Positions 1-64,000 of a stretch of DNA of 64,000 nt are shown in pieces. Source of the DNA: Acetomicrobium hydrogeniformans (GTDB lineage Bacteria > Synergistota > Synergistia > Synergistales > JAFGMB01); contig JAENYO010000001.1 in NCBI GenBank assembly GCA_016841745.1, positions 184,799 to 248,798 on the forward strand, in the 5' to 3' direction. Positions within the stretch are counted from its first letter, which is position 1. Each line of letters starts with the position of its first letter. The translations under genes were made by a program, and so were the position numbers. The notes beneath the pieces were generated by a model. That model was not told the origin of the DNA. It did not search any database and was given only the letters and a program-made list of their open reading frames with translations.

Positions 1-206
1 ACTTTGGAAGGATCCTGAGGATTACGGCCCTGACGAGCAGCTCTCTCCCTTACTTCAAAAGTGCCAAACCCCACAAGTTGAACCTTCTCTCCCTTGGCAA
101 GGGAATCCTCAATAGCTGCGAAAATTGCTCCGACTGCTTCTCCTGAGGCCTTTTTGCTGAAACCTGTAGCCTTTGCAACAGCGTTTGCAAGATCAGTTTT
201 CGTCAA
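1..206 (-). CDS. hup: HU-family DNA-binding protein (partial, C-terminus outside window)
   Basis: Only the first 68 codons are inside the window. The translation begins [20 protein letters not shown] and reaches the [18 protein letters not shown] segment that leads into the DNA-binding arm of HU proteins, so the family call is secure. HU is a small dimeric nucleoid protein that bends DNA. The likely start is TTG at 206, because AGGAGGTGG lies just upstream and the neighbouring TTG at 211 runs at once into a stop. A promoter sits in the gap to der, so it probably has its own transcript. Confidence 0.93.
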
Positions 207-266
207 TTCAAGCCACCTCCTGTTTGGTTTTTAATATTGTTCACTTCAAATCCACGCCAATTACTA

Positions 267-295
267 TTAATACCAGTAATACCAAGGAAGGTCAA
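267..295 (-). promoter_or_regulatory. promoter of the HU gene
   Basis: On the minus strand there is TTGACC (295-290), a 17-bp spacer and TATTAA (272-267), a good sigma-70-type promoter about 60 bp upstream of the HU start. It suggests HU is transcribed separately from der. Confidence 0.65.
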
Positions 296-311
296 GACCT
301 AAAAATATTTT

Positions 312-1622
312 TTAAGCCTTGGGACGCCAGAAAATTCTTATAGGGACTCCTTCAAAGTCTGCCAAACCTCTTAACTCTTTCTCCAGATGCCCCTGAAAAG
401 GATTGTTCACAATATTGGGATCATTCACAAAAAAGACAAATGTCGGTGGTTCGATATCCGACTGAGTACAGTAATAGATCTTAAAGAATTTACCCTTACC
501 ATTCGAAGGCAGCCTTTCAAAAGCGAGAATATCTCTGACCATACGGTTCAAGATGTTAGTACTAATCCTTCTCTGCCTGTTGATATATACTGCTTCAATC
601 TTTTCATAAAGTTTAGCAAGCCCTCTTCCTGTCAAGGCAGAGGCAAAGAGAACAGGTGCATGTTTCACAAACACCATTTCTTCCTTCAGGTCCTGTATCA
701 TTTTGTCCCCTGTTTTATCTCTTTTAGGAAGAAGGTCCCACTTATTCATAAGTAAAACAAGCCCCTTCCCCTTTTCCACTATATGGGATGCCAATTTTTT
801 ATCCTGATCAGTAAATGGTTCAGAAGAATCCATCACAAGGACAGCGACATCACATCTGCCGATGGCTTCCAGAGTTCTGACAAGGGAATAATACTCCAGG
901 TCATCTTTAACCCTGCTGCGTCTACGCAAACCCGCTGTATCCACTATTCTATATTTAAGATCTTCTCTGTAAATGACAGAATCGACAGCATCTCTTGTGG
1001 TACCCGGGGTCTCGCTTACTATAGAGCGTTCCTGCCCTGTAAGGTAATTGACTATGCTTGATTTTCCTACATTTGGTCTGCCAACAATGGCAACACGGAT
1101 CTCCTTTTCATCTTTAACATCAGTTTCTTCTTCTGGGAGGTTTTCAAGAATAAGGTCGCAGAGTTCATATATATTTCTTTTATGAAGAGCACTTATCCCG
1201 ATCACCTTTTCAAATCCCAGTCCATAGGCTTCATAGATCATTTCATCGTGTTTAAGATCATCCAGTTTATTAGCTACAACTATAACCGGTTTTGAAGTAC
1301 GTCGTAAAAGCATTGCTACATCTTCATCCATCCAGTTAGAACCAGACTGGCCATCGATCACAAGGAGTATAAGATCACTTTCACCAACGGCAAGCTGAAT
1401 CTGACGTTTCATACTATCCATAAGAGGATGGTCCTGATTTACAATAAGCCCACCTGTATCGACAAGAAAAAAGGACTTCTCCCGCCATTCAACTTCTCCA
1501 TAAATCCGATCCCTTGTTACTCCGGGCATGTTATCTACTATCGCATTCCGTCTCCCGGTCAGTCTGTTGAAAAGGGATGATTTACCTACATTTGGACGGC
1601 CTACTATGGTTACTATAGCCAT
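312..1622 (-). CDS. der: ribosome biogenesis GTPase Der (EngA)
   Basis: This is a tandem-domain GTPase that acts in maturation of the 50S ribosomal subunit. Two complete G domains are visible: GRPNVGKS at about residues 8-15 with DTGG (~56) and NKLD (~118), and a second GRPNVGKS at ~180 with DTAG (~228) and NKWD (~292). A C-terminal KH-like domain follows. The length of 436 aa is the usual size. It follows priA on the same strand after a short gap and ends the minus-strand cluster before the HU gene. Nothing unusual is seen. Confidence 0.97.
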   Translation of the reverse strand: MAIVTIVGRPNVGKSSLFNRLTGRRNAIVDNMPGVTRDRIYGEVEWREKSFFLVDTGGLIVNQDHPLMDSMKRQIQLAVGESDLILLVIDGQSGSNWMDEDVAMLLRRTSKPVIVVANKLDDLKHDEMIYEAYGLGFEKVIGISALHKRNIYELCDLILENLPEEETDVKDEKEIRVAIVGRPNVGKSSIVNYLTGQERSIVSETPGTTRDAVDSVIYREDLKYRIVDTAGLRRRSRVKDDLEYYSLVRTLEAIGRCDVAVLVMDSSEPFTDQDKKLASHIVEKGKGLVLLMNKWDLLPKRDKTGDKMIQDLKEEMVFVKHAPVLFASALTGRGLAKLYEKIEAVYINRQRRISTNILNRMVRDILAFERLPSNGKGKFFKIYYCTQSDIEPPTFVFFVNDPNIVNNPFQGHLEKELRGLADFEGVPIRIFWRPKA

Positions 1623-1656
1623 TTATATTACTTCCCCTCCTGGCATGGGTATATAT

Positions 1657-3486
1657 TCAATCACTCCATATCCTGATACTCGGAAAACCCCTGCTTGATC
1701 TGGAGATATTGAAAAAGGGGTCCAGTGCTGACATAAGAACGTTCAATTTCTCAACACTTACCCAGATCCGAAAGTGATCGTTTTCCCCTTCTCCTGGATC
1801 CATAACATTTATCTCTTCTTTCAGAAGGGCAGATGTTATCTCTTCCTTCATACATCTTCCAGGAAAATCAATCTGAATCAGATAGCAAAAGGGCGGAAGT
1901 TGCAGTTCTTTCCGCTCGGCAAGTTCTCTTCTCCAGAAATAATCCCAACCTGCAGAAACTCCCATCTGCCAGCCTATTCCTGGAATCCTGCTCTGAATTA
2001 TAACTGATCTATCTTCATAAGATATTCCTCTCCAGCACGATTCCCAAATCATACTGAATGCTTTAAAACTGGAGTTATAAAAGGGTTTCCTTGCTTCTGA
2101 ATCAGCATCAATCCAGATAATTGATCCGACAGGCAGTTTATCACATAAACTCAAAGCAAGTCTTGATCCGATGACAAGACCCCCTTTGTTAAGGCACTCC
2201 AGAATTTTCCTGGACTCTCCAATCTTCTTAGGGAAATCGGCATGCCATTGTACCATAGGTTTATCAGAAATCAATATTTCATTTGCTATTTCAGATAAAG
2301 CATCAATTCCGGGTCGTTTCCCAACCATGAGGCTACCTCGACAATAGGGACATTCCACTTGAAATGCAATCTCTGCACCACACAAAGAACATTTGAGATT
2401 TCCGGACCTATTGTCCCAGTTATATATACCTCCACATTTACCGCATTCGATGGTTCTCCCGCATTCTTCACATGCGACTTCCCCGACATATCCTTTTCGA
2501 TCAAGGATCCAGATTACAACCTTATTTCCACGAATAGTCTTTATTGTTTCTCTCAGGGCGGTTTCGCTGATCCTGAAGGGATGGATCACTCCCTGCAGAT
2601 GGGAAGAAAGGGCCGCATTCATATCCACAAAAAAAGTCCTTGAAGAGGAAGGTTTATCCTTGCAGGTCATCTGTTTATTCAAGTAGACCCTTGAGGAAGG
2701 GAGTCTTCCCCCGAGGATCAATTTGCTTCCACATAGTTCTGCCCGCTTGGCTAGAGCACTCTTTACATTAAGGAAGGGAAATCTTTGCTGTACATAGGCT
2801 CCACTGCTCTCCTCCTCAACAATAATAAGTGTTAATTGCTGAAGCGGTACAAAAGCAGCACTTTGACCACCCAGAACAAGGCCATTAAAGCCTTTTCTGA
2901 CTAAGTTCCACACCTTCCACAGTTTTACTCCACCGGTAGATGGCCATAAAAGGGTATTATTTTTGATTGAGTCAGGAAGAACTGAAAAGAATTGTTTTAC
3001 CTGTTCCTGCTCTGGAAATATTATCAAAGAGGAACCACTATTATTAGCTATAGCCTCAATATACCTATTATATCTAGTCCTGTCATCTGCAACAAAAATA
3101 GTATTCAAATCATAATGGTAGTTCGAGGTTGATCCTGCATGGGAAACTGATTCTATAGGTGTACCCTTGAGGAGGGGGGCAGGGCAGACAACAGATAGGG
3201 CCTCTCCCTGACCGCATAGATAAACTCTTCCGATCCAATCACTCAGTTTCCAGAGATCTGGAGATAAGGGGGGATACTGATCAACGATATAGTTCACTGA
3301 CTTCAATCTCGAAAGATTAAATTCAAGAGAACCCTCATCCCGGTGCACTCGAGAAACAAAACCAAACCTCCTGGTCCTTCCAACAGGAACTTCAACTCTT
3401 ATTCCTTCGACAAGCTCTATTTGGGAAAGATATGTAAGCTTGTTCCACCAAGGGCCAGGAATGACTATTTCAGCAAAAACAGTCAA
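1657..3486 (-). CDS. priA: primosomal protein PriA with degenerate helicase motifs
   Basis: PriA recognises stalled forks and reloads the replisome. The N-terminus VFAEIVIPGPWWNKLTYL is the classic 3'-DNA-binding start. Four CxxC pairs between about residues 339 and 382 form the zinc-binding insertion. The ATPase core looks worn: where a Walker A GxTGSGKT should stand there is IFVADDRTRYNRY (~128-140), the DEEH box reads VEEESSGAY (~223), and the usual GSATPS-type motif reads GGRLPSSR (~259). Helicase activity is therefore doubtful while DNA and zinc binding may persist, as proposed for actinobacterial PriA. I choose TTG at 3486, four bases after the coaBC stop; a longer frame reaches 3564 but would overlap coaBC. 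Confidence 0.85.
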   Translation of the reverse strand: MTVFAEIVIPGPWWNKLTYLSQIELVEGIRVEVPVGRTRRFGFVSRVHRDEGSLEFNLSRLKSVNYIVDQYPPLSPDLWKLSDWIGRVYLCGQGEALSVVCPAPLLKGTPIESVSHAGSTSNYHYDLNTIFVADDRTRYNRYIEAIANNSGSSLIIFPEQEQVKQFFSVLPDSIKNNTLLWPSTGGVKLWKVWNLVRKGFNGLVLGGQSAAFVPLQQLTLIIVEEESSGAYVQQRFPFLNVKSALAKRAELCGSKLILGGRLPSSRVYLNKQMTCKDKPSSSRTFFVDMNAALSSHLQGVIHPFRISETALRETIKTIRGNKVVIWILDRKGYVGEVACEECGRTIECGKCGGIYNWDNRSGNLKCSLCGAEIAFQVECPYCRGSLMVGKRPGIDALSEIANEILISDKPMVQWHADFPKKIGESRKILECLNKGGLVIGSRLALSLCDKLPVGSIIWIDADSEARKPFYNSSFKAFSMIWESCWRGISYEDRSVIIQSRIPGIGWQMGVSAGWDYFWRRELAERKELQLPPFCYLIQIDFPGRCMKEEITSALLKEEINVMDPGEGENDHFRIWVSVEKLNVLMSALDPFFNISRSSRGFPSIRIWSD

Positions 3487-3490
3487 GGAA

Positions 3491-4705
3491 TCAGATTTCC
3501 TCTTGTCCCATAACTGAATCCCAGATAAAAGAAGCAACATACTCTTTTGATCCGGAAATATCACGGGAGGTACCTAAAGAATCTATTATCTTAACTGTAT
3601 TGGTATCTGTACGAAACCCGGCATCAGAAGCAGTTATATCGTTCACCACTATGAAATCAAGATTTTTGTTCTGCATTTTCATGGAAGCATTTTTAAGAAG
3701 GTTCTGACTTTCAGCAGCAAATCCGACAAGTATCTGATTATTCCTTTTTCGTTTTCCAACTTCAAAAGCTATGTCAGGATTCTGTATAAGTTCCAGGAGA
3801 ACCGTATCCTTTTCATTCCTCTTGATTTTATGCTCAGAAAAAGAGGCAGGCCTGTAATCACCTACTGCAGCTGCCTTAACAATGTAATCGGACCTCGGCA
3901 GTACATCCATCACAGCATCCAGCATCTCTCCTGCCGAGGTAACGGGGATGATGACAAGATCATGAATGTCACAGGACTCCACAGGACCCCTTACAACAGT
4001 GACATTTGCCCCCCTATACCAGGCTGTTCGAGCTAGCGCAAAACCCATTTTCCCACTGCTGGGATTGGAAAGAAAACGGACAGGATCAAGGAACTCCCAG
4101 GTGGGGCCAGCTGTTATCAGTACGTTTTTTCCATAAAGGTCTTGCACTGGACAAAGTGCTCTCCACATTTCATGAGTAATTACTTCTTTTTCTGGAAGCC
4201 TTCCCTTTGCACTATAGCCGCAAGCAAGATCTCCAGATGCTGGTTCAACGATCGTGTAACCCATTTCCTTAATTGCAACCAGGTTTGACCCTGTGGATTT
4301 GTGCTCCCACATGTTAACGTTCATGGCCGGAAAAAACAGAACAGGACACCTGGCAGCCAGTAAGATAGCCCCCAATAAAGATCTGGCTTCACCCCTGGCG
4401 GCTCTTGATATGCTTTCTGCAGTCGCGGGAGCTATCAGAATTATTTCGGCCCAATCGGCAAGATGGATATGAGGAATTTTCCAGCCCTCATCCGAGGAAA
4501 GAAAATCTTTCTGTCTCCAAACCTTCTTGGATAGCAATGTAGAGAGTACCATAGGACTAACAAAGTTCTCGGCATCTTCGGTCAACACAACCTCTACCTC
4601 ACAGCCATTCTTAATGAGCTCCCTGAGTATGTCGGGCGTTTTATACGCGGATATGCCCCCGGTTATTCCAAGAAGAACTTTTCGATTATTCTTCCAGCCT
4701 AACAT
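3491..4705 (-). CDS. coaBC: bifunctional phosphopantothenoylcysteine decarboxylase / phosphopantothenate-cysteine ligase
   Basis: This enzyme catalyses two steps of coenzyme A synthesis: ligation of cysteine to 4'-phosphopantothenate, then FMN-dependent decarboxylation. The CoaC half shows GITGGISAYKT for flavin binding, the HIHLADW histidine motif (~79), PAMNVNMW (~127) and a substrate clamp with GDLACGYSAKGRLPE. The CoaB half begins at ~190 with NVLITAGPTWEFLDPVRFLSN, followed by AAAVGDYRP and LIQNPDI. The length of 404 aa is typical. The ATG at 4705 lies inside the end of rpoZ, preceded by GGAGAGG, so translation is probably coupled. Confidence 0.97.
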   Translation of the reverse strand: MLGWKNNRKVLLGITGGISAYKTPDILRELIKNGCEVEVVLTEDAENFVSPMVLSTLLSKKVWRQKDFLSSDEGWKIPHIHLADWAEIILIAPATAESISRAARGEARSLLGAILLAARCPVLFFPAMNVNMWEHKSTGSNLVAIKEMGYTIVEPASGDLACGYSAKGRLPEKEVITHEMWRALCPVQDLYGKNVLITAGPTWEFLDPVRFLSNPSSGKMGFALARTAWYRGANVTVVRGPVESCDIHDLVIIPVTSAGEMLDAVMDVLPRSDYIVKAAAVGDYRPASFSEHKIKRNEKDTVLLELIQNPDIAFEVGKRKRNNQILVGFAAESQNLLKNASMKMQNKNLDFIVVNDITASDAGFRTDTNTVKIIDSLGTSRDISGSKEYVASFIWDSVMGQEEI

Positions 4706-4940
4706 CCGTTTCCTCTCCTGATCCTCTTTCTTCGAAAGATTTTTCTGGATCTAAGATCATGATCCTTACCTTATCTATATCTTCCAGAGCTAGAGAAATA
4801 TATTTTTCCTTCCCATCTTCCAGCAACCTTAACTTCGACTCACTGATCTGTCTTGCCCTGATTGAAACCATGGACGTCAGAAGATATTTGTTTGTAATAC
4901 CATTTTTTTCAGCAAGTTTATCAATATCATAAAACTTCAA
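4686..4940 (-). CDS. rpoZ: DNA-directed RNA polymerase omega subunit
   Basis: This 84-residue protein opens with a short omega-type segment (DKLAEKNGITNKYLLTSMVSIRARQI), the conserved helix that wraps the beta-prime C-terminus and helps RNA polymerase assembly. It starts at a TTG at 4940 with GGAGG eight bases upstream. It lies between gmk and coaBC, which is the common gmk-rpoZ-coaBC-priA order and supports the call. The acidic C-terminal tail is not conserved. The last 20 bases are shared with coaBC. Confidence 0.88.
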   Translation of the reverse strand: MKFYDIDKLAEKNGITNKYLLTSMVSIRARQISESKLRLLEDGKEKYISLALEDIDKVRIMILDPEKSFEERGSGEETDVRLEE

Positions 4941-4971
4941 ATTTCATTCCTCCAATATCAGAAATCTTCTA

Positions 4972-5538
4972 TTATTTATAACTATGTATTATATTTTCCA
5001 TTTCTTTAGCTGCCCGTGCAACCTCGTCATTAACTATCAGATGGTCAAAAAAGGAAGAATCATCCATTTCCTCAATGGCATTTTTAAGACGAACCTGAAG
5101 CACTGTTTCTTCTTCAGTCCCCCTTTGACGAAGTCTTTTCTCCAGTTCTGAAATCGATGGAGGAGCTACAAATATCATAATTGCACCAGGACAATTACTC
5201 TTGACCTGATGAGCACCCTGGACATCTATTTCAAGGATAACATTTTTCCTGTCACGTAATTCTCTTTCTACATCTTCTCTTAAGGTTCCATAATAATTAT
5301 CATGAACCTTAGCCCATTCAAGAAATTTACCTCCTGCTATCATGTGCCTGAAAGATGCTTCATCAATAAAATGATAGTCAACCCCGTCAAGCTCACCCTC
5401 TCTTGGAGAACGGGTTGTACAGGAAATAGAAAACATCAGGTCAGGTATTCTCTCAAAAAGAAGCTTTCTCAAAGTACCCTTGCCTGCACCACTTGGTCCG
5501 GAAATTATAAAAAGATGTCCACTAATCCTGTGATGCAT
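4972..5538 (-). CDS. gmk: guanylate kinase
   Basis: Guanylate kinase phosphorylates GMP to GDP. The sequence has the P-loop GPSGAGKGT near residue 10, the GMP-binding [17 protein letters not shown] region and IDVQGAHQV in the core. I choose ATG at 5538, which gives the normal ~188-aa length beginning [18 protein letters not shown] longer frame reaches 5601 but would add a non-conserved leader lying wholly inside the upstream RemA-like gene. The chosen start overlaps that gene by 17 bases, suggesting coupling. Confidence 0.95.
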
Positions 5539-5785
5539 CTTCACTTTCACTCTCAAAACGATGGACGATGGTCTCAGGCTGGATTGCAGAGAGCACAACA
5601 TGATTGCTGTCCGTGACTATAATGGCCCTGGTTTTCCTTCCCTGGGTAGCATCAATAAGACGGGCCCCTTCTTTTGCCTCCTCTTTCAACCTTTTTATAG
5701 GAGCAGAGGATGGATGAATAATAGCAACAATACGTTCCGCCACCAACATATTGCCAAAACCTATGTGAACTAGCTTATACGGCAT
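5522..5785 (-). CDS. remA: RemA-like regulatory protein (DUF370)
   Basis: This 87-residue protein begins [20 protein letters not shown] and contains the conserved [23 protein letters not shown] stretch of the DUF370/RemA family. In B. subtilis RemA is a ring-forming DNA-binding activator of matrix operons; the role here is unknown. Its place between yicC and gmk is the conserved position of this family. A GTG at 5794 is possible, but ATG at 5785 has GGAG at an ideal distance. The gene starts just past the yicC stop. Confidence 0.85.
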
Positions 5786-5790
5786 ACTGA

Positions 5791-6675
5791 TCACTCCACA
5801 TTCTGGACTTGTTCCCGTATTCTTTCAAGAAAAGACTTACCCTCGACTACCATCCATCTCAGACTTGCATCAGATATTTTGGACCCCATTGTATTAATCT
5901 CCCGATTCATCTCCTGAAGCAGAAAATCAAGTTTCCTACCTTCAGAAGTTGCCATGGCAAGAGTGGATCTGAACTTTGAAAGATGACTTCTTGATCTGGA
6001 GAGTTCTTCAGAAATATCCCATTTATCCGCAAGGATGGCCACTTCCTGGGCTAGTCTTCCTACATCCAGATCCCCTTCATGATCTGTAATAAGCTTGCCC
6101 AGACGTTGCTGAAAAGCTGATAAAGATTCTTCTCTGCCCTTATCCCAATAAGAATCGATTTCATCAATTATTTTCTCAAAAGATGCAAGGTTCATTGAAA
6201 TATCCTCAAAGAGATGTTCTCCTTCATTTTGCCTCATCTCAATAAGAGAGGTTATCGCATCTTCAACCACTTGTGAAAGGCTGGATTCCCCCTCCTCTTC
6301 GATAAGACTGGTAAATGATGGGGAAGCCAGAACTCCTGGAAGCTGTAGTAAACTCTCTATCCGAATATTTTCGATTATTTTCAGATGATCTCTGGACTCA
6401 TCAAGCTGTCGGTAATAGCTTTCAAGAATTTCGCTATTAATCTGGGCTGCACAGATTTTTGCTGCAAGAACGAGATCGACCCGGAGTTTGATCTTGCCTC
6501 TCCTGAAAGATTTTCTTATCTGTTGGTTTATCTGAGGTTCAAAAGAACTCAGTTCTTTTGCAAGTCGTAGCGTTATTTCCTGGTATCTGTGATTTATCGA
6601 GGACATTTCCACAGAAATTCTGCCCCAATTAAAATCCCTGGATACTCTACTGAAACCCGTCATGCTAAGAAGCAT
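5791..6675 (-). CDS. yicC: YicC-family endoribonuclease
   Basis: The protein begins [31 protein letters not shown], the YicC N-terminal signature, and ends with the conserved [22 protein letters not shown] segment (DUF1732). YicC proteins are hexameric endoribonucleases that act on RNA, including regulatory RNAs in E. coli. The length of 294 aa is normal. ATG at 6675 has AGAGGAG eight bases upstream and is preferred over GTG at 6684; both lie within the last codons of hflX. The order hflX-yicC-remA-gmk is tightly packed and probably one transcript. Confidence 0.9.
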
Positions 6676-7795
6676 AACCTTCACTCCTCTTCATATCCCT
6701 GGAAAGGATAGCCTCCTTATCCAGTTTTTCTTTTAACTTATCAAGACCTGATCCGGTTAAAGCACTAACTGCAACAACCTTTTCACCCATATGGATAAAC
6801 CTTGAAAGTAAAAAGTTTCTATCTTCTTCAGTTACAAGATCCATTTTATTTAAGACTATCAGGCGAGGTATTCGGGACGCTCCAAAATTATGAATCGTTT
6901 CCTGAATTACCGCAAAATGCTCCATAACTTTTCCGAGGCTGCCATCAAGAACTATCAGGATAACATCCGAAAGGATGATCTCTTCAAGGGTTGTCCTGAA
7001 TGCTGCTACGAGATCAGGCGGTAATTTCCGGATAAAGCCAACCGTATCTGCTAACAAGACCTTATTCCCGCTGGGAAGAAGTATTTGTCTTACGAAAGTA
7101 TCCAATGTGCAGAAAAGCTGATCTTTTACAATGATATTCTGGTCAGAAGAAAGAGTCTTCAAAAGCGTTGATTTACCACAGTTCGTATAACCTGCAAGAG
7201 AAAAAGTTATAAGACCCGCTTTCTTTCTTCGCTTTCGTTGGAGACTCCTCCGTTTTTTCACTTCATCAAGCCTGGCTGAAATATTTTTTATTTTTCTCTC
7301 AAGCTTCCTCCTATGTCTTTCAAACTCGGTTTCACCTGGTCCTCTAGTCCCTATTCCACCACCAGGTCTTGACATCTGCAATCCAAGCCCCTTCAGGTGG
7401 GGGATTTCATACCTGCATCTGGCAAGCTCAACCTGAAGTTTGGCTTCTGCTGTATGAGCCCTGGCTTCAAAGATTTTCATTATCACATAAGGACGATCCC
7501 AGACTTCTAGACCTGTAGCTTTCTTCAGGTTCGACTTTTGGATCGGGGTCAACTCTTCATCAGTAACCAGGAGATCTGCACCCAGGGTTTTACAAAAAAG
7601 AGATACCTCCACACTTTTGCCTTTTCCTATAAGGAAGGCCGGATCCGGGGCCATCCTTTTTTGAACTACCTCCCCGACAACATTTATGTCCAGATTAGAA
7701 AGAAGAAGTCTGAGCTCTTCAAACAGAACAGAAGTTTCAAAAAGATCATCTGGAGTTTCAAGTCCTACGATGACTGCCTTATTATAGATTCTCAA
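6665..7795 (-). CDS. hflX: GTPase HflX
   Basis: HflX is a ribosome-splitting GTPase that rescues stalled ribosomes under stress. The N-terminal subdomain includes FLIGKGKSVE. The linker GGGIGTRGPGETEFERHRR and the coiled-coil RKLERKIKNISARL come before the G domain: GYTNCGKSTL (G1), ADTVGFIRKLP (G3) and NKMD (G4). The length of 376 aa is at the short end because the C-terminal extension is brief. The start is probably TTG at 7795, overlapping the plsC stop by four bases. Confidence 0.95.
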   Translation of the reverse strand: MRIYNKAVIVGLETPDDLFETSVLFEELRLLLSNLDINVVGEVVQKRMAPDPAFLIGKGKSVEVSLFCKTLGADLLVTDEELTPIQKSNLKKATGLEVWDRPYVIMKIFEARAHTAEAKLQVELARCRYEIPHLKGLGLQMSRPGGGIGTRGPGETEFERHRRKLERKIKNISARLDEVKKRRSLQRKRRKKAGLITFSLAGYTNCGKSTLLKTLSSDQNIIVKDQLFCTLDTFVRQILLPSGNKVLLADTVGFIRKLPPDLVAAFRTTLEEIILSDVILIVLDGSLGKVMEHFAVIQETIHNFGASRIPRLIVLNKMDLVTEEDRNFLLSRFIHMGEKVVAVSALTGSGLDKLKEKLDKEAILSRDMKRSEGYAS

Positions 7796-8439
7796 TCTGA
7801 ATCGGGCTTCTTCCCATATTCGCTTTCCAGTGAAAGTAGAGACTCTTCTATCTTGTGGATAATCAATTTTCTGGATTCCTTTGAAGAGAACCCGTCAGAT
7901 AAGTCTTCAGGATCTATGGCATCACCAAAAATCACTGATATCTTTACTGGTCTGATCTTTGAAGCCCCTCTTGGCATTGCCTCATGTGTTCCAGAAATAT
8001 ATACCGGCAGGACAGGGACTTTGCTTTTCATGGCTATTAGAGCAGCTCCCCCCTCGAGAGGCTGGAGCTTACCGTCAAAAGATCGTGCTCCTTCAGGAAA
8101 AAGGAGGACACTTGATCCGGATTCCAGAATATCCAGAAAAGCTTTTAGAGCTGCCCCGGCAGACTGATTACTTTCCTTACTTACAGGAATAGCCCCAATA
8201 GCTTTCATGAAAAAGGAAAGGATGGGGTTTTTAAAAAGCTCCGCCTTCGCAAGATAACTAAGCCTACCCGGGAAAGCGACTCCCACAGCTATCGGATCAA
8301 GATTACTGCAATGATTTGCTACCACTATTACCCTGCCTTTATGAGGAATCTTTGCAATATCTATTACCTTGAAACGATTATAGACCTTGAGACAGATGAA
8401 AAAAAACATTTTTGTGAGGACATAAAAAATCTTTTTCAC
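7792..8439 (-). CDS. plsC: 1-acyl-sn-glycerol-3-phosphate acyltransferase
   Basis: This membrane-associated acyltransferase converts lysophosphatidic acid to phosphatidic acid in phospholipid synthesis. The catalytic HX4D motif is NHCSNLD (~43) and the acyl-acceptor motif is FPEGARS (~117). The N-terminus is hydrophobic (FYVLTKMFFFICLKVY) and is probably a membrane anchor. The start is GTG at 8439 with AGAGAGG upstream. It lies directly downstream of cmk, a frequent bacterial pairing. The length of 215 aa is usual. Confidence 0.92.
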   Translation of the reverse strand: MKKIFYVLTKMFFFICLKVYNRFKVIDIAKIPHKGRVIVVANHCSNLDPIAVGVAFPGRLSYLAKAELFKNPILSFFMKAIGAIPVSKESNQSAGAALKAFLDILESGSSVLLFPEGARSFDGKLQPLEGGAALIAMKSKVPVLPVYISGTHEAMPRGASKIRPVKISVIFGDAIDPEDLSDGFSSKESRKLIIHKIEESLLSLESEYGKKPDSD

Positions 8440-8452
8440 AAGTAACCTCTCT

Positions 8453-9127
8453 CTAGCGATCGTCCAATATCACACGCTCTTTAATTAGATCAAGGATCCT
8501 GTCAACGATATCTTCAATGCTAAGATCTGATGTGTCAATCAGAACCGCATCATCTGCCTTGATAAGAGGCGAGATGCTCCTGCTGGAATCATTTTGATCT
8601 CTGAGCCGAATATTTGAAAGGATGTCAGATCTCTCGACTCTGATTCCTTTTCTATTCAGTTCTAACCATCTTCTATAAGCTCGTACCTCTTCATTGGCTG
8701 TCAGGAAAATCTTGACCTGGGCCTCCGGAAAAACGACAGTACCCATATCTCGTCCCTCAGCTACAATACCTCCAGAATCGACCTGTGCCCGCTGGATATG
8801 AAGCAGTCTTTGCCTGACTGCCGGCAGGGCGGAAAAAAGGGAAGCCATAGCACTTATATGGGGATTTCGGATTTTATCTGAAACATCCCTCCCATTCACT
8901 ATGACAGAAGTATTCTTCAGATTTACGCTGATACTGTCTAACTCACTCTCAAGGTCAGGACCATCCTTTGGTTCAATACCCGATTCATCAAGGATAAATG
9001 CTACTGCCCTGTATATCGCGCCTGTGTCCAGATAGCGAAGCCCTAATTTCTTCGCTACAAGCTTTGCAATGGTACTTTTCCCAGAACCTGATGGCCCATC
9101 AACAGCAATAATCAGTCTTTTTATCAT
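8453..9127 (-). CDS. cmk: cytidylate kinase
   Basis: Cytidylate kinase phosphorylates CMP and dCMP. The sequence shows the P-loop DGPSGSGKSTIAK near the N-terminus, LDTGAIYRAV, and the conserved AEGRDMGTVVFP segment that contacts the nucleotide. ATG at 9127 (MIKRLIIAVDGPSG) has GGAGGG eight bases upstream; an in-frame start six codons earlier would overlap that Shine-Dalgarno site. The length of 224 aa is typical. It lies between rluB and plsC on the same strand. Confidence 0.95.
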   Translation of the reverse strand: MIKRLIIAVDGPSGSGKSTIAKLVAKKLGLRYLDTGAIYRAVAFILDESGIEPKDGPDLESELDSISVNLKNTSVIVNGRDVSDKIRNPHISAMASLFSALPAVRQRLLHIQRAQVDSGGIVAEGRDMGTVVFPEAQVKIFLTANEEVRAYRRWLELNRKGIRVERSDILSNIRLRDQNDSSRSISPLIKADDAVLIDTSDLSIEDIVDRILDLIKERVILDDR

Positions 9128-9178
9128 TAATACTGCCCTCCACAAGATTTTTCAATGCAAGGATTAAATAATGATTCC

Positions 9179-9937
9179 TCAGACCTTACCGCCCCTGGTT
9201 ATCATCTCCCAGATATTCTCCTTGGTTACTGCTTTGACACTACCAAAGGGGAGGTCCGTTAATTCCATTTTTCCTATTCTTTTTCTGGAAAGTTTATTCA
9301 CTGAATATCCAAGGATCTGGGCCATCACTCGAATCTCTCTCTTGACACCCTCGTGAAGGGTAACCCTTACCCATTGACCATAAGGCTTTCTTGAAATGGG
9401 AATGACTGAGACCGGTTTCAGGTTTTTTTTATCGATAAGTATTCCTTTTCTCCATTTAGAGAGGTCCTCATCAGACAGTTTACTGCTCAACATTACCTCA
9501 TACATCTTTTCAATTCCGGCCCTTGGATGAATTACCTTCTGGGCAAAGTCTCCATCGTTTGTAAGGATGATCAGACCAGATGTCATTCTGTCAAGCCTTC
9601 CCACAGGAAAAACATGGTTTTTTTGATATACTTCAGGTAGTATTCCAGTTACTGTAACATAATATTTATCTTTTACTGCACAAACTACTCCCAGGGGTTT
9701 ATTCATTAAAAGGTATATATTGGACTCCGGGAAAATTATTTTCCCATCAACCATCACTTCATTGCCTTTCTTGACCCTGGTGGAAAGCGCAGTGACCGGA
9801 TTTCCGTCGATTGTTATCCTTCCAGAGATAATAAGAGATTCCACTTGTCTGCGGGAGCCCAGGCCGCACATGGCCAGGTAACGATTCAGCCTGATTTCCT
9901 CGTCGAGTCTCTCTTTCTTGTTATGCAAAACCCGCAT
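9179..9937 (-). CDS. rluB: RsuA/RluB-family pseudouridine synthase
   Basis: This enzyme isomerises uridine in ribosomal RNA, most likely 23S rRNA. An N-terminal S4 RNA-binding domain (IRLNRYLAMCGLGSRRQVE) precedes the catalytic motif GRLDRMTSGLIILTNDG, which holds the catalytic aspartate. The C-terminal part VTLHEGVKREIRVMAQILGY is typical of the family. ATG at 9937 has GGAGTG just upstream, inside the scpB stop region; a GTG at 9946 is an alternative. The scpA-scpB-rluB order is conserved in many bacteria. Confidence 0.93.
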   Translation of the reverse strand: MRVLHNKKERLDEEIRLNRYLAMCGLGSRRQVESLIISGRITIDGNPVTALSTRVKKGNEVMVDGKIIFPESNIYLLMNKPLGVVCAVKDKYYVTVTGILPEVYQKNHVFPVGRLDRMTSGLIILTNDGDFAQKVIHPRAGIEKMYEVMLSSKLSDEDLSKWRKGILIDKKNLKPVSVIPISRKPYGQWVRVTLHEGVKREIRVMAQILGYSVNKLSRKRIGKMELTDLPFGSVKAVTKENIWEMITRGGKV

Positions 9938-9942
9938 GAGGC

Positions 9943-10524
9943 TCACTCCACTCCTGTCAAAGAGAATTCCGCAGATAAATCCTTGAGTTCATCTAGAGTA
10001 GGAAGTTCAGAAATGGAATCCAGGCCAAAGATATCAAGGAAATCTGGAGTTGTTCTATATAAAAGAGGAGAACCGGTACCCTTGCCTCTCCCAGCTATTC
10101 TTATCAATCCATGAGAAAGAAGTGTTTCTATGACCCTCTCACACCTTACACCTCTGATCTCTTCGATTTCAGAGCGTGTAACGGGTTCGTTATATGCAAT
10201 AACCGCCAGGCTCTCTACTGCAGCTTTTGAAAGGCGAACATGCTGTCTTTCTGAAGTATCTCTGAATACTGATAAAATCTCATTAAGAGAGGGATCTGTA
10301 AACAGTTTCCATCCGCCACTGATCTTTTTTAAAGACAAACCATGTCCAATATCATAATGAACCTGAAGGTTCTGCAGAGCCTGTGCGATTTCCCGATTCT
10401 TCAAGGAAAGAACTTCATTAAACTCTTTAAGAGTAACAGGTTGAGAGGCAACAAAAAGGATCGCCTCGATCTTCATTTCAATTTCTGTCAAGTTTTTCAC
10501 AGCAGATGATCCTGACATCTCCAA
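9943..10524 (-). CDS. scpB: segregation and condensation protein ScpB
   Basis: ScpB is the winged-helix (kite) subunit of the SMC-ScpAB condensin complex. Diagnostic stretches are EAILFVASQPVTLKEFNEVL, LAVIAYNEPVTRSEIEEIRG and GRGKGTGSPLLYRTT. The TTG at 10524 has AGGAGG at good spacing inside scpA and overlaps it by 47 bases. Alternatives are ATG at 10518 or ATG at 10476, the latter just after the scpA stop but with a weak ribosome site. Length about 193 aa. Confidence 0.93.
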   Translation of the reverse strand: MEMSGSSAVKNLTEIEMKIEAILFVASQPVTLKEFNEVLSLKNREIAQALQNLQVHYDIGHGLSLKKISGGWKLFTDPSLNEILSVFRDTSERQHVRLSKAAVESLAVIAYNEPVTRSEIEEIRGVRCERVIETLLSHGLIRIAGRGKGTGSPLLYRTTPDFLDIFGLDSISELPTLDELKDLSAEFSLTGVE

Positions 10525-11275
10525 ACATTTCCTCCTGTTGCAGGGATATCTTACCTAATCTCGATAACTCAAGGAGAGCCAGAATGGTGACCACAAATCT
10601 GGGAATATCGGATTGAGAACCCATAACTCTACGCAAGTTAACATCTTTTACTCGCTCCAGAAAGACCATCAATTCCGAGATCCTGGTTTCAACTTGTTTT
10701 TCATCCGGCACCGGGACTGGCATTCCTTCAAGATGAAGAGATCTTTTACCTGTATTTATCTTGGACTTTCCCGCCTTTTTTTCAAGAAGGTCCCACCAAA
10801 GTGAAGATAAGCTGAAAAGATCCCCCAGAGTATAAAGAGGGCTTTCTTCTTCATGCTCTGGGGAAAACAGTAGATCCCGTTCAGATTTCAAAACAAGTAG
10901 ATGCCTGGCAGCATTACGATAAGGAAGATATCTTTCCAGGATCATGCGAAGTTCTTCCTCTGACACTTCCCTTTCTGTCTTCTTTTCTGGAGATTCCTGA
11001 AAATATCCAGGAAGGAGAGAAAGAACCTTTTCAAGAATAAGCCCCGCTGTTGCAGAAATAAAGTCTGCGATCACATTCAGAGGAGCCTTGCCAGAACCTG
11101 AAAGAAAGGCTCCATAAATGCCTACGATCTCACTGATCTTGATTAAAGATATCTCGACTTGTCTATTTTCCACAAGACAACATAGAAGATCTAGAGGACC
11201 CGAAAAGCCCTCAACAGAAACCTCCAGCTCTGATAACCGTTTTATAGTCCTGACAGCTTCAGCCTCTTGGAACAA
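10478..11275 (-). CDS. scpA: segregation and condensation protein ScpA
   Basis: ScpA is the kleisin subunit of the SMC-ScpAB complex that organises and segregates chromosomes. The signature VSVEGFSGPLDLLCCLVENRQVEI is near residue 19, and the C-terminal winged-helix segment FVVTILALLELSRLGKISLQQEE is present. The central region is variable, as usual. The start is probably TTG at 11275, inside the trpS stop region, without a strong ribosome site, so the first residues are uncertain. It is followed by overlapping scpB. Confidence 0.93.
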   Translation of the reverse strand: MFQEAEAVRTIKRLSELEVSVEGFSGPLDLLCCLVENRQVEISLIKISEIVGIYGAFLSGSGKAPLNVIADFISATAGLILEKVLSLLPGYFQESPEKKTEREVSEEELRMILERYLPYRNAARHLLVLKSERDLLFSPEHEEESPLYTLGDLFSLSSLWWDLLEKKAGKSKINTGKRSLHLEGMPVPVPDEKQVETRISELMVFLERVKDVNLRRVMGSQSDIPRFVVTILALLELSRLGKISLQQEEMFGDVRIICCEKLDRN

Positions 11276-12254
11276 ATCCTATCGCCGTCACTACCTGATC
11301 TATTGTTTCCTGGGCAATTATTTTAGCTTTACTGGCACCCTGGATCAGGATATCAGCAAGAAGGTCTTCATCTTTCTCATAATATGCTCTTCTCTCTCTT
11401 ATAGGAACCATGACTCTCTCGACATGATCTCTAAGTCTTTTTTTACACTCTACACAACCTATACCTGCATTCATGCAACCTTCATGGATTTCAGCTTTCT
11501 GAGCATCATCGTTATTAAAGACTTTATGTATATCCCAAACTGGGCATTTCTCTGGAGTGCCCGGGTCTTTCCTTTTTTCCCTTGCCGGATCCGTCATCAT
11601 GGTTCTTAGTTTTTCCCACATATCTTCAGGAGAATCTGAAATATCTATCGCATTTCCGTAGGACTTACTCATTTTCCTACCGTCTGTTCCAGGTACTTTT
11701 GGAGTGGGGGTAAGTAATATCTGTGGCTCTACAAGGATCTCTCCGTAAAAATTATTAAATCTCCGAACTATCTCTCTGGAAATTTCAAGGTGCGCTGACT
11801 GATCCTCCCCTACTGGAACCAAATGTGATTTATACAGAAGAATGTCAGCAGCCATAAGTACTGGATAACCAAGGAAGGCATAATTGCTCAAATCCTTATT
11901 CTGTATATTGATTATCTGTTCCTTATAGGTAGGACACCGCTGAAGCCATCCAAGGGGAGTGATCATGGAAAGGGCCAGATGAAGCTCAGCATGCTGGGGT
12001 ACATGGGATTGAACACATATTATACACTTATCAGGATCCAGACCGGAAGAAAGCCAGTCAAGCAGAACCTCCCTGCAGTTTACCCTTATCTTGCTACTAT
12101 CCGCATAATCAGACATCAAGGCATGCCAGTCAACTATTCCATAGACGCATTCATAATCATCCTGAAGTTTGATCCAGTTAGAAAGAGCACCTGCCAGATG
12201 GCCAAGATGAAGTTTCCCTGTAGGACGCATTCCGCTGAAAACTCTTTTTTTCAT
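11259..12254 (-). CDS. trpS: tryptophanyl-tRNA synthetase
   Basis: This class I aminoacyl-tRNA synthetase charges tRNA-Trp. The HIGH-type motif is PTGKLHLGHLAGA near the N-terminus and the KMSKS motif is GRKMSKSYGNAI (~198). The length of 331 aa is standard. A cysteine-rich insertion (GCVECKKRLRDHV, near residue 271) is compatible with TrpS enzymes of anaerobes. It lies immediately upstream of scpA and their ends overlap by 17 bases. No T-box or trp leader is visible in the 87-base gap upstream. Confidence 0.97.
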   Translation of the reverse strand: MKKRVFSGMRPTGKLHLGHLAGALSNWIKLQDDYECVYGIVDWHALMSDYADSSKIRVNCREVLLDWLSSGLDPDKCIICVQSHVPQHAELHLALSMITPLGWLQRCPTYKEQIINIQNKDLSNYAFLGYPVLMAADILLYKSHLVPVGEDQSAHLEISREIVRRFNNFYGEILVEPQILLTPTPKVPGTDGRKMSKSYGNAIDISDSPEDMWEKLRTMMTDPAREKRKDPGTPEKCPVWDIHKVFNNDDAQKAEIHEGCMNAGIGCVECKKRLRDHVERVMVPIRERRAYYEKDEDLLADILIQGASKAKIIAQETIDQVVTAIGFVPRG

Positions 12255-12341
12255 TCAAAATCACCCCATAAAAAGATTGATGGTAAAAACTATGATTAGA
12301 CAACCCGGATTCACAGATATAAATACCTGAAAGATAATTCA

Positions 12342-13121
12342 TCAAAGAATTCTGCATTCTGGACCTGCAGGATCAAGGAGTTTCACGGGAAGACCCGTAT
12401 TTTCAAAAATGAGATCAGCAAGGACCGGGATGGATACCTTCTCCATTTCCCCGTGGTCTACTACCATGACCCTCATCCCCATGGAACATGCTTCCAGGAT
12501 CTGGTGATATTTCATATCCGCTGTAATATACGTATCAGCACCCTTTTCAAAAGCCTGTTTCCAGAGTTCTCCACCAGATCCTCCGCAAAGGGCTACGTTC
12601 CTGACAGGCTCATTGGTAGCACCATAAACCCTAAGCCAGGAAAGATTCCATTTTTTTTTAACTCTAACGGCAAAACTGTCCATAGGTAAATAAGGTTCCA
12701 AACAACCAGAAACTCCCATTCCCCACGAACAGTTTGAGCCCGGGATCAAGGGAGATATTTGGGAAATGGAAATGGATTCAGCCAGACATACATTGACCCC
12801 TCTTGGTGAAACATCCCAATTGGTATGAAGGCTTATCACTCCAAGTTTTTTTTCAATAGCCTGATAGACTAATCTTGAGGAAAGATCTGACATGTCTATC
12901 TTCAGCAATGGAGAAAAGATCAGAGGGTGATGGACTACCAAAAGGTCACAGCTGTTCCTGACTGCTTCTTCCATGGTCTGCTCGAGAGCATCCAGCGCAA
13001 CAGCTATTTTGGAGACTTCCCAGGAAACAGCGCCTACTATAATACCGGTATTGTCCCATTCCTCGGCCCATTCAAGATCAGCAAAGTCCTTGATCGAATC
13101 CAGAAAAGTTCTAATATTCAT
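12342..13121 (-). CDS. Nif3-like dinuclear metal center protein (DUF34)
   Basis: This protein belongs to the Nif3/YqfO/YbgI family of toroidal hexamers with two metal ions per subunit; the biochemical role is still debated. Metal-ligand motifs are visible: LLVVHHPLIFSP (~62), LHTNWDVSPRGVN (~98) and, at the C-terminus, VVDHGEMEKV. The length of 259 aa is the short form lacking the PII-like insertion found in YqfO. It stands alone between trpS and the tRNA gene on the same strand. Confidence 0.88.
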   Translation of the reverse strand: MNIRTFLDSIKDFADLEWAEEWDNTGIIVGAVSWEVSKIAVALDALEQTMEEAVRNSCDLLVVHHPLIFSPLLKIDMSDLSSRLVYQAIEKKLGVISLHTNWDVSPRGVNVCLAESISISQISPLIPGSNCSWGMGVSGCLEPYLPMDSFAVRVKKKWNLSWLRVYGATNEPVRNVALCGGSGGELWKQAFEKGADTYITADMKYHQILEACSMGMRVMVVDHGEMEKVSIPVLADLIFENTGLPVKLLDPAGPECRIL

Positions 13122-13249
13122 GCATTATTCCTTTCAGTAACAGAACATTACATTTTCCTGTTACGGGTTTATTATACTTGATATAAGGAAATGGTAACCG
13201 ATGAAAAAGGATCCAATAAAACTGCTCCTTCAATAACATAGGGAATATG

Positions 13250-13280
13250 AAAAAAGCCGCTTCCAATACAGGAAGCGGCT
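13250..13280 (-). terminator. rho-independent terminator after tRNA(CAT)
   Basis: On the minus strand AGCCGCTTCC pairs with GGAAGCGGCT (10-bp perfect stem, 6-base loop), followed at once by TTTTT. It lies 10 bases past the 3' end of the tRNA. Confidence 0.9.
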
Positions 13281-13290
13281 GTTCTGGCTT

Positions 13291-13367
13291 TGGTGGGCCT
13301 ACCTGGACTCGAACCAGGAACCTTCCGGTTATGAGCCGGTGGCTCTAGCCACTTGAGCTATAGGCCC
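13291..13367 (-). tRNA. tRNA with CAT anticodon (tRNA-Met elongator or tRNA-Ile2)
   Basis: The 77-nt gene folds as a full cloverleaf: acceptor GGGCCTA/TAGGCCC, D arm GCTC/GAGC, anticodon loop CTCATAA, T arm CCTGG/CCAGG with TTCGAGT, discriminator A and an encoded CCA. Base pair 27-43 is an A-A mismatch. The GGCTCATAACC anticodon context resembles lysidine-modified tRNA-Ile(CAT) as much as elongator Met, so identity is left open. A perfect terminator follows. Confidence 0.93.
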
Positions 13368-13468
13368 AAAGCGAAGCTAATTATAAGCTCCTTCATAGGG
13401 AAAATGCAAGCCTTAAATTAAAAAAGTTTCCCCCCGCCCTTTTCCAGAAAGTTTCAATTGTTCTGCCA

Positions 13469-13654
13469 CTAGTCCTCCGCAACATAAATACAGGAAACAG
13501 GACAACTATCTACAGCTTCTTTCACACAATCAGAACCTTCGGGCCTTATGACCTTTGATACGCCAGCATCTTCATCAAGGAGGAACACTTCCGGACATAT
13601 CTGGGCACATACTCCGCAACCTATACATTCATTTTCATCCAGGGTAACTCGCAC
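13469..13654 (-). CDS. small [4Fe-4S] ferredoxin
   Basis: The 61-residue protein has CIGCGVCAQICP near the N-terminus and a distant SCPVSC near the end. This layout gives one [4Fe-4S] cluster, as in the Thermotoga/Desulfovibrio-type monocluster ferredoxins. It would carry low-potential electrons in the cytoplasm. GTG at 13654 has AAGGAGG 11 bases upstream; an earlier GTG at 13666 overlaps that site and is rejected. Its position between purR and the tRNA gives no clue to its partner. Confidence 0.9.
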   Translation of the reverse strand: MRVTLDENECIGCGVCAQICPEVFLLDEDAGVSKVIRPEGSDCVKEAVDSCPVSCIYVAED

Positions 13655-13726
13655 GAGAACGGCCACCTCCTTTACGGGAGGATTTTATATCAGGAACGGG
13701 CCAGAGTCAAACTTCATGTATACATA

Positions 13727-14524
13727 TCAGAGAGAAACCTCAACTTTTGGATTCTCCTGATTTACCCCGTAAAGGGTTAACAGAGACTTATAACTAGATA
13801 TAGCCTTGACTTCAGGCTCTGATGAAGTCATAAAAAAACATATTCCTGCAATTTCTGCCATAAATTCTTTTGCAACAAGAAGCATTCCTGAAGCAGTACT
13901 ACCGCCACGCATAAAATCGTCAATAATAAGAACCCTGTTTCCCCTGGTAAGCTTTTTGGTTCCAAGATACATAGCTCGGACATCTCCATTTTTGGTTGGA
14001 TAATGGACCGAAACTGCAGACCCATCACTTGGTCTGTTCCTGAAACGGCAGACGGCCAGCGGAACTCCAAGAGCATGGGCTGTGAAAATAGCAATGGGTA
14101 TACCCTTTACTTCTGTCGTAAGAACAATGTCCGGTTTAGCATCTCTGAACATTGAAGCCATGGTCAGGCCCAGGGGCATTGCATAAGCTGGATTAAAGAG
14201 GATGTCACTATAATAGATCAATCCTCCCGGGAGAACTCTTTCGTGGGTCGAAAGCTGAGAAACGATGTCCTGAAGCAGTCTTTCCCTATATTCATCGGAA
14301 ACAGAAGGCGTAAAGAACGCTCCTCCAGTTCGCCCCCTGTCAACGTGGATACCGCCCAGTCCTTCATGAACCAGAGCTTTGTCGATAATGGAAACATCAT
14401 CACTTATCACAGTCTTCGAAACACTAAAGTTTTCCGCAAGTTGCGTTAACGAAAGTTGCCTGGAAGGAGCACTAAGAAATCTTGCAGCGGTCTGGATAAG
14501 ACGCTCTGTTCTTTGTCCTTTCAT
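13727..14524 (-). CDS. purR: pur operon repressor PurR (PRPP-responsive)
   Basis: This B. subtilis-type PurR has an N-terminal winged helix (LTQLAENFSVSKTVISDDVSII) fused to a phosphoribosyltransferase-like domain. The PRPP-binding loop IDDFMRGGSTASGM (~201-214) is intact. In the family, PurR binds PurBox sites and is released by PRPP. The ispE-purR order is conserved in Firmicutes. The ATG at 14524 overlaps the ispE stop by four bases. The obvious target is the purine operon at 24.5 kb, though no standard PurBox was seen there. Confidence 0.93.
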   Translation of the reverse strand: MKGQRTERLIQTAARFLSAPSRQLSLTQLAENFSVSKTVISDDVSIIDKALVHEGLGGIHVDRGRTGGAFFTPSVSDEYRERLLQDIVSQLSTHERVLPGGLIYYSDILFNPAYAMPLGLTMASMFRDAKPDIVLTTEVKGIPIAIFTAHALGVPLAVCRFRNRPSDGSAVSVHYPTKNGDVRAMYLGTKKLTRGNRVLIIDDFMRGGSTASGMLLVAKEFMAEIAGICFFMTSSEPEVKAISSYKSLLTLYGVNQENPKVEVSL

Positions 14525-15393
14525 CGATCATCACTCCATAAAAAGATTCTGTTAAGCCACGTAAATGAATTAAATGCGTTCAAACAACGTTCAATCTTCT
14601 CTCTATCATTTTGAAAGATCGCAAAAGAAGCACTTCCACTGCCTGTTATTCCCCATGCAAGAGCATCAGTCTTATCCAGCGAATCAAAGAGATGCAAATA
14701 CTCCGGCCATTCAGAAATAAGCACAGGCAGGAAATCATTCGGGAGACAACCCCATCGCATCCTTTTGTTGAGTCTGGAAACTATAGCACCCGCCTCTTCT
14801 TCAGCCGCTGATGCCAGAAGGGGAAACCCTTGTGTCTTGTACCACATATCAAGCTTCCTGTAGGATTCCACAGTCCCTGAAGTCCATTCGGGGATAAACA
14901 CCACAAAAACAAGACCCGGCATGATCGATCTGGGAACAAATTGATCCCCTATACCACTGGCAAGAACACAACTGTATCTGCTGGTAAGGAAAGCGACATC
15001 GGCACCAATAATTTTTGATCTTTCGGGAGGAATATGTATGCCATACCTTTTCCCCAGCCACTTTATAAGAGCAGATGCATTCCCACTTCCTCCACCAAGA
15101 CCTGTCCCAGGAGGAAGTTCCTTGAATATTTCAATTTCCAGGGGAGGTATATTCAACCCTTCTCCCCTGAGGGTCGATAAGACTTTTTCAATGATATTCT
15201 GTTGTGGAATATTGAAATTATGACAGATAATGTCATCCTTAACATTATTACTGGTTATTTCGTTAATTGTCAACCTTTCAACTCTGGGAATTTTATAGAA
15301 AAGGGATACCAGATCATGAAATCCATCATCTCTGATAGCTGTTATCCTAAGGGAAAGATTGACTTTACATGGACTGAATTCTTCATCATACAT
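14521..15393 (-). CDS. ispE: 4-diphosphocytidyl-2-C-methyl-D-erythritol kinase
   Basis: This GHMP kinase catalyses the ATP-dependent phosphorylation of CDP-ME in the MEP isoprenoid pathway. Visible motifs are the N-terminal SPCKVNLSLRI and the ATP loop PPGTGLGGGSGNASAL (~96). ATG at 15393 with TTGGAG upstream gives 290 aa. A longer in-frame extension to 15462 passes through the terminator of veg and is rejected. It is translationally coupled to purR. Confidence 0.94.
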   Translation of the reverse strand: MYDEEFSPCKVNLSLRITAIRDDGFHDLVSLFYKIPRVERLTINEITSNNVKDDIICHNFNIPQQNIIEKVLSTLRGEGLNIPPLEIEIFKELPPGTGLGGGSGNASALIKWLGKRYGIHIPPERSKIIGADVAFLTSRYSCVLASGIGDQFVPRSIMPGLVFVVFIPEWTSGTVESYRKLDMWYKTQGFPLLASAAEEEAGAIVSRLNKRMRWGCLPNDFLPVLISEWPEYLHLFDSLDKTDALAWGITGSGSASFAIFQNDREKIERCLNAFNSFTWLNRIFLWSDDR

Positions 15394-15413
15394 AGCTAGT
15401 CTCCAATTCACAG

Positions 15414-15446
15414 AAAAACCCCGGTGCAATGATAATTGCACCGGGG
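15414..15446 (-). terminator. rho-independent terminator after veg
   Basis: A perfect 12-bp stem CCCCGGTGCAAT/ATTGCACCGGGG with a 4-base loop is followed on the minus strand by TTTTT. It lies between veg and ispE, so ispE-purR must have their own promoter or rely on readthrough. Confidence 0.92.
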
Positions 15447-15470
15447 TAAGGCGATCAAGCAAGAGAACTA

Positions 15471-15716
15471 TTAACCGGACTTTTTGTTCACAGGCATTAA
15501 CTCAAGTTCCACTTCCCGGGTAAGCAATTCCGCATAGCTAAAAGATATTCTACTTTTCTGAGATTCAACCCAGAGGGTAAAAATGTTAGGGTAAGTCTCA
15601 ATGATAACCCCCTGATTCTCTTCGACCTTTCTTCTACCTTTAGAAGTTCGGTACTTGATCCTGGCACCTTTATAAAGGGCCACCTTTTTCCTTATTTCAG
15701 ACAGACATGCTGCCAT
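15471..15716 (-). CDS. veg: Veg family protein
   Basis: The 81-residue protein contains IRKKVALYKGARIKYR, SKGRRKVEENQGVI and YPNIFTLWVE, the core of the Veg family (DUF1021). In B. subtilis Veg affects biofilm formation; its molecular action is unclear. ATG at 15716 has GAGGGG nine bases upstream; a longer frame to 15740 would place that site inside the gene. The veg-ispE-purR order matches B. subtilis and supports the call. Confidence 0.88.
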   Translation of the reverse strand: MAACLSEIRKKVALYKGARIKYRTSKGRRKVEENQGVIIETYPNIFTLWVESQKSRISFSYAELLTREVELELMPVNKKSG

Positions 15717-15827
15717 AGGACATTTCCCCTCTGTACACATTTTAAATAATTATATCAGAATAGTAAGGAAAACTCAAATTATAATAACATGTCAGGAAAA
15801 AAGCAAGTACCTTTAATTCGAAACCGA

Positions 15828-17759
15828 TCATAAATCTTTCAGAAGTAAAATACGCTTATCTCCTACCCTTCGGGTTATCTTTCTGGAATCCAGATATTCT
15901 AGAACCGGAAGTATGAACTTTCTGGAACTTCCCGTTTTATCCCTTACACTTCCTATAGTAATATCCTGTCTTATACTCTTTAAAACATCAACAAATCTGC
16001 TCTGAAGTTCTTTGTGTAGAACAAAATTACCCTGGAGAAGAACAACCTCTCCCATGTTCCTCAGATTTTCAAGAAAAGAGGAAAACTGTCTGTTATCCAT
16101 GTCAAGTTCAAGAGAGATCTCTTCTATTGTCGGGAACAGAAAACCCTTCCTGAGACATAGATCCAGGACTTTTCTACTGTTTTCTTCAAAAAACTTATCG
16201 TCTTTAGCAGTAAAACCATACTGGCATACGATTCCATCTCCATAAGAAAGTATTGACAGTTCACTGAGGTAGGAAAGAAGAGTTTTCAGAGCCTTGATAT
16301 CGTAATTCCATTTTAGAAGTTCTGCCAGTTTGGGTGGGAAAAGACCGGGACTATAAGGTTGCTCCTGATGGAAGGAAGAAAGGATCGTGTTAATCTCACT
16401 TGTATATTTTTCAATAGCCCCCCTGGAAAAGATAATCCTCGGTGACGATTCGGTAACCAGGACATCTCCTTTTTTCTCCATTTTTTTCAACTTAGATAGA
16501 AGATTCTGTTCAGATTCCTGTATAAGAATACTTGCTTCAGAAACAGGAATCATTTCCCGGGACTGAATTATAGCCGCCAGTTTATCTTCATTGGATGAAG
16601 CTTCTTTGAGATCTGCAAGCATCTTTAGATATTCTACTCTGGAAGAACGTCCACGGGGTTTACGACCATACGGGAACAGAACCTCTCCTCCACCTATTGT
16701 TACAAGGGGGCTGTAGAAACGAATGATAAAACGTTCTGAAAAAGATGCTACTACATCCTCTTCAGTAACTATTTGGGCAAAACCGACCTGACCAGGTAGA
16801 ATTTCTTTTTCGCCCAGAAGGGATACCCTCCCCAGGACATCAGAAGTACCTAGATGAAGTCTTATTCTCTGCCAGTGAGTAAGGGGTTCCGGTGATGAGG
16901 GAAGAATTTTAAGATAAGTGTCAAAACAGCTTGTTTTCTTAAAAAGCCCTTTTTCACATACTACGTCACCTCGGTGGAGGTCTTCTACTGATACGCCGGT
17001 TAGACTCATGGCAACCCGCTGCCCGGCCCAGGCCTCCTCCACCATGGAACTATGTACCTGAACACTCCTGATTCTTGCATCTTTTTCAAGGGGTAAAATG
17101 CTCACTTCTCTTCCCGGGAAGATCTTACCTCCGTATGCCGTACCTGTTACAACAGTTCCGAAACCAGCTACAGGGAAAGCTCTATCTATGGGCATGAAAA
17201 ATGGTCCCTTTCTACTCCTCGGATGTGAAGAGGATACGAGCCTTTCTATTTCATCTACCACCGTGTCAAGGTTTTTACGTGTAACTGAAGAAACTGGAAT
17301 TATCTTCTTTCCTTCGAGAAAGGAACCTTGAAGGAGTTCACGAACGTCTTCTGTCGCCATTTCTATCATTTCATCATCAACAAGATCTGCCTTTGTAAGA
17401 ACAACAAAACCATCATGAATACCAAGAAGCTCCAGTATATCCAGGTGTTCCCTGGTCTGAGGCATTACCCCTTCGTCAGCTGCAACGACCAGAAGGACGG
17501 CATCAATTCCGGAAACGCCTGCTACCATCTGTCTAATAAATTTTTCATGGCCAGGAACATCTATTACGCTTACAATCTTTTCGCTTGGCAGTCTCAACGG
17601 GGCAAAACCAAGTTCAATTGTGATACCCCGTTTTTTTTCTTCTACCAGGCAATCACAGTCTACCCCTGTGATTGCCTTTATAAGTGTTGTTTTTCCGTGA
17701 TCAATATGGCCAGCTGTTCCGAGAACAAGAGAAATTTCTTTACCACTCAATTTATTCAT
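15828..17759 (-). CDS. selB: selenocysteine-specific translation elongation factor SelB
   Basis: SelB delivers Sec-tRNA(Sec) to UGA codons that carry a SECIS hairpin. The G domain begins GTAGHIDHGKTTLIKAITG (~14) with KKRGITIELGF, DVPGHEKF and LTKADL. The C-terminal third contains winged-helix repeats that bind SECIS RNA (LILRKGF-type and FILPVLEYLDSRKITRR at the end). ATG at 17759 overlaps selA by eight bases with GAGGGG upstream; the frame extends to 17807 but into selA. The length is 643 aa. With selA and yedF it shows that the organism uses selenocysteine. Confidence 0.96.
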   Translation of the reverse strand: MNKLSGKEISLVLGTAGHIDHGKTTLIKAITGVDCDCLVEEKKRGITIELGFAPLRLPSEKIVSVIDVPGHEKFIRQMVAGVSGIDAVLLVVAADEGVMPQTREHLDILELLGIHDGFVVLTKADLVDDEMIEMATEDVRELLQGSFLEGKKIIPVSSVTRKNLDTVVDEIERLVSSSHPRSRKGPFFMPIDRAFPVAGFGTVVTGTAYGGKIFPGREVSILPLEKDARIRSVQVHSSMVEEAWAGQRVAMSLTGVSVEDLHRGDVVCEKGLFKKTSCFDTYLKILPSSPEPLTHWQRIRLHLGTSDVLGRVSLLGEKEILPGQVGFAQIVTEEDVVASFSERFIIRFYSPLVTIGGGEVLFPYGRKPRGRSSRVEYLKMLADLKEASSNEDKLAAIIQSREMIPVSEASILIQESEQNLLSKLKKMEKKGDVLVTESSPRIIFSRGAIEKYTSEINTILSSFHQEQPYSPGLFPPKLAELLKWNYDIKALKTLLSYLSELSILSYGDGIVCQYGFTAKDDKFFEENSRKVLDLCLRKGFLFPTIEEISLELDMDNRQFSSFLENLRNMGEVVLLQGNFVLHKELQSRFVDVLKSIRQDITIGSVRDKTGSSRKFILPVLEYLDSRKITRRVGDKRILLLKDL

Positions 17760-19161
17760 CCCCTCTAACAGGAAGCGAAGAAAATGCCTCCAACAGGAGT
17801 TTGTCATCTCCTTTGACCAGAGTCCTTACATGGATTACTACAGAATCATCTCCCGCACCAGCTATTACAGGTATATCTCCTGAACGCAGCGACGATTGTA
17901 GTCTGCCAGAACTTCCCCATGGGTGTTTTTTAATACCTATACCATAACCACGAAGGGTTGTCGCAGGGAAAGCACCTCCACCTACAGCATCCTCGACTTC
18001 CAGGACTCTGATTTCCGCGCCTGGAATGATCTGTTTGAGACGTCTGGCTAAAGAAGATGCCTTGTTTTTCATTTGCACCATTGTAAGTGAAAGCATATTT
18101 AGTGTAGGTATCTCTCTCCATTGACCCTTTAAATAAATTCTCAATGTGGCTTCAAAAGCAGCAAGAGTCATCTTATCAACCCTTAATGCTCTAAGAAGAG
18201 GATAATTTCTCAATTTGTCAATAATCGTCTTTCTCCCCACAATACCTCCAATCTGAGGTCCCCCTAGCATTTTGTCTCCGGAGAATGTAACAAGGTCTAC
18301 TCCCGACCTCACACAATCTCTGACAGTAGGTTCCCCGGAAAGGCCCAAATTACCTACATCAACAAGAATTCCACTTCCCAGATCCTCCATGAAGATAAGC
18401 CCCTTATCATGAGCAGATAGAGCAAGGTCCTCTCTGGGGACATCAGAAAAGAATCCTTGTATCCTGAAGTTAGAGGGATGAACTTTTAGAAACATCACCG
18501 TATTATCCGTTAACGCACCCTCATAATCTCTTAAATGTGTCCTGTTGGTTGCCCCTACCTCTACTAGTTGAGATCCTGAAAAAGCCATAATTTCCGGGAC
18601 ACGGAAAGAACCTCCGATCTCTACAAGTTCACCTCTGGAAACGATAACCTCGCGGTTTCTCGCAAGAGCAGCAAGGCATAGCATAACTGCCCCGGCATTA
18701 TTATTGACAACCAGTGCGGCTTCAGCTCCGGTAACCTGACATAATAGCCATTCGACATGTTCGTTGCGCTGTCCCCTTTTTCCCTTTTCAAGGTTATATT
18801 CCAGGGTACTGTACCCGGAAGCCACTTCTTTTACTGCTTCTACAGCAGCAGATGCCAGACAGGATCTTCCAAGATTGGTATGAACAACCACTCCTGTAGC
18901 GTTAACAACCTTTTGGAGGCTCGTTTTACGCCTGGACTCAAGAATAGTCTCTGCTCCGGTCCTGATATAGCTCATAGTTACTGTCTTAACTTTTCCTTCA
19001 ATCACATTTTTCCTTATAACACTCATCAGCTCACTTAATATTTCTTTAACTGTTACTCTCCCAAGTTCCTGATAATAGGGAAAGAGCCATTCATTTTCAA
19101 GAAGTTCGTCCATTGGAGGCAATGACCTCAGTATCTGTCTTTGAGAATTTTCCATTTGCAT
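17752..19161 (-). CDS. selA: L-seryl-tRNA(Sec) selenium transferase
   Basis: SelA is a decameric PLP enzyme that converts Ser-tRNA(Sec) to Sec-tRNA(Sec) with selenophosphate. The PLP lysine lies in TFSGDKMLGGPQIGG. Other family hallmarks are VVHTNLGRSCLA, EYNLEKGKRGQR and VGATNRTHLRDYE. The length of 469 aa is typical. It is directly upstream of selB with an eight-base overlap. The pncA gene is divergent across a 153-base gap. Confidence 0.96.
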   Translation of the reverse strand: MQMENSQRQILRSLPPMDELLENEWLFPYYQELGRVTVKEILSELMSVIRKNVIEGKVKTVTMSYIRTGAETILESRRKTSLQKVVNATGVVVHTNLGRSCLASAAVEAVKEVASGYSTLEYNLEKGKRGQRNEHVEWLLCQVTGAEAALVVNNNAGAVMLCLAALARNREVIVSRGELVEIGGSFRVPEIMAFSGSQLVEVGATNRTHLRDYEGALTDNTVMFLKVHPSNFRIQGFFSDVPREDLALSAHDKGLIFMEDLGSGILVDVGNLGLSGEPTVRDCVRSGVDLVTFSGDKMLGGPQIGGIVGRKTIIDKLRNYPLLRALRVDKMTLAAFEATLRIYLKGQWREIPTLNMLSLTMVQMKNKASSLARRLKQIIPGAEIRVLEVEDAVGGGAFPATTLRGYGIGIKKHPWGSSGRLQSSLRSGDIPVIAGAGDDSVVIHVRTLVKGDDKLLLEAFSSLPVRGDE

Positions 19162-19272
19162 GATTCCTCCAGAGTAAATAAGTTATATTTTTCTCCTGAT
19201 CAAACATATCATAAAAACAGCTACAAAAGAATTTTCATTATTTCTCCAGATTATCGAAAGAAAAACTCATGC

Positions 19273-19278
19273 TATAAT
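19273..19278 (+). promoter_or_regulatory. -10 element upstream of pncA
   Basis: A consensus TATAAT lies 36 bases before the pncA start. No good -35 hexamer is found at 16-18 bp spacing, so this is a tentative promoter. Confidence 0.4.
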
Positions 19279-19314
19279 TTTATAATAATTATTCCAGAAA
19301 GAGAGATGATAACC

Positions 19315-19905
19315 ATGATAAGACAAACAAAATGCGCTCTCATCGTGGTTGACCTTCAGATTGACTTCTGTCCGGGAGGGACTCTTGGTATATCCGCAGG
19401 TGATTCTATCATCCCTGTTATAAACGATTTAATAGATATCTTCCATACCAATGGTCTGCCTGTGATCTTTTCCCGGGATTTTCATCCTGCTGATCACATG
19501 AGCTTCACCGATCAGGGAGGTATCTGGCCAACACATTGTGTAAAAGGAACGAAGGGTTCTGATTTCCACCCCCTTCTGACGATTCCATCTGATGCCAGGG
19601 TTATCAGTAAAGCCACAGAAAAGAACAAGGAAGCATATTCGGCTTTCGATGGTACTGAACTTACGCAGATATTAGGAGATGAGAAGATAACATGTATTAT
19701 GATCTGCGGGCTAGCAACTGATTATTGTGTAAAAGCCACTGCTCTCGATGGTATAGATGAGGGCTTCAGGGTAATTGTAGTTAAAGATGCAGTTCGGGGA
19801 GTTGAGGTCAGCGAAGGAGATATTAACAAAGCATTTGACCAGATGAAGAATGCCGGAGTTACTGAATATTCCTCGGCCGATGTGAAGAGAAATCTTTCAT
19901 CTTGA
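19315..19905 (+). CDS. pncA: nicotinamidase (PncA)
   Basis: The enzyme hydrolyses nicotinamide to nicotinate in NAD salvage. The Asp-Lys-Cys catalytic triad is present: VVDLQIDF (D), SKATEKN (K) and LATDYCVKAT (C). The metal site SRDFHPADHMSF is also intact, as is the WPTHCV motif. ATG at 19315 has AGAGAG nine bases upstream; ATG at 19306 is also possible. The frame extends to 19141 but that would overlap the selA start and the promoter. It is followed, with four bases shared by the extended frame, by yedF. Confidence 0.94.
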   Translation: MIRQTKCALIVVDLQIDFCPGGTLGISAGDSIIPVINDLIDIFHTNGLPVIFSRDFHPADHMSFTDQGGIWPTHCVKGTKGSDFHPLLTIPSDARVISKATEKNKEAYSAFDGTELTQILGDEKITCIMICGLATDYCVKATALDGIDEGFRVIVVKDAVRGVEVSEGDINKAFDQMKNAGVTEYSSADVKRNLSS

Positions 19906-19937
19906 AATACAGAACAGAATACAGGGAGGTATATAAG

Positions 19938-20534
19938 TTGGAAATAGTGGATGCAAGGGGTAAGACCTGTCCGCAACCAGTTATTATGACAAGAAAGATC
20001 ATAAATGATGGACCTGAAGAGATTGAAGTACTTGTTGACAACAAGGTGGCTTCCGGAAATGTAAAACGACTGATGGAGAAAATGGGATATAACACCAGCA
20101 CAGAAGAAAAGGATGATCTGATAACTGTCAGAGGCAATATCTCATCAAATAATAAGCCTGTCCCGACATCCATGAAAGGCACAGAAAGAATAAAAAAGAC
20201 AAATACAACAATATTTATTTCAAGGGAAATCATCGGAGGAAATGACAGGGAACTGGGAGAGGTTCTTATCAAATCCTTCCTTGGAACTCTCGTGCAGATG
20301 GAATTACCTCCCAGATATATTTCTCTGATGAATGAAGGCATAAGACTTGCTCTTAAAGGAACCTCCACATGTGATCATCTTCAGGAACTGGAAAGAAAGG
20401 GTTGCGAAATTCTTGTATGCGGAACTTGTACTAACCATTTCGGGGTCACGGAAAAAGTAGGTGTGGGAGTTATTTCAAACATGTTCGACATCACAGAAAG
20501 CTTTATGAATGTTGATAAAGTAATTTCAATCTAG
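19938..20534 (+). CDS. yedF: selenium metabolism protein YedF
   Basis: An N-terminal TusA/SirA-like domain (VDARGKTCPQPVIMTRK) with the CPxP motif is fused to a C-terminal DsrE-like region ending in GCEILVCGTCTNHFGV. This two-domain arrangement is the YedF family linked by gene neighbourhood to selenium use. Its biochemical step is not established; sulfur/selenium relay is plausible. TTG at 19938 has GGGAGG eight bases upstream and is preferred to ATG-like codons farther up. Its stop overlaps the stop of the convergent next gene. Confidence 0.9.
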   Translation: MEIVDARGKTCPQPVIMTRKIINDGPEEIEVLVDNKVASGNVKRLMEKMGYNTSTEEKDDLITVRGNISSNNKPVPTSMKGTERIKKTNTTIFISREIIGGNDRELGEVLIKSFLGTLVQMELPPRYISLMNEGIRLALKGTSTCDHLQELERKGCEILVCGTCTNHFGVTEKVGVGVISNMFDITESFMNVDKVISI

Positions 20535-21127
20535 TTCAAAGGTTCATACCCATTCCCGTTTTTTCTACCTGGCAGGTTTTGAAGGATCAGTTCGAGCAGA
20601 GATAGAAACAGAGCATTTGTATTCAAAGACGGCCCTACAGAGTCCAGAAACGATTCATCAGCAGGAATGTAACCTACTTTGATACTATCATTAAGGTAAT
20701 CCTTGACAGCGTAATCCAGATCTTCCTCAAATAGCAGTACCCACCCGGGTGCTGCTATTCCGATAAGACCCCACTCCATTTTTTCCTTGCAGGAGGAAGA
20801 AATGTGAACTGACAAAACAAAATCACTCAGTTGGTTCTCCTTTAAGAAAGCCTTACTCCATCCTTTGATTGAATCACCCACCACAAGCACTTCGTCAATA
20901 TCTTCCTCTCCACATGCGTATACTCTGAATAACTGTCTTTCAAAGAAACATTTAAACTCGTCATCTTTTTCAGTAAGAAAACAAAGCACATCTTTCAAAG
21001 AATCTTGAACCTGAAACTGATAGCCGGGAAAAGAACTTGTTTGAGGTTTATAACCAGCAAGAGATATAAGAAGATTTTCGATAAAGGTTTCTTTCGTTTC
21101 TGATATTTTGATAAGCCCATACTCCAT
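20531..21127 (-). CDS. hypothetical protein
   Basis: I do not recognise this 198-residue protein. It begins MEYGLIKISETKETFIENLL, has no signal peptide or clear membrane segment, and is acidic in the middle (EDIDEVLVVGD). It is convergent with yedF, sharing two bases of the stop codons, and lies downstream of hemW and lepA on the same strand, 27 bases past the hemW stop. The lepA-hemW-orf packing suggests one transcript. No catalytic motif is visible. Confidence 0.75.
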   Translation of the reverse strand: MEYGLIKISETKETFIENLLISLAGYKPQTSSFPGYQFQVQDSLKDVLCFLTEKDDEFKCFFERQLFRVYACGEEDIDEVLVVGDSIKGWSKAFLKENQLSDFVLSVHISSSCKEKMEWGLIGIAAPGWVLLFEEDLDYAVKDYLNDSIKVGYIPADESFLDSVGPSLNTNALFLSLLELILQNLPGRKNGNGYEPLN

Positions 21128-21154
21128 ATTAGGGTCACCTTCCCAGAAGAATGT

Positions 21155-22324
21155 TTAAACAATTCTTTCCCATATGGCGTTCCCGACTCTCATTCCCTTT
21201 GCGCTGAGGGCGACTCGAAGCTCTTCCTTTGAAAAAAGATCCTTGGGAATCTCACTCAGCTCTGAAAGGATACTGTCAAGAATTTTTCTGTTGAACTTAT
21301 TATAGAAATTATTGAGTGAAACACCCCATTTTGTCCTCGTAGCAAGTATGACGGCCTCGCGGATCTTTTTCTCTTCTTCAAGACATTCAAATCCCGCCGT
21401 AGCACCCTCTTCCGATTCTGTCGCAATCAGATAATCAGAAAAGTTTTTGTGGTTCCAGTATCTAACACCATTGAAGTACCCCCAGGCAGAAGGGCCTAGT
21501 GCCAGAACATTTTTCTGGTACCAGTATGCAATATTGTGCCTGCACCATTTCCCCTGTCTGGAAAAACTTGCAACTTCATATTGATCCAGCCCCTTGTGAC
21601 TAAGATACCACTGGGCAAAACGATAATGGGGATAACCGTTAAAAACCCCCTCCGGAGGTCGTTCTCCCCATGGAGTCCCACTTTCCAGCATCAGCTGATA
21701 AAGAGAGAGATGATCAACACCATATTGAAGAACTCCACTAAGGGAATCATACCATTTTCTCATACTCTGTCCGGATAACCCAAAAAGCAAGTCGGCACTG
21801 AGATCGAATCCCGCATCCTTGATCTGTGTAAGAGCTTTTCTGGCAGTATCTGAATCATGAGCTCTCCCAAGCCACTTAAGCTCGTCATTATGAAGACTCT
21901 GTACACCCAGGCTAACCCTGGTTAATCCCCAATCATTCCATAAACGAAGGTGTTCCTTTGTTATGGAACCAGGATTTGCTTCTACAGAAATTTCACAGCC
22001 CAGGGAAAGATCAAGACGATGATCAAGGATGGAAATCAGTCGTTCCCATTGATATGCAGAAAAGAGAGTTGGAGTACCTCCCCCGATATAGAGAGTTTTT
22101 GCACCGATCCTCCCTTTCGGGAAAAAAGAACTCCACCATTCGATTTCTCTGGAAAGAGCCTCCAGGTACAGGCTGATATCATCATCAGTTGCAACCCTGC
22201 TGTAAAAGGCACAATAGGGACATTTGCTCATACAGAATGGGACATGAACGTAGACTGATAGAGAATTATTATATTCTTTCTCCAAGAGACCCGCCTTGGA
22301 GATCAATTCATTTTGTTTCTTCAT
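21155..22324 (-). CDS. hemW: radical SAM heme chaperone HemW
   Basis: HemW is related to coproporphyrinogen oxidase HemN but is a heme-binding chaperone. The radical-SAM motif is [14 protein letters not shown], with CX3CX2C and no fourth cysteine, which separates HemW from true Hem[11 protein letters not shown] and SVEANPGS are also typical. The length of 389 aa is normal. It follows lepA with a 17-base overlap, a very common bacterial order. Confidence 0.93.
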
Positions 22325-24119
22325 CTTCTACTTTAAGAAATGCAAGGAATGCTTCCTGTGGAATAGAAACCTTGCCTATCTTTTTCATTTTCTTCTTTCC
22401 TTCCTTCTGTTTTTCAAGAAGTTTCCTCTTTCGGGTTATATCTCCACCATAGCACTTTGCAAGAACATCTTTCCTCAATGCTTTGATATTCTGGCGAACA
22501 ATGACTTTTTTACCAACTGAGGCCTGAATGGGAACTTCAAAAAGCTGGCGAGGTATGAGCTCCTTAAGCTTTCTTGTTACGGACTGCCCCCTCCTATAGG
22601 ATTCATCTCTATGGCAAATGAAGGAAAATGCATCTGCGGCTTCTCCCTGGATCAGTACATCCACTCTGACCAGGTCTGCCTCTCTAAAACCTTTATGTTC
22701 GTAATCGAGAGAAGCATACCCTCTGGTCTGTGACTTCAGTTTATCGTGGAAATCAAGAATAAATTCGGCAAGGGGAAGATTATAGACAATTCTGACCCGT
22801 TCAGGAGAGAGATAATCCATAGAAACATACTCTCCCCTTTTTTCCTGGCATAACTGCATTACCTTTCCAACATATTCAGATGGCACAAAAACTGTAAGAC
22901 GTATGATAGGTTCATGAACAGCATGAATATCTCCGATCTCAGGAAAATCCGAAGGCCGGTGAGCCTCAACAAAACCCCCTTCCTTTGTATCTATTCTATA
23001 GATAACATTGGGAGCCGTTGCTATCAGTTCCACTCCAAACTCTCTTCTGAGTCTCTCCTTCGAAATTTCCATATGAAGTAGTCCCAGAAAACCGCATCTG
23101 AAGCCAAAACCCAAAGCAACTGAAGTTTCTGGTTCAAAAGAAATAGCGGAATCGTTAAGCTGTAATTTTTCCAGAGCCTCTCTCAGTTGACTGTAATCCT
23201 CTCTTTCGACAGGATAAAATCCACAGAAAACCACAGGTTTAGGATTTTTATATCCTGACAAAGGTTTTGCTGAAGGATGAGACGCATCGGTAACAGTATC
23301 CCCTACATGAGCTTCAAATAAACTTTTAACATTGGCAATGATATATCCCACTTCTCCTGGACCAAGTTCATTTACGGGCTGATAAGAGGGTCTGAAAACT
23401 CCTATTTCCTCTACTAGATAGTTCTTTCCCGTTACCATGAAAAGTACATTCTGGCCAGTCCGGATGGTTCCATTTACAACCCTTATATTACATACGACAC
23501 CACGATAGTTATCATATATGGAATCAAAGACAAGAGCCTGAAGAGGGGCAGAACTGTCACCTGAGGGATGTGGAACCGTATGAACTATTTCCTCAAGTAT
23601 GTCCTCGATTCCCTTTCCTTCTTTGGCACTGGCAAGGATAGCACCTGAAGCATCAAGCCCTATAATTTCCTCAACCTCATTCTTGACATATTCCGGTCTT
23701 GCCGATGGTAGGTCGATCTTATTGATAACAGGAATTATTTCAAGATTTTGTTCAACTGCCATATAGGCATTGGCCATAGTCTGCGCTTCTACTCCCTGGG
23801 CAGCATCTACCACAAGCAGAGCACCTTCACAGGCAGCAAGAGACCTGGATACTTCATAGCCGAAATCGACATGTCCAGGGGTATCTATAAGGTTAAGGAC
23901 ATAATCCTTCCCGTCCCGGGCTGTATAATTCATCCTTACAGGAACAAGTTTGATTGTGATCCCTCTTTCTCTTTCAAGTTCAAGGGAATCCAGTACCTGG
24001 TTTTTCATCATCCTGGAATCAACCGTATTTGTAACTTCAAGAAGACGATCAGCAATAGTAGACTTTCCATGATCTATATGGGCAATAATGCAGAAGTTCC
24101 TTATTCTTTCCAGATCCAT
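22308..24119 (-). CDS. lepA: elongation factor 4 (LepA)
   Basis: LepA is a ribosome-associated GTPase of the translation factor family. The G domain begins [19 protein letters not shown], with [18 protein letters not shown] and NKIDLPSA. The C-terminal domain [22 protein letters not shown] is unique to LepA. ATG at 24119 with GAGAGG upstream gives the usual ~600 aa. It leads the lepA-hemW group. Confidence 0.97.
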
Positions 24120-24451
24120 AAAGGATACACACCTCTCTGAAAAATCATGTATATTTCACTCTTCCCTTTTCTGGCCTGGAATAAACCTTTATTCAGGCCA
24201 TGTTCTCGCAAGATTTCCAAAGATCTGATAAGTAACCCGGACTTAAAGGCACTCAGTCTTATTCTTAATTCATAAATCTTTCACGGTAGGGAATCGATTA
24301 TATGCTAAGTGCTCTCTTTCCGTAAACAGATCTATTGTATTTTACAGTAAAAGACCCGGAAAAATGTTAACAAGAAATTGAAAAAAAGAAACACATGGTG
24401 GTTATAACTTAATTTCCAATACAAGATCATGGTCTTCTATATTTATTTCTA
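24120..24451. other. intergenic region between lepA and purC
   Basis: The divergent gap holds an imperfect inverted repeat (TGGCCTG near 24172, CAGGCCA near 24200, around AATAAA/TTTATT) in the lepA leader, and a 13-bp palindrome TTTTACAGTAAAA at 24340-24352 upstream of purC. I looked for a purine or ZTP riboswitch and for CGAA-containing PurBoxes and found none. Confidence 0.5.
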
Positions 24452-24480
24452 TTGACTTTTAAAGGTACCTTAGGAATAAT
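24452..24480 (+). promoter_or_regulatory. promoter of the purine operon
   Basis: TTGACT (24452-24457), a 17-bp spacer and AATAAT (24475-24480) form a strong sigma-70-type promoter 30 bases before the purC ATG, leaving a short leader with no room for a riboswitch. Confidence 0.8.
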
Positions 24481-24509
24481 GTAAACAAATATTCCTCTGG
24501 AGGTGCCTC

Positions 24510-25226
24510 ATGGAAAAAGGGAAAATGCTTTACGAAGGAAAAGCAAAAAAGATGTTTACCACTGAAGATGATAACGTTCTTCTTATTGAGTACAAAAATT
24601 CACTGACCGCCTTCAATGCACAGAAAAAAGCAGAAATGGAAGGCAAGGGTGTTCTTAACAATCTTATCAGCTCAACTATTTTCAAGTTTCTTACAGAAAA
24701 TCAGATTCCAAACCATTTTTTAGAGAAGATAGACGATAATCATCAAACAGTAAGAAGAGTTGAAATAGTACCTGTAGAAGTAGTTACTCGAAACATAACT
24801 ACAGGAACCCTCTGCAAAAGGCTCGGAGTTGAAGAAGGAATGAAACTGCCCTACCCTCTTGTGGAGTTATATTTTAAGAATGACGAACTTGGAGATCCTA
24901 TAATTACTGAAGATCACGCAATCCTGTTCAAATGGTCATCGAAAGAAGAACTTGATCAGATCAAGGAAATAACTCTAAAGGTCAACTCCCTGCTCTCCGA
25001 TTACTTTAAAGAACTTGGCATAATTCTTGTAGATTTCAAACTGGAATTTGGCCGTGACAGTGAGGGCAACCTTATCCTTGCCGATGAAGTGTCACCTGAT
25101 ACATGCAGATTCTGGGATATCAAAAGCGGAGAAAAACTTGACAAAGACAGATTCAGAAAAGATCTGGGCAATGTTCTTGGTGCATACGAGGAAATCTGGA
25201 AAAGAATTTCCTCGAGGGATGAGTAG
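24510..25226 (+). CDS. purC: phosphoribosylaminoimidazole-succinocarboxamide synthase
   Basis: PurC joins CAIR and aspartate to give SAICAR, step 8 of purine synthesis. The N-terminus LYEGKAKKMFTTED and the motifs PVEVVTRNITTGTLCKR, DFKLEFG and LADEVSPDTCRFW are characteristic. The length of 238 aa is usual. TCTGGAGGTG lies just upstream. It is the first gene of a ten-gene operon and is followed by purS after three bases. Confidence 0.97.
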   Translation: MEKGKMLYEGKAKKMFTTEDDNVLLIEYKNSLTAFNAQKKAEMEGKGVLNNLISSTIFKFLTENQIPNHFLEKIDDNHQTVRRVEIVPVEVVTRNITTGTLCKRLGVEEGMKLPYPLVELYFKNDELGDPIITEDHAILFKWSSKEELDQIKEITLKVNSLLSDYFKELGIILVDFKLEFGRDSEGNLILADEVSPDTCRFWDIKSGEKLDKDRFRKDLGNVLGAYEEIWKRISSRDE

Positions 25227-25229
25227 AAT

Positions 25230-25481
25230 ATGACCTTTCATACCAGGATACTGATCTATTTAAAAGAAGGTGTTCTTGACACCCAGGGAAAGACAGTCGC
25301 TAAATCACTCACTGATTCAGGCTATTCCAACCTGAGAAACGCCAGGGTGGGTAAATATATCCAACTATGGATCGATGCAGATTCCAGGGAAAAGGCTTAT
25401 GAGGAAGCAGACAGAATGTGTGATGACCTTCTGGTGAACGAATTAATTGAAGATTACAGCATTGAAGTGGAGGAACAGTAA
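25230..25481 (+). CDS. purS: phosphoribosylformylglycinamidine synthase subunit PurS
   Basis: PurS is the small structural subunit of the three-part FGAM synthase (PurSQL). The 83-residue protein has the expected fold pattern: ILIYLKEGVLDTQGKTVAKSL and a C-terminal DLLVNELIEDYSIEVEE. It directly precedes purQ with no gap, and the presence of a small-type PurL downstream confirms the complex type. Confidence 0.95.
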   Translation: MTFHTRILIYLKEGVLDTQGKTVAKSLTDSGYSNLRNARVGKYIQLWIDADSREKAYEEADRMCDDLLVNELIEDYSIEVEEQ

Positions 25482-26186
25482 ATGCACACTGCAGTTGTGA
25501 TATTCCCCGGGAGCAACTGCGACAGGGATGTAATCCATGCAGTCAGTGAGATAACAGGCTCAGTAGTTGTTCCTGTATGGCATAAAGATACAGCTATCCC
25601 TACGTCAACTGATCTGGTCATCATTCCTGGAGGGTTTTCCTATGGTGACTATCTCAGGTGTGGCGCCATGGCAGCCAGGTCTCCCATAATGGCATCTGTT
25701 AAAAAACATGCATCTCAGGGAAAACTCGTTCTTGGTATCTGTAACGGTTTCCAGATACTAACAGAATCCAAACTTCTCCCAGGAGCCATGCTGGCAAATA
25801 AAACCCTTACCTTTATCTGCAAACAATGCTTCCTTAAAGTGGAAAAAACAGATATTCCCTTCACTCTCAAATATAAAAATGACCAGATCGTGCAATTCCC
25901 CATCGCTCACCACGAGGGACTCTACTTCCTGCCTCAGGACAGCCTTCGGGAAATAGAACAAAATGGACAGGTCGTATTCAGATACTGTACTTCCTCAGGC
26001 GAGATTTCAGAGGATGGAAATTCTAATGGCTCACTGAATAATATTGCAGGGATAGTTAACAGACAGGGGAACGTCCTTGGTCTCATGCCTCACCCTGAAA
26101 GAGCAAGCGAGCGTATCATGGGTGGGACAGATGGTGCCTTGATGTGGAATTCAATCAAAACCTGGATCGATAGGGAGGGTGCTTGA
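25482..26186 (+). CDS. purQ: phosphoribosylformylglycinamidine synthase subunit PurQ (glutaminase)
   Basis: PurQ is the class I glutamine amidotransferase that supplies ammonia to PurL. The N-terminus VVIFPGSNCDRDV, the nucleophile elbow LGICNGFQIL (Cys ~87) and the C-terminal LMPHPERASE with the catalytic His/Glu pair are intact. The ATG immediately follows the purS stop. The length of 234 aa is standard. Confidence 0.96.
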   Translation: MHTAVVIFPGSNCDRDVIHAVSEITGSVVVPVWHKDTAIPTSTDLVIIPGGFSYGDYLRCGAMAARSPIMASVKKHASQGKLVLGICNGFQILTESKLLPGAMLANKTLTFICKQCFLKVEKTDIPFTLKYKNDQIVQFPIAHHEGLYFLPQDSLREIEQNGQVVFRYCTSSGEISEDGNSNGSLNNIAGIVNRQGNVLGLMPHPERASERIMGGTDGALMWNSIKTWIDREGA

Positions 26187-26187
26187 G

Positions 26188-28344
26188 ATGCATTACAGCG
26201 AAGCTGGTCTGAGGGAAAATGAATACAAGGCCCTTGTCGAAACCCTGGGTAGAGAACCCAATGAATGCGAACTGCTTATCATGGGTGTAATGTGGTCGGA
26301 ACATTGCAGTTATAAATCAACTAAACCATTACTGAGTCTTTTCCCGACTGAAGGGAAAAGTGTCGTCCTGGGACCAGGCGAAAATGCAGGAATAGTGGAT
26401 ATAGGTGACGGAAATGGAATAGCCTTCAAGGTAGAGAGCCACAATCACCCTTCTGCTGTTGCCCCATTCCAGGGAGCGGCAACAGGTGTAGGAGGTATTA
26501 TCCGGGATATCCTGGCTCTTGGGGCCCGTCCCATAGCCTCCCTCGATGGCCTGTTTTTCGGAGATCCGGAACTTCAGAAAACAAAGAACCTTTCCGATGG
26601 GATAGTAAGAGGTATCGGAGGCTATGGAAACCCTGTAGGAGTCCCTACTGTTGGGGGAAAAACCTTCTATGATAAATCCTATACTGATAATCCCCTTGTA
26701 AATGCCATGTGTCTGGGCCATGTAAAACTTGACCAGATTATAAGTTCCCAGACAGCCCTTCCTGGACAAGCTGTAGTGCTTCTGGGCTCCAAAACGGGCA
26801 GAGACGGAATAGCAGGGGCGGCATTTGCCTCGATTGAACTGTCAGAAGATACAAAATCCAGTAGACCTAACATCCAGATCGGTGATCCCTTTGTTGAAAA
26901 ACTCCTCATAGAAGCATGCCTTGAACTCAAGGAAAAGGGATTAATAGTAAGTATGCAGGATATGGGAGCTGCTGGTATTACATCGTCATCCAGTGAAATT
27001 GCTGCAAAGAGCGGAGTTGGAATGATAATGTACTTTGACAGGGTTCCCCTTAGAGAAACAGGTATGGAGCCATGGGAAATAGCTCTTTCCGAATCGCAGG
27101 AAAGAATGCTTATGATCGTTGAATTTGAAAATGTCTCCCATGTAATGTCCATTGCAGAAAAATGGGATCTGGATGCTGCCGTGATCGGTGAGGTAATTGA
27201 GGGAAATGACTATATTATTAAAGACGGAGAAACCATAGTTGTTGATCTCCCGGCTACTCTCATTGGAAGTGACTGTCCATCTCCAGACTGGGAATCATCT
27301 GTCCCCTCTGATCTTGCCGAAAAATGGAATTTCAGTGTGGAGAATATTCCCTTTAACAATGATCTGACTCCAGATTTAAGGGACCTGATATCATCTCCCA
27401 ACCTTAGAGAAAAGAAATGGATCTATGAACAGTATGATCAGATGGTCCAGCTCAACACAGTAACAGGACCAGGCAACAACGATATAAGCGTTCTGAGGAT
27501 AAAAGGTTCAGAAAAGCTGGTAGGGGTATCGATGGAGTCAGATCCCTGGAAATGCTACCTTGACCCATACAGGGGAGGAGCAGAAACGGTGGCAAGATCC
27601 ATTCGGGCTCTGGCTGTTGCGGGAGCAGAACCTCTAGGTATGACAAACTGTCTGAACTACCCTTCACCAGAGATCCCGGAACAGTTTTGGGAACTTTCTG
27701 AAAGTGTAAAAGGTATGGCTGCATGTTGCTCTGAACTGGATTGTCCTGTTGTATCCGGAAATGTAAGTCTTTATAACGAAACAGCATCTCAGAGAATCCT
27801 TCCCACTCCTCTCGTGGGAGTCGTTGGCCTGATAAGAAATGAGAAAGAAATGCTCAGATGCGGATGCTGGAAGGAGGGAGATCATATTTTTTATGTAGGT
27901 CTTTCTGATCCTTCTCTTTCCGGAAGTCATTATCAGATGCATAAAATGGGCAGTCCTAAAGGAAGACCACTCATTTTTAACGGACAGGCAGAATCGGATT
28001 TCGTTGCCAGGGCACTTGGTACAGCCAGGAAAGGACTGGCCAGAAGCGGACGTGCCATCGCTGGAGGGGGTCTTGCTTCAGCACTTGCGAAAGAATGTAT
28101 TTCCAGCGGGATAGGGGCCGAAATGAAACTCAACATTCCAACCCGCAAGGATATTCTCCTTTTTGGAGAAGGAGGACCCAGGGCAATTTATGCAGTTCCA
28201 TCTGACAAGATAGTTGAATTTCGCCATACCTGGAGGGGATTCCCCATTGTAATGCTTGCAAAAGCAGGAGGCAAATCTCTTTATATTGAAGGACACCTCA
28301 ATATAAAAGTGGAAGAACTTCAGAAAATCTGGAGGCAGGAATAG
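26188..28344 (+). CDS. purL: phosphoribosylformylglycinamidine synthase subunit PurL
   Basis: PurL catalyses the ATP-dependent amination of FGAR. It is the small type (718 aa). Hallmarks are MGVMWSEHCSYKSTKP, KVESHNHPSAVAPFQGAATGVGG and QDMGAAGITSSSSE. ATG at 26188 has GGGAGGG eight bases upstream; GTG at 26179 is less likely. It begins one base after the purQ stop. Confidence 0.96.
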   Translation: MHYSEAGLRENEYKALVETLGREPNECELLIMGVMWSEHCSYKSTKPLLSLFPTEGKSVVLGPGENAGIVDIGDGNGIAFKVESHNHPSAVAPFQGAATGVGGIIRDILALGARPIASLDGLFFGDPELQKTKNLSDGIVRGIGGYGNPVGVPTVGGKTFYDKSYTDNPLVNAMCLGHVKLDQIISSQTALPGQAVVLLGSKTGRDGIAGAAFASIELSEDTKSSRPNIQIGDPFVEKLLIEACLELKEKGLIVSMQDMGAAGITSSSSEIAAKSGVGMIMYFDRVPLRETGMEPWEIALSESQERMLMIVEFENVSHVMSIAEKWDLDAAVIGEVIEGNDYIIKDGETIVVDLPATLIGSDCPSPDWESSVPSDLAEKWNFSVENIPFNNDLTPDLRDLISSPNLREKKWIYEQYDQMVQLNTVTGPGNNDISVLRIKGSEKLVGVSMESDPWKCYLDPYRGGAETVARSIRALAVAGAEPLGMTNCLNYPSPEIPEQFWELSESVKGMAACCSELDCPVVSGNVSLYNETASQRILPTPLVGVVGLIRNEKEMLRCGCWKEGDHIFYVGLSDPSLSGSHYQMHKMGSPKGRPLIFNGQAESDFVARALGTARKGLARSGRAIAGGGLASALAKECISSGIGAEMKLNIPTRKDILLFGEGGPRAIYAVPSDKIVEFRHTWRGFPIVMLAKAGGKSLYIEGHLNIKVEELQKIWRQE

Positions 28345-28346
28345 AT

Positions 28347-29720
28347 ATGTGCGGTGTATTTGGAGCCTTTGCGAAGAACGGCCAATCGGTCCTTGAAGAT
28401 GTTTATCTCGGTCTATATGCGCTCCAGCACAGAGGCCAGGAATCAGCTGGAGTTGCCTGGATAAACTCCAGAGGAACCATGCACTCCCTTAAGGGTACAG
28501 GACTGGTCCATCTTGCCCTCAATCAGCAGCAACTTGCTTCCATCGATACAAACTGTGCCATTGGTCATGTAAGGTATTCCACTGCTGGAGGATCCGAACT
28601 GACTAATGCTCAACCCCTTACTGCTACATCCTCCAGAGGCTCCGTTGCCATTGCTCATAATGGCAACCTTACAAATGCTGAAGGGATTAAAAACTATCTG
28701 GAAAACAGAGGAGCAATCTTTCAGTCAAGAACTGATACGGAAGCAATACTCCACCTCATGGCTCATCAGCCCCATAAACCAAGACTGGATGCCTTTGTAG
28801 ACTCTCTAAGACGTCTCATAGGAGCCTACTCTCTTGCAGTTATTCTTGATTCAAGACTCGTTGCCGCAAGGGACCCCTGGGGGAACAGACCACTTATACT
28901 TGGAGAAAGGGACAACATTATATATGTTTCGTCTGAAAGTTGCGCTCTGGACCTTGTTGGGGCATCTATCATAAGAGAAGTTGAACCAGGCGAAGTAATA
29001 GTGATAGATGAAAAAGGACTTCATTCCATAAGAATTCCCAAGGATGTAAAAAAAGGGTTCGCCTGTTCTTTCGAATATGTATATTTCGCTAGACCAGACA
29101 GCATCTTTAACGGAAAGACTGTCTATGAAGTAAGAAAAGCACTGGGGAGGAAACTGGCAGAAAGAGCACCTTGTCCGGATGCAGACCTTGTTACAGGAAT
29201 GCCCGACAGTGGTACCATAGCTGCAATGGGGTATGCAGAAGTTTCGGGGCTCCCTTATGAAAAGGCTGTCGTAAGAAACCGCTATGTTGGAAGAACTTTC
29301 ATAGAACCTACTCAGAGAGTCAGAGATCTTGGCGTAAGGATCAAGCTAAACCCGATAATGAACATGATCAAGGACAAAAAAGTAGTAATAGTAGACGATT
29401 CAATAGTAAGGGGAACTACCTGTCAGAGGATGATCGCCATGATTAAAGATTATGGTGCAAAAGAAGTACATGTAAGGATATCCTCACCCCCAGTCCGTTT
29501 TCCATGTTATTACGGAATCGATACTCCGACCAGGGAGGAGCTTGCAGCCGCCCGGATGAATATTAAACAGTTGGAGATCCAGGTAGGGGCTGATTCTCTA
29601 GCCTATATTACCGAGGAAGATCTTATCGATGCTATCGGACTTCCGGCACGTGATGTCTGTACAGCCTGCTTTACAGGGAACTATATGGAAGGAGACCATA
29701 CAGATGAAATGGAACTATGA
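28347..29720 (+). CDS. purF: amidophosphoribosyltransferase
   Basis: PurF makes phosphoribosylamine from PRPP and glutamine, the committed step. The N-terminal glutaminase begins MCGVFGAFA, so Cys2 becomes the nucleophile after loss of Met; no long propeptide is present. The PRPP loop is VVIVDDSIVRGTT. Cysteines in RFPCYYGID and CTACFTGNY fit the [4Fe-4S]-containing B. subtilis-type enzyme. Length 457 aa. It follows purL with a two-base gap and overlaps purM. Confidence 0.96.
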   Translation: MCGVFGAFAKNGQSVLEDVYLGLYALQHRGQESAGVAWINSRGTMHSLKGTGLVHLALNQQQLASIDTNCAIGHVRYSTAGGSELTNAQPLTATSSRGSVAIAHNGNLTNAEGIKNYLENRGAIFQSRTDTEAILHLMAHQPHKPRLDAFVDSLRRLIGAYSLAVILDSRLVAARDPWGNRPLILGERDNIIYVSSESCALDLVGASIIREVEPGEVIVIDEKGLHSIRIPKDVKKGFACSFEYVYFARPDSIFNGKTVYEVRKALGRKLAERAPCPDADLVTGMPDSGTIAAMGYAEVSGLPYEKAVVRNRYVGRTFIEPTQRVRDLGVRIKLNPIMNMIKDKKVVIVDDSIVRGTTCQRMIAMIKDYGAKEVHVRISSPPVRFPCYYGIDTPTREELAAARMNIKQLEIQVGADSLAYITEEDLIDAIGLPARDVCTACFTGNYMEGDHTDEMEL

Positions 29721-30696
29721 AAAAGCCGGTGTCAGCATATCTAAAGGCAATAATTGGGTAGATATTGTCAAAACGATTCTTTCTGATGTTCCTCCAGAGA
29801 GTAACGTTATTGGTGGTATTGGTGGATTCAGTGGTCTTTATCGATTGAACGACAATCAGTTTCTGGCAGCATGTTGTGATGGTGTCGGTACAAAACTGGA
29901 AATTGCCAGAGCCGCTGGGAAATACAGAGGGCTTGGGCAGGATCTGGTAGGAATGAACGTTAATGACCTGGTAACAGGCGGAGCCAGGCCACTATTTTTT
30001 CTGGACTACATAGCCTGCGGAAAATTGAACACTGATGTTCTTTCTGAGGTCATCCGAGGTATTGTAGATGCTTGTAGTTCATGCGGATGTGCGCTTCTCG
30101 GCGGAGAAACCGCAGAAATGCCCGATGTATATACGGAAGACGGGTTTGACCTCGCCGGATTTGCTGTCGGAATTGTGGATTCATCTGATGTTATCGACGG
30201 AACCTCCATAGAAAAAGGAGATCTTATTGTTGGTCTCCCAAGTTCAGGAATTCACAGTAATGGATTTTCTCTTGTCAGAAAAGTTCTTTTCGGAGAAGAT
30301 TCCCCCCTGGAAATAGACGTCGTATATCCAGAGCTTGACGAGTCCCTTGCAGATGCTCTTCTGAAACCTACCAGGCTATATGTCAACCAGGCTTTAAAAG
30401 CCAGAGAAAGCGCATCAGTGAAAGGAATGGCTCATATTACAGGTGGAGGTCTGCAGGAAAATATTTCAAGGATCTTACCAAAAGGATTACACCCCAGACT
30501 CGATTTTTCAGCGTGGACAAGGCCTCCTGTTTTCTCTTTACTTGGCTCTCGAGGTATAGATGAAGAAGAAATGAGAAAGGTTTTCAACCTGGGTATCGGT
30601 TATACATTCATCGTGGGAAAGGATAACCAGAATTCATTTATTGACCTCCTCTCCGAGATTGGAGAAAAACCGGTTATCATAGGAGAGATTTCCTGA
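29704..30696 (+). CDS. purM: phosphoribosylformylglycinamidine cyclo-ligase
   Basis: PurM closes the imidazole ring to give AIR. The sequence shows KAGVSISKGNNWV, CDGVGTKLEIA, MNVNDLVTGGARPLFFLDY and LLGGETAEMPDVY. ATG at 29704 has GGAAGGAG nine bases upstream and overlaps the purF end by 17 bases; the frame runs back to 29629 but inside purF. Length 330 aa. Confidence 0.96.
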   Translation: MKWNYEKAGVSISKGNNWVDIVKTILSDVPPESNVIGGIGGFSGLYRLNDNQFLAACCDGVGTKLEIARAAGKYRGLGQDLVGMNVNDLVTGGARPLFFLDYIACGKLNTDVLSEVIRGIVDACSSCGCALLGGETAEMPDVYTEDGFDLAGFAVGIVDSSDVIDGTSIEKGDLIVGLPSSGIHSNGFSLVRKVLFGEDSPLEIDVVYPELDESLADALLKPTRLYVNQALKARESASVKGMAHITGGGLQENISRILPKGLHPRLDFSAWTRPPVFSLLGSRGIDEEEMRKVFNLGIGYTFIVGKDNQNSFIDLLSEIGEKPVIIGEIS

Positions 30697-31299
30697 ATGT
30701 CACGCCTGGCGATCCTTGTATCTGGAAGAGGTACAAATATGGAAGCTATCTGCAGGAAGATCGAGTCAGGTGAGCTTCCTGCAGATCTGACTTTTATAGC
30801 CAGCGATAATCCGGAAGCTGCGGGCCTGCAAAAGGCACAAAAAGCTGGAGTTAGAATCGAAGTTCTTCCATACCATAAAGTTAACAGGAAGGCAGCTGAA
30901 GAACACCTGGCAAGACTGATAAAAGAAACTGAAACTGAGTGGATAGTACTTGCTGGTTTCATGAAGATCCTTTCATCTGAATTCGTAAGACAACATCAGG
31001 GGAAAATAGTGAACATCCATCCATCTATACTCCCATCCTTCCAGGGAGCCAAGGGGATAGAAGATGCATGGAATTATGGCGTAAAAATAACTGGGGTCAC
31101 GGTACACCTGGTAGACGAAGAAGTTGATCATGGGATTATCCTTGCCCAGAGACCTGTTATTGTCGAAGAATCTGACTCTATTGAAGATCTTGAAGAAAAG
31201 ATACATTCTGTTGAACACGAGATTTACTGGAAAACACTGAAGGAACTTATCGAAGGGAACCTCGTAAAAATTGAAGGGAGGCGTGCTTTCATTGGTTGA
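30697..31299 (+). CDS. purN: phosphoribosylglycinamide formyltransferase
   Basis: PurN transfers a formyl group from 10-formyl-THF to GAR. The N-terminus LAILVSGRGTNMEAI, the catalytic region VNIHPSILPSFQGAKGIEDAW and GVTVHLVDEEVDHGIIL (catalytic Asp) are intact. It starts directly after the purM stop with AGGAGAG upstream. Length 200 aa. Confidence 0.96.
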   Translation: MSRLAILVSGRGTNMEAICRKIESGELPADLTFIASDNPEAAGLQKAQKAGVRIEVLPYHKVNRKAAEEHLARLIKETETEWIVLAGFMKILSSEFVRQHQGKIVNIHPSILPSFQGAKGIEDAWNYGVKITGVTVHLVDEEVDHGIILAQRPVIVEESDSIEDLEEKIHSVEHEIYWKTLKELIEGNLVKIEGRRAFIG

Positions 31300-32821
31300 A
31301 AAAAGAGCACTTATATCAGTTTATGATAAAACAGGCATAGAGGAATTCGCCCATGGATTAGTATCCATGGGCTGGCAGATAGTATCAAGTTCCGGTACTG
31401 CCCAGAGGTTGAGGGATGCTGGACTTGAGGTTATTGAAGTATCAGAACTGACTGGATACCCTCAAATGCTGGGGGGGAGAGTTAAAACCCTTCATCCGGC
31501 AATTTTCGGAGGGATTCTTGCCAGGAGACACTTGAGCAACGATCTTTCAGATGTAGAGCAGTTTAACATTCCCCTTATAGATATGGTCATCTGTAATCTC
31601 TACCCTTTTGAAGAAACAGCCAGAAAGGGAAGCGAACTTGACGAACTTCTTGAAAACATAGATATCGGTGGAGTTACCCTTATTCGAGCTGCCGCAAAGA
31701 ATTTTAACCAGGTTATCATTTGTACTGACCCACGAGATTACAGCGTTATTCTGGAAGAAATACAATCTGAGGGCGACCTGCCTCTACAAACAAGGGAAAG
31801 ACTAGCACTAAAAGCATTTTGCCATACGGCAGAATATGACACAACCATTTATACAGGGCTCAAAGCAAGTACGGGACTGGAAGAAAATGGGCTTTCAGAA
31901 ACTATTCCTATGAATCTTCATCTCCATCAATCCTTGAGATATGGTGAAAATCCTCACCAGCAGGCTGGATTATACCTTCCTCCCCTTTCAGAACTACCAT
32001 GGGAACAAGTATCGGGCAAACCACTTTCCTACAACAATATCCTTGATCTGGATTGTGCGATGAGAGGCTGCTCCATAATGCAGGATCGCTGCGGATGCCT
32101 CGTTATAAAACATACAACTCCCTGCGGCATGGCCTATGGGAAAACCACAAAAGAAGCCTATGAAAAAGCTTTCCGTTGTGATCCCCTTTCTGCTTTTGGC
32201 GGCATCGTAGGTTTTACGAGAAAACTTGACCTCGAAACTGCAAAAGCTATTTCAGAAAATTTCACAGAAGTCCTTCTCGTTCCAGAATATGATAAAGAAG
32301 CCCTTGTCTTCCTCTCAGAAAAGAAACCCTCTTTGAGGATCCTCAGGTGGAAAGGCGGAAGGATACTTTCATACCAGGTTACAGGAACATGGAGCGGCAT
32401 TCTTATCCAGAATGACGACCTTCCGCCCCTCCCCGTTGAAGAAAAGGGTGTATGGATAGGCGAGCCAAGATCAGACCTTTGGGAAGACCTTATTCTTGCA
32501 TGGAAAACAGCCTATGTTTCAAAAAGCAACTCGGTTGCAATTATCAAAGATGGAGAGGCCGTCGGCATAGGCATGGGATTCTGCAGCAGAGTTTTTGCAG
32601 TTAATTTTGCAGTTGAACAAGCTGGCACTAAAGCTCAAGGAGCTGTGATGTCCTCGGATGCTTTCTTTCCTTTCCCGGACGCAGTTGAATCTGCTGCTGC
32701 TGCAGGAATAAATGCAATAATCCAGCCAGGTGGGTCCAGAAACGATGAATCAGTATTTGCCAGAGCAAAGGAACTTGGCATAAGCATGTTTATCAGTGAC
32801 TGGAGAACCTTTCGCCATTAA
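31292..32821 (+). CDS. purH: bifunctional AICAR transformylase / IMP cyclohydrolase
   Basis: PurH performs the last two steps to IMP. The N-terminal cyclohydrolase shows ALISVYDKTGIEEFA and GGRVKTLHPAIFGG; the transformylase shows RYGENPHQQAG, KHTTPCGMA and the C-terminal QPGGSRNDESV. TTG at 31292 with GGGAGG upstream overlaps the purN stop by eight bases; the frame extends to 31271 but without a better start. Length 509 aa. Confidence 0.96.
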   Translation: MVEKRALISVYDKTGIEEFAHGLVSMGWQIVSSSGTAQRLRDAGLEVIEVSELTGYPQMLGGRVKTLHPAIFGGILARRHLSNDLSDVEQFNIPLIDMVICNLYPFEETARKGSELDELLENIDIGGVTLIRAAAKNFNQVIICTDPRDYSVILEEIQSEGDLPLQTRERLALKAFCHTAEYDTTIYTGLKASTGLEENGLSETIPMNLHLHQSLRYGENPHQQAGLYLPPLSELPWEQVSGKPLSYNNILDLDCAMRGCSIMQDRCGCLVIKHTTPCGMAYGKTTKEAYEKAFRCDPLSAFGGIVGFTRKLDLETAKAISENFTEVLLVPEYDKEALVFLSEKKPSLRILRWKGGRILSYQVTGTWSGILIQNDDLPPLPVEEKGVWIGEPRSDLWEDLILAWKTAYVSKSNSVAIIKDGEAVGIGMGFCSRVFAVNFAVEQAGTKAQGAVMSSDAFFPFPDAVESAAAAGINAIIQPGGSRNDESVFARAKELGISMFISDWRTFRH

Positions 32822-32839
32822 ATAAGGAGGAAATCCATT

Positions 32840-34123
32840 ATGAAAGTTCTTTTACTCGGTGGAGGTGCAAGAGAACATGCAATGGCGTGGGCTTTATCAC
32901 GTTCACCAAAGGTAACTGATTTAACGGTTTCTCCAGGCAACCCTGGAATTGCTAATATAGCAAGAATAGTTGATCTTGATCCATGCGACGGAAATGCAGT
33001 CAGGACCTTCGCACTGAAGAACAATATAGACATGGTAGTAATCGGACCAGAGGCTCCTCTTGTAGAAGGTGTAGCTGATGTTCTCAGAGAATCGGGAATA
33101 AAAGTTTTCGGACCAGGTAAAGATGGAGCCAGACTGGAAGGTAGTAAGGCTTTTTCCAAGGAATTTATGAAAAGAAACGGCATACCAACAGCATCTTTTG
33201 ACATATGTACCAACATGGATCAGGCAAGGGATGCTCTGCTAAAAAGAACGGCCCCGTACATAGTAAAAGCTGACGGTCTTGCCGCTGGCAAGGGTGCATT
33301 TGTACTTGAATCCACTGAAGAAGCAATCTCCAAAGCAGAGGACCTCCTTGTAGATAGATCTCTTGGCAAAGCTGGAGAAAAAATAGTCATAGAGGACTGT
33401 CTGAAAGGAACAGAGCTGACCGTCCTTACCATTACAGATGGCCATACAATACGCCCGCTCTCTCCAAGCCAGGATCATAAAAGAGTATATGATAATGACA
33501 AGGGCCCTAATACAGGTGGCATGGGTGCCTACTCGCCTGTTCCATGGGCAGGATCTGAACTCATGAATAGAGTTACTTCAGAAGTTCTTGAACCAACCTT
33601 AAATGGTCTTAAAAAGGAAGAGATTGACTTTTGTGGAGTGATTTATGCAGGTCTGATGATAGATGAACACAAGAATCCCTGGGTTATCGAATATAACGTT
33701 CGTTTCGGAGATCCGGAAACGCAGGTGGTACTCCCGGTACTCAAGGGGGATATCGCAGAGATAATAGAAAAATGCTGTTTAGGAAAACTAGCTGACGCAA
33801 AAATGGATGCAGCTGAAAAATGGGCTGCGGATGTAGTTATAGCATCTGGCGGATATCCTGGAGAATACAAGAAAGATATCGTAATTAAAGGCTTGGATGA
33901 AGCAAATGCCATGGAAAATGTTCTTATTTTCCATGCTGGAACCAGTAAAGATGATGAAGGAAATGTAGTAACAAACGGAGGAAGAGTTCTGAGCATAGTC
34001 GGAATGGATAAGGACAATCTTGATAATGCTGTTTCCCAAGCTTACCAGGCTGTTGAAAAGATCCATTTTACAGGAATGCATTTCAGAAAAGATATAGCAT
34101 CCAAAGCAAAAGATTTTTCTTGA
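32840..34123 (+). CDS. purD: phosphoribosylamine-glycine ligase
   Basis: PurD joins glycine to phosphoribosylamine. It is an ATP-grasp enzyme: N-terminal LLLGGGAREHAMAWAL, FGPGKDGARLEGSKAFSKEF, VKADGLAAGKGAFV and NVRFGDPETQVVLP are all present. A strong AAGGAGG precedes the ATG. Length 427 aa. The stop is followed by the purE ribosome site. Confidence 0.97.
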   Translation: MKVLLLGGGAREHAMAWALSRSPKVTDLTVSPGNPGIANIARIVDLDPCDGNAVRTFALKNNIDMVVIGPEAPLVEGVADVLRESGIKVFGPGKDGARLEGSKAFSKEFMKRNGIPTASFDICTNMDQARDALLKRTAPYIVKADGLAAGKGAFVLESTEEAISKAEDLLVDRSLGKAGEKIVIEDCLKGTELTVLTITDGHTIRPLSPSQDHKRVYDNDKGPNTGGMGAYSPVPWAGSELMNRVTSEVLEPTLNGLKKEEIDFCGVIYAGLMIDEHKNPWVIEYNVRFGDPETQVVLPVLKGDIAEIIEKCCLGKLADAKMDAAEKWAADVVIASGGYPGEYKKDIVIKGLDEANAMENVLIFHAGTSKDDEGNVVTNGGRVLSIVGMDKDNLDNAVSQAYQAVEKIHFTGMHFRKDIASKAKDFS

Positions 34124-34140
34124 ACAGGAGGACCTGTGAT

Positions 34141-34659
34141 ATGAGTGGAGGAAAGAGAGTCGGTATAATTCTAGGTTCAATATCAGATATTGAACAGGCT
34201 AAAAAGGCCGGAGCGATCCTTAAAGAACTGGAAATCCCCTTCGAAGTAACTATTGCATCTGCCCATAGAACACCTGAAGACGTAAAAAACTATTCGGAAA
34301 AAGCCATGGATAGAGATATCGGTGTCATCATAGCAGTGGCAGGTTTGTCTGCAGCTCTCCCCGGCGTAATTGCGGCCCATACCCTTCTTCCGGTAATAGG
34401 GGTTCCTGTTTCAGCAGGAAGCCTTGGAGGAATCGATGCTCTCCTATCGATAACCCAGATGCCTCCTGGTATTCCTGTTTCATCTGTAGGTATCGATAAT
34501 GGCAGAAATGGCGCTCTACTTGCAGCAAGAATTCTAGCAATTTCAGATAAGACCATTTCAGTGAGACTTGTAGAATACATGGAGAAACAATCAGAAAAGG
34601 TTATAAGATCCAGGCAGGAAATAGAAGACCTTCCCCCAGCACCTGCCAATGCTTTCTAG
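34141..34659 (+). CDS. purE: N5-carboxyaminoimidazole ribonucleotide mutase PurE
   Basis: PurE makes CAIR. The sequence shows GIILGSISDIEQAKKAG, SAHRTPEDV and QMPPGIPVSSVGI. The usual AAHLPG motif of class I PurE reads SAALPG here. ATG at 34141 has AGGAGG nine bases upstream. It is the last gene of the operon. No purK lies in the window, so either purK is elsewhere or the enzyme uses CO2 directly; sequence alone does not settle this. Length 172 aa. Confidence 0.93.
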   Translation: MSGGKRVGIILGSISDIEQAKKAGAILKELEIPFEVTIASAHRTPEDVKNYSEKAMDRDIGVIIAVAGLSAALPGVIAAHTLLPVIGVPVSAGSLGGIDALLSITQMPPGIPVSSVGIDNGRNGALLAARILAISDKTISVRLVEYMEKQSEKVIRSRQEIEDLPPAPANAF

Positions 34660-34664
34660 AGATA

Positions 34665-34699
34665 CAGTTGGGTCGGAAACAGTTTTTCCGACCCAACTG
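34665..34699 (+). terminator. terminator of the purine operon
   Basis: A 15-bp stem CAGTTGGGTCGGAAA/TTTCCGACCCAACTG begins five bases after the purE stop and is followed by a weak T-rich stretch (GTTTGTT). It is a likely but not textbook terminator. Confidence 0.7.
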
Positions 34700-34701
34700 G
34701 T

Positions 34702-35086
34702 TTGTTCGCAGGAGATAGAAATATCGATTGCCCATTCTGTAAAATAGATATCAAAACGGAATTATCAAATGAAAGGGCTTTTGCTATTTTTGATAAATCT
34801 CCACGTGCATTAGGACACATGCTGATAATTCCACGCAGATTTGTAAGCTCCTTTTTTGAAACAACAGATGAAGAAAGGAAATATCTCTTTAACCTACCGG
34901 CCTACCGGGTTCAGCAAAAGCTCTCCCGTATGCATAATCTCATCCTGATGGGTTTAACATGGGAATGAACATCAGGTTTACTGCTGGACAGACCATTAAA
35001 CACTGAAATATTCATCTTATTCCACGATATAAAGGGCATATCAATGATCCACTAGAGGAGTAAGAGCTTTATTCCTGGAAAACTGA
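34702..35086 (+). pseudogene. decayed HIT-family hydrolase gene
   Basis: The first frame encodes CPFCKIDI, ERAFAIFDKSPRALGHMLII and FFETTDEERKYLF, a clear HIT-domain N-terminus. It then leaves frame: HPDGFNMGMN...GQTIKH continues in the second frame (~34930-34995), where TGA interrupts the H-x-H-x-H box just before NIHLIPRYKGHINDP. A second shift restores TRGGVRALF and ends at 35086. No convincing start codon or ribosome site precedes it. Two frameshifts plus a stop in the active site argue for a pseudogene rather than a selenoprotein. Confidence 0.85.
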
Positions 35087-35146
35087 AATACTGATTTTTT
35101 TTGATACTTCTTTCTTTTCCTACTCAAAAAGAATAATAAAAGATCT

Positions 35147-35815
35147 TCAATTTGACATTTTAAGACCCTTATAGATGATATATTCCCCAGAACTCCTGTC
35201 ATGATTAGAAAAACTGTGTTCTACTATTACTTTAAATTCTGATCTCTCAAGCCTTTCAAGAAACTTCTGATCCATAAAAGCGGACCATAGAGTAAAGACC
35301 CCTGTCCTTTTAAGGGATCCATAAATACAGGCTATACCCTCATCCGAATATAACCAACTGTTCCCAGGGACAGAGAGAGGGTTTGGACCATTGTCAATAT
35401 CGAGAATAATTGCATCATAAAGTTCAGGGCCAGTTATCTTTACAACCACATCACCTTCATAAAGGTATACTCTGGGATCCGAAAGGACATGTCTATTTAT
35501 ATTCCCGAAAACTCTGAGATTCCATCTGATCACAGATGGCTCGATCTCCGAAACCTCGACTGCACTTTCAAGAGGCAGAAGATCAAGGAGCTTTCTCAAA
35601 GTAAACCCCATCCCCAATCCCCCAACAAGAACCCTTGGAGCATTCACAAACCTTATGTTTTCGTAGGTACTCAAGGCAAGCTTTTCTTCTGATCCGTGGC
35701 AATAGCTTGTCATAAGCTCATAACCGTTGACCCTGATTATATACTCATCACCACTCCTGTAGAGATCATATTCGACCCCCTCTTTGCCTGTAGCTTTATC
35801 TATCAGTTCTGCCAT
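35147..35815 (-). CDS. spermidine-synthase-like methyltransferase-fold protein
   Basis: The 222-aa protein has a Rossmann motif VLVGGLGMGFTLRKLL, an acidic SEIEPSVI and DVVVKITGPELYDAIILDIDNGPNPL, a pattern of the spermidine synthase / SAM-dependent methyltransferase superfamily. It is shorter than true SpeE (~280 aa) and lacks the usual N-terminal domain, so polyamine synthesis is not assured. ATG at 35815 has GAAGAGG upstream. It follows a small membrane-protein gene by seven bases. Confidence 0.72.
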   Translation of the reverse strand: MAELIDKATGKEGVEYDLYRSGDEYIIRVNGYELMTSYCHGSEEKLALSTYENIRFVNAPRVLVGGLGMGFTLRKLLDLLPLESAVEVSEIEPSVIRWNLRVFGNINRHVLSDPRVYLYEGDVVVKITGPELYDAIILDIDNGPNPLSVPGNSWLYSDEGIACIYGSLKRTGVFTLWSAFMDQKFLERLERSEFKVIVEHSFSNHDRSSGEYIIYKGLKMSN

Positions 35816-35822
35816 ATCCTCT

Positions 35823-36011
35823 TCATCTGATCCTTGTAGAAAAAACACCAAGACCCAGAAGCACAATGATCCAGAAGAACTTGAGATAACCGGAAAATAG
35901 AAAAGCTATTCGTTCTTTGCCCACTATCGCGCTAAGGGCAAATATAGCAAGAACAACCGGAGTAAGAACCATTAGAACCTTTCCCTTTGCACTAAGGGGT
36001 TTTCTTTCCAT
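35823..36011 (-). CDS. small two-helix membrane protein
   Basis: This 62-residue protein has two hydrophobic stretches, VLMVLTPVVLAIFALSAIV (~13-31) and FFWIIVLLGLGVFST (~45-59), and a basic N-terminus. I recognise no family. It starts at ATG with GGAGGTG upstream and lies directly before the spermidine-synthase-like gene, so the two may be co-transcribed and act together at the membrane. Confidence 0.6.
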   Translation of the reverse strand: MERKPLSAKGKVLMVLTPVVLAIFALSAIVGKERIAFLFSGYLKFFWIIVLLGLGVFSTRIR

Positions 36012-36116
36012 ACTTCACCACACCTCCAGAAAACAGGGACAAAAAAAGACTAGCACATGCTGTGAATAAATACATTTCTTACTAATTTTACCACCCTTAA
36101 TAAGTATACATGAACG

Positions 36117-36145
36117 GGGAGGATGTCTGAGGAAGACATCCTCCC
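36117..36145. repeat. inverted repeat downstream of argH
   Basis: A perfect 12-bp stem GGGAGGATGTCT/AGACATCCTCCC with a 5-base loop lies 35 bases past the argH stop. Neither strand has a T-run after it, so it may be an RNA 3'-end stabiliser or a terminator of unusual form. Confidence 0.5.
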
Positions 36146-36179
36146 TGTTATGAAAAAGTCATTCCTGCATGAGAATAAA

Positions 36180-37619
36180 TCAGTTGCTTATAGTTTCTGT
36201 ATCCAGACTTTCCGGGAAAAGGGAAACTTTATATTTTTTCATGTCATTACGGAAAGTATCTAGATAATGTCTTGCTGTTATTAACTGAACTTCCAGATTC
36301 GAGAAGGAAGTCCCTCCTGGCGTTTTCCTTCTGGAAACTGATGAGTGAAGGTTCATTATCCCAAGGATATCATCTTCAACATCAGGTATACAATGTTTCC
36401 ATTCACTGATAGACAAAGTCTGAAGATTTTTTCCATTCTGCATACACCATTTTATAAGTTGGCCTACCTTCCAATGGGCATCTCTGAAAGGTATACCTTT
36501 GAGGACAAGATATTCTGCAACATCAGTAGCAAGGGTCATTCCAGTTTCCAATCCCGTCAAAGCCTTTTGTTCATCAACCTCAATTCTCGCTATTAGAGGA
36601 GCAAGAACACCAATAACGCCCTCCATTGTCTTAAGGGATGAAAGGAGTCCTCTTTTATCTTCCTGAAGATCCCTGTCATAGGTGAGCGGTAATCCTTTAA
36701 TGCTTATCATCAGGTCCAGCAGATGACCTATTATCTGCCCAGTCTTGCCTCTTACCAGTTCCAGTACATCTGGATTCTTTTTCTGTGGCATCATGGAGGA
36801 TCCCGTGCAGAAAGCATCCGGCAGAAGTATCCAGCCAAATTCCTGACTGCTGTATATTATAAGATCTTCAGCCAGTCGGCTGCAATGAAGAGAAAAGATC
36901 GATGAAAAATAGTGGTAATCGAGAAGATAATCCCGAGTTGCAACTGTATCGAGACTATTATCAGTTATGCGGCTGAAACCCATTTCCCTGGCTGTGAACT
37001 CCCTGTCCAGAGGTATGGTTGAACCAGCCAGAGCTCCTGCTCCAAGGGGTGACTCGTCAAGAGAATCAAGAGCAATAAGCAGTTTATTACAGTCTCTTCG
37101 AAAAGAAAAGAAATGGGACATCCAGTAATGGCCAAGATTTATCGGCTGAGCCTGTTGAAGGTGAGTATAACCAGGGATTATGACCCGTGCATGCTTCTCA
37201 GCCCTATCAATGAGGCTTTCCAGCAATATGGAGATACTCCGACCAAGGGTTAAGAGCCTGTCTCTCAGGAACAGTCTCATAGTAGTGGCGATCTGGTCAT
37301 TTCTGCTTCTTCCGGTATGAAGTTTTGCACCGACGGGACCCAGAGTATCGATAAGCCTCTTTTCAATATTCATGTGAACATCTTCAAGTTCTATAGCAGG
37401 TTCAAATTTCCCTGTCTCGATATCTCTTTTGATAACAAGTAGGCCCTGAACTATGAGTTTCAATTCTTCTTCGTTCAATATGCCAATTTTTTGAAGCATC
37501 CTTGCATGGGCTACACTTCCAGCGATATCATATACTGCAAGACACCAGTCGATATCAAGAGACTGAGTGAATTGGAGAACTACTTCGGCAGTTTCTTCGC
37601 CAAAACGCCCTTTCCACAT
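36180..37619 (-). CDS. argH: argininosuccinate lyase
   Basis: ArgH splits argininosuccinate into arginine and fumarate. The signature GSSMMPQKKNPDVLELVRGKTG (~275) contains the catalytic Ser loop; HTGRSRNDQIAT and GYTHLQQAQP are also present. Length 479 aa. It follows argG with an 11-base gap, and both are under the T-box leader upstream of argG. Confidence 0.97.
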   Translation of the reverse strand: MWKGRFGEETAEVVLQFTQSLDIDWCLAVYDIAGSVAHARMLQKIGILNEEELKLIVQGLLVIKRDIETGKFEPAIELEDVHMNIEKRLIDTLGPVGAKLHTGRSRNDQIATTMRLFLRDRLLTLGRSISILLESLIDRAEKHARVIIPGYTHLQQAQPINLGHYWMSHFFSFRRDCNKLLIALDSLDESPLGAGALAGSTIPLDREFTAREMGFSRITDNSLDTVATRDYLLDYHYFSSIFSLHCSRLAEDLIIYSSQEFGWILLPDAFCTGSSMMPQKKNPDVLELVRGKTGQIIGHLLDLMISIKGLPLTYDRDLQEDKRGLLSSLKTMEGVIGVLAPLIARIEVDEQKALTGLETGMTLATDVAEYLVLKGIPFRDAHWKVGQLIKWCMQNGKNLQTLSISEWKHCIPDVEDDILGIMNLHSSVSRRKTPGGTSFSNLEVQLITARHYLDTFRNDMKKYKVSLFPESLDTETISN

Positions 37620-37630
37620 TCAATAACCTC

Positions 37631-38869
37631 CTATTGGCAGGAAATTTCAATCTCTGGACCCTTCAGGTCCTCTTTCTGAGGATGTTTCTGCCTCCAGTTC
37701 TTGATAGGAAGCCCCCAGATCTTGATAAATCCAACTGCAGCATTATGATCAAAGGCATCTCCCTCTGAATATGTCGCAAGCCCTAGATCATAGATTGATT
37801 GCGCTGACTTCATCCCTGCAACAACTGCATTTCCCTTAAACAACTTTACCTTCACAACACCCGTTACATGTTTTTGAGTCGTCTCAACAAAGGCATCAAT
37901 AGCATCCTTTAACGGAGAGAACCAGTAACCCACATATGTTAGTTCTGCATACTGGTTCTCAAGATCTTTTTTAACATTTCTTAATTGCTTGGGAAGGGTA
38001 AGGGTTTCAAGCGCCTTATGGGCGCCGAGCAGAATAGTGGCGGCAGGGCACTCATATACTTCCCGACTCTTGAAGCCTACCAGTCTGTCTTCTATCATAT
38101 CAATCCTTCCAACCCCGTGTTTTCCACCAATTTCGTTAAGTTTCTTGACCAGAAGGACACCATCCATCTGCTCTCCGTTCAAAGCTGTGGGAATACCCTC
38201 TTCAAAGGCTATCTCCATGTACTCAGCATCATCAGGTGCATTACTGGCGTCAACTGTCAAAACGAAGGCGTCTGACGGAGGTTCGATCCAGGGATCCTCG
38301 AGAGCGCCACACTCTATGGATCGACCCCACATGTTCTCATCAATACTGTAGGGAGAATCTGCCGTTGCCATTACCGGGATTCCATGTTCAATAGCATACT
38401 CCATTTCTGCCTCTCTGGTAAAATGCCAGTCCCTTACAGGAGCTAATACCTTGAGGTTTGCATCCAATGCATTTGTACACACTTCTATACGCACCTGATC
38501 CTGTCCCTTGCCTGTACATCCGTGGGCGACAGCAACAGCTCCTTCTTTTTGAGCTATCATGGCAAGTTTTTTCGCAATAAGTGGCCTGGAAAAGGCTGAA
38601 TTAAGAGGATATGTTCCCTGGTACATCGCATTTGCCTTAAGAGAAGGCCATATAAAGTCCTGCAGGAATTCCTCCCTGAGATCCATTACATATGCTTTTG
38701 TAGCTCCGACATTAAGAGCTTTATTTTTCACAGCCTCAAGATCTACAGTCTGACCTACATCAGCTGTAAATGTAATTACTTCGTATCCCTTTTCCTGCAG
38801 CCATAAAACTGCAACAGAGGTATCCAGCCCTCCACTATAGGCAAGTACTACTTTCCCTTTTTTTTCCAT
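37631..38869 (-). CDS. argG: argininosuccinate synthase
   Basis: ArgG condenses citrulline with aspartate. The N-terminal PP-loop VVLAYSGGLDTSVAVLWL and the downstream HGCTGKGQDQVR are diagnostic. Length 412 aa. The ATG at 38869 has AAGGAG upstream. A complete T-box leader with terminator precedes it, so argGH expression should respond to the charging of a cognate tRNA, presumably tRNA-Arg. Confidence 0.97.
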   Translation of the reverse strand: MEKKGKVVLAYSGGLDTSVAVLWLQEKGYEVITFTADVGQTVDLEAVKNKALNVGATKAYVMDLREEFLQDFIWPSLKANAMYQGTYPLNSAFSRPLIAKKLAMIAQKEGAVAVAHGCTGKGQDQVRIEVCTNALDANLKVLAPVRDWHFTREAEMEYAIEHGIPVMATADSPYSIDENMWGRSIECGALEDPWIEPPSDAFVLTVDASNAPDDAEYMEIAFEEGIPTALNGEQMDGVLLVKKLNEIGGKHGVGRIDMIEDRLVGFKSREVYECPAATILLGAHKALETLTLPKQLRNVKKDLENQYAELTYVGYWFSPLKDAIDAFVETTQKHVTGVVKVKLFKGNAVVAGMKSAQSIYDLGLATYSEGDAFDHNAAVGFIKIWGLPIKNWRQKHPQKEDLKGPEIEISCQ

Positions 38870-38904
38870 TTTATAACCACTCCTTTGAGAAATATTGTCA
38901 GTTC

Positions 38905-39150
38905 AAAAAAGCCCGCCCCTAGAGAAAGGGACGAGCCAGAAACCCGCGATACCACCCACATTGACAAAGATAAGCATTGTCCGCTTTAAGTTCTATAACG
39001 GGAACTGCCCGCGTTCCTACTTGACTGAAAATGTCTTTTTTCAAAACGAGCTCCAGGGCTCTATTCAGCGGAAGTCATCCAGGGGAAACTTTCAGCCATG
39101 ATTTCCCTTCTCTGTCGGAGCTTTCCACCTACTCTTCCCCTTCATTGCCT
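38905..39150 (-). promoter_or_regulatory. T-box riboswitch leader of argGH
   Basis: On the minus strand, a Stem I-like region (GGGGAAGAGTAGGTGGAA paired below with TTCCGC) comes first, then the T-box core GGGTGGTATCGCGG at 38957-38944. Its TGGT bulge would pair with a tRNA ending ACCA, which fits tRNA-Arg with A73 and excludes G73 tRNAs such as Asn or Ser. A terminator GCTCGTCCCT/AGGGGCGGGC with TTTTTT (38936-38905) closes the leader. I could not fix the specifier codon; an AGA (Arg) near the base of Stem I is a candidate. The leader start is approximate. Confidence 0.88.
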
Positions 39151-39190
39151 GTTTCATTATTGGTTTTCTGTTTTAATTCTATCTTCCAAC

Positions 39191-39232
39191 AAAAAAACCA
39201 TAGTTCAGCTGACTAATCAGTGAACTATGGTT
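39191..39232 (-). terminator. rho-independent terminator after surE
   Basis: On the minus strand AACCATAGTTCA pairs with TGAACTATGGTT (12 bp) around a loop that itself has a short CTGA/TCAG stem, then TTTTT. It separates surE from the argGH T-box leader. Confidence 0.85.
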
Positions 39233-39279
39233 ACGTATTATATCCTGTTTTAAACCTATGTCAATATATTCCAGGGTTT

Positions 39280-40059
39280 TTAAGAAAGTATTGTTTCCAA
39301 TCCTCCATTTCTGACCTCTTCCAGACATTCATAACAGGTCATGTCCATATGTATGGGTGTTATTGATACATATCCCCTCGCTAGAGCCCACACATCACAC
39401 CCTTCTACGAGTTGATCCTCGGGACGGCCCGAAATCCAGAAGTATACCCTACCGTGGGGATCGTTCAGTTTTGTAACTTTCCCTTCGTATACCCGGACTC
39501 CCTTCCTCGTCACCTTTACTCCCTTAATGAGTGATAAAGGGACATTGGGAACATTAATATTCAGAAGCACACCCTTTGGAAGGGGATTTACATTTATCCA
39601 TTGTATGACCTTGCAGACAATGTGTGCTGCTGTCTCATAATTTTCATCATCTTCTCTACTGGAATTCAGAGAAACAGCAATAGCTGGACACCCCAGGATA
39701 ACACCTTCCATTGCTGCTGATACCGTACCGGAATAGGTAAGATCATCACCAACATTGGGCCCCCTGTTTATTCCGGAAACTACAAGGGAAGTCTCTGGTT
39801 CCAGTTCTTCTACCGCAAGAACGACCGAATCAGAAGGAGTACCATCACATGCATAGGTCTGATAGCCAACCGGATATGGACCATTTTCAACCCTCCAGAG
39901 CCTAAGTGGCCTGTGGAGGGTGATAGCGTGTCCCACACTACTTCTTTCCCTGTTCGGAGCAACTACAAAAGAATTGTAATTCTTTTTATTCAGGAAATTG
40001 GCCATAACAGAAATACCTGGAGCAAATACCCCGTCATCATTCGTCAACAATATTTTCAT
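39280..40059 (-). CDS. surE: 5'/3'-nucleotidase SurE
   Basis: SurE is a metal-dependent nucleoside monophosphatase. The N-terminal ILLTNDDGVFAPGI carries the metal-binding Asp pair, and VVSGINRGPNVGDDLTYSGTVSAAMEG is the family signature. ATG at 40059 has GGAGG eight bases upstream; ATG at 40065 is too close to that site. Length 259 aa. It is the last gene of the hypA-surE operon. Confidence 0.95.
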   Translation of the reverse strand: MKILLTNDDGVFAPGISVMANFLNKKNYNSFVVAPNRERSSVGHAITLHRPLRLWRVENGPYPVGYQTYACDGTPSDSVVLAVEELEPETSLVVSGINRGPNVGDDLTYSGTVSAAMEGVILGCPAIAVSLNSSREDDENYETAAHIVCKVIQWINVNPLPKGVLLNINVPNVPLSLIKGVKVTRKGVRVYEGKVTKLNDPHGRVYFWISGRPEDQLVEGCDVWALARGYVSITPIHMDMTCYECLEEVRNGGLETILS

Positions 40060-40074
40060 TATCATATCCTCCAG

Positions 40075-40710
40075 TTAAAACAACCACATATAGCTCGGGA
40101 GGACAATGTGATAAACAAGCCCTACTATAGGAGTCATTATTCTTTGAAGAACACCAAGAAAAAGAAGTGCCATCAATACAAACATCCCATATCGTTCAAG
40201 CCAGAAATATTTCTGGAGCAGTGATCTGGGAAGTATGGGATAGATAAGCTTTGAACCATCCAGAGGCGGAATAGGAATAAGATTAAAAACTGCCAGTCCT
40301 ATGTTTATCAGTACCATCATCTGAATGAACATGAAAACAGCGAAATTTTTCAAAACAGCAACAGGGAGAAATCGAACAATGAGCCCTACCAGAATTGCAG
40401 TAATTATATTCCCCGTTACACCTGCAATGGACACTATAAAGATATCCCTCTTGGGGTTCTTGTAATATCGAGGATCTACAGGAACTGGTTTTGCCCAGCC
40501 GAAACGGAACAACAGGAGCATCAATGCCCCCATAGGATCCAGATGTGCTAATGGATTCAGAGTCAACCGACCCCTTATGTAGGCAGTCGGATCACCAAGT
40601 TTGTAAGACGCATATCCATGACAGAATTCATGAAAGGTTATTGCCCATAAAACAGCAGGAACACTTAAAAGTAATATCGGTAAAGAAGGGAACCCAAACA
40701 ATACCCTCAC
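40075..40710 (-). CDS. site-2 protease family (M50) membrane protein
   Basis: The zinc motif HEFCH (~27-31, HExxH) lies in the first membrane segment and PPLDGSKLI (~150) supplies the third ligand Asp. Four or more hydrophobic helices are visible. This is the small YwhC/Rip-type M50 family, about 210 aa without a PDZ domain. Substrates are unknown. It overlaps the upstream gene by four bases. Confidence 0.9.
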   Translation of the reverse strand: MRVLFGFPSLPILLLSVPAVLWAITFHEFCHGYASYKLGDPTAYIRGRLTLNPLAHLDPMGALMLLLFRFGWAKPVPVDPRYYKNPKRDIFIVSIAGVTGNIITAILVGLIVRFLPVAVLKNFAVFMFIQMMVLINIGLAVFNLIPIPPLDGSKLIYPILPRSLLQKYFWLERYGMFVLMALLFLGVLQRIMTPIVGLVYHIVLPSYMWLF

Positions 40711-43328
40711 TCTCCTTTGGTTTCAGTATATTTATTACGGATCCAATCCATTTCTTCTTCCCTTGTTTCCAATTCCCCATCCAGTCGTGCAAGTTTCAGA
40801 TCAAAGATTATATCTCCTATAAGTGGGCCTTCCCTGAATCCCAGGTCCAGAAGATCCCGTCCGGTTAGCATAGGTTCTACTCTATGAAGTCGTGTGAGAT
40901 AAAGGATGATCCTTCTTCTGACACGGGATCTGTTAGTAGCAGCAGCCCAGAACAGGCATGTAATAAAGTCGCTCTCCCACAAATACATATAAATCAGGGA
41001 ATTTGCAACAGGTGTTCTGTAACCAAGTTCCTGCTCGGCTGCCCCAAGACCTGAAAGGGCACTGCTAACGATCCTTCGTTCTCCTGGAGACAGATGTAAT
41101 CGATCCTCCACAGAAAACTGTACAGTATCTGTTGATTCCATTACCATAGCACACAAAAAGACAAGCCATTCTTTCCCGTCAAAGAAAGGAAGATCATTAG
41201 AGATCCTTTTAAGGAACGCAGAAAGTCTTCTGAATACCCTTAAAGATATTTTCCCGATCTTTATTCCTGGAAAAAGGATTTCCCAGACACCCAGATCCTC
41301 CATTCTATGAAGAAAAGTATGGGGTCTTTTTTCCATAAAACTCAGTTGCAGCTCACTTCGTAATCTGAACCCGGAAAGGAGGGAAAGCAACCCCCCCTTT
41401 ACACAGCTGTTGAGTAATCTCAAAGAATTATCTTCAATTTTGAAACCTAATCTCTGTTCAAGGCGAATACCTCGGATAATACGGGTAGGGTCCTCCACAA
41501 AACTCAGATTGTGAAGGACTTTAAGCGTTTTGCGCTGGAGGTCTCTGCGGCCGCCGAAATAATCAATAAGTTGACCCCAGTTGGACGAGTTTATAGATAT
41601 AGCCATGGCATTGATAGTAAAATCTCTTCGGTAAAGATCGTGCTTGAGAGAATCACTCGAGACCTGCGGCTGTGCCACAGGGTATTCATAAAACTCTCTC
41701 CTTGCCGTAGCGATATCAACCTTTTTCCCATCCGGGAATACTATGGTTCCGGTTTTATACTTGGAATGAATAGCAACATGACAAGCATCCTTCTCCCAGG
41801 ACTTTATAAAACTGATGGCATCTCCTTCGATAACAACATCGAGATCCAGATTAGGACGCTTAAGGATCAGGTCTCTAACAAAACCCCCTACCACATATGC
41901 TTTCATGCCCAACTCAGCAGCCCTGGAACCCAGCTTGTAGAGAAGTATTTCCAACCAGGAAGGAAGAATCTGATGCATGTATTCCCCGAGATCTTCCATC
42001 CAGGGTAATTCCTTGGTCAGAAGTCTGTCCTCCGGTGGCAGTGAAGCGGGATAAAGAGCCCTTAAAAGATCTGTCCTGGTAACAATCCCCACTATGTTCT
42101 TTCCTTCCATTACTGGAATCCGTCCTATGTTGTGAACAACAAGAATATGGTGAGCTTCAGCAACTGATGCCTTTATAGGAATGGTAATTATACCCTCTGT
42201 CATGAACTCTTCCACAAAAGCAAGACCAAAACCGTGCAGCCGGGCTTTATCCAGATCTTTTCTCGTTATTATTCCTACTGGATCACCTTCAATGATAACG
42301 GGCAACGCAGAATGACCGTACCGTATCATAGCACGGTAAGCATCATCTATTGAAGTCCGGGGATCAACTGCCATTACAGGAGATGTCATAACATCTGCCA
42401 CTGTGATAGATGGTTTTATCTGCTTTTCCAGTTCTTTTTCAAGTTCTTTCAGGATAGAGAGAGGTCTTCGGTTAGTAAGTGTTGCAGAAGCTGCCTGGGG
42501 GTGACCACCTCCACCCAGAGGTGCGAGAAACGCAGCGACATCAAGCACTTCTTCACGACTTCTTGCAACAACATAATTTCTATTGTCCATTTTGACAGAA
42601 GCGATTGCAACATCAGCATCAAAATAATCTCTCATCCGGTGCACAAATAGTGAAAGCCCTTCAATATATGTCGATGAGACTGTATATGAAAGGACTACCC
42701 TGGCTCCATTTATGTATCGCTGCCAGGCATTTTCAATAAGAAGATCAAGGATTCTTCTTTCTGATGCATTAAGGGACATCTCCACATGTGACGGGATCAT
42801 GGTAAGATCTGCTCCAAGTTCCTTCATCCTTGAAAGCATCTCAAAATCCCTACTACAGGTAGCCCCAAAAGTCAGACCGCCAGTATCTTCGTAAATTCCC
42901 ATTGCAAAGAGAGTTGCTTCATGAGATGACACTGGTATTCCCTTTTCAAGAATAATTTCAACCAGCAATGTTGTAGTAGCTCCAACGGGTTCAATAACCA
43001 TGTAATCAGCAGCTATATCATCAGAAGATGAAGGATGATGATCATATACATGAACTTCAATATCATGCCTTCCCAAAAGGGTAGTAAAACTACCTATTCT
43101 GGATCTGGATCTTGTATCCACAACAATAAGACTAGTTACTTCATCCAGATCGATTTTCCTGGGAGTAAGAATCTTCCATCTCGTCTGATACCTTTTCACA
43201 AACTCCCTGACATTACGACTAGCCGAACCCGAAAAGCACATCACTGCTCCTTCGTAAAGCTTAGAAGCAGCTACCATGCTGGCAAATGAATCAAAATCAC
43301 TGCCGATGTGACTGGTTATTAGTCTCAT
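40707..43328 (-). CDS. DHH/CBS/tRNA nucleotidyltransferase fusion (CCA- or A-adding enzyme)
   Basis: The 873-residue protein has a DHH phosphoesterase domain (GSDFDSFASM, VYDHHPSSSDD) with a DHHA1-type GGGGHPQAAS (~275), then two CBS repeats (~310-430) and a class II poly(A) polymerase/CCA-adding head: YVVGGFVRDLIL, NLDLDVVIEGD and RRDFTINAMA. This layout is known in Aquifex, Deinococcus and cyanobacteria, where separate CC- and A-adding enzymes occur, so the exact nucleotide specificity is open. The DHH part may act as a phosphatase or nanoRNase. It overlaps coaE by four bases. Confidence 0.9.
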   Translation of the reverse strand: MRLITSHIGSDFDSFASMVAASKLYEGAVMCFSGSASRNVREFVKRYQTRWKILTPRKIDLDEVTSLIVVDTRSRSRIGSFTTLLGRHDIEVHVYDHHPSSSDDIAADYMVIEPVGATTTLLVEIILEKGIPVSSHEATLFAMGIYEDTGGLTFGATCSRDFEMLSRMKELGADLTMIPSHVEMSLNASERRILDLLIENAWQRYINGARVVLSYTVSSTYIEGLSLFVHRMRDYFDADVAIASVKMDNRNYVVARSREEVLDVAAFLAPLGGGGHPQAASATLTNRRPLSILKELEKELEKQIKPSITVADVMTSPVMAVDPRTSIDDAYRAMIRYGHSALPVIIEGDPVGIITRKDLDKARLHGFGLAFVEEFMTEGIITIPIKASVAEAHHILVVHNIGRIPVMEGKNIVGIVTRTDLLRALYPASLPPEDRLLTKELPWMEDLGEYMHQILPSWLEILLYKLGSRAAELGMKAYVVGGFVRDLILKRPNLDLDVVIEGDAISFIKSWEKDACHVAIHSKYKTGTIVFPDGKKVDIATARREFYEYPVAQPQVSSDSLKHDLYRRDFTINAMAISINSSNWGQLIDYFGGRRDLQRKTLKVLHNLSFVEDPTRIIRGIRLEQRLGFKIEDNSLRLLNSCVKGGLLSLLSGFRLRSELQLSFMEKRPHTFLHRMEDLGVWEILFPGIKIGKISLRVFRRLSAFLKRISNDLPFFDGKEWLVFLCAMVMESTDTVQFSVEDRLHLSPGERRIVSSALSGLGAAEQELGYRTPVANSLIYMYLWESDFITCLFWAAATNRSRVRRRIILYLTRLHRVEPMLTGRDLLDLGFREGPLIGDIIFDLKLARLDGELETREEEMDWIRNKYTETKGE

Positions 43329-44215
43329 ACCCTGATTTCCTCAGGAATATACTTTTTCCATATACTCCCGGGCCTTTTTACGTCTTTGAGGAAAGGCGCT
43401 ACCACAGATGTAACTCCAGAGACCTTTGTTGTCTTAAGTATCTGATTAAAGTTCTTCTGAAAAGCCAGAAGAACTAGTTTCCAATTATTATTCTCACTCT
43501 GTTTCTGATCCGACACTGATAAGGTCGAAACAGAATATAATTCAATATTTAAGGCAAGTTTTCTTTCGAGTAGACATGAAGAAAGGATCATCGCCTCACG
43601 TTGTGAAGGAAGAATAATCGTTATTTCCGAAAGGGAGGCGAAGTTCTTCATTTTAGAAGAAAGGGAAAGAATATTTTCCTTTAGAGATTCCAGAGTCCCT
43701 TCATTCCTTATAACAATGTCGGCCATAGAGATCTTTTCACTTCTATCAAGAAGAAAGCTTTCTCTTTTCAATATCTCATCTTCTCCCCAGCCACGGGGTA
43801 GATTCCTTTTTTTCCGTTCTATAAAGGGTGAAGAAATATACATTGTTATGTCTATCCACCAGGGAACCCCATTTTCAAAAAGAAGGGGGATCTCGGCTAC
43901 CACAAATCCTCCTAGGGAAAGGACTCTTCTTTCCATTTCAGAACGTATAAGTGGATGTAAAACATTACAAAGCCAGTCATATTCATTTCGATCAGAAAAA
44001 ACGATAGAAGCAACCCGGCTGGAATTGATCCGGCCATCCGGAAAGATAATATCTTCTCCCCATCTTCCTGCTGCTTTTCCAAGGACTTCTCCTTTTTTCC
44101 ACATTTCATGGGCTATATGGTCTGCATTTATTGTAGTGGCTCCATATTCGGCAAAGATTTTCGTTACAGTAGACTTACCAGCTCCTACGTCTCCAGTTAC
44201 CCCCAAAACCAGCAT
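43325..44215 (-). CDS. coaE: dephospho-CoA kinase with CutA-like C-terminal extension
   Basis: CoaE phosphorylates dephospho-CoA, the last step of CoA synthesis. MLVLGVTGDVGAGKSTV gives the P-loop (8-16), with NADHIAHEMW and AEIPLLFENG. True CoaE is ~200 aa; here about 100 extra residues (197-296) follow. That tail, with ITIILPSQREAMILSSCLLE and a distal NNNWKLVLLAFQK, resembles the CutA1 fold order but lacks HPYE. ATG at 44215 has AAGGAGG nine bases upstream and overlaps pcrA by 41 bases. The kinase is certain, the CutA resemblance is inference. Confidence 0.88.
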   Translation of the reverse strand: MLVLGVTGDVGAGKSTVTKIFAEYGATTINADHIAHEMWKKGEVLGKAAGRWGEDIIFPDGRINSSRVASIVFSDRNEYDWLCNVLHPLIRSEMERRVLSLGGFVVAEIPLLFENGVPWWIDITMYISSPFIERKKRNLPRGWGEDEILKRESFLLDRSEKISMADIVIRNEGTLESLKENILSLSSKMKNFASLSEITIILPSQREAMILSSCLLERKLALNIELYSVSTLSVSDQKQSENNNWKLVLLAFQKNFNQILKTTKVSGVTSVVAPFLKDVKRPGSIWKKYIPEEIRV

Positions 44216-46151
44216 CGACTTTTTCCTCCTTGCCCCTGTCATCAATGACCTTGTATTTATCAGGGATCTCCCAGAAAAAGCGGGAAAAACCATTGCGGTA
44301 GACCGTACCGAATAATCTCCTGCTCCTTGCTCCAGCCATATATAGTTTCTCTTGGGCCCTGGTCATTCCGACATAGCAGAGTCTACGTTCCTCTTCCAGA
44401 TCATCACGGCTTTCAAGACACCGGAAATGAGGAAAAATGGCCTCTTCCAACCCTACAAGGAAGACCACAGGAAATTCAAGCCCCTTGGCAGCGTGAAGGG
44501 TCAGAAGATTTACACACGCTTGCTCTTCATTTCCTCCCATTTCCAGATCAGTAAAAAGTGCAACCTGCGCAAGGATCTCCGTGAGATTTCCTCCAGGTGG
44601 TACAAGGGATAACAGTTCTCTGACATTATCTACCTTGTCCTGCCAGTTATCCGGAGCATCCTTACGAAGGACTTCTTCGTAACCTATATTATCAAGAATA
44701 TAATACAGCATTGAAGATGGATCTTCTGAAAGTTCAAGTATCCTTAGCATATGCTCGGCTAATTCTCTCACTCCCAACCCGGCCTTACCCTTTAGATCTC
44801 CCTGACTTTGAACAAGCCCCTGCCAGATTTCTGAAGCTTCCTGATCCTGAAACTCTGTAACAAAGAAAGAAAGCTTTTCAAGGCTTTTCTTTCCAATGCC
44901 CCTTGAAGGGAGATTCCCCACGCGGAACATGGAAGGACGGTCCATTGGGTTCACCGCCAATCTCATGAAAGAAAGGACATCCTTTACCTCCTTTCTTTCA
45001 TAGAAAGCAGTACCCCTTACGATTCTGTAGGGAATATTCATTCTGATAAAGATTTCTTCGTACAGGCGGCTCATAGCATTTATCCTGTAAAGAACAGCAA
45101 TATCCTGGTACCTGTGACCCTGCATTACCAGTTTTTTTATTTCTGAAGCCAGAAAAAAGGCTTCTTCCCTCTCATTTCCAGCAAGAAGATGATAAATCTT
45201 GTCTCCCATATTATTTGTTGTCCAGAGATCCTTCTTCTTGCGATTTGCATTACTCATAATAAGTGCATTTGATGCATTGAGAATATTCCCGGTGGATCTG
45301 TAATTCTGCGCCAGAATTACAACATTGGCGTTGGGAAAATCATGCTCAAAGTTCAGTATCATAGACATATCAGCACCTCTCCAGCCATAAATCGACTGGT
45401 CAGGATCTCCGACTACCATAATATTTTTACCCTTCCCAATAAGCTTGCGCAGAAGCTGGTATTGAATCTGATTCACATCCTGGTACTCATCAACAAGAAT
45501 CCATTCGATTCTGCATCTTTCATTCTCCAGGAGAGGTTTTTCTGTAGATAGAAGATGAAGTGGCAAAAGGAGAAGATCATCGAAGTCAATGGCACTCTGC
45601 GCCTTGAGCGACTTCTGATATTTTTCAAAGATCTGGATCATTACTCCTTCGAGATTCCTCGGGACAAGAGTTACAGGGTCAGAACCGGTCTTTGCTTTAG
45701 AGATCTGATCAATGACCCAGGATGGTTCTATTTGTTTCGGATCCAGATTCAATTCATCGAGAATAGTTTTTACAAGGGATCTGCTGTCATTTCTGTCGAA
45801 AATAACAAGGTGCTTCTTTAATCCGAATTTTCCAAGATGATCTCTGTTGCGAAAAAGAAAATTAAGCCCATAGGCATGAAAAGTAGAAACCTGCATTCTC
45901 GATGAAGACGGTCCGATAAGCCTGCTCACCCTCTCTTTCATTTCATTTGCTGCCTTATTGGTAAAAGTTACAGCAAGTATTGAGGCAGGATCCACACCTT
46001 TTTCTTCTATTAGAAAAGCGATCTTGTGTGTGAGAACCCTTGTCTTGCCGCTACCAGCTCCTGCAAGGACAAGAAGGGGCCCCGTACAGTATTCAACAGC
46101 TTCTTTCTGCATAGGGTTGAGAGTATTGAGGATGTTATCCTTTAAAGCCAT
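44175..46151 (-). CDS. pcrA: UvrD/PcrA-family ATP-dependent DNA helicase
   Basis: This superfamily 1A 3'-5' helicase acts in repair and in clearing replication obstacles. Motifs: LVLAGAGSGKTRVLTHKIA (Walker A, ~31), AVTFTNKAANEM, ILVDEYQDVNQIQY (Walker B), GDPDQSIYGWRGAD, NYRST and LLTLHAAKGLEFPVVFLVG. The length of 658 aa is shorter than PcrA (~720), since the C-terminal tail is reduced. Its ATG overlaps the hypB stop. Confidence 0.94.
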   Translation of the reverse strand: MALKDNILNTLNPMQKEAVEYCTGPLLVLAGAGSGKTRVLTHKIAFLIEEKGVDPASILAVTFTNKAANEMKERVSRLIGPSSSRMQVSTFHAYGLNFLFRNRDHLGKFGLKKHLVIFDRNDSRSLVKTILDELNLDPKQIEPSWVIDQISKAKTGSDPVTLVPRNLEGVMIQIFEKYQKSLKAQSAIDFDDLLLLPLHLLSTEKPLLENERCRIEWILVDEYQDVNQIQYQLLRKLIGKGKNIMVVGDPDQSIYGWRGADMSMILNFEHDFPNANVVILAQNYRSTGNILNASNALIMSNANRKKKDLWTTNNMGDKIYHLLAGNEREEAFFLASEIKKLVMQGHRYQDIAVLYRINAMSRLYEEIFIRMNIPYRIVRGTAFYERKEVKDVLSFMRLAVNPMDRPSMFRVGNLPSRGIGKKSLEKLSFFVTEFQDQEASEIWQGLVQSQGDLKGKAGLGVRELAEHMLRILELSEDPSSMLYYILDNIGYEEVLRKDAPDNWQDKVDNVRELLSLVPPGGNLTEILAQVALFTDLEMGGNEEQACVNLLTLHAAKGLEFPVVFLVGLEEAIFPHFRCLESRDDLEEERRLCYVGMTRAQEKLYMAGARSRRLFGTVYRNGFSRFFWEIPDKYKVIDDRGKEEKVDAGFGGNWRRRSW

Positions 46152-46807
46152 CAGCGACGCTTCTCCTCAAGCCACCCTTTAACAAGTCTTACCCATTCCT
46201 CAATACCTTTCCCTTGAACAGGAACCATCTCAATTAAAGAAACCCTGGGGTTAAGTTTAAAAACATCACTTTCAAAAAGTTCCTTATCAAAACTGATATA
46301 TGGAAGCAGGTCCAGTTTTGTCAGAAGAACAGCTCCCGCCTTATGAAAAAGGTGGGGATACTTGAGTGGTTTATCAGAACCTTCCGGAATACTGTTGACT
46401 GCAACCTTATAATCTTCGCCCAGGTCAAATTCAACAGGGCAGACCAGGTTACCCACATTCTCTATAAAGATCACGTCAAGAGAATCAAGATCCAGCTCAT
46501 TAAAAGCACTTTCAACAAGGTTAGCTTCAAGATGACAGCCACCATGAGTATTGATCTGAACTGCAGGAACACCTAATAAAGCTATACGCTCAGCATCGCG
46601 GGTAGTTGCTATATCACCTTCGATTACAGCAAATCTGAAATCAGCAGCTTTATAGGTCGCCTCAAGAACAGAAGTTTTACCCGCTCCCGGTGATCCGATA
46701 AGGTTTATGATCAGAATACCCTTCTCCCTGCTGACTGACCTGATCTTTTCAGCTATCTTTTCATCAGCTGCCATAACTGACTTTTTAATTTCTACTGTTT
46801 TAGCCAT
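46151..46807 (-). CDS. hypB: hydrogenase nickel incorporation protein HypB
   Basis: HypB is the GTPase that, with HypA, inserts nickel into [NiFe]-hydrogenase. The P-loop NLIGSPGAGKTSVLEAT and the metal/dimer motif GGCHLEANLV are intact, with ENVGNLVCPVEFDLGE and TKLDLLPY. The N-terminal histidine- or cysteine-rich nickel-storage tail is missing. ATG at 46807 overlaps hypA by eight bases. Length 218 aa. Confidence 0.94.
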   Translation of the reverse strand: MAKTVEIKKSVMAADEKIAEKIRSVSREKGILIINLIGSPGAGKTSVLEATYKAADFRFAVIEGDIATTRDAERIALLGVPAVQINTHGGCHLEANLVESAFNELDLDSLDVIFIENVGNLVCPVEFDLGEDYKVAVNSIPEGSDKPLKYPHLFHKAGAVLLTKLDLLPYISFDKELFESDVFKLNPRVSLIEMVPVQGKGIEEWVRLVKGWLEEKRR

Positions 46808-47153
46808 TGGTATCGTCAACCTCCAGACTTTCAATTTCCAATTCCATTCCATGAATCAGTTTAACTTCAAAACTTCCACAAAAAGGGCAAAGAAAGGCCA
46901 TATTCTCCTCTCCCCACTCTTTTTGACAGTCATTACACTTGAAATGTAATTTTACCGCCTTTACAACAAGTTCGGCACCTTCAAGAGGTGTTGAGACTGA
47001 AGCAGTCCTGAAAGCAAATACCATTATTTCAGGGATAACCTGCCTCATATCCCCTATTCTCAGAACGATCTTTCTAATCCTAACCCATTCGTTCTGTTCT
47101 TTCATTTCAAGGATAGCATCCATTATGGACTCTACCAGGGACATTTCATGCAT
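46800..47153 (-). CDS. hypA: hydrogenase nickel metallochaperone HypA
   Basis: HypA binds nickel through its N-terminal MHE and zinc through two CxxC pairs. Both are visible: MHEMSLVESI at the start and FKCNDCQKEW...FLCPFCGSFE near residues 76-100. Length 117 aa. It leads a seven-gene minus-strand operon. The other maturation genes hypCDEF are not in the window. Confidence 0.94.
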   Translation of the reverse strand: MHEMSLVESIMDAILEMKEQNEWVRIRKIVLRIGDMRQVIPEIMVFAFRTASVSTPLEGAELVVKAVKLHFKCNDCQKEWGEENMAFLCPFCGSFEVKLIHGMELEIESLEVDDTNG

Positions 47154-47256
47154 GCTTAACCTCCATCGTCCGCCAGGAGGTTTATCCCGGCGAAAAGCCT
47201 AGTATAACGGCAAGGTACTTCTGAATTCAACCTTAACACTCTTTATGCAGACAAAC

Positions 47257-47282
47257 AAAAAGGGACCCTCGAAAGGGTCCCT
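47257..47282 (-). terminator. rho-independent terminator after hpf
   Basis: Minus-strand stem AGGGACCCT/AGGGTCCCT (9 bp, loop TTCG) followed by TTTT, 19 bases past the hpf stop. Confidence 0.85.
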
Positions 47283-47300
47283 AAAATCAACAGCAACTTA

Positions 47301-47846
47301 TCATTCTGTTGGCTCTAAAAGACCATAACCACCGTTTTGCCTCTTATATACCACATTCAGGGAACCAGTATCCATATTTTTGAAAAGGAAGAAACTGTGT
47401 CCCAAAAGATCCATCTGCATAGTCGCCTCTGTAGCTGTCATTGCGCGAACAGCAAACTTCTTGGTCTTGACTATTTCCCGTTCTTCTTCAGAGGAAGCAC
47501 TCTCGATCTCATTCATGAAACCTTCGATGTTAAAAGAAACTTCTGGAGTTTTAAGCTTTGCTCTGTCCTTTAAATATTCTTTGTGTTTCTTAATCTGTCT
47601 TTCCAGATTCTTCAAAGCCTTGTCAAAAGCCCTGCGAATATCAGCGTCTTGCTCTTCACCACGCATTATCACACCATTGGCGTTGGAAGTAACCTCAACA
47701 CCGTACTTTCCACGGTTAAAAGAGATCACTACCTGGCTACTGAGTATCTTACTGAAGAACTTCTCCAGTTTGGACATTTTGGACTCCATGTAATCCTGAA
47801 GCTCGACGTTCATTTCAACATTTCTGGTTAAAAAGCGTATGTCCAT
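47301..47846 (-). CDS. hpf: long-form ribosome hibernation promoting factor
   Basis: HPF binds the 30S decoding centre and its C-terminal domain dimerises to form inactive 100S ribosomes. The N-terminus MDIRFLTRNVEMNVELQDYM and KMSKLEKFFSKI are typical; the C-terminal domain ATEATMQMDLLGHSFFLFKN marks the long form. Length 181 aa. It is a single-gene unit with its own terminator. Confidence 0.94.
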   Translation of the reverse strand: MDIRFLTRNVEMNVELQDYMESKMSKLEKFFSKILSSQVVISFNRGKYGVEVTSNANGVIMRGEEQDADIRRAFDKALKNLERQIKKHKEYLKDRAKLKTPEVSFNIEGFMNEIESASSEEEREIVKTKKFAVRAMTATEATMQMDLLGHSFFLFKNMDTGSLNVVYKRQNGGYGLLEPTE

Positions 47847-48028
47847 AAATACCCCTCCAATCCAAGTACGATTTTATTTATTGTAACATCCGGGATAATT
47901 TAGAGCAATCCTGTTTAATACTTTGACCATCTAACTATCTGTCTATGGATTCTATTTCAGAGACACTACAGATAGTCGTTTTAGGATTATCTTTGTTAGG
48001 GAAAGGGTGAAAATATCCATAATTTTAG

Positions 48029-48034
48029 TATAAT
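48029..48034 (+). promoter_or_regulatory. -10 element of the aminotransferase gene
   Basis: Consensus TATAAT 47 bases upstream of the start codon; the -35 region (GGTGAA at 17-bp spacing) is poor. Confidence 0.4.
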
Positions 48035-48081
48035 AACCTTTAGCCTGTTTTCAGGTCTCAAGAAAGGAGTCTGATATACAA

Positions 48082-49272
48082 ATGGATCTTTCGAAAAGGG
48101 CACAGAATTTACTACCTTCCGGAACTCTCGCCGTAGTAGGAAAAGCAAAAAGGTTAAAACGAGAAGGGAAACCTGTTATTTCCTTTGGCGCTGGAGAACC
48201 TGATTTTTCATCTCCCTCTTCTGCTTTGAAATATGCAACAGATGCGATAGAAAATGGGAAAACCCATTATACACCAGCAACAGGCATCCCGGAATTAAAG
48301 GAAGCCATAGCTTCCTATTACAGAACACATTTTGACCTTGAATATGACCCTGAACAAATAGTTGTCGGAGCCGGTGCCAAGCCTCTTCTCTATGAGGCCA
48401 TGGGGTGTCTTCTAGATGAAGGCGACGAAGTAATAATCTTTGCCCCTGCCTGGGTCAGCTATGTGGAACAAATAAGGCTCTTTGGCGGAAAAGAAGTTAT
48501 AGTTGATACGAAAGATACATCATTCGTACCAGATCCTGTGAAAATTAAAAAAGCAATAACTCCAAGGACAAAATGCATGATACTGAATACACCAAATAAT
48601 CCCACTGGATCTGTATATAACAGTAAATTGTTGAAAGCCATAGCTGATATAGCGCTTGAAAATAATATTGTCCTTGTATACGATGAAATATACGAAAGGC
48701 TTGTCTACGGAGATGCATCTCATCACGAGATCGTGAAAGTTGAACCAAGGGTCAGGGATCTGACGGTTATTATCAATGGCGTCAGCAAGGCCTATGCCAT
48801 GACAGGCTGGAGAATCGGATATGCTATAGGTCCCAATGAAATTATTTCTAAAATGGGAGCTATCCAGGGACATATGACATCAAATCCCTGTTCAATAGCT
48901 CAATGGGCAGCCCTGGGAGCCATAAGACATGCTGAACCTGATATTGAGACGATGAGGGTAGAATTCAGCAAACGAAGAGATCTCATTCTCAGTCTTCTTG
49001 AGGATATGCCACTTATTTCCTTCCAGGAACCCAGGGGAGCTTTTTACGTCTGGATCAATGTAGAAAAAACCTTCGGACTCAAATATAAAGGTTTGGAGAT
49101 TTCTAATGACAGCTCTTTCTGCAGTCTACTTCTGGACCATGAATTTGTAGCAGCTGTGCCTGGAAACGCATTCCTGGGACCAGGAAATATAAGGGTTTCT
49201 TATTCTAACTCCGAAGAAGAGATCACAGAAGGGATGAAAAGACTGAGTCGATTCCTCAAAGAGATCGGATAG
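48082..49272 (+). CDS. class I pyridoxal-phosphate aminotransferase (aspartate aminotransferase-like)
   Basis: The 396-aa enzyme has ISFGAGEPDFSSP, LNTPNNPTGSVY and the PLP lysine in INGVSKAYAMTGWRIGYA, the pattern of AspB/AspC-type fold-type I enzymes (1-gamma family). Substrate specificity cannot be read with certainty. The start ATG has AAAGGAG 12 bases upstream, and a TATAAT at 48029-48034 marks a probable promoter. It is a monocistronic gene. Confidence 0.92.
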   Translation: MDLSKRAQNLLPSGTLAVVGKAKRLKREGKPVISFGAGEPDFSSPSSALKYATDAIENGKTHYTPATGIPELKEAIASYYRTHFDLEYDPEQIVVGAGAKPLLYEAMGCLLDEGDEVIIFAPAWVSYVEQIRLFGGKEVIVDTKDTSFVPDPVKIKKAITPRTKCMILNTPNNPTGSVYNSKLLKAIADIALENNIVLVYDEIYERLVYGDASHHEIVKVEPRVRDLTVIINGVSKAYAMTGWRIGYAIGPNEIISKMGAIQGHMTSNPCSIAQWAALGAIRHAEPDIETMRVEFSKRRDLILSLLEDMPLISFQEPRGAFYVWINVEKTFGLKYKGLEISNDSSFCSLLLDHEFVAAVPGNAFLGPGNIRVSYSNSEEEITEGMKRLSRFLKEIG

Positions 49273-49484
49273 TTTTGCACTTGAGATCCAGATTCCAACG
49301 AGTGGACGAATAGGGTTCTTACATCTGCCTTTTTTCAATGCCCTTTTCATATCATGTATAAACAGGAATAAAATTCACGGTTATAACCAGGTATTAATCA
49401 CATTTTTACAGAAAGACGCAAAATCTCACTAATAAATATCCTTTCCAGGTATCATATTGATCTATAAAAATCACTTTTCTAACT

Positions 49485-49515
49485 AAAAAAGGGAGTGCAG
49501 TTTTTCTGCACTCCC
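49485..49515 (-). terminator. rho-independent terminator of the rpsB-tsf-pyrH-frr region
   Basis: GGGAGTGCAG/CTGCACTCCC, 10-bp stem extended by A-T pairs, followed on the minus strand by TTTTTT, 25 bases past the frr stop. Confidence 0.9.
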
Positions 49516-49540
49516 TTTAACTAATGTTTTAATAAAAGTC

Positions 49541-50101
49541 TTAATCAACAGACATTATCTCTTCTTCTTTTTTCTTCAGAACCAGGTCCACCTTCTTGAT
49601 AAATTCATCGGTTACATCCTGTACATCTTTTATGTACTTGTGCATTTCATCTTCGCTTATTTCAGAATCTTTCTCCATCTTTTTATAATTGTCATTGGAA
49701 TCCCTTCTAAGATTCCTTACGATGACCTTTCCTTCTTCAGCATATTTTCGGACAATCTTGGTGAGCTCAACTCTTCTTTCATTCGTAAGCTCTGGAAGGT
49801 TTATCCTGATTACATCTCCGTCACTCTGAGGTGTTACACCCAGAGATGAAGCAAGGATGCCTTTTTCAATTGCTTTAAGGATATTCTTGTCAAATGGAGA
49901 AATTACAATCGCGCGACCTTCGGGGATATTGATTGTAGCAAGCTGTTTGATAGGTGTAGGAGCACCGTAGTATTCCACCTTTATATCGCTAACAAGAGCA
50001 GGATGGGCTCTACCGGTTCGTATTCCGACAAACTCCTCTGCCAGGTGGTCTACTGCTTTCTGCATTTTTTCTTTAAGTTCTTTCATTTCTTTTTGCGGCA
50101 T
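49541..50101 (-). CDS. frr: ribosome recycling factor
   Basis: RRF splits post-termination ribosomes with EF-G. Hallmarks are EEFVGIRTGRAHPALV, VEYYGAPTPIKQLATI and VRNLRRDSNDNYKKMEKD. ATG at 50101 gives 186 aa; a longer frame to 50131 runs into pyrH. It follows pyrH closely on the same strand. Confidence 0.97.
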   Translation of the reverse strand: MPQKEMKELKEKMQKAVDHLAEEFVGIRTGRAHPALVSDIKVEYYGAPTPIKQLATINIPEGRAIVISPFDKNILKAIEKGILASSLGVTPQSDGDVIRINLPELTNERRVELTKIVRKYAEEGKVIVRNLRRDSNDNYKKMEKDSEISEDEMHKYIKDVQDVTDEFIKKVDLVLKKKEEEIMSVD

Positions 50102-50108
50102 CCTGAGA

Positions 50109-50837
50109 TCACTCCTTATCTGATGAAACAATCGTCCCTATTTCTTCGCCTTGAAGAAGGAATCTGGCCAGATTTCCCCTGCTTAGAATATTGATCACAG
50201 CCATAGGAATCTTGTTTTCCATACAAAGGGAAAAAGCTGCTGCATCCATAATTGAAAGTTGACTCTGCAAGGCCTCCATGTAGGTAAGCCTGTGAAGCAG
50301 AATTGCATCCTCGTTCTTGAAAGGATCTTTATTATATATACCATCTACTTTAGTTGCTTTCAATAAGCAGTCAGCACCAATTTCAGCCGCACGAAGAGCA
50401 GCGGCCGTATCTGTTGAGAAATAGGGAGAACCAGTTCCTGCTGCAAAAATAACAATTCGACCCTTTTCTATGTGCCGAAGGGCTCGTCTTCTGATAAATG
50501 GTTCGGCTATCTGTCTCATTTCAACAGCTGTCTGAACCCTGGTGGGGATACCAAGCTTTTCAAGGGTATCCTGTAAGGACAGGGCATTGATAACTGTTGT
50601 CAACATTCCCATATAGTCAGCCTGAGACCTTTCGATGCCCTCTTTTGCAGCGTCCTTACCTCGAAGGATATTACCTCCACCTACTACCACGGCTATCTCT
50701 ATTCCCTCTTGTGCAACCTGGGCAATTTCTTCACAGATAGACCTGATAGCTTCAAAATCCAGTCCGCTCTCGAGCGAACCGGCTAATACTTCGCCTGAAA
50801 GCTTAAGTAAGACTCTCTTATATGAAGTCAAAAACAA
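50109..50837 (-). CDS. pyrH: uridylate kinase
   Basis: UMP kinase of the amino acid kinase family. The N-terminus VLLKLSGEVLAGSLESGLD, VVGGGNILRGKDAA and AGTGSPYFSTDTAAALRAAEIGAD are characteristic. Length 242 aa. It follows tsf, separated by a strong terminator, so it may have its own promoter. Confidence 0.97.
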   Translation of the reverse strand: MFLTSYKRVLLKLSGEVLAGSLESGLDFEAIRSICEEIAQVAQEGIEIAVVVGGGNILRGKDAAKEGIERSQADYMGMLTTVINALSLQDTLEKLGIPTRVQTAVEMRQIAEPFIRRRALRHIEKGRIVIFAAGTGSPYFSTDTAAALRAAEIGADCLLKATKVDGIYNKDPFKNEDAILLHRLTYMEALQSQLSIMDAAAFSLCMENKIPMAVINILSRGNLARFLLQGEEIGTIVSSDKE

Positions 50838-50903
50838 TCCCCCCCGGTAAGATATTTATATCGAATAGTTTTCTTTTCCTGTTCTAATAGAAAATCATAG
50901 TAC

Positions 50904-50939
50904 AAAAAAAGGGGCGAGACATTTAATTGTCTCGCCCCT
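50904..50939 (-). terminator. rho-independent terminator after tsf
   Basis: A perfect 12-bp stem AGGGGCGAGACA/TGTCTCGCCCCT with a 6-base loop and TTTTTTT on the minus strand separates tsf from pyrH. Confidence 0.93.
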
Positions 50940-50950
50940 GGTAAAACAGG

Positions 50951-51544
50951 TTATTCCCCGATTGAGAAACGTGAGAACCGACCTACGACAATATTTTCAC
51001 CAAGCTTCGCGATATTCTCAACAATAAGATCGTTGATCTTCTTGTCACCATCGCGAATGTAGGACTGTTCGACAAGGCAGCTGACCTCATAAAACTTGTT
51101 AAGCTTACCTTCTGCGATCTTTTCTAGTATCTTTTCAGGTTTACCCTCTTCGAGAGCCTGCTGTTTATAGATTTCTTTTTCTCTATTAATGACATCCTCG
51201 GGGATATCGTCAGGCTTGACATAGTGGGGAGCGGCAGCAGCGATCTGCATACAAAGCTCATGTCCAAGGCCCTGGAATTCATCGGTCTTGGCGACAAAAT
51301 CAGTCTCACAATTAAGTTCGACCATGGCACCGATCTTGCCGTTAGTATGGATATAAGTAAAGACCCTGCCATCCTGAGCAGATCGGGAAGCCTTTTTTGC
51401 AGCCTTTGCAAGTCCCTTCTCCCTGAGATAATCTATGGCCTTTTCCATATCTCCACCTGTTTCCACAAGTGCATGCTTGCAATCCATCATCCCACTGCCT
51501 GTACGATCTCTAAGTTCTTTAACTGTCTTTGCATCAACAGCCAT
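50951..51544 (-). CDS. tsf: elongation factor Ts (short form)
   Basis: EF-Ts exchanges nucleotide on EF-Tu. The N-terminal KELRDRTGSGMMDCKHAL and MVELNCETDFVAKTDEF are diagnostic. At 197 aa it is the short form seen in Thermus and other lineages, lacking one core subdomain of the E. coli protein. It lies 38 bases downstream of rpsB. Confidence 0.96.
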   Translation of the reverse strand: MAVDAKTVKELRDRTGSGMMDCKHALVETGGDMEKAIDYLREKGLAKAAKKASRSAQDGRVFTYIHTNGKIGAMVELNCETDFVAKTDEFQGLGHELCMQIAAAAPHYVKPDDIPEDVINREKEIYKQQALEEGKPEKILEKIAEGKLNKFYEVSCLVEQSYIRDGDKKINDLIVENIAKLGENIVVGRFSRFSIGE

Positions 51545-51582
51545 AGCAAATAAGCCTCCTTAAGGTCCAAAAACTTTTCTAT

Positions 51583-52401
51583 TTATTCAACTTCAGCGAC
51601 GGGACTTTCTCCATCACTCTCATAGGTCTCATGAAGCCTTTCCTTGACTTCGATTATATCGTCATCAGAAAGGTCGACAGGTTTTTCTGGAGTTTCCGCA
51701 ACTTCTACGGCACCATCCATACCCTGTCTGCCTTCGATAAATGCATCTGCCATAAGTTTAGAAATGAGCTTGATAGCTCTTATAGCATCATCATTACCGG
51801 GGATTGGGAAATCGATGAAGTCAGGATCACAGTTGGTATCAACAATAGCTACAACAGGAACACCAAGTTTTCTGGCTTCAAGTACAGCGATATCCTCGCG
51901 GCGAGGATCAATGAGGAATACTGCATCAGGAACACCCTTCATATTCGCTATTCCACCGAGATATTTTTCCAGTTTCGCAAGCTGTTTCCTGAGAAGGATC
52001 GCATCCTTCTTTGAATACTTGTCAAGTTCACCTTCCTGATCCATTTTACGAAGCTCGATCATACGGTTAACACGCTTACGAATGGTCTGGAAATTGGTCA
52101 TAAGCCCACCGAGCCAACGCTGGTTAATGTAATACTGTCCACAGCGAAGAGCTTCTTCCTTTACAGTTTCCTGGGCTTGCCTTTTCGTTCCGACAAAAAG
52201 GATGTTACCGCCATCCTTGGATACTTCACGAATAAAATTGTAAGCATTCTCAAGACCCTTGACGGTTTTCTGAAGATCGATGATGTAAACACCGTTTCTC
52301 TCGGTAAAGATGTAGGGTTTCATCTTTGGGTTCCAGCGCCTGGTCTGATGACCAAAATGTACACCACACTCCAAAAGCTGTTTCATACTAACTACTGCCA
52401 A
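51583..52401 (-). CDS. rpsB: 30S ribosomal protein S2
   Basis: The start [21 protein letters not shown] and the segment [19 protein letters not shown] and [12 protein letters not shown] identify S2. Translation probably starts at TTG 52401 with AGGAGGG upstream, as the first residues [10 protein letters not shown] match the family. An acidic C-terminal extension brings it to 272 aa. It heads the rpsB-tsf group. Confidence 0.97.
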
Positions 52402-52530
52402 AATAATCCCTCCTAAATTTAGTTCAGTTTCCCTCCATGAACATCTGCTGGACCTGGAACTGGATCAAGGGACTATCTATCCAGCACCACCAGGGCCATC
52501 AATCCATGTGTGTGATAAGGGCCGCCGGAA

Positions 52531-52560
52531 AGTATAACATAAATTGCTCTTGACCTTCAA
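52531..52560 (-). promoter_or_regulatory. promoter of rpsB
   Basis: TTGAAG (52560-52555), 18-bp spacer and TATACT (52536-52531) on the minus strand. Its -35 overlaps that of the divergent csoR promoter. The ~130-base leader before rpsB has GC-rich inverted segments and may be an S2-autoregulatory leader, not shown here. Confidence 0.6.
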
Positions 52561-52578
52561 GTTTACTGTTAGTAATAT
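52550..52578 (+). promoter_or_regulatory. promoter of the csoR-like gene
   Basis: TTGACC (52550-52555), 17-bp spacer and TAATAT (52573-52578). A TACCC half-site begins just after the -10, which would let the repressor block initiation. Confidence 0.7.
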
Positions 52579-52605
52579 ATACCCAGTATTTTCACTAACT
52601 AAAGA

Positions 52606-52617
52606 TACCCATAGGGG
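52606..52617 (+). promoter_or_regulatory. CsoR/CstR-type operator candidate before the csoR-like gene
   Basis: TACCCATAGGGG lies in the leader 13 bases before the start codon. G/C-tract inverted repeats of this kind flanked by T and A are the known operator form for the CsoR/RcnR family, so it is a good autoregulatory candidate. It overlaps the ribosome site GGGGAGG. Confidence 0.6.
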
Positions 52618-52629
52618 AGGATTTTAATA

Positions 52630-52944
52630 ATGGCAAAGGCATCACTTATTGACCAGTTGGATAATCTACCTAAAGAGAAAAAAGCCATGCTTAACAGGTT
52701 GAGAAGGGTTGAAGGACAGTTAAGGGGCATCCAGAGAATGATCATTGAAGATAAAGCCTGTTACGACATCCTTCTCCAGCTTTCAGCCGCGAGAAAAGCA
52801 ATGCAGAAGGCCTGTATAGTTATCCTGAAGAATTCCATAACTGACTGCCTGACTGAGGCAGCTGAGCCTGACATCGAAAATCTTGAAAAACTTATCAATG
52901 CCTTAATAGACGTAGCACCCACCGGAGTAAACCTCGAAGAATAG
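52630..52944 (+). CDS. CsoR/CstR-family transcriptional repressor
   Basis: The 104-residue all-helical repressor (DUF156) shows LNRLRRVEGQLRGIQRMI and the first sensor Cys in DKACYDILLQ. The usual H-x3-C in helix 2 reads SITDCL: the second Cys is present but the copper-ligand His is replaced. That pattern is closer to CstR-like persulfide sensors than to copper-sensing CsoR. No efflux or sulfur gene is adjacent. The 3' end lies 24 bases from the SRP RNA gene on the opposite strand. Confidence 0.88.
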   Translation: MAKASLIDQLDNLPKEKKAMLNRLRRVEGQLRGIQRMIIEDKACYDILLQLSAARKAMQKACIVILKNSITDCLTEAAEPDIENLEKLINALIDVAPTGVNLEE

Positions 52945-52963
52945 AACAAACATTTTCAGATAC

Positions 52964-53101
52964 AAAAAGGGCAGTTCTTTGCTGGAGACCCAGCTTACCT
53001 GTGGCACCCAAAGATCACCGCTTACCGTTGCTTCCTTCCGGACCTGGCGGGGTTCGCGGGACTTCGCCGCACAGGACTGAGCCTCCAGCAAAGAACTGCC
53101 C
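52964..53101 (-). ncRNA. ffs: bacterial signal recognition particle RNA (4.5S-like) with terminator
   Basis: The minus-strand sequence contains the universal tip GGTCCGGAAGGAAGCAACGG inside a long hairpin. The two outer arms, GGGCAGTTCTTTGCTGGAG and its exact complement, form a 19-bp stem at the base, and the run TTTTT follows directly (52968-52964), so the helix itself ends the transcript. The processed RNA is probably shorter. SRP RNA pairs with Ffh to target membrane proteins. It abuts the left end of the integrated element. Confidence 0.95.
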
Positions 53102-53127
53102 TATTCATATGTTGATCTAAAAATAAA

Positions 53128-53147
53128 AAATGGCGGAGAAGGAGGGA
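53128..53147. repeat. att direct repeat, distal copy
   Basis: Contains TGGCGGAGAAGGAGGGA preceded by AAA, a 20-bp match to the 3' end of the tRNA-Ser gene at 59789-59808. Sequence diverges immediately after the final A, marking the end of identity. Confidence 0.9.
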
Positions 53148-53153
53148 GAGGTA

Positions 53154-53244
53154 CTTGTACAACCCTATCTTCCACCAAACCTTGATATCACCTAAGTCTT
53201 ACTTCAAACTTGTACTAGCAGTTTGTACAAGTATTTTGTACTAG
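53154..53244. repeat. left arm-type integrase sites
   Basis: Three direct copies of TTGTAC(A/T)AG start at 53210, 53223 and 53236, exactly 13 bp apart, and one inverted copy lies at 53154-53162 next to the att core. The same motif recurs at the integrase end. Phased repeats next to att cores are typical arm-binding sites of tyrosine integrases. Confidence 0.75.
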
Positions 53245-53447
53245 GGGATTGTATCAGTTAGAAGCATCGCTTGCAAGTAACGAAAACAATTGAAACATTG
53301 AGTCAGTTACTTCATAGCAAGAGCTATAAGAATGGAATAAATAGCCTTTTGAACCTTTTTAGACCGCAGGTGAAGCTACACCCCATCCGCTTATATTAGT
53401 CTCATGCGATAAATGGACTGCAATAATTAATCCTTCTATCGAAATAT
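53245..53447. other. non-coding left end of the element
   Basis: Between the arm sites and the AbiJ-like gene I see no gene, RNA or convincing promoter. The AbiJ-like gene on the minus strand ends here without a clear terminator. Confidence 0.5.
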
Positions 53448-54293
53448 TTACAATTGAATTCCTGCATTATCGCTTTTTACCTTAAGGTAATTTACAAATG
53501 CTGAGCATACTACCAGCATAAACCTTGCATCCTCTTCACAAATATTACCTTCGCTTAAAAGTGCATGCCTTATCCCTTCCTCTTTTGATGAAGTATACCC
53601 ATAGAGTTTTGAAAAAGAAGACTTTAAAGCTGTATGTAAATTTATCTTAGCTTCTCGCTCTATCCTATCAAGTGCTTGATTCAAAGTAGCATTCTCATCA
53701 TTGGCGATAACCTTACTAATAGCCTCCACAGCACTAATAGACTCCTTAATTGTATTTCTATAATCTGGCTGCTCTCTATCAGAAAACCTTTCAAGAGCAC
53801 ACTTAAGGTGGACTATCCACCCATTGCCAGAAGAACCTGAAGCTAAAGCTGTTTCAACACTTTTTATTTCTACTTCACTAGTTACTGGAGCTAATAGTCC
53901 ATTCAAAATACGATACGGAGAATTTTCTAACTCCAGAACATTATTGAAAGATAGAGTCAACTCTTTTGTTAAATCTTCCTTAATGATTTCAAGCTTTAAT
54001 TGCAAGATAAAATCGACAAGATCGTACACTTTATACCACTGAGTATCAAAGATGAATTCCCGAATTTGCTTGTACAAAAAACTGAGGGAATATGCTTCAA
54101 TTTGGAAACAATCATGTAACATCACTTCCTGAAAAAATAAACGGACTAAAGTGTATCCCATTTGTTCGCTCAAAGGTTCAAGAAGCTTGTTGTTAATCAC
54201 ATTCCAGATTCGCATACGCAATGTCTTATTCATTGAGTTTGTTTGAATTGCAATGGTTTCACAGAGCTGTTCACGAAAAGAAAAAAGGGGCAT
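53448..54293 (-). CDS. AbiJ-NTD4-like protein, candidate abortive-infection effector
   Basis: The N-terminus FSFREQLCETIAIQTNSMNK followed by LRMRIWNVINNKLLEPL fits the AbiJ-NTD4 pattern (FSxRxG, IQ, LRxxLWN). The C-terminus GIRHALLSEGNICEEDARFM with CSAFVNYLK is the conserved tail of the same proteins, probably HEPN-like. AbiJ proteins are linked to phage abortive infection; the biochemical action is not known from sequence. ATG at 54293 has GAGGTGA upstream, giving 281 aa. Its presence in a tRNA island with a membrane-protein neighbour fits a defence cargo. The family call is from memory of motifs, not a search. Confidence 0.65.
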   Translation of the reverse strand: MPLFSFREQLCETIAIQTNSMNKTLRMRIWNVINNKLLEPLSEQMGYTLVRLFFQEVMLHDCFQIEAYSLSFLYKQIREFIFDTQWYKVYDLVDFILQLKLEIIKEDLTKELTLSFNNVLELENSPYRILNGLLAPVTSEVEIKSVETALASGSSGNGWIVHLKCALERFSDREQPDYRNTIKESISAVEAISKVIANDENATLNQALDRIEREAKINLHTALKSSFSKLYGYTSSKEEGIRHALLSEGNICEEDARFMLVVCSAFVNYLKVKSDNAGIQL

Positions 54294-54486
54294 AATTACA
54301 CTCACCTCATCATACTAATTTTAGGAATGAAGAATAACAGTTCAATTCTACTTCTTATTAACCTTCAAAAGCTCAATAGCGAAAGAGATTCTGTGAAGAA
54401 GCCATTTTTGACGCAGATAGAGAGAAAAAGTTTTTCAACAGTCGTTAGAAAGTAGAATGTAACAGGTAGCAATAGCATTAATCTCT

Positions 54487-55113
54487 TTAATCTATCTCTA
54501 GTTTAGCTTCACCTAGCCAAGAACCAAGGTACTCGCTAAATAGATTGCTTATAGCAGTCTTCTTCTCTGAAAACTGTTTTAATCTTCTTTCAAGGCTTGC
54601 TCTATCATAGCCTTGGATTTGAGTATTGATGTCCATTTGCTCAACAAGGTGCTTCGGTATTGCCATCGAATATAGAAACTGCATGATAACCATTATATCT
54701 ATTGATATGGCAGCACAGTTCCATAATAAGACTAAAACACTTGAAGGAAGCAAGCCAGACCAAGTGGAACATAAGTCTGTAAGTTCATTAACAAGGTTAC
54801 AGTAGTTCTCAAAAAGGGGCTTCCTCCTTAGTGGCTCATTTGCTCTATTCATAATGAGTATGATAAGTCTCTCCATTTTTGATATCTTGCCAAGAATATG
54901 TATTGCACAATCCCAATGTTTAAGATACATCGTTTGCTGGAATGGAGCATTACGACTATTAACAGAGATATTTAATGCACTTTCAGATATAACTGTCGCT
55001 TTCCTAAGTGTCATCCATTGCAACAATAATATTCCAGTTTGAAAAGCAATAAGAATAAGGTTTAGAGAAAGTTTAATCTGTCCCAATAATAAATAGCCGT
55101 CAGATATTTGCAT
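54487..55113 (-). CDS. hypothetical membrane protein
   Basis: I do not recognise this 208-residue protein. Residues ~15-32 (LSLNLILIAFQTGILLLQ) and ~121-150 (around VLVLLWNCAAISIDIMVIMQFL) are hydrophobic enough for two membrane helices. The C-terminus is charged (YDRASLERRLKQFSEKKTA). It lies upstream of the AbiJ-like gene on the same strand, with 193 bases between them. A GGGGAG ribosome site is 11 bases before ATG 55113. It could be a partner of the AbiJ-like protein or an independent cargo gene. Confidence 0.6.
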   Translation of the reverse strand: MQISDGYLLLGQIKLSLNLILIAFQTGILLLQWMTLRKATVISESALNISVNSRNAPFQQTMYLKHWDCAIHILGKISKMERLIILIMNRANEPLRRKPLFENYCNLVNELTDLCSTWSGLLPSSVLVLLWNCAAISIDIMVIMQFLYSMAIPKHLVEQMDINTQIQGYDRASLERRLKQFSEKKTAISNLFSEYLGSWLGEAKLEID

Positions 55114-55257
55114 AGAGTACCATTCTCCCCCCTGAATGAGGCTAACTCACAATTAACTGTAACTCTATTTTAACAATACATCAAACAAGGACAATGCATC
55201 ACAATGTAGTTTTGTTGCATTCGTCAACTTGGCTTTAAGCTAGTGATACCAAAGCCT

Positions 55258-55289
55258 TACCCTGCTTTCTTGCAAAGTGGGGTATTTTT
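55258..55289 (+). terminator. hairpin with T-run upstream of the small recombinase
   Basis: TACCCTGCTTT pairs fully with AAAGTGGGGTA (11 bp with two G-U pairs, 5-base loop), followed by TTTTT. It lies 72 bases before the recombinase start and could insulate or attenuate it. Confidence 0.65.
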
Positions 55290-55360
55290 ATTATTCTTGC
55301 AATGCATCATAACATGTGTTATATACCTGATGTGGCCTATTCATATCGGAGGTGTATCTC

Positions 55361-55927
55361 ATGCAGTTTGTTCAGCCCATCCGTGACAGAAAGAAGATCG
55401 ACCAGATCAAGACACTGCTGAAAGCACAGAACCACAGGGACTATGTCCTGTTCGTCTTAGGTATCAACTCTGGCTTGAGAGTATCAGACCTGTTAAGCCT
55501 TAAGGTAAGTGATGTAAGGAATGCACAGGGAGACATCAGAGACAGGATCACCTTGAGAGAACAGAAGACAGGCAAGACTAAGGACTTTCCCATTGGCAAG
55601 ACATCACAGAAGGCACTAAAGGAATACTTCAGTCTATCTGCATTGGAAGATGATCAGCCACTGTTCCCCTCAAGGAAAGGTCATGATTCACTGGGAAGAT
55701 CACAGGCCTACAGGATCATCAATAGTGTAGCCAGAGTCGCTGGCATTGATGACCAGATAGGAACACACACGCTAAGAAAGACCTTCGGATACCATGCCTA
55801 CAAGATGGGAATGGATCTCTCTGTGATACAGAAGCTGTTGAACCACTCCTCATCATCAGTCACCCTGGCATACATTGGTATTACTCAAGATGACCTTGAT
55901 GATGTTTATCTGAACCTCAACCTTTGA
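55361..55927 (+). CDS. small tyrosine recombinase
   Basis: This 188-residue protein is nearly only a catalytic domain. All active-site residues are seen: SGLRVSDLLSLKVSDV (Arg), REQKTGKTKDFPI (Lys), HTLRKTFGYH (HxxR) and LLNHSSSSVTLAYIGI (His and Tyr). It lacks the N-terminal core-binding domain of larger integrases. ATG at 55361 has GGAGGT seven bases upstream. It is the only plus-strand gene in the element. It may resolve, invert or help excise the element; the target is not visible. Confidence 0.85.
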   Translation: MQFVQPIRDRKKIDQIKTLLKAQNHRDYVLFVLGINSGLRVSDLLSLKVSDVRNAQGDIRDRITLREQKTGKTKDFPIGKTSQKALKEYFSLSALEDDQPLFPSRKGHDSLGRSQAYRIINSVARVAGIDDQIGTHTLRKTFGYHAYKMGMDLSVIQKLLNHSSSSVTLAYIGITQDDLDDVYLNLNL

Positions 55928-55956
55928 TGTAAATGTACACTAAGGATGGACTAAGG

Positions 55957-55970
55957 ATACCCCTAGGGGG
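55957..55970 (+). promoter_or_regulatory. CsoR/CstR-type operator-like sequence in the element
   Basis: ATACCCCTAGGGGG lies 30 bases past the recombinase stop, a better match to the family operator than the one before the csoR-like gene. No gene follows within the next kilobase on this strand, so it may be chance or control an RNA. Confidence 0.35.
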
Positions 55971-56109
55971 AGAATAGCATACGTATCCATAGTAGATATG
56001 ACCTCTGACATTTTTATAGCAAAAGACTTCACGCTTTCATGCTTTATTACACGAAAGAAAAAAATAGAGAGTCACAATGTCCATCTTCAAGTTCAACCTT
56101 AGTGAAAGC

Positions 56110-56149
56110 AAAAAAAGCCCCAGACCATCTGTAGCTTGGCCTGAGGCTT
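56110..56149 (-). terminator. rho-independent terminator in the non-coding region
   Basis: On the minus strand AAGCCTCAGGCCA pairs with TGGTCTGGGGCTT (13 bp with G-U pairs), followed by TTTTT. It would stop transcripts coming from the integrase/MarR side after crossing the repeat region. Confidence 0.8.
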
Positions 56150-56300
56150 AAGGGAGCAATAGAGTGAACTGTAACTCCCTATCTATGATCTCACCTGTAA
56201 GGGGCTTACTAAAGTATCACAAGCCAGGCCAGGGGGAACAGAAGTTAACAGAAGTTAAGGGTAGGTATATATCTGTTATGACAATAGGCAGGGATTACAT

Positions 56301-56798
56301 AACATCGGTTATCTATAAGGCTCTTTAACAACCTAAGTCAGACTTAGATCATCCAAAATATCTGATGACCATAGCTAAGATAAGATTCCTGTCTTCACTA
56401 TAGTTTTATCTTGATCCATCCCTTATACATACCTTCCAGGAGATGTCTCTATACCTTAGCCTGAGCTGAGGTCTAGCTTCTGGATCTCATATGTCTAAAC
56501 AGAAGTATCTATATAGTTTCATCATATGTAACCAGAACTATTACCTCAGTTACAACTATAGTTAGACCTTAGTTATATCTATAGTCTTTATCTATATATG
56601 TATGTATATAGATTAATAACTATAGCTAAACTATAGATATACTATAGTCTTTACTTCAGTTACACCTTAGTCAAACCTAAGGTATTTAACGTAAGTTATT
56701 TAACCTGAGTTATACCTAAGTTATACTTAAGTTATACTTAAGTTATAACCTTAGTCTATATCCCCCTGGCTTATCTGTAGCTTGTACACCAGCGACTA
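56301..56798. repeat. long repeat unit A with 11-bp iterons
   Basis: This unit shares with unit B a left block (AACATCG...TCTTTAACAACCTAAG and the following ~110 bases) and a right block ending TCTATATCCCCCTGGCTTAT...CGACTA. Inside lie four exact-period 11-bp repeats at 56704-56747: CCTGAGTTATA, CCTAAGTTATA, then CTTAAGTTATA twice, with several weaker copies before them. Confidence 0.8.
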
Positions 56799-56854
56799 AA
56801 AGTGAAAGAAAAAGACCTACAGAAGTGGATACTGCAGGCCTTCAGGGAGTACAG

Positions 56855-57154
56855 AACATCGATTATCTTTAAGGCTCTTTAACAACCTAAGTTAAACTTA
56901 GGTCATCCAGAGTATCTGATGCACATAGCTAAGATAAGATTCCTGTCTTCACTATAGTTTTATCTTTATCCATCCCTTCATACATACCTCAGTTATACTT
57001 TAGTTACACCTTAGTCTTTATTTAAAGGGATATGTAATAGGTATTAGAACTAAGTCAAACCTAAGTTACACTCAAGTTACACCTAAGTTATACTTAAGTT
57101 ATAACCTTAGTCTATATCCCCCTGGCTTATTCGATGGTCGTACACCAACGACTA
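56855..57154. repeat. long repeat unit B with 11-bp iterons
   Basis: A shorter copy of unit A lacking part of the middle. It has a perfect palindrome ACCTAAGTTAAACTTAGGT at 56886-56904, and at 57049-57103 five 11-bp repeats: ACTAAGTCAAA, CCTAAGTTACA, CTCAAGTTACA, CCTAAGTTATA, CTTAAGTTATA. Confidence 0.8.
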
Positions 57155-57554
57155 ATTTTGGAAAGCTAAGGCTCACAACCAAGGACGAAGTCCAGCTTTT
57201 CAGCCTTTTAGTGATCATGAGCCTTAAACTTATGTTCTGAGCAATGCTGATCTTAAGATTTGAAAATAAGCTTTATTTGAGTATTCATCAAGGTGAGAGC
57301 ATTCGGGAGATCTACAGCTTGGATTATAAATATTTCCAATAGTATCTACATTTCCATTTAGATGCATCCTAAGCACATCACCCTTGTCAGACATGTGGTT
57401 TGTCATCTGTTTTAAGTTACATGCCTTGGCTTTAACCGTAGAGGCCTATTTGGCTTTATAGAGCGTATATATGACATATGTCATTGGCTATTACCACTGG
57501 TGTCTAAATATGGATCATTTATCGCCAGGGAAAATATCTTACTCCTGCTAATTC

Positions 57555-57878
57555 TTAGATATCCTGTATCTGCATCCACAAACGTTTACCCTTAGGTGAC
57601 AGTTTGACTACCTTAAATCTTCTGTCCATAGGATCTTCTTTTGCTTCCACAAGGTCTAAGCCTGCCTTGTTTACTCTGTGTACTTTTGAGAGAGCCGAAA
57701 CTGTTCTGGAACATGTTGACTGCAGTAATCCAAGTTTATTAGCTAAGTTTTGCATGGTGATACCCTCATTGGTTGCGACTTCGATAAAGAGCGATATCTG
57801 CTGTGCTGGAATGTTTTGGTCTAACACCCTAAATAGGTCGATAAGCTTTGCTGACTGTCTGATCTCCAATGAATTCAT
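57555..57878 (-). CDS. MarR-like winged-helix protein of the element
   Basis: The 107-residue protein has a winged-helix pattern: QISLFIEVATNEGITMQNLANKLG followed by the recognition helix STCSRTVSALSKV and a wing ending RRFKVVKLSPKGKRLW, as in MarR-type regulators, but without the long dimer helices at both ends. It lies downstream of the integrase gene on the same strand and next to the iteron region, so it may regulate excision or bind the 11-bp repeats. ATG at 57878 is preferred; 57890 is possible. Confidence 0.7.
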   Translation of the reverse strand: MNSLEIRQSAKLIDLFRVLDQNIPAQQISLFIEVATNEGITMQNLANKLGLLQSTCSRTVSALSKVHRVNKAGLDLVEAKEDPMDRRFKVVKLSPKGKRLWMQIQDI

Positions 57879-57977
57879 GTAATAGTTCATCCCTTTCTAT
57901 GTACGTATGGAAGTTAGGTTGAAGGATATAACTAATGCTACAGAATCAGGTTCATCCTATGGGATATATTAGTGTAA

Positions 57978-59681
57978 TTAATCCTTTGGCACAAACTCAC
58001 TGTTCGCAAGACTACTGAAGTCTATTCCCCAGTCTATCTTTGATATTACATCTTCATACAGCTTGGACATTGAATAAGCCTGGTTGTAATGCTGTTCAGT
58101 TATGTCATTACCTGAACTGTGGCCCACTATCTGCTTTACCTTCATAAAGTCTATATCATGTTGTTTACAATGGTTGGTGAAAGTACCTCTAAAGGAATGA
58201 AACACCTTTTTGCCTTCGGGAGTGTCCTTAATGCCAACCTCTTCTATCCTACGGTTAAACCACTTGGAAGCCCTATCAGAGTATTTCTCTGTCCTTTTCA
58301 CCATCTTTAGTTCAGGGAACAGTCTTGTGTTACCCTCTGCTTTGACTTTTGCAAGAAATGCTGGAAACTTAAGCTCTTCAGTAATCACAGCATGAAGAGG
58401 AGCTTGCCTTATACCTGCCAATGTTTTTACATGCTTTTCTCCATGATTATTGATATCTATAACCCATACACCATCCACAACCTTTACATCACTAACATGG
58501 AGTTGACATAGTTCCTCAAGCCTTGCGCCTGTAAAAAGACCAAGGAGCGGTATCCAAAACTGGTAAGGTTCTTTTAAGCTGTCATCTCCATACCCTTTCC
58601 CTGTAAAAAGCTTCTGTAAATCTTCTGTTGTGAATGGGATCTTATCGGAGAGTTTCCTGTTCTTTGGCTTCAGAGTTTTCAATGGACTGTTCAAGCCGGA
58701 TACATTGTTATAGTCCATATCATTCAACCAGGCAAGAAAACCGCCAAGCTTTATCTGCCTGTTATTGATAGTGTTCGGGGACTGCAATTCATCCTGAGGA
58801 ATATCCAGGGAAACTATTTCTTTCAAGGATAAGTCTCTATAGCATTTTTTAAGCCTGTGTCGCTTTGGAAGTTTCATAACGATTTCTCTGAAGTGTCTTA
58901 CATGGTCTTTAGTTATGAAAGAAGTGTCAATATCCCCTGTCAATTCAAGAAAGATCCTTAAGTCAGGTGTCATATCCTTGACCGAAGATCTTGACCATTC
59001 ACCAGACCTTGTTTTTTCATCAGCAAATTTATCAATGGCTTCGGATAGGGTGAGTCCATTGGTTACAGTAGTTGATAATAAGGAACTAGATACTGATACA
59101 GGATCAGCGGAAGCAGGATACCAAGAATGCATTCTCTCTAGAAAGGTATCTTCTAGTATGACTGCTCCTTTTAGCATCTCCCTACATAACACTTTAAAAG
59201 GAACTGAGTCATGGCTCAGCTTTATACCCCTTTCATTCAATAGTTGATCTGCCCAATCTTCAGCACTCCTATGATTATTTATAGATAGCTGTTTCATGGC
59301 ATCTATTGAAAGATGAAAGTGACTTTTCTCTTGAACCTCCCACTCTTCCTCGGTCATCGGCTTAGAAGCTAAAGCTCTCTCTAGTTCATCCTCTTCTAGC
59401 TGTTGTTTCACCCAAGTATCGACTATTTCTCTTATTTGTTCAGCAGTAAGCTCCGACATTGGCCCTACCCCTTTGCGTAACTCTGTTATGAGATTATGAA
59501 CTTTAGAAGCCAAACCTCTTGAACTTACTCTTGCCTTACGGAGATAGCCTGTTCTCAAAGAATAGCGTATCTCAGTTTTGCCAAAGTTATCTCTTAGATC
59601 ATGAGGTATTGAAACACGGAAGTAGTATATTTGTCCATTTTTAAACAGATATGATGAAGGTTTAGCTACTGATGTAGTCAA
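57978..59681 (-). CDS. int: tyrosine-type integrase of the element
   Basis: This 567-aa integrase has an N-terminal DUF6538-like segment (FKNGQIYYFRVSIPHDLRDNFG), a middle core-binding region and a C-terminal catalytic domain with LFTGARLEELCQLHVSDV (Arg), HSFRGTFTNHC (HxxR), GHSSGNDITEQHYNQ (His, Tyr). It likely catalyses insertion at tRNA-Ser. The start is TTG at 59681 with AAGGAGC upstream, and an arm site (59696-59704) lies right beside that ribosome site, which would let the integrase affect its own expression. Confidence 0.92.
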   Translation of the reverse strand: MTTSVAKPSSYLFKNGQIYYFRVSIPHDLRDNFGKTEIRYSLRTGYLRKARVSSRGLASKVHNLITELRKGVGPMSELTAEQIREIVDTWVKQQLEEDELERALASKPMTEEEWEVQEKSHFHLSIDAMKQLSINNHRSAEDWADQLLNERGIKLSHDSVPFKVLCREMLKGAVILEDTFLERMHSWYPASADPVSVSSSLLSTTVTNGLTLSEAIDKFADEKTRSGEWSRSSVKDMTPDLRIFLELTGDIDTSFITKDHVRHFREIVMKLPKRHRLKKCYRDLSLKEIVSLDIPQDELQSPNTINNRQIKLGGFLAWLNDMDYNNVSGLNSPLKTLKPKNRKLSDKIPFTTEDLQKLFTGKGYGDDSLKEPYQFWIPLLGLFTGARLEELCQLHVSDVKVVDGVWVIDINNHGEKHVKTLAGIRQAPLHAVITEELKFPAFLAKVKAEGNTRLFPELKMVKRTEKYSDRASKWFNRRIEEVGIKDTPEGKKVFHSFRGTFTNHCKQHDIDFMKVKQIVGHSSGNDITEQHYNQAYSMSKLYEDVISKIDWGIDFSSLANSEFVPKD

Positions 59682-59695
59682 TACTTCCAGCTCCT

Positions 59696-59717
59696 TTGTA
59701 CCAGTAATTTGTACAAG
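59696..59717. repeat. right arm-type integrase sites
   Basis: TTGTACCAG at 59696-59704 and TTGTACAAG at 59709-59717, 13 bp apart as at the left end and in the same orientation, between the integrase start and the att repeat. Confidence 0.75.
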
Positions 59718-59788
59718 TTCACCTTCAGTAAGACATCATTGGGCATAAAAAAACGCCCCTATGCTGTGATAGCAAGGGACGGACAATT

Positions 59789-59808
59789 AAATGGCGGAGA
59801 AGGAGGGA
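59789..59808. repeat. att direct repeat, tRNA copy
   Basis: The 20-bp repeat overlaps the tRNA-Ser(GGA) 3' end, including the encoded CCA and acceptor stem, so integration kept the tRNA functional. Confidence 0.9.
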
Positions 59809-59879
59809 TTTGAACCCACGGAACCTCACGGTTCAGACGCTCTCCAAGCGCCCGCCTTCGACCACTCGGCCACTTCTCC
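59792..59879 (-). tRNA. tRNA-Ser (GGA)
   Basis: 88-nt gene with acceptor GGAGAAG/CTTCTCC, D arm GCCGAGTGG, anticodon loop TTGGAGA, long variable arm (GAACCGTGAGGTTC), T arm GTGGGTTCAAATCC, discriminator G and encoded CCA. It is the attachment target of the integrated element. Confidence 0.96.
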
Positions 59880-59936
59880 GCAACGCAGGGTATTATAACA
59901 ACTTCTTGAAGATTTTTCTACTATCAAAATTTAAAT

Positions 59937-60029
59937 TGGCGGAGAGAGTGGGATTTGAACCCACGAGGCAGCTATGAACTGCCTAATCGATTTCGAGTCG
60001 ACCGCCTTCGACCACTCGGCCATCCCTCC
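59937..60029 (-). tRNA. tRNA-Ser (CGA)
   Basis: 93-nt gene with acceptor GGAGGGA/TCTCTCC, anticodon loop CTCGAAA, long variable arm (GGCAGTTCATAGCTGCC), discriminator G and encoded CCA. Its 5' half lies within the 3' end of the tadA reading frame. Confidence 0.96.
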
Positions 60030-60510
60030 ACGTCATATTTGACCTTCTACGAATAAAGAATTCCTGTAACAGCAGAGCACATTCTTCTGCCATTACACCT
60101 TTTCTGATTCTGCTCCGATGATTAAGTCTGAGATCGTTAACAATATTATATAATGTTCCGCATGCTCCTGCTTTCGGATCATCTGCACCATATACAAGAT
60201 GACTTATACGCGCCTGAACAATGGCTCCCGCACACATGGAACATGGCTCAAGTGTCACATAGAGAGTACATCCCTTAAGATTCCAATGTCCAAGTTTCAA
60301 GCAGGCTTTTCTTATAGCAATTATTTCCGCATGTTCAGTCGGGTCATTGGTTTTTATATTATGACCGGAAGATATTACAACTCCATCCTTTACTATCACG
60401 GCCCCAACCGGAACATTCCCTTCCTGCTCGGCAACAAGGGCCTGTTCAATAGCTTCCTTCATGAACTGCCTATCCTGTTCATAAATCACAGAGAGAACAC
60501 ACTCCCCCAT
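59983..60510 (-). CDS. tadA: tRNA-specific adenosine deaminase TadA
   Basis: TadA makes inosine at the wobble position of tRNA-Arg(ACG). The zinc motif HAEIIAIRKA (His, Glu) and PCSMCAGAI (two Cys) are intact. The family usually ends near EFFIRRR; here the frame runs on for ~17 residues through the start of tRNA-Ser(CGA), ending at 59983. The start is uncertain: ATG 60510 has a weak ribosome site and a GTG seven codons later (60489) has GGGGGAG upstream. Length 175 aa from the first. Confidence 0.93.
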   Translation of the reverse strand: MGECVLSVIYEQDRQFMKEAIEQALVAEQEGNVPVGAVIVKDGVVISSGHNIKTNDPTEHAEIIAIRKACLKLGHWNLKGCTLYVTLEPCSMCAGAIVQARISHLVYGADDPKAGACGTLYNIVNDLRLNHRSRIRKGVMAEECALLLQEFFIRRRSNMTWRDGRVVEGGRLEID

Positions 60511-60611
60511 AAGAATTCCATCTTTGGGACGGCGAGAATTGTATCAAGAAATTCAGATATTTTAAAGTCCTCGTCGGTTAATAACAGAAAATACGAAGAA
60601 AGTTCATTTTC

Positions 60612-62192
60612 TTATCTTACAAGTTGTTGATATAGTTCCGGTCTTCTACCCAAAACCACATCTGTTCCAGGTACTACGGACTTGGATCTGACCATAGCTC
60701 GTGAAAGGAGAGATGATACAGCCTGGTCCTTCCCTGGAATGGAAGCAGATGTTACCTGACCAGAGGGCGTTATGATAATACCATGATAATCACCGTTACA
60801 AATTCCGTTCCGCAAGAGAAAAATCCTGTTTTCAGAAGCCCTTGTCCTGCTTATTATCTCGGAAGAATTAGAATTACCGACATCGAACCATAGAAGGATC
60901 TCTGTTCCCTCAAGCATGAAGCACCTTGATACTTCCGGGACAAGCCCCTCCTCATCAAACATGACAGCCAGGTTCCCTGAAGATGTTTTAAGGGGAACAA
61001 GAGGAGAATTAGATGAAAAGAACCCGCCATGATTCGCAAAGAAGTAGCCCAGGTTTCCTTCTATGGTAAAAAGAGAAGCTGACCTCCGGCTTACGTTTCC
61101 ATTATTGGCATACCCTGATAAAGCAACTATCACATCTGGGGATGACAGATTTGTTCTTAGTCTACCCTCAATCTCCGGAATCGGAATGTTTTCTCTTAAG
61201 GTGGGAAGCATTATCAGGGAACTTCCCTGATCTTCCAGGATTCTTGTGAAGAACAACGCCTTTTTAATATATTCTGATGTTGAAGAATAAGAAAAATGTA
61301 CAACAGAAGAAAATATTTCCCTTTTTCCAGAAAAGATATATTCAGACATCATTGCCGTCACAGGCAATTCATCATGTGGTCTTACAAGTGCCTCATACAA
61401 CTCTGGTTTTCTGGAAGGCATAGATGGTCTTTTACCGTCCAGGACAATATCTGCCATAATGGTCTCAGGTTTATCCGAGGAAGCCTTGATCTGTACATTC
61501 CCGAAAGGATCAATAATACAGCTCAATCCTGTATTAAGGACTGTACCTGCTTCAAGGCCCACTTTGTCAGCCATAAGGAGCCAGAGACCGTTCTCCCTCG
61601 CTCTTGCTGGCAACATATATTCGACCTGGGGATTGGAAAGACTTGCAGGGTCTTTCCCTGTAGTGACAAGATTGGCCATATCTATAATTATCTCTGCTCC
61701 CCGGAGAGCCAGGATGCGAGTTATCTCGGGTGCTCTACCATCAGCGCAGATAATCATTCCGATTTTTCCGATCTCTGTGTCCCATACATCAAAATCTTTT
61801 CCGTAACCTACATATTTCGAATCAAAATGCCACATATTCGATTTTCGTACCCGCCCAACTTCTTTTCCATCAGGACCCCAGAGTCTTCCCATGTTATAGA
61901 GACAATCATTCTCAATAGACAGGAATCCTGATGCAACATGAACTCTATATTTTAGAGCCTGTTCAGAAATTGCGTAAGCCAGTTCATTAAAATGCTCCAT
62001 TGCTCTGGAAAATGACAACGGGTCATTTCCTACATAGTAGGAAGGATATGCACACTCAGGAAGGATGATGAGATCTGCACCTTTCTCGCAGGCTTCCACA
62101 ATACGATCAAGGATCTGTCTTTCAGCCTCAAGATAATCAGCAACATCCATCGCCTGGATCTGAATACATGCAGCCTTGAGTTTCTTGCTCAT
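60612..62192 (-). CDS. tandem-domain carbon-nitrogen hydrolase
   Basis: The first half (1-270) is a complete nitrilase-superfamily domain: Glu46 in LPECAYPS, Lys117 in VRKSNMWHF and Cys149 in IICADGRAPE. The second half (290-526) resembles a repeat of the same fold but lacks the triad; LPTLRE replaces LPE and no Cys stands at the nucleophile place. Both halves end with a similar motif, RKPELYEALVR (~261) and RRPELYQQLVR at the C-terminus. The substrate is unknown. ATG at 62192 has AAAGGAG upstream. It follows the nitroreductase gene by 18 bases. Confidence 0.85.
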   Translation of the reverse strand: MSKKLKAACIQIQAMDVADYLEAERQILDRIVEACEKGADLIILPECAYPSYYVGNDPLSFSRAMEHFNELAYAISEQALKYRVHVASGFLSIENDCLYNMGRLWGPDGKEVGRVRKSNMWHFDSKYVGYGKDFDVWDTEIGKIGMIICADGRAPEITRILALRGAEIIIDMANLVTTGKDPASLSNPQVEYMLPARARENGLWLLMADKVGLEAGTVLNTGLSCIIDPFGNVQIKASSDKPETIMADIVLDGKRPSMPSRKPELYEALVRPHDELPVTAMMSEYIFSGKREIFSSVVHFSYSSTSEYIKKALFFTRILEDQGSSLIMLPTLRENIPIPEIEGRLRTNLSSPDVIVALSGYANNGNVSRRSASLFTIEGNLGYFFANHGGFFSSNSPLVPLKTSSGNLAVMFDEEGLVPEVSRCFMLEGTEILLWFDVGNSNSSEIISRTRASENRIFLLRNGICNGDYHGIIITPSGQVTSASIPGKDQAVSSLLSRAMVRSKSVVPGTDVVLGRRPELYQQLVR

Positions 62193-62210
62193 TGTTTCTC
62201 CTTTCACGAT

Positions 62211-62711
62211 TTACCAGTGATTCCGGTGAATCCTTGCCGGATCAAAACGTTTGGACGGAAGTTTTTCCATAGCCGGATATCCCAGAGATACCAAAGCAAA
62301 GGGTTGGATGTTTTCAGGTAATTCCAATAACCTCGAAAGCCCCTTCATCAGTTCTTCCTTTGGATATACACCCAGCCATACTGATCCAAGCCCACAGGAA
62401 TTAGCTGCAAGGAGAATATTTTCTGTAGCGGCAGAACAGTCCTGAGGCCAGAATTCAGGGCTTGAAAGATTCGAAGTATCAGCACAAACGAGAATTGCAA
62501 TGGGCGCGTGCAGGAGCATACTGGAATAGGGATGAAAATCCGGGATCCTACCAAGAACTTCTCTGTCATCAATAATCACAAACACCCATGGCTGCTGGTT
62601 ATGGGCTGAAGGTGCACTCATTGCAGCTCTTAAAAGAGATACAACCTTTTCTTCTTCTACCGGTGCTGTTGTATATTTCCTTATGCTCCTTCTTGAAAGA
62701 ATAAAATTCAT
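62211..62711 (-). CDS. nitroreductase-family flavoprotein
   Basis: The 166-aa protein has the FMN-binding N-terminus ILSRRSIRKYTTAPVEEEKV and SAPSAHNQQPWVFVI, and the C-terminal GLGSVWLGVYP. It is an FMN-dependent NAD(P)H oxidoreductase of unknown substrate. ATG at 62711 has AAGGAGG upstream. It precedes the CN-hydrolase gene. Confidence 0.92.
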   Translation of the reverse strand: MNFILSRRSIRKYTTAPVEEEKVVSLLRAAMSAPSAHNQQPWVFVIIDDREVLGRIPDFHPYSSMLLHAPIAILVCADTSNLSSPEFWPQDCSAATENILLAANSCGLGSVWLGVYPKEELMKGLSRLLELPENIQPFALVSLGYPAMEKLPSKRFDPARIHRNHW

Positions 62712-63043
62712 TTTCTCTACCTCCTTTTAATAAAAGATTATCTCTCACTAATTCATGAAAAGAATCTCCATCACTAGCATAACTGCACAGACCCTATGGT
62801 TTTACAAAATACACAGGATATGGCCATACTGACATCTATAATACCAGTTTTTGCACTACTGATTTATCTTTTTACTCTGTAAATTATACTTCCTGGAAGA
62901 TAGGGATAAAAGGTTTGCTTAACTGGCCAGAATTAGAGGTTAGAAGATCAACTTGTCCTATTATAGATATGGGAAATAAAGGAGTGGGTAACTGGTTCCG
63001 ATAAGTGATTTTGCTCTATAAGAATCGATTTATGAAAATTAAG
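62712..63043. other. intergenic region
   Basis: About 330 bases upstream of the nitroreductase gene. I see no gene or RNA. Several AT-rich -10-like sequences occur on the minus strand but no clear promoter. Confidence 0.4.
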
Positions 63044-63066
63044 AAAGAGGGGAGAATCCCCTCTTT
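63044..63066 (-). terminator. terminator of the riboswitch-controlled gene
   Basis: AAAGAGGGGA/TCCCCTCTTT, 10-bp perfect stem with a 3-base loop, 24 bases past the stop; the minus-strand tail is only moderately T-rich. Confidence 0.75.
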
Positions 63067-63090
63067 TGACCAATAATCAGAGGACAGACT

Positions 63091-63609
63091 TTATACTTCG
63101 AGGACCGTTTCGTCCCCTTCAATAAAAAGGTTTACCCCGGCAAGGGAAATGCTGTTCCCTGCTTCCTTTGTCAAAGCCATTCCACATAGCTCTTCGCCGT
63201 CAACAAAAACTCGAACATTGATCTGTTCTCCAACCTGTCGTATCCTAAGGGTCTTTTTCATTTTGGCACCTCGACTTTCCTTTCCTCTCTCAGGAGAAGG
63301 GGTATATCCCTGGACATCATCAGTTCCGGTAGCAGCAAATTCAGACCGGTAGGAAGATGTAGTTGTGGCTTCTGCATTTGAGGGTGCATCATTCATAGGT
63401 CTGGTGAAGTCATGGGCAATTACTTTTCGGGAGCTATCAACAGCGTTATTTACGTCAGAACCGGCCTGGACAATCGTACCGGGGTTATCGGAATTCTGAA
63501 TAATTATCTCCCCATCGGATTTTGGATCATTTGACTGCCGTTCCTGATCATTTTTACCTATTTCTTCCTCCAGGATTGAAAAGATATCAGCACTGCTGAG
63601 ACCGGCCAT
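63091..63609 (-). CDS. hypothetical protein under c-di-GMP riboswitch control
   Basis: I do not recognise this 172-residue protein. It begins MAGLSSADIFSILEEEIGKND, continues with a hydrophilic, probably disordered region rich in S, N, D and T (~30-110), and ends with an ordered part: KKTLRIRQVGEQINVRVFVD, then GNSISLAGVNLFIEGDETV. No signal peptide or membrane helix is seen. ATG at 63609 has GGGGGTG upstream; the frame runs to 63708 but into the riboswitch terminator. Its control suggests a role in motility, adhesion or surface behaviour, which is inference. Confidence 0.8.
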   Translation of the reverse strand: MAGLSSADIFSILEEEIGKNDQERQSNDPKSDGEIIIQNSDNPGTIVQAGSDVNNAVDSSRKVIAHDFTRPMNDAPSNAEATTTSSYRSEFAATGTDDVQGYTPSPERGKESRGAKMKKTLRIRQVGEQINVRVFVDGEELCGMALTKEAGNSISLAGVNLFIEGDETVLEV

Positions 63610-63640
63610 ACGATCACCCCCATGATAATGTATAACTTCA

Positions 63641-63675
63641 AAAAAATAAGCCTTCCGGTTTCCCGAAGGCTTATT
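63641..63675 (-). terminator. riboswitch expression-platform terminator
   Basis: AATAAGCCTTC pairs with GAAGGCTTATT (11 bp, 9-base loop), followed on the minus strand by TTTTT. It lies directly after the c-di-GMP aptamer and before the start codon, so it is the likely switch element. Confidence 0.9.
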
Positions 63676-63684
63676 TATAAACCA

Positions 63685-63770
63685 TGTCTTCGGCAACCCA
63701 GCCATCATAGCCTCTCGGCTTTAGACCCGTGGTTTTGCGTCATCGCCTTTCGGCGATTTTGCCCTTTCGT
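63685..63770 (-). promoter_or_regulatory. cyclic di-GMP-I (GEMM) riboswitch aptamer
   Basis: The minus strand shows the conserved blocks in order: GGGCAAA, a hairpin CGCCGAAAGGCG with the GAAA tetraloop, GACGCAAAACCACGGG, CTAA, and after a second hairpin ATGATGGCTGGGTTGCCG. These match the GEMM-I consensus. With the terminator that follows it forms a complete switch controlling the unknown gene. Confidence 0.92.
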
Positions 63771-63794
63771 ATAAAAAAACTACCTCAGTTTCAA

Positions 63795-63823
63795 AATATA
63801 AATCATTAACTTCATTTTGTCAA
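63795..63823 (-). promoter_or_regulatory. promoter of the c-di-GMP riboswitch transcript
   Basis: TTGACA (63823-63818), a 17-bp spacer and TATATT (63800-63795) on the minus strand, placing the RNA start just before the aptamer. Confidence 0.85.
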
Positions 63824-63900
63824 ACACTATTTACTTTTTCGTACTAAGTAAAGAAATATTGTCTTTACGAGATTAAGTTTAAAACACTTTCTGTAAATTC

Positions 63901-64000
63901 TCAATCTCTAATCACTATTATTTGTTCAGGACTTCGAACTCCTTTCATATCCCTGGCAGTAACTGTGATAATATTTTTACCATACATTAATGGTATAGCA
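63901..64000 (-). CDS. C-terminal end of a probable Ig-like-domain protein (partial)
   Basis: The last 32 codons are in the window, ending at TGA 63901. The sequence NIITVTARDMKGVRSPEQ resembles the closing strands of bacterial Ig-like or glucodextranase-B-type repeats (GxNxITVTAxDxxG). Such domains occur in secreted or surface proteins. The fragment is too short for a firm assignment. Confidence 0.5.
   Translation of the reverse strand, partial: AIPLMYGKNIITVTARDMKGVRSPEQIIVIRD

Follow-up and report, generated by a model that had tools for sequence, protein, structure and literature searches.

The window, by which we mean the whole 64 000-nucleotide stretch of Acetomicrobium hydrogeniformans DNA analysed here, contains a mobile element of 6.66 kb (53128–59808) that is inserted at the 3′ end of a tRNA-Ser(GGA) gene and includes two diverged repeat-bearing units, A and B. 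On balance, the evidence favors the view that this element is a small satellite exploiting T7-like (Autographiviridae) phages and that its repeat arrays are the short repeats of a T7-type genome end. With slightly less assurance, we propose that it represents a new family of integrative satellites, in which a T7-like packaging signal and genome-end short repeats are combined with an Xer-like recombinase that would resolve multimers.

The element is delimited by a perfect 20 bp direct repeat. The distal att copy (AAATGGCGGAGAAGGAGGGA, 53128–53147) is identical in 20 of 20 positions to the proximal copy (59789–59808), which lies at the 3′ end of the tRNA-Ser(GGA) gene located by ARAGORN at 59792–59879 on the minus strand, the integration target. 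The integrase and the att repeats bound a small insert, and five ORFs of the element have support. The integrase (57978–59681, minus strand; 567 aa) contains DUF6538 and Phage_integrase domains (Pfam, 4.8e-18 and 1.4e-13, respectively), and its relatives adjoin tRNA genes at the loci L028, L063, L064 and L065/L245. It is followed by a MarR-like winged-helix protein of 111 aa (57555–57890, minus strand; phrog_9665, 4e-30). A small tyrosine recombinase of 188 aa, consisting of the catalytic domain only, is encoded on the plus strand at 55361–55927 (Pfam PF00589, 7e-29; phrog_216, 5e-64). The inverted repeat AATGCATCACAA-tgtag-TTTTGTTGCATT upstream of its gene (55193–55221) is likely to be the site of this recombinase, and similar inverted repeats are located upstream of the small recombinase gene in L028, L029, L063 and L064. 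The remaining two proteins, both on the minus strand, are a 208-residue protein with a hydrophobic N-terminus (54487–55113), which belongs to no family and gave no match in Pfam, PHROG or PADLOC, and an AbiJ_NTD4 protein (53448–54305; Pfam, 1e-23), a candidate anti-phage defence protein that PADLOC files as the candidate system PDC-S32 (1e-84). The ORFs of the element include no structural phage genes and no Rep, Par, primase or helicase gene; the first-pass annotation had likewise recognized no Rep protein. Across the window, a weak recombinase similarity was the only T7-like protein match, and searches of IMG/VR with the small recombinase, integrase and MarR proteins returned no matches.

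Approximately 290 bp before unit A lies a bipartite signal of the form GGGGGA-N(22–26)-TATACCCYCTCAGATTTTT. The G-run, GGGGGA, occupies 55966–55971 on the plus strand, with GGGGG ending 26 nt before the second element, a T7-type terminal-repeat boundary or packaging motif (TATGACCTCTGACATTTTT, 55997–56015, plus strand) with three mismatches to the consensus; a cut is predicted at about 55998/55999 within this motif. In phages, the same motif is found at the start of the terminal repeat: in T7 it starts at 39779 (four mismatches), next to the start of the right terminal repeat at 39778; the corresponding positions are 41924 (three mismatches) and 41923 in HTVC019P, and 37089 (three mismatches) and 37100, 11 bp apart, in LUZ100. 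The motif therefore marks the terminal-repeat boundary, where concatemers of T7-like phages are cut. Two features of the window copy speak against the satellite reading: it has three mismatches, though no more than the actual boundaries of LUZ100 and HTVC019P, and a spacer of 26 nt after the G-run, whereas 69 of the 76 phage sites that include a G-run have 22–23 nt. A scan of IMG/VR by exact match to the second half of the signal (TATACCCYCTCAGATTTTT) returned at least 120 contigs. Among the 120 matches listed, 107 encode a T7-like terminase, and in 102 the motif follows the terminase gene at a distance of 29–2025 bp and is on the opposite strand, a gene context that is independent of the exact-match choice of contigs, from which the variable bases of the motif cannot be read off.

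The signal was also used in a blind scan that covered 183 genomes from the order of the host, in which the motif with at most two mismatches gave about 40 sites in 35 genomes. In four of the 30 sites read the GGGGG run was correctly placed, namely those in L028, L063 and L064 and a new site in genome G080 that led to the sister element L245. All four adjoin a small recombinase gene, as none of the other sites read does. Counting the window, there are five tRNA-inserted elements in four genomes, all with an integrase, a small recombinase and a packaging site, and in five of five the recombinase adjoins the site, which takes the form GGGGGA, 23–26 nt and then TATACCCYCTCAGATTTTT just downstream of the recombinase. 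The motif has three mismatches in the window and 0–2 in the four sister elements; the window copy lies in a block of DNA homologous to L028, where the copy has one mismatch. A cos site of siphophages with relatives of the small recombinase (L031, L033 and L034) was considered as a further candidate and rejected, the signal not being found at these loci.

The sister elements differ in target and cargo. L028 (5968–12931; G000:C7 about 521967–528930) is located in the window's own genome, in tRNA-Ser(TGA), and its recombinase is 89% identical to that of the window element. Its cargo consists of proteins of 260 and 228 aa of no known family, and its own diverged repeat region is partly unassembled, with an N run (assembly gap) inside it. 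L063, L064 and L245, from other genomes of the order, are inserted in tRNA-Ala, tRNA-Ser and tRNA-Thr, respectively, and have perfect att repeats of 17–20 bp each. L245 (3444–12556) has grown to 15.7 kb through transposase-like genes and a 1037-residue repeat protein. In L064, two downstream copies of the tRNA-Ser end sequence (16098 and 17300) suggest a second small element inserted in tandem, and five near-identical ACCTAWGAAAGGATAARG units, 49–191 bp apart beside an AT-rich stretch (12430–12870), could be phage RNA polymerase promoters or origin repeats. At L029 (9819–10385) the small recombinase occurs a third time (64% identical), beside a 317-residue recombinase and upstream of a series of large, repeat-rich paralogues (499–907 aa); it might shuffle surface-protein genes. 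In another genus, L068 (7453–9327) preserves a decayed relative of the window integrase and small recombinase, fused by a deletion that took out the repeat region.

Unit-to-unit comparison places unit A at 56289–56799 and unit B at 56843–57155. The two diverged units with tandem repeats that were originally described here are thus both present, with extents somewhat larger than first given. They have in common two blocks of 136 nt (91% identity) and 98 nt (87%), and near the start of each is the boxA-like 10-mer CTCTTTAACA (56321–56330 and 56875–56884, plus strand), which within the window is confined to these units. On the plus strand after this word, no ORF of 60 aa or more begins before 57604. 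The repeat array spans 56541–56760 in unit A and 56983–57111 in unit B, with five strict periods (56703–56760) and 5.5 strict periods (57050–57111), respectively, and more degenerate repeats in register at 56541–56683 and 56983–57015. The exact period of 11 bp is well above chance, with lag-11 autocorrelation of z = 4.5 in unit A (56541–56770) and z = 6.05 in unit B (56985–57125) against 300 dinucleotide shuffles; the flanks (56060–56300 and 57156–57560) show no lag-11 signal by the same comparison. The repeat is best read as a near-palindromic 8-mer, ACYWWAGT, followed by a 3 bp linker. A palindrome had also been reported, and its sequence, ACCTAAGT-TAA-ACTTAGGT, is indeed present, but it is not a separate feature: it consists of two neighboring repeat units arranged head to head with the 11 bp spacing kept. 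The suggestion that so regular an array, with one helical turn per repeat, could bind a protein cooperatively is supported as a possibility.

Among the 183 genomes of the order, the tandem pattern CYTAAGTTAYACYTAAGTTAYA (at most two mismatches) occurs in the window only, and the exact pattern is found in none of the IMG/VR contigs. The word ACCTAAG has ten copies in the element against 1.1 expected; the 53 kb of host DNA in window positions 1–53127 contain none (5.9 expected by shuffles). Both the sequence and the period of the repeats vary among the sister elements, which counts against the genome-end reading. The contig fragment L066 contains an integrase and a TACCTAAG array of period 10, and no clear array was found in L063. 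ACCTAAG is strongly enriched in the window and in L066 and borderline in L064, with no enrichment in L028 or L063, and we therefore make no claim of a motif conserved across all sisters. Several other explanations of the arrays were tried and set aside. Rfam gave no family, the mir-4536 match (E = 0.06, on both strands) being a chance match in low-complexity DNA, and folding is weak (z of −1.3 and −2.0), so a structured RNA was rejected. Sigma-70 promoters are not above shuffles, and the arrays lie about 3 kb from both att copies, which does not fit arm sites of the integrase.

Comparison with phages connects the arrays to T7-type genome ends. T7 itself has CCTAAAG-type repeats beside the terminal repeat with a spacing of 13 bp. 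On the terminal-repeat side of 63 T7-like sites, a periodicity of 9–12 bp is found in 76%, against 20% of controls (p = 3e-14), and there is no excess of arrays on the far side (17% versus 20% of controls). Placement is the weak point of the comparison, for the main arrays of the window are on the far side of the site, 290–1150 bp from the signal; on the usual (terminal-repeat) side there are two 11 bp short repeats, ACTAAGGATGG and ACTAAGGATAC (55939–55960, plus strand). In 90 phages, the 7-mers overrepresented near the boundary (TACTATA, ACCTTAG, CCTAAGG, TACTTAA and AGTCTAT) are the same as those of the window array. By 7-mer score this array ranks first among the 400 bp stretches of the 64 kb (0.37; median −0.12, s.d. 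0.085), and it reaches z = 3.8 against its own shuffles. The early leaders of T7 and LUZ100 also contain the boxA-like 10-mer, whose presence in both units may possibly reflect an antiterminated non-coding transcript.

A different role for units A and B within the same satellite is conceivable, though we think it unlikely: they could be a replication origin, with AT-rich iterons bound by an initiator of the helper or host after excision. The tandem one-turn repeats lie in DNA of only 32% GC, and L064 and L245 likewise have repeated ACCTAAG-type units beside AT-rich stretches between the integrase gene and the packaging site. However, the element carries no Rep, primase or helicase gene, and shuffled versions of the repeats match the k-mers of T7-like genome ends less well than the repeats themselves. 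A partition site is also conceivable, but the element has no Par gene. The origin of an iteron plasmid or ICE was rejected for lack of a Rep gene.

The MarR-like protein provides a second connection to T7-like phages. Over 85 aa it shares 60% identity with the MarR protein encoded beside the integrase gene in the temperate T7-like phage LUZ100, and relatives also adjoin the integrase gene in P-SSP7 and HTVC019P. It thus belongs with the MarR proteins that temperate T7-like phages encode next to their integrase, a pair that has been proposed to control lysogeny in such phages (PMC10134795). The first-pass annotation had offered this protein as a binding partner of the array, and the repeats might accordingly be its operators, switching between the integrated and excised states. 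The palindrome ACCTAAGTTAAACTTAGGT has the geometry of a MarR-type operator, the marR gene is 400 bp away and, for temperate T7-like phages, MarR binding at sites close to the promoter of the RNA polymerase gene has been proposed (PMC10134795). Yet neither an array nor a matching palindrome is found near marR, the integrase gene or the RNA polymerase gene in LUZ100, HTVC019P and P-SSP7, and the sister elements that carry repeat arrays have no MarR homologue. The proposed partnership is thus not borne out, and we judge the operator role improbable.

Marginally less credible than the operators is that the element is a decayed T7-like prophage with its packaging signal and repeats as leftovers. 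The packaging site, MarR protein and repeats are all of T7-like type, and T7-like prophages do occur in the order: that on G060:C121 (L209, L212 and L213) has genes for RNA polymerase, primase, polymerase, capsid, terminase and integrase, and a recognizable boundary site. Against decay, one compact plan recurs in five elements from four genomes, the integrase and recombinase frames are intact, the att repeats are exact, no T7 structural or replication gene is present and the integrase is of a different family from that of T7-like phages. Least probable of all is that the small tyrosine recombinase acts on the repeats, which would then form a TnpI/IRS-like resolution site composed of a core inverted repeat and direct repeats: two copies of a palindrome plus tandem repeats of one motif do lie near the recombinase gene, but the 8 bp arms are 11 bp apart center to center, which is too close for a tyrosine recombinase core, the separate inverted repeat upstream of the recombinase gene in five loci (55193–55221 in the window) is a better candidate and the array sequence differs in L028 despite 89% identity of the recombinase.

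Under the preferred reading of the element as a satellite of T7-like phages, the DUF6538 integrase would seat it in tRNA-Ser. On infection by a T7-like phage it would excise and be copied as a head-to-tail concatemer, which the helper terminase would cut and package at 55966–56015. The 11 bp repeats of units A and B would be the element's version of the T7 CCTAAAG short repeats, acting in cis in the processing or copying of concatemer ends. Six units of 6.66 kb amount to about 40 kb, which matches a T7-like genome in length. After delivery to a new cell, the packaged multimers could be resolved into monomers by the small recombinase at the inverted repeat 55193–55221, and the integrase would put a monomer back into tRNA-Ser. 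The host genome contains no T7-like RNA polymerase and no resident helper prophage, and any helper would therefore be external.

Few viruses are as abundant or as well studied as T7-like phages. Our searches of the open literature nevertheless gave no description of an integrative satellite that depends on them, although VEIMEs and tycheposons may include similar elements; phage satellites and T7-like phages came together in a single, incidental mention in the literature searched, and a 2024 review of phage satellites mentions neither T7-like phages nor Autographiviridae. Should the proposed satellite family be real, GGGGGA-N22-TATACCCYCTCAGATTTTT would be the terminase recognition code of the Autographiviridae. 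As natural minimal substrates, the elements would allow one to ask which DNA signals are required by T7-like terminases and what function is served by the short repeats long known from T7 ends. With the bipartite signal, further satellites can be found from sequence alone, as was done here in 183 genomes.

Among known systems, R1 parC and R388 stbDR each have two clusters of tandem repeats with a length of about 11 bp. The repeats of the element resemble these and plasmid iterons, but it lacks a Rep, ParR/ParM or StbA gene. With PICI/SaPI, P4 and PLE it has in common an integrated, helper-dependent plan and defence cargo, whereas the regulatory, replication and capsid-redirecting genes that define those satellites were not found among its five ORFs. 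PICMI satellites are closer: they too are about 6 kb in size (6.1 kb; PMC10803314), with att direct repeats, an integrase, a defence gene and no capsid or terminase genes, and they are packaged as concatemers (PMC10803314), which would fit the element as well. However, the element has no AlpA or primase, resides in tRNA-Ser rather than fis and uses a DUF6538 integrase; lacking AlpA, primase and a fis site, it is therefore not a PICMI. The PICMI helper has no recognizable pac or cos site (PMC10803314), whereas the site of the element is of T7 type. Temperate T7-like phages (LUZ100, HTVC019P and P-SSP7) resemble it in having a MarR relative adjacent to the integrase, but their integrase is of another family and they carry the phage RNA polymerase and structural genes that it lacks. 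Relative to T7-like genomes in general, the element has no phage genes and no terminal repeat proper was identified in it; the period is 11 bp rather than the 13 bp of T7, and the main array is on the other side of the signal. What the element and the genome ends of T7 and other Autographiviridae have in common is the two-part boundary signal, a set of short tandem repeats that contain CTAAG/CTATAG-type words and recur about once per helical turn and, in T7, LUZ100 and both units of the window, the boxA-like leader word CTCTTTAACA.
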